Source: a virus
Length of the DNA stretch: 22,193 nucleotides
Reading direction: 5' to 3' (one strand)
IMG/VR virus record: IMGVR_UViG_3300031539_003696
Coordinates: 1-22,193 of that record
Below, piece by piece: positions 1 to 22,193 of the stretch (position 1 is its first letter; every line of letters starts with the position of its first letter). Made by a program: the position numbers and the translations under genes. The notes under the pieces were generated by a model. The model searched no databases. It was not told the origin of the DNA and worked only from the letters and a program-made list of their open reading frames with translations.

Positions 1-12
1 ACCTGTTATTAA

Positions 13-20
13 TATTTATA
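13..20 (-). promoter_or_regulatory. Candidate T4-type late promoter box TATAAATA
   Basis: Read on the minus strand this is a perfect TATAAATA, the T4 late-promoter consensus recognised in T4 by gp55. It lies in the 67-bp gap after the 1627-aa gene. It is followed leftward by AATAACAGGT, which may begin the ribosome binding site of a minus-strand gene starting beyond the left edge. Such a box can arise by chance in AT-rich DNA, but here it sits in one of the few intergenic gaps. No transcription factor for it is visible in the window. Confidence 0.45.
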
Positions 21-67
21 ACCCAATAAACCGTTTACAATATGTAATTTAACAAAAATATAAATCT

Positions 68-3000
68 TTATGGTCCACCACACAACGAAGGTGTAATTGC
101 ATATACATTTTCTAATCCATTAGTATTATTTATATTCATTGTTATAAATATAATACCAGTATAAATATCACTATAACCTATAAAGGATATATTATATGTT
201 TTAGTATTTTCATTATATGAAAATTTAGGTTCTTCTATTACACTCAATTGTAATGCTGATAAGTCATTAATCATACTATTACCACTTAAATTAAATAGTG
301 TAGTTTTTTCGATACTATCAATGTCATAATTATATAATATTGGATAAACAGTATTATGATCTACATCTGAAAGAACTTGACAAAATGTTACAAGTTTTTC
401 TTCGTCAAATAAATAATGACCACCATACTGTCCACCACTCGATGTTTGTAAGTCAATAACATCAATATTATCCGCAATAGTATAAATTGTATTATTAACC
501 CAATCAAAACTAAGATGTTCAATAATAACATGTGAAGATGTTTTAAGCATTAATGTATCAAACCACAAATCAAAATCTTTTATTGAGTAGTTAACTGATG
601 ATATAGAATCTTGATACAAATCATATGTTGGAAATATTGCACTTATAGGAGCAATAATACTTTCTTGATTACGCATCCACATTTCGCCATATGCTTGTCT
701 TTTATTATAAACACCAGTTATGGTAGTATCTTTAAGTAATGTATATTGATTTCCAAAAATATCTGTTTTCCATTGGAAAATAAATGTATCTTCTGGTAAT
801 TTGTTATTATACCAACCAATAATATCATATTCATTTCTAAAATTTGGTGGGAAGTATGTAGGGTCTGCCCATGTAATATCAAAATCACCAGTAAACGGAT
901 CATACAAATCACTTTGTACACGCAACCCATTAAAATTAAATCCAGTGCTTTCATATTTTGTTTGATATGGAATATATGTTTGATATTCTTTTACACCTAC
1001 AACTTCTCCAGCCTTTAATCCTTCTGTTATTGTAGCCTTCTGCCACCTTTGATCACTATCAATATTAACAATTGGTGAAAGTTGGTTTTTATGTGATAAT
1101 CCTCTATCATTTCCAATATACGTTGCTACATCACGAAACGATGCTGTAATTCCACGAGCATCAACATCATCTGATAAAACACTAGGGTCTAATACATTTG
1201 TCCAATCTCTTCCTATATAAATACTAGCACCTAACATTTTAGGTATAAAATAACCACCAAACGTTTCTATATTATATAAATTACCAACATACGGTGCTGT
1301 TGCAATAGTAGGAAAATGTCTATTAGTTAAATTAGCACATGGTATTAATGGTGTAACTAAATTTCCTGATATTGCAGGAATCCATTTTCCACCTGTTGGA
1401 GGTGCGCCATTAGTAGAATTTACAATTTGTTGATTCCATGTAAAATCTCCATTTGCCCAATAATTTACAAACATATCATTTTCGTTTGTAAATATTATAT
1501 CTGTTGGAACAGTTGTTGCAGATACAATCATTTCGTTTGTTATATTAAAAAGATAATCATCTAGTGGTGATGCTCTAGATGGATCAATTACAAGTTTACA
1601 CCATTCTGAAGTTCCTTCGTTTACTATAAATTCAACAGGTTGTTCCCAAATAATAGAATTGTTATCACGTCTTATATAATCAACATAACAATTGGAAACG
1701 AATGATAGTGTTGCGATATTTGGTTGTGTTACAAGCGTATAATCATCTATAGTTGTTCGTATTCCACCACCCCATTTCATTGTACCCTTTTGTTTATTTT
1801 GAGTAGATGAATTATCATACGATTTTGCCCAAAATGGTCTTGCACCAAGAGATATACCGTCAAACGCATTAGTAGTATAATTCCATCCTGTAAGTGGAAT
1901 ATTAATTAACATATTAATTCTATCGTTATATACAGTTTCAATTGCTAATGAACCTGATGCACTACGTATAGAAAGAGTATCTACACAAGTTAAATTAGGA
2001 GTTACTGTGGTTGATTCAGTACCAAATGGTCCATATCCTATTGCTGTAACAACATATGTTCCTATTTGATCTGCAATAAACGCAAAGTAATTAAACGGAT
2101 TAATTGATGACACTGTTATTGTTGAACCAACTGGTGGAGTTACTGTCCATGTAACAGCAGATAATTCTGATGCTACATGTGATGTTGGAGTAGTATCAGA
2201 AACTGTTGATGGCCATAAATAATTTACAACACTATCAATGGTGACATAATCATAATTTGCCCACTCACTATCAATGTTTCTAGTAGATGTAGATTCTGTA
2301 TATGTAAAACCAGCAGTTCCTTCAGAAGACAAACAATACCAATTAGAATCAATGTGATCATATATTATATAATCTCCTGGGTCAAGAATCATAGGACTTC
2401 GTTCCTCGGTTCCTTCCCAATTTCCGTTACTATTTATAATAGCTTTCATCCATCTAGCTGATGGGGTGTTGGTATATTGCTGTTTAATTATTAATTCAGG
2501 AACAGCATTAAAAAGTAAATCTCCTGGATTTCTATAAAGATTAGCCCGAAGATATTTGTAAACAACTCCAGGATTAAATTGAAATTCTGAATCGTCACCA
2601 GTTTTCCATGCCCCTGGACCCCAACCAACATCTGGTTCTAATGTGTTGCCACCAGAAAGTTTAAAGAACGCAAAATCTTTACTTGTATTATATGGAAGTG
2701 AATCCGTACCTCTCCAACTATCAATATCAAACGTATCAGGAAATTGCGTATCAACAAATACAATATCTGTCATATACGAATAATCACTATAATTATCTCC
2801 TGGATGTCCTAATGGAGAATATTTAATTGCTCTACATGTGCAATCATTCCATCCACCAATTCCATTTGTTAGTAATTTTTCTAACCCAACATCTTTAGTG
2901 CTATATATTGATTTATGTGTATTTACATAATAAGTACAATCAACTTGATGTTCGTGATGACATATTGTAGTACTATTAATATAAGTTGGTTGATCATGCC

Positions 3001-4951
3001 AAACAAAAGTTTCAAAATTTCCTGGTTTACATCTTAACGTAAGTGATGGTTGTATTTTTCCTGTTGCATTATACATAAACGTTGCACTAACACCCGCTAA
3101 AGTATCAATATTAGTACCACTTAACCATGCACATTCTGTTGGGTATCCATTTGAGGAATCTAATTTATAAATAAGATCACTATCGTATACACCATAACCA
3201 GCCCTTGCTCCTATCATTGTATCTTCTACATTTAATGATATTAACGGAATACTAACACATTGGCTTGAAGGTATTGATATTGATAATGAAGTATCGTCTT
3301 TATCATATGTATGTATGGGCCAATTAATATAATTTTTTCCAACAAGTAATGGTAAATCAGTATTAAGCATTCTATATAACCATGCACGATCAAATTTTTC
3401 CTTATATGTTTCATTTGGATTTATGTCATGAATTTTATCAACATTAGGTGTTATACGAACTGAAACTTCATCTGAATTATTATATTCTTGTGTAGCATAT
3501 GCACCAGAATCTATAAGTGTGGTATCATGAATTGATATTGTTTCAATTGCTGATGTTGGAATTGTTTTCCAATAAATATCAACTATATCATCATCATATC
3601 TATCCATAGGAAAGACGTTTGTTAATTGTGCTCCAGTCCATTCTACACCTTCACCACTTAAACCATAGCCGGGAAATGGAAATCTAAATCTAGTATTATC
3701 ATCAGTAAATAATGTGGCATACATTGTTTCGTCTTGTATATATTTTTCGGTGTATCTTAACCATGCACCAGAAATAGACTGTCCAACTTGAGTAAATACT
3801 TTATCAGCATCTCTATAATCTGTTGCAGCACTTGCACCATCACTTATTAAACTACATGACGATAATGATATTGGATCAAAAATAATATCATTAATATTTT
3901 CTTTAAAATATTCTCCAGAGGGCCAATAAAACCAATTATTACCAGAAATAAAATCATGTTCAACAGTTCTAACGTCTAATTCATAATACCCACCAGATAT
4001 TATATATTGTTGTTCACCAAGATATTTTTGTGTAGTAAGAATATTAACATATTTGTTTAAAAGGTTGCCATCAAATGCAGAAAATGTTGATAATGGCAAT
4101 GCAGTTATTGATGATACATTATATTCATTTAACATTCCTGATAGTGTCCATAATAATGGATCATCACTATGAATTTCAGATATTCCTGTTTGAAATAACC
4201 ATGGGGCAGAAGATAATTCAAATGAAAGATTATTATAATACTCTATAACGTTAGCATCAGTAAAATCATAATAACTAGAAATTGGAACTGTTGGGTCTTT
4301 ATCAAAATATGATGTATCATCATATAATTCTTCGATAAACAATTGAAACCCATCACGTACTGCTGTTAACGCTGGAAAGGTATCATAAGCTGATTGTTCG
4401 GGAACATTTAATACATACTGTCGTTGTGTAAACGCTTTAAGAAGATATTCATAAAAAAGTCTTTTAAGTGCATTTTTACTTCCAACCATATTATATTTAA
4501 GTTTTGCTTTTTTAACTGCATCTCGTTTATTTATAAAATAAATAGCAATTTCTTTAAGTTTTTTGGTAAACATAGGAATTGCTTCTTCAAGATCAAGATC
4601 ATTTGTTATATCAAGTTCTGCAAACCAAGCCGCTTCTTCTGGAGTAGAAAATACAACACTCAATTCATTAATAAGCGCATAATAATCTTCTTGCACCTGT
4701 TCTATTGTGTCTGAAACCGTATATGTATTTTGATGCCAACTCTTAAGGTATTGATTATATTGAGCATATTCCTTGCCTGGAATAATGCCAGCATTTCGTT
4801 GCACCCATTGTTTATATGTAAATGGGGTTCTAAAATCATCTGGAAGTGGTATATCTTCTGTTGTATTTAAAGACTCAATATATTGTTTTTGAGTACTATA
4901 TGTTTTTGATTGTGTATCTTGTGTATTAGAATATTTTGTTAAAATTGTCAT
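68..4951 (-). CDS. Giant tail/baseplate-associated structural protein, 1627 aa
   Basis: Last visible gene of the gp25, gp6, 989-aa, 1627-aa operon. It starts 2 nt after the stop of the 989-aa gene, with GGAG 6 nt before the ATG inside the preceding gene's end. The N-terminal ~170 residues are helical and charged; an IPMFTKKLKEIAIYF segment near residue 130 resembles, from memory, the N-terminus of giant structural proteins of marine T4-like phages. The middle is rich in Trp, Tyr, Asn, Ser and Thr and looks beta-structured. A short Cys/His patch (HHEHQVDC, then CTC) lies near residues 660-705. A PKD/Ig-like beta-sandwich stretch (about 925-985, with GTYVVTAIGYGPFG) is visible. No signal peptide or catalytic motif was seen. 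Position and size suggest a baseplate-peripheral or host-contact protein; this is inference. It has no clear T4 counterpart by sequence. Confidence 0.75.
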   Translation of the reverse strand: MTILTKYSNTQDTQSKTYSTQKQYIESLNTTEDIPLPDDFRTPFTYKQWVQRNAGIIPGKEYAQYNQYLKSWHQNTYTVSDTIEQVQEDYYALINELSVVFSTPEEAAWFAELDITNDLDLEEAIPMFTKKLKEIAIYFINKRDAVKKAKLKYNMVGSKNALKRLFYEYLLKAFTQRQYVLNVPEQSAYDTFPALTAVRDGFQLFIEELYDDTSYFDKDPTVPISSYYDFTDANVIEYYNNLSFELSSAPWLFQTGISEIHSDDPLLWTLSGMLNEYNVSSITALPLSTFSAFDGNLLNKYVNILTTQKYLGEQQYIISGGYYELDVRTVEHDFISGNNWFYWPSGEYFKENINDIIFDPISLSSCSLISDGASAATDYRDADKVFTQVGQSISGAWLRYTEKYIQDETMYATLFTDDNTRFRFPFPGYGLSGEGVEWTGAQLTNVFPMDRYDDDIVDIYWKTIPTSAIETISIHDTTLIDSGAYATQEYNNSDEVSVRITPNVDKIHDINPNETYKEKFDRAWLYRMLNTDLPLLVGKNYINWPIHTYDKDDTSLSISIPSSQCVSIPLISLNVEDTMIGARAGYGVYDSDLIYKLDSSNGYPTECAWLSGTNIDTLAGVSATFMYNATGKIQPSLTLRCKPGNFETFVWHDQPTYINSTTICHHEHQVDCTYYVNTHKSIYSTKDVGLEKLLTNGIGGWNDCTCRAIKYSPLGHPGDNYSDYSYMTDIVFVDTQFPDTFDIDSWRGTDSLPYNTSKDFAFFKLSGGNTLEPDVGWGPGAWKTGDDSEFQFNPGVVYKYLRANLYRNPGDLLFNAVPELIIKQQYTNTPSARWMKAIINSNGNWEGTEERSPMILDPGDYIIYDHIDSNWYCLSSEGTAGFTYTESTSTRNIDSEWANYDYVTIDSVVNYLWPSTVSDTTPTSHVASELSAVTWTVTPPVGSTITVSSINPFNYFAFIADQIGTYVVTAIGYGPFGTESTTVTPNLTCVDTLSIRSASGSLAIETVYNDRINMLINIPLTGWNYTTNAFDGISLGARPFWAKSYDNSSTQNKQKGTMKWGGGIRTTIDDYTLVTQPNIATLSFVSNCYVDYIRRDNNSIIWEQPVEFIVNEGTSEWCKLVIDPSRASPLDDYLFNITNEMIVSATTVPTDIIFTNENDMFVNYWANGDFTWNQQIVNSTNGAPPTGGKWIPAISGNLVTPLIPCANLTNRHFPTIATAPYVGNLYNIETFGGYFIPKMLGASIYIGRDWTNVLDPSVLSDDVDARGITASFRDVATYIGNDRGLSHKNQLSPIVNIDSDQRWQKATITEGLKAGEVVGVKEYQTYIPYQTKYESTGFNFNGLRVQSDLYDPFTGDFDITWADPTYFPPNFRNEYDIIGWYNNKLPEDTFIFQWKTDIFGNQYTLLKDTTITGVYNKRQAYGEMWMRNQESIIAPISAIFPTYDLYQDSISSVNYSIKDFDLWFDTLMLKTSSHVIIEHLSFDWVNNTIYTIADNIDVIDLQTSSGGQYGGHYLFDEEKLVTFCQVLSDVDHNTVYPILYNYDIDSIEKTTLFNLSGNSMINDLSALQLSVIEEPKFSYNENTKTYNISFIGYSDIYTGIIFITMNINNTNGLENVYAITPSLCGGP

Positions 4952-4953
4952 TA

Positions 4954-7923
4954 TTACTCCAAATTGAATTGTAACCCTTCATGTAAATTATAATTTAACA
5001 TAATATCCACCAATTCGTTTTTACCATACCATTCAGATAACGAAGATACATTTTCTGATAATGTAGTATATGAATCCTCCCAATTAATTACTCCATCTAC
5101 TTGTATGTCACAAAATGTAGGAATATATCTATAAAAATAATAATTATCATAATTTGCAGAAGTTAACCAAGAAATTGAATTTGCTGCTGATATAGGATAT
5201 ACACTAACACTACATACCCCACTTGTTACTGTTAATGGGGTAGTTAATATATCATACGTATCTAAACCAAATATTGGTTTAACAACAATTTTATTACCAC
5301 CAGTAAGAATATCCGTATTTATATCTAATACAGTTGTGCTTCTATTTAAACAATGATTATGTCCACATACTGTACATGTTTGTTTAGTAGAAAATTTCTT
5401 ATTACATTTACATCTTGCACCCCATAATCTTTGATGTGAAATAGAAATTATTTCCATAAGACGTTTTAAATTAACAGGAAAATCAATAGTATAATCATCC
5501 ATAGGAACATCAAGTTCATTAGCTAATGAATATAATTGATCAATACCACACGTATCAATATCAACATGGTTTTGAACAAAATTTGCTATTCGTTCATATG
5601 ATTTTCGTCCGATGGATTCTTGTTCAGCAGATAATCCACCTACCATAGCATTTAAATAAACATCAAATAAATTATTATATTCATATAAATTTTCTGGAAG
5701 AGCATAATCATGAATTTGTTGAGTGGCATCCCAACTATCGTTAAATTTTCTAATCTCAAAATTATTTGAAAATTCATTAATATTAAATCTATTACTAACT
5801 CCTGATATTACATACTCTAATGTTGTTGCTGTTGGATAATAATATTTTTGTAACCAATGCCAACCAGTCCAATCACCCATACCTTGAATACTAAATTCTA
5901 TAGCATCTACATTGTGTGGTAAAATACTAACAACAACGTATTCTGAAATATTATCTGCATTAATAACATATGCGTCTGAATCTCTACTGTTTAATGCCCA
6001 TACTCTATTTCTTCCATCAATAGCAATACCCTTAATTCTATCATTAAACCCTAACAATGAATTATCAACAGCAATTTCTTCTGCCCCATATGGAACAACC
6101 GTACCACCAGTCAACCAATATTGTAAAACATCACTACCACTAATTACTCCAATACCAGAATATCCAAATGTAAACCAAACATTTCTATTAACATCTATTG
6201 ACATGTAACCAGGATGTGGAATATCAACAAAACTAGATATAAATGCACCAGCAGAACTAAAGTGTTGAATTGTCCCACCACTTGCAGCATAAGTCCAAGA
6301 ATATGGATCAACTAGAATTTCATAAGTATCAGATACCCAAACAGAATTATCCCAAGGATCAACAACTAATCCTTGAGGTTGTGCACTAATAGGAATATTA
6401 CAAGACGTAATAAACACACCATACGAATCATATTTAAGTAACATACTACTAAGAGCATGCTTATATGTTACCCAAATATTATCTTCACTATCAGTTTCAA
6501 CTTGAATTGGTCTAATTAAAATAGAATCTGGATCACCAGTTACGGAAAATTGATCAGTAATTAATCCAGGAGGAACAGCAACATAACCAGTAAGATTACC
6601 GTCTATATCAAATTTAACTGTTGATGTTGCACCATATAATGTAACCCATTTATTTAAGTTACTATCTAAAACTATAGCTTGCGGAGAAGATCCTTCTGGG
6701 AGAATATCAATTGATGTTAACATTGTTCCGTTTGTAGAAAAATGATACATTTGATCTAATTCTGAATCAACAGCCCATATATCATAACAAGGACCAACAG
6801 CCATACCATAAATGCCACCAAAAATATCAACAGTAAGAGCACTTCCAGACCAATATGGTGTTCCACTAACAGCAGAAGTTTCAACAGAATAACTTCCTAT
6901 ACCACCACTAACATCATATGAATATGTTTGAATGTCCGGCAATAACGGATTGGTATATGTAACCCCACCAAAACTATATAACAAACCAACTCTATTTAAT
7001 CTTTGCATTTCACCATTAGAAATCCAAACATATGGTGTATCACGATATGATCCCCATGATTGAATACCTACCCATGCAGAAAGTTGAGTGTTAAGTACAG
7101 AATCACTAGACTGAATACTTCCTATTTGAAACCCACCCACATATAAAGTTGTTTCTTGGTCTTCCCTCAAAAAATACGCAGACAGAGGAAGCCAACTTTG
7201 AGCAGATGCTGGAACATAACGAACATCTCTATGTATTTCATGTGTTGCAGCAAAAAGATTAGCTTCTTCTTGTGGATAATCAAATACAATGCAATCACCT
7301 GAAACATTACCACACATACCACTTAACCAATTACTTTTAATAACTGTAGTATACCTAAATGGTTTATCAACCCATTTAATATTAGCAATATCATCAATAC
7401 CATTTCGTGTAATTGTTAAATGTGTTGGTGGAAACCCATTAATATAATATGGTTCACCCTTAATAATTTTACTATTTGCATAACCTGCAAGTTCTATTCC
7501 TTGTATATCATATAATACTGGACGTCCAGACACTTCAAGTGTTGCCCAAATCATTAATGGTGATGAATAATCATAACTTGGCATATCATCAACATAATAA
7601 AATTGCGCTATACCAGTTACCCCTATAACAGTACCAGAAACATCAGTTATTTGAGTATCCGTTGTTATAATACTATCAATAGGATTGCCATTTAAATCTT
7701 CAAATCTCCATTGTGGAAGAAGATGTGACCATGTACCTTGTGGAAATTGATACGGACGTGATCTTGAATACTGTGAATACAAATCAATACAATGTTCATC
7801 AGTATCTGCTGCTGATACGTATATAGTAAATGGCCATGCATTTATTTGTGTAGCCTCTGATGGTGGAGGATTATTAACAAACACAAGGGCATCTTTAAGT
7901 TTTGTGGGATCTCCTAAACTCAT
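4954..7923 (-). CDS. Large baseplate/tail protein with beta-propeller and zinc-ribbon-like motif, 989 aa
   Basis: Second large protein after gp6. AGGAT lies 8 nt before the ATG, and the gene begins 12 nt after the gp6 stop. Residues about 370-657 hold about six NHL/Vgb-like blades, each with a strand of the type VDSxxNxWVT followed by a FxxDGxx turn; examples begin near 373, 414, 473, 516, 571 and 630. Residues 838-858 form a Cys cluster (CKC, then CTVCGHNHC) that looks like a zinc ribbon. The C-terminus ends in YNLHEGLQFNLE. T4 has the 1032-aa wedge protein gp7 directly after gp6, so gene order and length suggest a positional equivalent. No sequence match to gp7 is claimed. The propeller could mediate protein-protein or glycan contacts. 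A virion structural role is likely; the exact role is inferred. Confidence 0.8.
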   Translation of the reverse strand: MSLGDPTKLKDALVFVNNPPPSEATQINAWPFTIYVSAADTDEHCIDLYSQYSRSRPYQFPQGTWSHLLPQWRFEDLNGNPIDSIITTDTQITDVSGTVIGVTGIAQFYYVDDMPSYDYSSPLMIWATLEVSGRPVLYDIQGIELAGYANSKIIKGEPYYINGFPPTHLTITRNGIDDIANIKWVDKPFRYTTVIKSNWLSGMCGNVSGDCIVFDYPQEEANLFAATHEIHRDVRYVPASAQSWLPLSAYFLREDQETTLYVGGFQIGSIQSSDSVLNTQLSAWVGIQSWGSYRDTPYVWISNGEMQRLNRVGLLYSFGGVTYTNPLLPDIQTYSYDVSGGIGSYSVETSAVSGTPYWSGSALTVDIFGGIYGMAVGPCYDIWAVDSELDQMYHFSTNGTMLTSIDILPEGSSPQAIVLDSNLNKWVTLYGATSTVKFDIDGNLTGYVAVPPGLITDQFSVTGDPDSILIRPIQVETDSEDNIWVTYKHALSSMLLKYDSYGVFITSCNIPISAQPQGLVVDPWDNSVWVSDTYEILVDPYSWTYAASGGTIQHFSSAGAFISSFVDIPHPGYMSIDVNRNVWFTFGYSGIGVISGSDVLQYWLTGGTVVPYGAEEIAVDNSLLGFNDRIKGIAIDGRNRVWALNSRDSDAYVINADNISEYVVVSILPHNVDAIEFSIQGMGDWTGWHWLQKYYYPTATTLEYVISGVSNRFNINEFSNNFEIRKFNDSWDATQQIHDYALPENLYEYNNLFDVYLNAMVGGLSAEQESIGRKSYERIANFVQNHVDIDTCGIDQLYSLANELDVPMDDYTIDFPVNLKRLMEIISISHQRLWGARCKCNKKFSTKQTCTVCGHNHCLNRSTTVLDINTDILTGGNKIVVKPIFGLDTYDILTTPLTVTSGVCSVSVYPISAANSISWLTSANYDNYYFYRYIPTFCDIQVDGVINWEDSYTTLSENVSSLSEWYGKNELVDIMLNYNLHEGLQFNLE

Positions 7924-7935
7924 TATATTATCCTA

Positions 7936-9762
7936 TTAAAATTCAATATTCTCAAAGATTTTTGATTCACTAGTAACTTTAATATAATTACTAAAATTAG
8001 AAGAATTATACAAATATGCAAACTTAAAATATGGCAAAACATAATTAGTAAGTAATGTAGTCGCATCACCTGTATAAATTGGATTCCAAACTAACAATGA
8101 AAGTAGTTCAGATCTAATATTAGAATTATCAATTCGTTGTGTATAAAAGGTTTTTACACCATTTACAGAAAGTATATCCGAAGTAATACTTTTTACATCA
8201 ATAATCTGACCCAATTTAACATTTTGTCTATCAAAATAATCTATAAAAATATTTTCAATATCTAATTTTATAGAAGAATTGTCTCTTCGTGAATTTTCGT
8301 CTTTAATAATATTTAATACAGTTTTTTCAGCATCCGATGGAGTAACGGCACTTCCATTAAGTGAAAGTCCTGGAGAAACTGCAACATAAACAGGATCAAC
8401 AATGATACTTTCAGATGTAAGTGTCTTTTCACTACGCATTGAAGATATAATAAGTTCTTTTTGTGCAGGTAATAACACAACGACTGGTTGCGTTGAACTA
8501 GAAACAATCTTTGGAACAGCAAGTATATAAACATTATTAAAATTACATGAATCACCAAACATCACTTGATTAAATAATGGTCTAGAAGCTAAATTTGGAT
8601 TATTAATTCCTAAATCATAATAATATTTCATTTGTTCTGACAAATATCTCCAGTTATTCACTACAGTTACGTCACTAATAAGATTAGCAAAATTTGTTTT
8701 AATATAATTTTCATAATCAGTTTCAGTTACAAGTCTATATTGAGATCTAAAAACACCTGGAGAGTTAACTCTAATACTATTAGCATCTTCTTCTGTGCTT
8801 GAATATGTAGAAACAACATCATTAGTAAATTCTATTGTTGATAAATCACTTAAAACAGTATATTCTCCATCTATAACTTCTGTTAACAAAGTATCAAATT
8901 GAGATGTAGAATAAACCGTCAAATTTTGCCCGTTTAATACACCAACACCAACTTCTCCATTTACACCATTCGATTTAAGATAATAAACAGCAACGTTAGA
9001 GCCAGCATCTAACTTTTGACCGTTAATTCCATTACCAAATTTAATTTCATAGTGTTTATTTTCATTAAGTCGTATTTCATATTTTTTAGCATCAGAATTT
9101 TCCATATATAATGATGGAGTTGAACTCCATTGTTCCCATTGTCCACCTTCTGATGGATTTGGACGGACATAAACATCAATATTAAAATGATCAATCAATA
9201 CATTATCACCAGGAACCAAAAACATGATTTCATTTTCTTCACCAATTGCATTATATAATGGATACTCTTCATATCTTCCCTGATATAACAATTTTTCATT
9301 TGAAAGACCTGTTAAATCTTCATCTGTACCATTAGTTGTTTTAGCAAACGTAATATCTTCATTAAAAGAATACGAAATACCACCCAATTGGAAATATGAA
9401 TATCGTGGAATAGTATAAAGACCAATATTTGTAGTAGCTCCACTTCCTAAAACAGCCGCATTGAATGAAAGTGTAGATGTTTGAAGACCAACTGGTTTAT
9501 AATCAAGAAGTTTTACGATTCTATTCATGTTTTCATAAATTTGTGAATCAGAAAACATGGATTCGGTTGATGTCTTATTCAAATAAAACATTAATACATT
9601 AAAAGTATATGCAATAATATCTATAACAGCAGAAATATTTGAACCTTCATAATTCTGATCGCTAAATACACCCGCTTCATTCAATCTGTCTTTAATATGT
9701 TGTTTTAATGACAAACTTGAAAATGCTAAATACCCATCTTTAGTTGAAGGACAATCGCCCAT
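7936..9762 (-). CDS. 6: Baseplate wedge protein, gp6-like (baseplate J family)
   Basis: 608 aa against about 660 aa for T4 gp6. The N-terminus shows the family pattern: a short head, then FSSLSLKQHIKDRL, then DIIAYTFNVLMFYLNKTSTESMF, a helix in which a conserved Tyr/Asn pattern leads to LLDYKPVGLQ. The middle has repeated beta segments, including FGNGINGQKLDAGSNV, typical of gp6/baseplate J proteins. The C-terminal part carries the two-domain J-like region. In T4, gp6 dimers form the inner ring of wedges that surrounds the hub and couples baseplate rearrangement to sheath contraction. AAAGGAGA lies about 8 nt before the ATG, and gp25 lies just upstream, the same gp25-gp6 adjacency as in T4. 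Confidence 0.92.
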   Translation of the reverse strand: MGDCPSTKDGYLAFSSLSLKQHIKDRLNEAGVFSDQNYEGSNISAVIDIIAYTFNVLMFYLNKTSTESMFSDSQIYENMNRIVKLLDYKPVGLQTSTLSFNAAVLGSGATTNIGLYTIPRYSYFQLGGISYSFNEDITFAKTTNGTDEDLTGLSNEKLLYQGRYEEYPLYNAIGEENEIMFLVPGDNVLIDHFNIDVYVRPNPSEGGQWEQWSSTPSLYMENSDAKKYEIRLNENKHYEIKFGNGINGQKLDAGSNVAVYYLKSNGVNGEVGVGVLNGQNLTVYSTSQFDTLLTEVIDGEYTVLSDLSTIEFTNDVVSTYSSTEEDANSIRVNSPGVFRSQYRLVTETDYENYIKTNFANLISDVTVVNNWRYLSEQMKYYYDLGINNPNLASRPLFNQVMFGDSCNFNNVYILAVPKIVSSSTQPVVVLLPAQKELIISSMRSEKTLTSESIIVDPVYVAVSPGLSLNGSAVTPSDAEKTVLNIIKDENSRRDNSSIKLDIENIFIDYFDRQNVKLGQIIDVKSITSDILSVNGVKTFYTQRIDNSNIRSELLSLLVWNPIYTGDATTLLTNYVLPYFKFAYLYNSSNFSNYIKVTSESKIFENIEF

Positions 9763-9777
9763 ATTAAATCTCCTTTA

Positions 9778-10278
9778 TTACGTAGAGCAAACCCTAGTTA
9801 AATTTGCTATTTCTATATCAACACCTTGGTTTAAAATACTATTAAAGGTGATTTGTTGCTTAATTGCATTTATTGTAATAATAATAGTTACCTCATATTC
9901 ATTATTTTCTGGAATACCTATAACATTAACCCTGTCCACGGTAACTCTTGGTTCCCATAATTCAATAGCCCTAACAATTTCTAACCCAATTTGTTCTGCA
10001 ACAGGTTTAGAAATAGGACTAAATAAATACCGTTTCAACTTAATACCAAACGTAGGTACTAAAAATCGTTCACCCGGAGTAGTCTTAAAAATATTATTAA
10101 GAGAATTTGCTACAGCATCAATATCATAATCTACTCTAACATCTTTACCACGTAATCGTTCACTAGTAAAACTAGTAGGAATAGTGGCTTCTTCAATATC
10201 TAGATGTAAATCCACATATGTATAGCCAGTATCCGTTTTTGTAACGTTTTTTAAGTTATTTAAAGTAATACTTCCCAT
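9778..10278 (-). CDS. 25: Baseplate wedge protein, gp25-like (GPW/gp25 family)
   Basis: 166 aa; T4 gp25 is 132 aa, so this one has about 30 extra N-terminal residues. Hallmarks are TTPGERFLVPTFGIKLKRYLF (67-85, split here only by position) and the WEPRVTVDRV segment (108-117), whose EPR triad is the diagnostic motif of the gp25/TssE family. This protein joins the wedge core and connects to the sheath in contractile machines. It is the first gene of the baseplate operon. Unlike the downstream genes it has no Shine-Dalgarno sequence: the bases before the ATG are TATTTATAACATT. The start is therefore less certain, and a start further inside is possible because the first ~30 residues exceed the family core. 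Confidence 0.92.
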   Translation of the reverse strand: MGSITLNNLKNVTKTDTGYTYVDLHLDIEEATIPTSFTSERLRGKDVRVDYDIDAVANSLNNIFKTTPGERFLVPTFGIKLKRYLFSPISKPVAEQIGLEIVRAIELWEPRVTVDRVNVIGIPENNEYEVTIIITINAIKQQITFNSILNQGVDIEIANLTRVCST

Positions 10279-10401
10279 AATGTTATAAATATTTAACCGT
10301 ATGGGGTAATTTATCCAGTATTATATTGTAAAAAACGATAAATGTTCTGAATAATTATCCTATATTAAGTAAATAATTATGTATATTAAGGAGAAACTAT
10401 A
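10279..10401. promoter_or_regulatory. Divergent promoter region with TATAAATA box (10284-10291, plus)
   Basis: A 123-bp AT-rich gap separates gp25 (minus) from the 302-aa gene (plus). The plus strand holds a perfect TATAAATA at 10284-10291, matching the T4 late box, about 110 nt before the plus gene's ATG. The same box lies 6-13 nt in front of the gp25 start on the other strand, where it reads TATTTATA. A TATAAT on the minus strand near 10327-10332 has no convincing -35. The plus gene has a strong AAGGAG before its ATG. The dividing role is certain from gene orientation; the exact promoters are inferred. Confidence 0.5.
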
Positions 10402-11310
10402 ATGAAATTTACTGGTAAATACGAAACTATAATTGAATCAACCATTACACGCTTTGAACAAGGCGGCGTATTATCTGGGGACCTGGTAAAAATACGTAAA
10501 GACGCATTAAAAAACGAAAAAGTTAAAGCAAATACAGAACCATATCAAAAAGCACTAGAAAATGCTATGAATACTGATCTTAACTTAAGGGTTTGTGCCG
10601 TTAAAAGTAGTAGACCTACTACTACTGGAAATTATGGCGGTGGACATAATGCTGGTACTCGTGCACCAACAGATTACTTTGTAGATATAGTTATCGAATA
10701 CGCACCCGGGCTGTGGAGAGACCCAATTACCGTACCGTTGGAAATTTTGGAGATTGTAGACACTAATGGTAATTTATCACCAATTCCAGACAGTTTAAAA
10801 CGAAAGAACAAAGTTGAAATGCCACAAACCGTAAATTCTTCTGATAAGAATCGTAAAAATCCAGATAAAAACACAAAACCAGAATTTAACCCTACACCAA
10901 CAGATGGAAGAAAACACATTACAAGACCTGTAGAAGTAACCAAAAAAAATCAAGGCAAATTAACACTTGAAGCGGTTTATGATAACATATTAGCAGGAAA
11001 CAATAACAACACACCATTAAAAGGTTATACCATTACATTTGGTCAACCATACGGTAAAAATCCAGACGCTATTATAAATAAAATAGAAGGTATGGAAGGC
11101 ATGAGTAATAACATGAACAAAGAATGGCTTGATGATAATACACTTAAAATCAAATTTTCTGGTGAGATTGATTCTGAAACATTAAGAAAAATGATTACCA
11201 ATGTTGTAGATGGCACAGTGGATGTTAGTGAAGATCAAGATGATATTACAGAATTTGAACCAAACAAGAGTGTAGAAATTGCTAGTGGATCTCCTTCTAT
11301 TGGAGCATAA
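10402..11310 (+). CDS. Conserved-looking phage protein of unknown function, 302 aa
   Basis: First of two plus-strand genes between the baseplate operon and the clamp loader, with AAGGAG about 9 nt before the ATG. Residues 1-120 look like one alpha/beta domain: FEQGGVLSGDLVKIRKDAL near residue 20, NLRVCAVKSSRP near 60, then a strand-rich part ending VPLEILEIVD near 115. I recall similar N-terminal patterns in uncharacterised proteins of marine T4-like phages, but cannot name a family. Residues about 130-175 are a low-complexity linker rich in Lys, Asn, Pro and Thr. The C-terminal part (about 180-302) is a second small alpha/beta domain with an acidic tail. No catalytic motif, signal or membrane segment was seen. 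Function unknown. Confidence 0.85.
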   Translation: MKFTGKYETIIESTITRFEQGGVLSGDLVKIRKDALKNEKVKANTEPYQKALENAMNTDLNLRVCAVKSSRPTTTGNYGGGHNAGTRAPTDYFVDIVIEYAPGLWRDPITVPLEILEIVDTNGNLSPIPDSLKRKNKVEMPQTVNSSDKNRKNPDKNTKPEFNPTPTDGRKHITRPVEVTKKNQGKLTLEAVYDNILAGNNNNTPLKGYTITFGQPYGKNPDAIINKIEGMEGMSNNMNKEWLDDNTLKIKFSGEIDSETLRKMITNVVDGTVDVSEDQDDITEFEPNKSVEIASGSPSIGA

Positions 11311-11320
11311 AGGTTAACAT

Positions 11321-11644
11321 ATGAACGATAAAGACACACATTTATTAGCAGAAGCATATAATAATATCAAAAAACAACATAAACTTCCTGATAGAAGAAA
11401 ACCAATAAACATCTTTGATTTTATTAATGATTGGAAAGATGAAGGATATGGAATAGCATTAATATCTCCAGATGATATTGTGGTGGATGCATATATAGAC
11501 CCTAGTGATTATCCTCAAATGATATTATCATATAGTGGTTCCGGGGCATCAGCAATTAACCCAGAACATAACGGATATTGGATTAAATTTCATTCCGGTT
11601 CATTAGAACATCGTATAGGTAAAGATTGGTTTTCAAAAACTTAA
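11321..11644 (+). CDS. Small protein of unknown function, 107 aa
   Basis: Begins 10 nt after the 302-aa gene with a modest AAGGTT ribosome site, so the two are probably co-transcribed. The sequence is acidic with several aromatic residues (IFDFINDWKDEGYGIALISP at 29-48), followed by a short beta-rich part and a SGSGASAINPEHNGYWIKF segment. No known domain was recognised. It meets the clamp-loader gene tail to tail: the two stop codons share the palindrome TTAA at 11641-11644, leaving no room for a terminator. Confidence 0.8.
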   Translation: MNDKDTHLLAEAYNNIKKQHKLPDRRKPINIFDFINDWKDEGYGIALISPDDIVVDAYIDPSDYPQMILSYSGSGASAINPEHNGYWIKFHSGSLEHRIGKDWFSKT

Positions 11645-12585
11645 ACAATTTCACTAAGTTCCAACAGACATGCATAACAATTTATTTCAACATCCATTAC
11701 TTGTCCATGTTGTCCCATTGCATTTGCTATTATTAACATAGCTGCCCGTTTTTTATCAAAATCTAAAGTGCTATTATAAACAACATCAAACAAATTTCTT
11801 AATAGGGTATGGTAATTATTCCCAAATTGAATTTCATTCTGAATAACAAACGATCTAACATCTTTAATTTGTTTATTAGTTATTTTATCAAACACCGTTT
11901 CAGCAAAATCAAGCTTGTTTTGCTGTTCTGAAAGAATTAACTTACCATCAACAGTGTTTTTATGAATTTCACCTATTATTTTACGAAGGTCTGGATAATT
12001 TGTTTTAATTAACGATAAAAGTTTTTGTTTATGTTCCTCTGGAACAACAATAGATTCTGCTTTTAATACATGAATTGCACGTTCAACAACTTTCTCGTAT
12101 GGTGGTGTTAAATCAAACACCTGAAATCTAGAATCTAATGCTTCAATTATTTTTGAACGATAATTACATGTTGCTATAAAACGAGTATTAGATGAATATT
12201 CTTCAATTACATTACGAAGTGCCTGTTGTGCACTTGTACCCGAACCAGTTTTTGCTTGTGATAAACCATCGCACTCATCAAGTATTACTACTTTCAACTT
12301 ACCATCAATGGAACCTGTTTGGGCAAAATTTGTCACCTTTGTTCTAATTACATCAACACCAGATTCAGCACTTGCATTAATATAGAGATATTGACAATCT
12401 AAAATATCAGTAACTAAAATTTTAGCAAGCGAACTTTTTCCAATTCCAGGAGACCCTGCAAACATAATATGTGGAATTTCTTGTTTATTTTTAATTTGTT
12501 CAAAATATTGTCTATTCTTATCAGATAATACAATATCATCAAGAGTTTTGGGTCTATATTTTTCTATTAATAAATTTTCAAACAT
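11641..12585 (-). CDS. 44: Sliding-clamp loader ATPase subunit, gp44-like (AAA+)
   Basis: 314 aa, close to T4 gp44 (319 aa). The N-terminal LLIEKYRPKTLDDIVL is the RFC/gp44 box. Walker A is GSPGIGKSS (44-52), Walker B is VVILDECD (99-106), sensor 1 is ATCN (138-141), the SRC-like arginine finger is DSRF (R153), and sensor 2 is PDLRKII (R201). A C-terminal helical collar region follows. The family uses ATP to open and load the processivity clamp onto primer-template DNA; in T4 it works with gp62 on gp45. Neither partner gene is visible here. AGGTG lies 5 nt before the ATG, inside the end of the small upstream membrane-protein gene, which overlaps by 19 nt. Confidence 0.95.
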   Translation of the reverse strand: MFENLLIEKYRPKTLDDIVLSDKNRQYFEQIKNKQEIPHIMFAGSPGIGKSSLAKILVTDILDCQYLYINASAESGVDVIRTKVTNFAQTGSIDGKLKVVILDECDGLSQAKTGSGTSAQQALRNVIEEYSSNTRFIATCNYRSKIIEALDSRFQVFDLTPPYEKVVERAIHVLKAESIVVPEEHKQKLLSLIKTNYPDLRKIIGEIHKNTVDGKLILSEQQNKLDFAETVFDKITNKQIKDVRSFVIQNEIQFGNNYHTLLRNLFDVVYNSTLDFDKKRAAMLIIANAMGQHGQVMDVEINCYACLLELSEIV

Positions 12586-12749
12586 TTAACACCTAGTACT
12601 ATAACAACCCCAATAAAAAAACCAACAAATATCGCTATCAATCTATGCCTTTTAACCTTTTCATTATGTCTTTTTAATTCCATATTCAACTGTGCACATA
12701 TCGTGCCCACCACAGACACGCCATCAGGGTCGTACATTCCCCTCTGCAT
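12567..12749 (-). CDS. Small single-pass membrane protein, about 60 aa (start uncertain)
   Basis: Residues about 37-55 form one hydrophobic segment (LIAIFVGFFIGVVIVLGV) preceded by a basic stretch (KRHNEKVKRHR). This predicts one transmembrane helix with the N-terminus inside. The 3' end overlaps the clamp-loader gene by 19 nt. No good Shine-Dalgarno sequence fits the first ATG; an AGAGGGG lies only a few bases before the next in-frame ATG (MYDPDGV), and a third candidate is MELKRHN. The 5' half falls in a patch of about 60% GC, unlike the rest of the window. A holin-associated or other membrane role is possible but unsupported. Confidence 0.55.
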   Translation of the reverse strand: MQRGMYDPDGVSVVGTICAQLNMELKRHNEKVKRHRLIAIFVGFFIGVVIVLGVKCLKIY

Positions 12750-12798
12750 TGGGGTTGCTGGTTAGACATCTTTCACTCGAAGTTTCTCATATGCGTTA

Positions 12799-12981
12799 TT
12801 ATATCTGTTCGTTCAATAAAATACGACCTGTATATTTATCGTCTTTAACTTCACTAATTGTATTATCTTTAACAATTTTTACTGCTTTGTTACATGATAA
12901 CCATGAAACCAATTCATCAACTTTAATTGTATCAATTTCAAAATTACCTACACCCTCAACGGTTACTTTTACGTGTGCCAT
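12799..12981 (-). CDS. Small beta-rich protein of unknown function, 60 aa
   Basis: A clear AGAAAGGA ribosome site lies about 8 nt before the ATG, which argues for a real gene. The pattern MAHVKVTVEGVGNFEID followed by IKVDELVSWLS suggests two or three strands and one helix. It has one Cys and no recognised domain. Its first 26 nt overlap the end of the upstream 80-aa gene, so the two are probably translated from one mRNA. Function unknown. Confidence 0.7.
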   Translation of the reverse strand: MAHVKVTVEGVGNFEIDTIKVDELVSWLSCNKAVKIVKDNTISEVKDDKYTGRILLNEQI

Positions 12982-13198
12982 TATTTTTTCCTTTCTTTAC
13001 TTTCGTTGCTTTCTTTACTTTTTCTTTGTTTTTAGCGTTAGTTACTATTTGTAATAATATATCATTTACAGACCAATCAATCAAGGCTTGTTTATCATTA
13101 ACAATATTTTTCTTTGCATGTTCAATAAGACGATCAATAATGTCTTGCTCTAAATCTAATTCAATTTCTATTAATTTAATTTCCTTTTCTTTTTTCAT
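12956..13198 (-). CDS. Small basic protein, possible ribbon-helix-helix DNA-binding fold, 80 aa
   Basis: AAAGGAA lies 6 nt before the ATG. A strand (IKLIEIELDLE) is followed by a helix (DIIDRLIEHAKKN) and a second helix (QALIDWSVNDILLQIV), the order seen in Arc/MetJ-type ribbon-helix-helix proteins. The C-terminal 25 residues are strongly basic (KKATKVKKGKNNG). This fits a small DNA-binding regulator, but the match is by pattern only. The start overlaps the stop of the 247-aa gene as ATGA, which predicts coupled translation. Confidence 0.65.
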   Translation of the reverse strand: MKKEKEIKLIEIELDLEQDIIDRLIEHAKKNIVNDKQALIDWSVNDILLQIVTNAKNKEKVKKATKVKKGKNNGTRKSNR

Positions 13199-13938
13199 TT
13201 ATTATTTCCTTTCGTTTCCTCGGTTTTATTATTTTTATCACATATATCAAACAACAACCTTTTAGTTTTTTGTAATGGATGAATTTGAACCCTCCAATGA
13301 TGAATATGCCATTTAGGATGTTTATACCAAGGACGAACATCTCTCATAATATAAGCGTATATACAAGAAGCCATACTATGAATTCTTTTTTTTCTTTCTT
13401 CTTTAGTATATTCTTCATTACATCCTTTTTCAAATTTTCTAATAATCCCATCATATAAAGAATCTACATTATTCTCTGCGAAATGAATAATACCAAAAGG
13501 ATTTTTATTCATATACTTTTTAGCCCTTTTAGAACCAAGACAATTATATGCTGCTCTCCAAAACATATTTACAGTTATACCTATTGGAGATAAATGAGGA
13601 TCACCATTAGGATGAAACCAACCACACGAATAAACAGGGGGCTGGTATAGGTGTAGAAGCACCTGACCGTCTATTGTATCAAATCCTGAAGGACGAAATG
13701 TACGGTCCCATTCAAATTCAAAATCATTAACAATTTTTTTCAAAATATCTTTATCTAAATGTCTTGCCCTTAAAAACCATCCACATGAATCATCAGTCCC
13801 ATCTTTCTCTGGATCAACATGCCATATAGTTATAAAAGGTTTTCTAAAATTCCCTTTTTTTATAGAACCATCCCCCATCTTACATCTAGTTTTCCAAGGA
13901 TACCTAATATCAAAAGCTACTGTCATTGGGTCATGCAT
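13195..13938 (-). CDS. Uncharacterised phage protein rich in Trp, His and Cys, 247 aa
   Basis: AAAGGA lies about 10 nt before the ATG. The protein has many aromatic and metal-type residues: CGWFLRARHLD near 52-62, QPPVYSCGWFHPNGDPH near 99-115, and WYKHPKWHIHHWRVQIHP near 208-225. A helical part lies between. The repeated CGWF and His-rich clusters could bind a metal, but I recognise no family and no catalytic motif. It ends by overlapping the next gene as ATGA, within a run of minus-strand accessory genes. Confidence 0.8.
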   Translation of the reverse strand: MHDPMTVAFDIRYPWKTRCKMGDGSIKKGNFRKPFITIWHVDPEKDGTDDSCGWFLRARHLDKDILKKIVNDFEFEWDRTFRPSGFDTIDGQVLLHLYQPPVYSCGWFHPNGDPHLSPIGITVNMFWRAAYNCLGSKRAKKYMNKNPFGIIHFAENNVDSLYDGIIRKFEKGCNEEYTKEERKKRIHSMASCIYAYIMRDVRPWYKHPKWHIHHWRVQIHPLQKTKRLLFDICDKNNKTEETKGNNK

Positions 13939-13957
13939 AATTCTTTGTTCCTTTCTT

Positions 13958-14557
13958 TTAAAATATTGCCTGTATTAATTCATATATTAACTTTGTTTGT
14001 TTGGGAGTAAATTTCCACCGTATATTTACGTTTTTATTAGCCCAACTTTTTGGTTGTGTACCCTTTTCTTCGCCCATAGCACACCAATCGGCAACCATTT
14101 CAGCAACATCTAATATAGGCATTTTTGTAGCATCAATAATTTCTGCTGGTGGTTTATCTCTATCTGCTCTATTAATTAAATTAACTTCTTTATCGGAATG
14201 ATAGTCTGGATGATGTGGATTTGTCTTAACGTGATGTTCAGTTGCCTTATTCATTTTATCATTTATATCATCTGGAATATCAAAAGCTACTCCATCGTCT
14301 TTACATTTATAATCCCATGAAATATAAAGATATGGATCAAGTTCTGGTTGTTTAAATTTACTTTGATCATGTGGTTTTGCTTGTAAACTTAATCCCATAA
14401 ATTTTTGTGGATCATATTCTTCAATTTTCTTACAATATTTTTGAACTAACTTAATATGATTATTAGTTCTTTTGTCAAACCAGTCTTTCATTTTATTATA
14501 CTGATCATTTGTTATATCTTCTGTTAACATTGTAGATATTATTTTATCAAATTTCAT
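13958..14557 (-). CDS. DUF5662-like protein (HD-like), 199 aa
   Basis: The sequence follows the pattern I know for DUF5662 proteins: PHDQSKF (62-68, with the H63-D64 pair), then EHHVKTNPHHPDYH (107-120), then MPILDVAEMVADW (146-158). The conserved His/Asp order resembles an HD-type metal phosphohydrolase fold, but no activity is established for the family. The N-terminal 45 residues are helical and charged. A GAGA-type ribosome site lies 7 nt before the ATG. The gene sits between a small membrane-protein gene and the 247-aa unknown. Family assignment is from memory of the motif, not from a search. Confidence 0.8.
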   Translation of the reverse strand: MKFDKIISTMLTEDITNDQYNKMKDWFDKRTNNHIKLVQKYCKKIEEYDPQKFMGLSLQAKPHDQSKFKQPELDPYLYISWDYKCKDDGVAFDIPDDINDKMNKATEHHVKTNPHHPDYHSDKEVNLINRADRDKPPAEIIDATKMPILDVAEMVADWCAMGEEKGTQPKSWANKNVNIRWKFTPKQTKLIYELIQAIF

Positions 14558-14587
14558 ATTATATTCTCTTTTCTATTTTCATTCTTT

Positions 14588-14815
14588 TCATTTTTGTTTC
14601 TCCTTTTTGTTTATTTTTTTTCTTTTTATTTCTATATATAAATTATGTATGCCCTTATCAACAATCATCATTATAAGTATGAAATATATTCCTTTAGTCC
14701 ATTGTTGTTCTAGTCCCGCACAGGCTGCCATAATAGCCGCCCACAAAAACCCACATAACAATACAATCCCACGCAACGCTCTCCAACCACATTCTGATAT
14801 ACTATCGTTAGTCAT
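14588..14815 (-). CDS. Small two-helix membrane protein, 75 aa
   Basis: Two hydrophobic stretches are visible: about 14-33 (LRGIVLLCGFLWAAIMAACA) and about 42-55 (GIYFILIMMIVDKG). A very basic tail follows (KRKKINKKEKQK). This suggests a small inner-membrane protein with both ends cytoplasmic. The start ATG overlaps the stop of the upstream DUF6899-like gene as TAATG, so translation is probably coupled; there is no separate strong ribosome site. Function unknown. Confidence 0.65.
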   Translation of the reverse strand: MTNDSISECGWRALRGIVLLCGFLWAAIMAACAGLEQQWTKGIYFILIMMIVDKGIHNLYIEIKRKKINKKEKQK

Positions 14816-15063
14816 TATATAACACCGTTTTCTTTTTCTTTTGTTTCTTCATAATCACTTAATAGTTTTCTTTCAATTTCTGTAGCACATTGTCTTAATT
14901 CGCCACAAAAATTCTTATAATTATTATAACTTGGCTCTATATTATATTTACAAAATTTAAAAAGAATATAGTTTAAATCACCATCAGCTTTAACATTACA
15001 ATCGATCATTTTCTTAATAACAGCATCCATTATTTCTCGTTTATCTTTTTTAATATATGGCAT
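14815..15063 (-). CDS. DUF6899-like small phage protein, 82 aa
   Basis: AAAGGAA lies about 6 nt before the ATG. The start MPYIKKDKREIMDAVIKKM, the central GDLNYILFKF, and the YNNYKNFCGELRQCATEIERKLLSDYEETKEKENG ending (positions about 46-80) follow the layout I recall for DUF6899 proteins: MPYI start, GxLNY, a helix ending in YE, and ENG near the C-terminus. That family is common in tailed phages and has no known function. The stop overlaps the next start by one base. Confidence 0.7.
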   Translation of the reverse strand: MPYIKKDKREIMDAVIKKMIDCNVKADGDLNYILFKFCKYNIEPSYNNYKNFCGELRQCATEIERKLLSDYEETKEKENGVI

Positions 15064-15073
15064 ATAATTCCTT

Positions 15074-15307
15074 TCAATCTAGATATGTTCGTATAAAGCC
15101 TGTATTTTGTCCACTAAAGTCTCCGATTGTGTATTCTAGCTTGTATTCAGTTAAAAGGTCAATAACAATTTTCTTCATATCATTACTATGACCTGTTATG
15201 ATATGAAGGTCTTGATTTGTGCCCCACAGTCTATTAATTGTTTTTTCTAACAACTGTCTAGCAATAATATGCTTAATACCATGTAAATCTAACTCGAACA
15301 TACTCAT
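15074..15307 (-). CDS. Smr-domain protein, 77 aa (start at 15307 or 15301)
   Basis: Stand-alone small MutS-related domain: LDLHG (6-10) is the conserved N-terminal motif, IITGHS (36-41) matches the G-x-G/GHS turn, and FSGQNTGFIRTYLD is the C-terminal strand. Smr domains bind or nick nucleic acids; phage versions are not characterised functionally. There is no Shine-Dalgarno sequence. A TATTAT box at 15308-15313 directly abuts the first ATG, so a transcript starting about 7 nt downstream would begin at the second ATG (15301, MFELDLHG). That predicts a leaderless mRNA and a 75-residue product. It is the first gene of the leftward accessory run. Confidence 0.82.
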   Translation of the reverse strand: MSMFELDLHGIKHIIARQLLEKTINRLWGTNQDLHIITGHSNDMKKIVIDLLTEYKLEYTIGDFSGQNTGFIRTYLD

Positions 15308-15335
15308 ATAATAACATAAAACAATAGATATTCAA
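15308..15335 (-). promoter_or_regulatory. Sigma70-type promoter predicted to make a leaderless Smr mRNA
   Basis: On the minus strand TTGAAT (15335-15330) is followed after 16 nt by TATTAT (15313-15308), and 6 nt later by the ATG at 15301. The same geometry occurs at 20033-20006. The rest of the divergent gap (to 15429) is AT-rich. Confidence 0.5.
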
Positions 15336-15374
15336 TATAAAAAATATATATTTAAGATAAAACTGTAATAACAC

Positions 15375-15382
15375 CATAAATA
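15375..15382 (+). promoter_or_regulatory. Candidate late promoter box CATAAATA
   Basis: A one-mismatch version of the T4 late box lies 48 nt before the ATG of the gp16-like gene on the plus strand. A second AATAAATA lies nearer the gene at about 15403-15410. AAAGGAAG precedes the ATG. Orientation and position fit a plus-strand promoter, but the sequence is weak evidence in such AT-rich DNA. Confidence 0.3.
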
Positions 15383-15429
15383 TAAGCCTTTTTGGGTAAA
15401 ATTAATAAATATTTAAAAGGAAGTGTTAT

Positions 15430-15951
15430 ATGCCAGACGAAGATTTAGATAAAATACTAGAAGATCTTAAAAACGAAGAATGTACATCAACATTAAACAA
15501 ACAACCAAGTGCTAAAAAACTAAGTCTTGATGATGATAACATAAACAATTATATTATACAAAAGGTTAGTACGCTAATAGATTCTGGAATAGAAACTGTA
15601 GAAGCAATACAACAAACTATTGCTAGTGGATTTGAAGCAGAAGAATTAATAGCATTTTCGGGTCTTATTACATCAGTTGCTCGTGCCGCCGATACACTTA
15701 ATAAGATAAACATTCAAAACAAAAAATCAAAAACACTAAAAGAACTTAAACAACTTGAGTTAGCTAACGACAAATCACTTACTGGTGGAAGAGGAAATAC
15801 TAATATTCTTATTGCAACAAGAGAAGAAATAATAGATAAATTTTTAGAAAAGAATAAAAACATTATAAACGTACCATGTAACGAAGAAGATACTGAACAG
15901 GACAAAACAGAAAAGTTCTTAGAAGGAGATAATACCAATTTAGATGAATGA
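15430..15951 (+). CDS. Putative small terminase subunit, gp16-like, 173 aa
   Basis: AAAGGAAG lies about 7 nt before the ATG. The architecture fits T4-type small terminases (T4 gp16 is 164 aa): an acidic N-terminus, then a helical core with IQKVSTLIDSGIETVEAIQQ followed by SGLITSVARAADTLNKIN, a charged coiled segment (KTLKELKQLELANDK), a NTNILIATREEIIDKFL segment resembling the NxLfVGST/ATREE part of relatives, and an acidic tail. In T4 the protein forms a ring that recognises DNA and stimulates the gp17 motor. No large-terminase gene is adjacent, which weakens the call. The 3' end overlaps the next gene by 8 nt. Confidence 0.5.
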   Translation: MPDEDLDKILEDLKNEECTSTLNKQPSAKKLSLDDDNINNYIIQKVSTLIDSGIETVEAIQQTIASGFEAEELIAFSGLITSVARAADTLNKINIQNKKSKTLKELKQLELANDKSLTGGRGNTNILIATREEIIDKFLEKNKNIINVPCNEEDTEQDKTEKFLEGDNTNLDE

Positions 15952-16354
15952 AGAACCTAAAGTTACTGTGTTTTATGAAAGAGCATTTACAGATGATACT
16001 GGAAAACATATTCCAGAGCTATTAAGTAAAAATAATTATGATAGTATTTGTATAAAATCATATTGGGGAAATATTGTAGATGCTTTTTTTAGATATACGT
16101 GTTTGTTTATGTTTACAGCAATTGAAGGTGATTTTAGAATTGTAATACCATATGAACATGGCACTGCATATAAATTTAATCAATTTTTTATTTCAGGATT
16201 TGATGGTAAAGTAATTAAAATACCAAAAAACACATGGTTTGGGATTAATAACCTAACAAACGATATTGGATCTATATTAATAGCACGAATAGGCGATGAA
16301 ACAAAAGTAGATATGCTTGACGCATCTATTTTTGATTGGTATTCAAAGCATTAA
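15944..16354 (+). CDS. Cupin-fold protein resembling dTDP-sugar 3,5-epimerase (RmlC-like), 136 aa
   Basis: The sequence follows the beta-strand order of RmlC-like cupins: DDTGKHIPELL near 17-27, KSYWGNIVDAFFRY near 38-51, MFTAIEGDFRIVI near 56-68, FFISGFDGKVIKIPKNTWFGINNL near 81-104, then a final strand. The IPKNTWFGINNL part matches the usual iP-x-G-x-aHGf-x-L segment, but the catalytic-type His is absent, so enzyme activity is doubtful. It could be a structural or sugar-binding cupin. The start overlaps the upstream stop, so the two genes form one unit. The last 29 nt overlap the HNH gene on the other strand. Confidence 0.6.
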   Translation: MNEEPKVTVFYERAFTDDTGKHIPELLSKNNYDSICIKSYWGNIVDAFFRYTCLFMFTAIEGDFRIVIPYEHGTAYKFNQFFISGFDGKVIKIPKNTWFGINNLTNDIGSILIARIGDETKVDMLDASIFDWYSKH

Positions 16355-16790
16355 TATCTATTAACGTATTACTACGTAACAAAAACAATTCAATAGACAT
16401 TTTTTTTGCTCTTGCAAACTCATGTATCAATTGTTTAGTATCAGTTATAAGCGATTTATTACCACTATATATCATCATAAGTCTACTAATAATAGCATAT
16501 TCTCTAATATATGGATTATAGCATGATTTAAAATTTCCAAAATGTCCTTGGTATTTATGACATGAACAATTGTTAGGACCATCACACAATGTAATAAAAT
16601 TGTTTGGATCACAAGCTACCGCTGGAAAGTTATGTACGGGTAAACAATGATGCACTTCTAAATATTTTGTATTACCACAAACAGCACAAACCGGATGCGT
16701 TTTAACATATGCACGTTTTGCTTTTGTCATTTGCCATTGTGTAGGAATAGACAATGCATTAAAATTAATATATAATCGGTTTAAATCCAT
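16326..16790 (-). CDS. HNH endonuclease-like protein, 154 aa
   Basis: A zinc-bound HNH module is visible: CAVCG (35-39), LEVHHCLPVH (44-53), DPNNFITLC (61-69), and CSCHKYQGHFGNFKS (75-89). This is the common phage HNH layout CxxC, HH, N, CH, GHxGNxKS. Such proteins cut DNA with a metal ion; many are free-standing homing or packaging-associated nucleases. Residues 92-154 are a helical C-terminal region. The start overlaps the stop of the 118-aa gene as TAATG, so it belongs to the operon beginning at 17569. It converges on and overlaps the cupin gene. Confidence 0.85.
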   Translation of the reverse strand: MDLNRLYINFNALSIPTQWQMTKAKRAYVKTHPVCAVCGNTKYLEVHHCLPVHNFPAVACDPNNFITLCDGPNNCSCHKYQGHFGNFKSCYNPYIREYAIISRLMMIYSGNKSLITDTKQLIHEFARAKKMSIELFLLRSNTLIDINALNTNQK

Positions 16791-17146
16791 TAGGCAAGCT
16801 TAAGTATGTTATAAAGCATTTTAACTTGTGATAACATAGGTATTTCTTTATATTGAAAAAGGGTTCTTTGTATCATATTATTATCTACATTGTTTTTTAT
16901 ATCAGTAATAAGTATATTTGATTCTTTTTCTAAACGTTGTTTACAAATATCATCATTACATGTAGGAATTTCATTTTTAATTAACCTAATCAACTTCTTA
17001 GCATTATCCATTCCTAACACATTAACAATTTCTTCTTTTAAAACAACTTCTTCTGTGTTTTCAAAAATCAAGCTACGATGATCAGTTGATGCATTACTAA
17101 TTGCACCATAAAGATATTCTAAACGTTTTGTATCGTTACTTTTCAT
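16790..17146 (-). CDS. Helical protein of unknown function, 118 aa
   Basis: All-helical, charged sequence with no recognised domain: DTKRLEYLYGAISNA near the start, a middle VLGMDNAKKLIRLIKNE, a CNDDICKQRLEKES segment with two Cys, and QVKMLYNILKL at the end. It lies between a thioredoxin-like gene (ATGA overlap) and the HNH gene (TAATG overlap), so these three are probably translated together. No T4 equivalent was recognised. Confidence 0.75.
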   Translation of the reverse strand: MKSNDTKRLEYLYGAISNASTDHRSLIFENTEEVVLKEEIVNVLGMDNAKKLIRLIKNEIPTCNDDICKQRLEKESNILITDIKNNVDNNMIQRTLFQYKEIPMLSQVKMLYNILKLA

Positions 17147-17370
17147 TTTAATGAGGGGTCTATAAGTGACAATGATAATATTCTATTCATTGCATCATTA
17201 ATTAATACCGGAAATTCAGTTACTCCTAATCTACCAATAGCTTTTTTCACTTCAAAAACATCCTTATCAGCATTTTCTACTAGTCTTGGTACTTCTACAT
17301 AAGGTACCTTTGGATATTTTTCATGAATAAGTTTACATCCTGGACAATCTTGCAATCCTACTAATAACAT
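17143..17370 (-). CDS. Thioredoxin/glutaredoxin-like protein with CPGC motif, 75 aa
   Basis: AAGGAGT lies about 7 nt before the ATG. A first strand (MLLVGL) leads to C9-P-G-C12, the redox-active position, followed by a helix; TEFPVLIND (51-59) gives the cis-proline (P54) turn and last strands. At 75 aa it is shorter than T4 thioredoxin NrdC (87 aa) but long enough for the glutaredoxin-type fold. It could reduce a phage enzyme such as ribonucleotide reductase, though no reductase gene is in view. It may instead serve the Cys-rich neighbour. Confidence 0.8.
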   Translation of the reverse strand: MLLVGLQDCPGCKLIHEKYPKVPYVEVPRLVENADKDVFEVKKAIGRLGVTEFPVLINDAMNRILSLSLIDPSLK

Positions 17371-17386
17371 AATAACACTCCTTTAT

Positions 17387-17569
17387 TTATCTATCAATAA
17401 TGCCTATTTTTTGAAATTTTTTCTTATAAAGTTTTACTTCACCAATACCACCACATTTTCTAGCACCAACCGAAAACGTTGATGTTGGACATTGTACACA
17501 ACCTATTATAAAACTATTACCTATAACAGCTTGTCCTAATACTTTACAATTTGGATTACATGTAGTCAT
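17387..17569 (-). CDS. Small Cys-rich protein, 60 aa
   Basis: Five Cys are present in a CNPNC (4-8), CVQC (24-27), C39 pattern, which could bind zinc or form disulfides. No family was recognised. It has no Shine-Dalgarno sequence; the bases before the ATG are TATTTATATA. It is first in the leftward thioredoxin-like, unknown, HNH unit and is separated from the thioredoxin-like gene by 16 nt. The combination of a Cys-rich protein and a CPGC protein is suggestive but unproven. Confidence 0.6.
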   Translation of the reverse strand: MTTCNPNCKVLGQAVIGNSFIIGCVQCPTSTFSVGARKCGGIGEVKLYKKKFQKIGIIDR

Positions 17570-17571
17570 TA

Positions 17572-17579
17572 TATAAATA
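17572..17579 (+). promoter_or_regulatory. Candidate T4-type late promoter box TATAAATA
   Basis: Perfect late box on the plus strand in the divergent gap (17570-17660), 82 nt before the Sel1-repeat gene. The shared context TATAAATATTTA followed by MCC also occurs at 10284. A separate sigma70-type promoter lies just downstream at 17609, so the Sel1 gene may be read both early and late. Confidence 0.4.
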
Positions 17580-17608
17580 TTTACCCATTTTACCGTAATT
17601 ATGATAAT

Positions 17609-17636
17609 TTGACTTTGCTAAAAAACGTGATATAAT
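17609..17636 (+). promoter_or_regulatory. Sigma70-type promoter for the Sel1-repeat gene
   Basis: TTGACT (17609-17614), a 16-nt spacer and a perfect TATAAT (17631-17636) lie 24 nt upstream of the ATG, with AAGGAT between. This is the best bacterial consensus promoter in the window, suggesting expression by the unmodified host polymerase early in infection. Confidence 0.65.
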
Positions 17637-17660
17637 ATAATTAATAATAAGGATAGCTAA

Positions 17661-18101
17661 ATGAATACTAAAAAACCAAAGAAAAACGTAAAAAAATCAA
17701 TAGATATAAAGTTTAAAGGTAAAAACGTTACCGAAAAACTAGAATGGTTTTTTAGTAATGTTTTTTATTGTTTAGAAGATGCCTCAAATAACAATTATAC
17801 CCCATTAATATCTTTAACAAAAAACATTGCTAACAGTGGTAGTATATTAGCCACATACAACCTTGGTATGATATATAAGGAAGGAATTGGGGTGATTCCT
17901 AATATGGAACAAGCTGTTACATATTTTAATAATGCTTCAATACAAGGCTATAGTCCAGCAATGGTAGAACTCGCATTTGCATATCTTTCTGGTTCTGGTA
18001 TACAAAAGGATAAAAAAACTGCTATTGCTTGGTTACGAAAAGCTATTGATAATGATTATGAACCAGCCCAAGAAATATTAACTGATATACTTACTAATTA
18101 A
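17661..18101 (+). CDS. Sel1-repeat (TPR-like) protein, 146 aa
   Basis: Two Sel1-like repeats are visible. The first is about 62-96 (ATYNLGMIYKEGIGV then EQAVTYFNNASIQG). The second is about 98-132 (AMVELAFAYLSGSGI then KKTAIAWLRKAIDN). Both show the family's LGxxYxxGxGVxxDxxxAxxWxxxAA pattern. The N-terminus is basic (KKPKKNVKKS) with no signal peptide. Sel1 repeats form a helical scaffold for protein contacts. The early-type promoter suggests a role in takeover of the host cell, but the partner is unknown. The stop shares TTAA with the stop of the split minus-strand gene. Confidence 0.88.
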   Translation: MNTKKPKKNVKKSIDIKFKGKNVTEKLEWFFSNVFYCLEDASNNNYTPLISLTKNIANSGSILATYNLGMIYKEGIGVIPNMEQAVTYFNNASIQGYSPAMVELAFAYLSGSGIQKDKKTAIAWLRKAIDNDYEPAQEILTDILTN

Positions 18102-18178
18102 TCTAAATTATCAATCCAATCCCAAAACTCGTCAATTTGATCTTCTCTCAACGGGGTAAAAATTCGCCCTTTAAGTTT
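18098..18178 (-). pseudogene. 3' part of a small gene split by the TnpB element
   Basis: A minus-strand reading frame ends at 18098 and encodes a C-terminus KLKGRIFTPLREDQ then IDEFWDWIDNLD, without any start codon on this side. The frame hits a stop inside the element's left hairpin. Joining it to the piece at 19503-19532 across the shared AGTTT restores one open frame. Function unknown; the tail is acidic and aromatic. Confidence 0.7.
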
Positions 18179-18197
18179 TATACAGTGGAGCGTAAAA

Positions 18198-18220
18198 CCA
18201 CGACATCTTTAGTGTCGTGG
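18198..18220 (+). repeat. Left-end hairpin of the TnpB element
   Basis: An 8-bp perfect stem CCACGACA / TGTCGTGG with loop TCTTTAG. It is followed by ATGTAAGCGAC, a left-end context I recall from other IS1341-type elements. TnpA of this superfamily binds such end hairpins. Confidence 0.85.
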
Positions 18221-18305
18221 ATGTAAGCGACAACTAAAAATACTTAAAAATAATCAAAGAAATAAGAAGGAAAAGACTAAATAGTTATAGAAGTAGATTG
18301 GTAGA

Positions 18306-19499
18306 ATGAAACTAATAGCATATAAATATAGATTATATCCAAACAAAAACCAAAGAGTTTTGCTTGAAAAACATTTTGGTTCCAATAGATTCATATATAA
18401 CTATTTTCTTCAAAGAAAGATAGAGTATTATAAGAAAACAAAGAAAACTATAGGTTGGTGCGAACTAGCAAATGAACTCAAGCCTCTCAAGGAAAAATAT
18501 GATTGGCTTAATGAAGTAGGAAGCCAATCATTACAGCAAACAGTCAGGCATCTTGATAATGCATATACTAATTTCTTTCGGTCTAATATGAGTTTTCCTA
18601 AGTTTAAGTCTAAAAAGAATAATAAGCACTCCTTTACTATTCCTGAACCTAAATCAATAAGAGTAGATTTTGACAAGAAACGTCTATATATCCCTAAATT
18701 CATAAACACAAAGAATAGCGATAATAGACTAAAATGTATCTTCGACAGAGAGTTTGACGGAGAAATCAAACAATGTACGGCTTCCAGACATGTTGATAAG
18801 TATTATGTATCTATTTTAGTAGAGCAAAACATAGAATTGCCAACTAAACCAGAAATGAAAAGAGATAAAGCGATAGGTATTGATTTTGGAGTTAAAACAT
18901 TTACTACGTTTGATAATGGTGAAAAGGTAGAATCTCCTAGGTTCTTTAAGCAGGCTCAGGATAAGTTAGCAAAACATCAACAAGAACTAGAGAAACTAAC
19001 AAAGTGGTCTACTTGTTATATTTCTAAAAAAGAGCAAATAAGTAAACTACATGCTAAAATAGGTAGACAGCGTAAAGATTTTCTGGATAAGTTATCATAT
19101 AGGTTGACTCACGATAGCCAAGTAGAGACGATTTGTATTGAAGACTTATCTATTAAAAAAATGCAAAGGGATAATGAGAAGCCAACAAACAGAATTATTG
19201 GAGATATGGGATGGTATAATTTTACCAGACTACTTCAATATAAGTCGGATTGGTATGGTAAGAACTTCATTAAAATAGGAAGATTTGAACCATCCAGTAA
19301 AACTTGTTCTGTTTGCGGCAATATATATCATGAGTTAAGAAGAGATGAAAGAGAGTGGACTTGCCAAAAATGTAATACTCATCATGATAGAGACATTAAC
19401 GCCGCTCAGAACATTAAAGACTTTGCGTTTACAAAAATGAGTTTCAAAAAGGGTAGGGACTATCCTATAGAAACCCAACGATCTTTAGTCGTTGGGTAG
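18306..19499 (+). CDS. tnpB: TnpB, RNA-guided nuclease of IS200/IS605-type elements
   Basis: 397 aa, close to the typical length of about 400. The N-terminus MKLIAYKYRLYPNKNQ is the family start, with the helix-turn-helix-like region in the first 100 residues. The RuvC triad is D193 (GIDFG), E279 (IEDL) and D361/D363 (HHDRDINAAQNI). The zinc ribbon is CSVC (334-337) and CQKC (353-356). All key residues are present, so the nuclease looks functional. TnpB cuts DNA next to a target-adjacent motif, guided by an RNA from the element's right end; this helps the element persist. The ribosome site is weak (TTGGTAG). Codon choice (more AAG, AGG) differs from neighbouring phage genes, consistent with transfer. 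Confidence 0.97.
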   Translation: MKLIAYKYRLYPNKNQRVLLEKHFGSNRFIYNYFLQRKIEYYKKTKKTIGWCELANELKPLKEKYDWLNEVGSQSLQQTVRHLDNAYTNFFRSNMSFPKFKSKKNNKHSFTIPEPKSIRVDFDKKRLYIPKFINTKNSDNRLKCIFDREFDGEIKQCTASRHVDKYYVSILVEQNIELPTKPEMKRDKAIGIDFGVKTFTTFDNGEKVESPRFFKQAQDKLAKHQQELEKLTKWSTCYISKKEQISKLHAKIGRQRKDFLDKLSYRLTHDSQVETICIEDLSIKKMQRDNEKPTNRIIGDMGWYNFTRLLQYKSDWYGKNFIKIGRFEPSSKTCSVCGNIYHELRRDEREWTCQKCNTHHDRDINAAQNIKDFAFTKMSFKKGRDYPIETQRSLVVG

Positions 19500-19518
19500 T
19501 TCATTCTATTACCAGATA
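19380..19518 (+). ncRNA. Predicted omega RNA (reRNA) at the 3' end of tnpB; limits approximate
   Basis: In characterised TnpB elements the guide RNA comes from the 3' end of tnpB plus the right end, with the guide being the first ~16-20 bases outside the element. Here the right hairpin (19473-19497) lies at the tnpB stop and the predicted right end is 19502. The native guide would then begin CATTCTATTACCAGAT at 19503. The 5' limit is not visible from sequence and is only a rough guess. Confidence 0.55.
19473..19497 (+). repeat. Right-end hairpin of the TnpB element
   Basis: A 9-bp perfect stem ACCCAACGA / TCGTTGGGT with loop TCTTTAG, the same loop as the left hairpin although the stems differ. 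It encodes the last TnpB residues and the first base of the stop. Confidence 0.85.
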
Positions 19519-19532
19519 TGACCCATAACATT
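19503..19532 (-). pseudogene. 5' part of the small gene split by the TnpB element
   Basis: On the minus strand an ATG at 19532 is preceded, 8 nt upstream, by GGAAGT, a good ribosome site. The frame reads MLWVISGNRM up to the element. Removing 18179-19502 fuses it in frame to KLKGRIF and the 3' part, giving 36 codons. A shorter start at the Met before KLKG is possible. The gene would follow the 62-aa gene after about 44 nt. Confidence 0.6.
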
Positions 19533-19576
19533 CTAGGAGACTTCCATGTTATTATAAACGGTTTCCAAAGTTTCTT

Positions 19577-19765
19577 TTAAAAATCTCTACGTTCACAAAC
19601 AGCGTCAATACCATCTTCATAGTCTTCAAGTTCTGTTATAGCATTTTTTAGTGAATCATTAGAAGAATTCTCGTCCGTGTATACACCATTAATAAATTTG
19701 TTTAACAAATTTCCCGTAAGATAGTATCGTATTTGTTCAATAGTAAATGTTTTTTCGTTTGACAT
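19577..19765 (-). CDS. Small acidic protein of unknown function, 62 aa
   Basis: AAAGGAT lies 6 nt before the ATG. The protein is acidic and mostly helical: FTIEQIRYYLTGNLLNKFI, then ELEDYEDGIDAVCERRDF at the C-terminus. I recall similar short phage proteins ending in an EDGIxAVCER-type motif but cannot name a family. It lies between the Cys-rich 64-aa gene and the interrupted small gene, and the three were probably one transcription unit before the insertion. Confidence 0.7.
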   Translation of the reverse strand: MSNEKTFTIEQIRYYLTGNLLNKFINGVYTDENSSNDSLKNAITELEDYEDGIDAVCERRDF

Positions 19766-19804
19766 AATTATCCTTTAAAGATCATTCTTGCTGAAAACAT
19801 AAGG

Positions 19805-19999
19805 TTATCCTAGTTTACCATTAAAACGAGGACAACTTTCTTCTATACAATCTCCATCTTCACTATCTTCATGCATACAATGAACTCCAATTGCACAATA
19901 TGGACAATCGCAATAATCTTTTTCTTTACAATTTTTAACGTTAATTCTATTTTCCCATATTATTTTTTTGCTTTTAGTTTTATTTTTTCTTTTTTTCAT
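19805..19999 (-). CDS. Small Cys-rich basic-headed protein, 64 aa
   Basis: Basic N-terminus (MKKRKNKTKSKK), then a Cys-rich region: C24, C30, C32, C35, C42, C50 and C56 with H41 and H43, in an order KDYCDCPYC, HCMH, DGDC, ESC. This could hold one or two zinc ions. No family was recognised. There is no Shine-Dalgarno sequence; a TATTAT box ends 6 nt before the ATG, predicting transcription from the A of the ATG. The TATAAATA late box also overlaps the start codon. It is the first gene after the capsid terminator. Confidence 0.65.
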   Translation of the reverse strand: MKKRKNKTKSKKIIWENRINVKNCKEKDYCDCPYCAIGVHCMHEDSEDGDCIEESCPRFNGKLG

Positions 20000-20005
20000 A
20001 TTTAT

Positions 20006-20033
20006 ATAATATCATACCTGGATTAAAAATCAA
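20006..20033 (-). promoter_or_regulatory. Sigma70-type promoter predicted to make a leaderless mRNA
   Basis: On the minus strand TTGATT (20033-20028), a 16-nt spacer and TATTAT (20011-20006) precede the ATG at 19999 by 6 nt. The promoter begins right after the T-run of the capsid-gene terminator. A TATAAATA late box at 20006-19999 overlaps the same -10 region and its last base is the A of the ATG. Confidence 0.55.
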
Positions 20034-20034
20034 C

Positions 20035-20069
20035 AAAAAAATCAGGCACCCTTTTGAGGTGCCTGATTT
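20035..20069 (-). terminator. Rho-independent terminator of the major capsid gene
   Basis: A 12-bp perfect stem (20039-20050 with 20058-20069, core CAGGCACC) has a 7-nt loop. On the minus strand it is followed by a run of T residues (20041-20035). It lies 36 nt after the capsid stop and is the only strong intrinsic terminator I found in the window. Confidence 0.92.
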
Positions 20070-20104
20070 AATATACTTACAATCTCTGTAAGACGTTAAT
20101 AGAC

Positions 20105-21595
20105 TTATAGATATGTATGAGCAGATCCTGGGGCAAATGATTGTCCAAGACCCTTACAGATTATAACATGGTAGTACAAATCTGCGCCAAACAAGTTATC
20201 TACTACACCATAACGAGTAAGCAAGCCTACTCTTGGTGCAAAGTCATTAGGTCCTATTGTACGCTGTATCATAACCGGAATGTATGGACAGTAAATAATA
20301 CCAGTGTCATAATACTCTGATCCTTTGTAACCTAACAGAGCATATTCCAAATTGGCACGTTTACCAATCATCCATTGCGACTCTGTACGTGTGTCACGAT
20401 AAACACTAAAACGACCACCTATTGAACCTACCTTAGCAATTCCAACAGGTTGCGTGTTAACGTTACCATTAACATCCATGAACTTGAAGTCGGGCATCAT
20501 TTCAAGTATGGCACATACTCGTGGTGTTGCTACTATAAAGTTAGCAGCACCTCTACGGTTACGAATAGCTACTCTATTCGCTTCAACAATAACCTTGGCA
20601 TAAAAGTCACGGTTACGTTCACCAAGCCAACGAGCGTCAGCACATGCAGCGTACCAAAGTGAATAACCTTGGTTTACGCCAGCGTTAAGAGCTACTTGAA
20701 CCATACGCATAATCATTTCACGGTCAATTTCAGCCTGAATTTCATAACTCATAGCGTTAGTCATTTCAGCATCAATATCAATACCGTTCATATTACGGAT
20801 ATCTTGTTCAAGTTCTACACTCCACTTGGCTGCTAATCTACGGGTACCAGCTTCTACAGCGGTCTTCTCGAATGAGATTTCCATCTGAGGAATCATGCTA
20901 GTAAATTCGAAGTTAGCCAAAATGTCTGCGACACCATCATCTTCACCGATGAAGTCAAAGTCTGAACCCGATGATCCAAGACCACTAAGACCAGCAGAAG
21001 ATGTACCAGTAAATCTGGTATCAAGGTTCTGATAACCCATTTCATCCGAGTTTGTACCCCAACCAGTAACGCCACTAAAGTTCATGGCACCACCAGTGTT
21101 AGTCAAACCGTATGCATGGTCAGGGACTGTTCCACCGTCTTGGTATTGTTGTGCTCCAGAGGAACCAACTTGACCAAGAGAGTTTTGCTGATACTTGTAA
21201 CGCAATGCGAAAGCAAGACCAACAGGTCCACTCATTGGCTGAACGCCGACAATTTCATTCGTAATAAGTTCTGGGAACGTCCTACGAATCATAGGAATCA
21301 ATACTTTTGGCAAACGAGCGTCACCTTGTGCGTAGAAGTCAGAATTACCAACACTACCACCCTGTCCTGGTGTACCCTGAAGGGTTGTACCAAAAACACC
21401 GCCGTCTGAACCTACGTTAGCTTCTGTAAGACACCAATGCTCTTGGTTCTCAAGAAGAATAGCAGTATTTAGACGTGTATGGTCATCAGTAATAGCCTTT
21501 ACACTAGGGGATTCATAATTAAGAATTTCTCCCCACTTTGCAACAAGTTCGCTTGCTCTATCTTTATTAATATAATTTGGTCCAGGTTTAATCAT
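20105..21595 (-). CDS. 23: Major capsid protein, gp23-like
   Basis: 496 aa against 521 for T4 gp23. The N-terminal ~58 residues are a likely propeptide: ENQEHWCLTEAN holds L56-T57-E58 before A59, matching the (I/L)-x-E cleavage rule of the T4 prohead protease gp21. A FAQ-like FYAQGDARLPKVLIPMIRRTFPELI segment (about 86-110) and a GPVGLAFALRYKY segment (about 123-135) are typical of the family; GPNDFAPRVGLLTRYGVVDN near 450 is the conserved C-terminal part. It forms the hexamers of the head. AAGGAGA lies 10 nt before the ATG. Codon use is less AT-biased than its neighbours, fitting high expression, and a dedicated terminator follows. Confidence 0.97.
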   Translation of the reverse strand: MIKPGPNYINKDRASELVAKWGEILNYESPSVKAITDDHTRLNTAILLENQEHWCLTEANVGSDGGVFGTTLQGTPGQGGSVGNSDFYAQGDARLPKVLIPMIRRTFPELITNEIVGVQPMSGPVGLAFALRYKYQQNSLGQVGSSGAQQYQDGGTVPDHAYGLTNTGGAMNFSGVTGWGTNSDEMGYQNLDTRFTGTSSAGLSGLGSSGSDFDFIGEDDGVADILANFEFTSMIPQMEISFEKTAVEAGTRRLAAKWSVELEQDIRNMNGIDIDAEMTNAMSYEIQAEIDREMIMRMVQVALNAGVNQGYSLWYAACADARWLGERNRDFYAKVIVEANRVAIRNRRGAANFIVATPRVCAILEMMPDFKFMDVNGNVNTQPVGIAKVGSIGGRFSVYRDTRTESQWMIGKRANLEYALLGYKGSEYYDTGIIYCPYIPVMIQRTIGPNDFAPRVGLLTRYGVVDNLFGADLYYHVIICKGLGQSFAPGSAHTYL

Positions 21596-21638
21596 GGAAT
21601 TATATTCTCCTTTTCTTTTTTAGTTTAAACAAGTGGTG

Positions 21639-22193
21639 TTACCCATCTTGTTCTTTTAACATATTTAGATATCCGGCAACATGTCTCTGTTCTGTAGAAA
21701 CAACTGTTGTTTCCGTGATAATATCCTCTGTCTTAGTATCGTCTACTGGTGTATCAATTGTGTTAGATTTAACCTTAGACGTTGCTTGTTCAGTAAGAAT
21801 TTTAGCCTCATCAGCCTCATCACGCTCGAACATCTCAACAACATAATCGAAATTTTCTTCGATTTCTTCAGGGGACTTTTCATTAAGTACCCTCATAACA
21901 TAACATCTTTTATTATCATCAAAATCAGCAGTTTTTTGTTCTAATATTAACAACGATTTTGTTTTTTTAAAATCTTGATTAATTTGAATATTAGATTTAA
22001 TTGCTTCATTAAGTTCATGAGTAAGTGAATCTATACGATTCTTACCATCCTGTAATGCATCACGAATAGTATCCGAAATAAAATCTTCATCAATAGATAC
22101 CAACTCTTTAACCTTTTCTATAATTCTTTTAGCCTGTGTATTATTAACTGCTTCTTGAATTTGGTCTCTTGGAATCATTTTTTCAAGATACAT
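21639..22193 (-). CDS. 22: Prohead core scaffolding protein, gp22-like (may be partial)
   Basis: 184 codons are visible, ending 43 nt before the capsid gene, the T4 order gp22 then gp23. T4 gp22 is 269 aa. The first visible Met falls exactly at the window edge, so the gene may start there or further right. The sequence is charged and coiled-coil-like (helix about 55-85), with the family segment RVLNEKSPEEIEENFDYVVE (about 101-120) and MFERDEADEAK after it. L-x-E sites such as ILTEQ near 132-136 would be cut by the prohead protease, as happens to T4 gp22 on maturation. It acts as the internal core around which gp23 assembles and is then degraded. Confidence 0.87.
   Translation of the reverse strand: MYLEKMIPRDQIQEAVNNTQAKRIIEKVKELVSIDEDFISDTIRDALQDGKNRIDSLTHELNEAIKSNIQINQDFKKTKSLLILEQKTADFDDNKRCYVMRVLNEKSPEEIEENFDYVVEMFERDEADEAKILTEQATSKVKSNTIDTPVDDTKTEDIITETTVVSTEQRHVAGYLNMLKEQDG

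What the first reader, a model, noticed from the sequence alone, without database searches (positions are those of the whole stretch)
18174..19502. Precise insertion of a TnpB element into a small phage gene, with the empty site readable
The pentamer AGTTT flanks both ends (18174-18178 and 19498-19502). Deleting 18179-19502 leaves one AGTTT and joins two minus-strand pieces in the same frame into an intact 36-codon gene with a ribosome site (GGAAGT, 8-nt spacing) and a stop at 18098. In-frame restoration argues that these are the true ends. This defines the target motif as ending in AGTTT (upstream context CTTTAAGTTT), which is also a prediction for the TnpB target-adjacent motif.
Basis: partly seen in the sequence, partly recalled or inferred. 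Interest (0 to 1): 0.75.

Follow-up and report, generated by a model that had tools for sequence, protein, structure and literature searches.

The report
TnpB transposon inside tiny phage gene
A common kind of small jumping element (TnpB-only IS200/IS605) has landed inside a tiny gene of a T4-like phage; its real ends and target word (TTTAT) can be read from the sequence, but they are not the ones first proposed (AGTTT).

Summary
There is a TnpB-only IS200/IS605 element here, and it does appear to split a small minus-strand phage gene. The ends, target motif and flanking repeat in the finding are wrong. AGTTT is present at 18174-18178, but 19498-19502 is AGTTC, and deleting 18179-19502 (1324 nt) destroys the frame. 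About a third of all nearby cut pairs restore the frame, so frame alone proves little. The ends are set by the family's own DNA rule, in which a 4-nt 'guide' next to each end hairpin pairs with the cleavage site. At the right end 44 of 45 relatives obey the rule. The window is the only row of a 13-row alignment to change both partner positions (GAAG/TTCAC to GAAA/TTCAT), so the element includes T19504. At the left end, TTTAT lies exactly 12 nt before AAAA plus the hairpin in the window and four relatives. The element is therefore 18182-19504 (1323 bp), inserted 3' of TTTAT (18177-18181), the likely TAM. Removing it gives a 36-codon frame whose left piece has clear coding bias. No empty-site relative was found. 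This is a new member of a known kind; TnpB-only elements in T4-like phages are already reported.

The parts
18182..19504 (+). TnpB-only IS200/IS605 element, 1323 bp, revised ends
   Evidence: Guide/cleavage-site rule and comparison with relatives; length divisible by 3
18177..18181 (+). Target / left cleavage site CL = TTTAT; predicted TnpB TAM
   Evidence: Fixed 12-nt spacing to AAAACC in the window, L089, L090, L096, L172; pairs with GL AAAA by the IS608 rule (PMC5934647)
18194..18197 (+). Left guide GL = AAAA
   Evidence: Directly 5' of the LE hairpin
18198..18220 (+). Left-end hairpin, 9-bp stem
   Evidence: ssDNA fold of the left end, z = -2.6
18306..19499 (+). tnpB, 397 aa; RuvC residues D193, E279, D363 and four zinc-ribbon cysteines (C334, C337, C353, C356) intact
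   Evidence: Pfam PF07282, PF01385, PF12323; NCBIfam NF040570 300 bits against cut-off 100; invariant columns of A1; ISDra2 TnpB structures E = 5e-55
19470..19473 (+). Right guide GR = GAAA
   Evidence: GAAG in the other 12 rows of A2; changed together with the last base of CR
19474..19496 (+). Right-end hairpin CCCAACGATCTTTAGTCGTTGGG (expected 3' part of the omega-RNA)
   Evidence: ssDNA fold z = -4.9; 7 of 13 consensus pairs with compensatory changes in 13 relatives
19500..19504 (+). Right cleavage site CR = TTCAT (TTCAC in most close relatives)
19505..19524 (+). Predicted omega-RNA guide (about 16-20 nt of right flank), TCTATTACCAGATATGACCC
   Evidence: Inference from the ISDra2 mechanism (PMC8612924); sequence
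19505..19531 (-). 5' piece of the interrupted small gene (MLWVISGNR), RBS GGAAGT at 19540-19545
   Evidence: Best-scoring of three frames, but only 9 codons
18098..18181 (-). 3' piece of the interrupted small gene (IKLKGRIFTPLREDQIDEFWDWIDNLD, stop at 18098-18100)
   Evidence: Codon-usage score +5.7 against -13 to -23 for the other five frames

Best explanation
A TnpA-less (IS1341-like) IS200/IS605 element of 1323 bp, 18182-19504, inserted 3' of a TTTAT word in a 36-codon minus-strand gene downstream of the major capsid gene of a T4-like phage. A Y1 transposase (TnpA) supplied in trans would have recognised the end hairpins as single-stranded DNA, cut after TTTAT and after TTCAT through guide/cleavage-site pairing, and joined the element without target duplication. 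TnpB with an omega-RNA from the right end, using the right flank as guide and TTTAT as TAM, would cut the empty site and let recombination copy the element back. Supported by sequence comparison: the family, end structures, end positions and likely gene interruption. Inferred: activity, trans TnpA, TAM use and homing.
For: Family. Right end: GR base 4 and CR base 5 are Watson-Crick partners in 44 of 45 loci (null mean 21.4, maximum 34 in 20,000 shuffles; relatedness of the loci not corrected for): GAAT/GTCAA 25, GAAG/TTCAC 15, GAAA/TTCAT 2 (window and the cyanobacterial locus L103). In the 13-row alignment the only two nearly invariant columns are these two, and the window is the exception in both. 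The TTCAC motif is followed by unrelated flanks at different insertion sites, so the fifth base belongs to the element. Left end: TTTAT-12 nt-AAAACC in five elements; TTTAC with AAAG in L093 and L162; in the multicopy Muribaculaceae relative all 11 listed copies begin NTTAC. Deleting 18182-19504 joins the two pieces in frame into 36 codons; joined ORF coding score +6.3 against null mean -7.4 (0.24% of random ORFs as high).
Against: No empty-site relative was found, so the insertion is inferred, not seen. All three contigs of this phage carry the identical element and are near-clonal. The right piece of the gene is only 9 codons, and frame restoration has a 1-in-3 chance level. No TnpA was found in any of the ten records searched, all possibly fragments.
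Confidence: 0.9

Rival explanations
1. One reading: element 18179-19502 with AGTTT as duplicated flank, target and TAM.
For: AGTTT at the left and AGTT at the right; 18179-19501, one base shorter, restores a 36-codon frame.
Against: The right-hand word is AGTTC; the stated deletion breaks the frame; the family makes no target duplication (PMC8612924); left spacing and covariation point elsewhere.
Confidence: 0.02
2. Target TTTAA: element 18175-19503 (GTTTTATAC...TAGTTCA), 1329 bp, restoring a 34-codon gene.
For: In frame; TTTAA is a plausible target word by general knowledge of the family.
Against: Spacing to the guide would be 19 nt instead of 12; the last A would mispair with GL AAAA; it leaves out the conserved fifth base of the right cleavage site.
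Confidence: 0.05
3. Same element, but it lies between genes: the split 36-codon frame is a chance ORF and no gene is interrupted.
For: No homologue of the 36-aa protein found; short; frame chance 1/3.
Against: Strong codon bias of the 27-codon left piece in this one frame; RBS; the gene would sit snugly between the 62-aa gene and the convergent Sel1-like gene.
Confidence: 0.2
4. A domesticated, non-mobile TnpB or a TldR-like RNA-guided repressor kept for a phage function.
For: No TnpA in the searched records; phage-encoded TldR proteins exist (PMC13418256).
Against: Catalytic RuvC residues and both complete ends are intact.
Confidence: 0.05

Closest known systems
ISCaje1-3, TnpB-only IS200/IS605 elements of the Campylobacter phages CP220 and CPt10 (PMC2853527)
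   Same: TnpB-only IS200/IS605 elements in virulent phages with T4-like functions; TnpA absent
   Different: Not compared by sequence here; different hosts; that paper reports differing insertion sites, whereas here only one site is seen
ISDra2 (Deinococcus radiodurans), TnpB structures 8EX9/8BF8/8H1J
   Same: TnpB homologue over 371 residues (E = 5e-55); 5-nt target/TAM ending in AT (TTGAT); omega-RNA from the right end
   Different: ISDra2 has TnpA and TAM TTGAT; predicted here TTTAT
IS608 (Helicobacter pylori; PMC5934647)
   Same: Same guide/cleavage logic (GL AAAG/CL TTAC; GR GAAT/CR TCAA)
   Different: Here GL AAAA/CL TTTAT and GR GAAA/CR TTCAT; no TnpA
Parabacteroides phage PF672P2 TnpB (L086) and Prevotella lacticifex element (L096)
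   Same: TnpB about 41-42% identical; same right end (hairpin + TAGTTCA); L096 also has TTTAT-12 nt-AAAA
   Different: Right cleavage site TTCAC with GAAG

Membership tests
IS200/IS605, TnpB-only (IS1341-like) group | TnpB with RuvC catalytic triad and zinc ribbon | tested here: met
   D193, E279, D363 and C334, C337, C353, C356. NF038281 IS200_TnpB scores 350.7, below its 425 cut-off; NF040570 scores 300.4, above 100
IS200/IS605, TnpB-only (IS1341-like) group | Subterminal hairpins at both ends | tested here: met
IS200/IS605, TnpB-only (IS1341-like) group | 4-nt guide 5' of each hairpin complementary in the family's pattern to the cleavage site | tested here: met
   rule from PMC5934647
IS200/IS605, TnpB-only (IS1341-like) group | Insertion 3' of a fixed short motif without target duplication | tested here: inconclusive
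   Motif and absence of a repeat fit but no empty site was found
IS200/IS605, TnpB-only (IS1341-like) group | No tnpA in the element | tested here: met
   Only tnpB between the ends; no Y1_Tnp in the window or nine related records
IS200/IS605, TnpB-only (IS1341-like) group | Mobilised in trans by a Y1 transposase; omega-RNA expressed | not testable with these tools
   Needs transposition assay and RNA-seq
IS607 family | Serine recombinase TnpA; no requirement for end hairpins with guide/cleavage pairing | tested here: not met
   NF038280 IS607_TnpB scores 174 against cut-off 350; end structure is IS200/IS605-type
TldR (nuclease-dead TnpB regulators of phages) | Degraded RuvC active site | tested here: not met
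   Triad intact

The most novel reading that the evidence does not exclude
In this phage the TnpA-less element spreads between co-infecting phages as an RNA-guided homing element, TnpB cutting the empty TTTAT site in the small gene. Its right junction (TTCAT) differs from the predicted TAM (TTTAT) at one pyrimidine, so that single base would have to separate self from target.
Probability: 0.25. Interest if true: 0.45.

Novelty: new member of a known kind. Interest (0 to 1): 0.25.

Why it matters
It corrects the ends and gives a concrete, testable TAM (TTTAT) and guide for a phage TnpB. It also shows that guide/cleavage-site covariation can locate the ends of such elements when no empty site is available. 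The element itself is ordinary.

Tried and rejected
AGTTT duplication: second copy absent. TTTAA target: in frame, but wrong spacing and guide mispairing. Neighbour genes (Sel1-like, 62-aa) as anchors: only the two contigs of the same species. C-terminal motif QIDEFWDW: same species only. Rfam: no omega-RNA family matched; all hits below gathering score. Multicopy test of the Prevotella relative failed because it is single copy. A genus-wide search was malformed and not repeated. Pfam on ORFs next to the capsid gene in relatives gave no family. Automatic left-end detection was too strict to give a statistic, so the left end rests on five explicit elements plus the L093/L162 cases.

Full report
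What the window is. The window is a 22,193-bp virus record from a T4-like phage: the protein at 20105-21595 is a Gp23 major capsid protein. Two other IMG/VR contigs (L003 and L010) are the same phage: 99.7% and 99.96% identical over about 8 kb, with the element identical base for base. They add no independent evidence. A variable block lies between the capsid gene and a 62-aa gene plus small CxxC-containing (thioredoxin-like) gene. In the phage of L008 (capsid 84% identical) that block is absent; in L005-L007 it holds other ORFs.

Checking the observation. AGTTT is at 18174-18178, but 19498-19502 reads AGTTC. The longest word shared between the two ends is AGTT; two random 12-mers of this window share a 4-mer in 34% of draws. 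Deleting exactly 18179-19502 removes 1324 nt and gives a 19-residue frameshifted product; the described 36-codon product requires 18179-19501. The start codon, RBS and stop are as described. Among 750 cut pairs around the two ends, 241 restore the frame, so frame restoration is a one-in-three event and cannot choose between ends.

Family. The ORF 18306-19499 is TnpB: HTH_OrfB_IS605, OrfB_IS605 and Cas12f1-like_TNB domains; guided_TnpB 300 bits against a cut-off of 100; ISDra2 TnpB structures at E = 5e-55. RuvC residues D193, E279, D363 and zinc-ribbon cysteines are invariant in the alignment with six phage relatives. The closest relatives found are only about 40-42% identical. No Y1 transposase was found in the window or nine related records.

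Right end. In IS608 the cleavage sites are recognised by base pairing with a 4-nt guide at the foot of each hairpin: GL AAAG with CL TTAC, GR GAAT with CR TCAA (PMC5934647). From those pairs I read off the rule that the last base of the guide pairs with the last base of the cleavage site. I located right-end hairpins in TnpB loci without using this rule and tabulated the two bases: 44 of 45 loci with a GAAN guide pair, against 21.4 expected and at most 34 in 20,000 shuffles. The shuffle does not correct for relatedness of the loci. The combinations are GAAT/GTCAA (25), GAAG/TTCAC (15), GAAA/TTCAT (2), and singletons. The two GAAA/TTCAT cases are the window and a cyanobacterial locus (L103). 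In the 13-row right-end alignment, the only nearly invariant columns are exactly these two, and the window deviates in both. The hairpin has compensatory changes in 7 of 13 pairs. In L112, L121, L122 and L154 the shared sequence runs up to the fifth base and then diverges. The element therefore ends at T19504.

Left end. TTTAT followed by exactly 12 nt and AAAACC plus hairpin occurs in the window (18177), two GenBank phage elements (L089, L090), a Prevotella element (L096) and a truncated element in another viral contig (L172). L172 was fetched with a pattern that contained TTTAT and so is not independent; L089, L090 and L096 were fetched through TnpB. Where the guide is AAAG (L093, L162) the site is TTTAC. 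In the multicopy Muribaculaceae relative all 11 listed copies start NTTAC. The alternative TTTAA would put the spacing at 19 and mispair its last base; AGTTT has no support. The left boundary is therefore 18181|18182.

The element and its target. The element is 18182-19504, 1323 bp. Removing it leaves ...AAGTTTTAT|TCTATTACC... and the 36-codon frame MLWVISGNRIKLKGRIFTPLREDQIDEFWDWIDNLD. The 27-codon left piece scores +5.7 in this frame and -13 to -23 in the other five; the 9-codon right piece also scores best in its proposed frame, but it is too short to carry weight. The joined ORF scores +6.3, against a random mean of -7.4 (0.24% as high) and a real-gene mean of 11.6 (7th percentile). In the filled allele the ATG reads only 23 codons. 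I consider a true gene interruption likely (about 0.75 to 0.8) but not shown.

How it works. Inferred from ISDra2 and IS608 (PMC8612924, PMC5934647): single-strand excision and insertion 3' of TTTAT by a TnpA in trans, no target duplication, an omega-RNA from the right end with the first 16-20 nt of right flank as guide (TCTATTACCAGATATGACCC), and TnpB cutting the re-formed empty site next to TTTAT so that recombination restores the element. The filled right junction reads TTCAT, one base from the predicted TAM; the close relatives with TTCAC differ at two. Whether one pyrimidine is enough to protect the filled site is a clean experimental question.

Empty site. Searches of IMG/VR viral contigs and GenBank phages for the joined site, the small protein or its neighbours found only the same phage species with the element in place. 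The central prediction of the finding therefore remains untested.

Novelty. TnpB-only IS200/IS605 elements in virulent phages with T4-like functions are published (ISCaje1-3, PMC2853527). This is a new, divergent member of a known kind.

Noticed in passing
L172:13326-13581 (L173 has the same): Another viral contig carries a truncated relative: a complete TTTAT/left-end hairpin and about the first 35 codons of a TnpB, running directly into an adjacent phage gene.
   Followed up: partly
L122:5176-5226: A 51-bp mini-element beside a full TnpB element: the outer left end fused to the right-end hairpin and TAGTTCAC, like a palindrome-associated miniature derivative.
   Followed up: partly
Between the capsid gene and the 62-aa/thioredoxin-like genes: window 17570-20104; L005:7606-9059; L006:7634-8233; L007:7592-9550: The same block is occupied by unrelated ORFs in each relative and nearly absent in L008. 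Several have cysteine-rich, HNH-like looks but no Pfam match; possibly a hotspot for mobile endonuclease genes.
   Followed up: partly
18177-18181 and 19500-19504: The filled right junction (TTCAT) differs from the predicted TAM (TTTAT) by a single base, whereas the close relatives with TTCAC differ at two.
   Followed up: no
17607-17676: The upstream region and start of the Sel1-repeat gene differ between near-clonal phages (window/L010 against L003/L175) by a cluster of substitutions and indels, while flanks are nearly identical.
   Followed up: no
16326-16790: Small minus-strand gene with HNH-like CxxC/VHH residues, conserved in L006 (8893-9246), no Pfam match.
   Followed up: no
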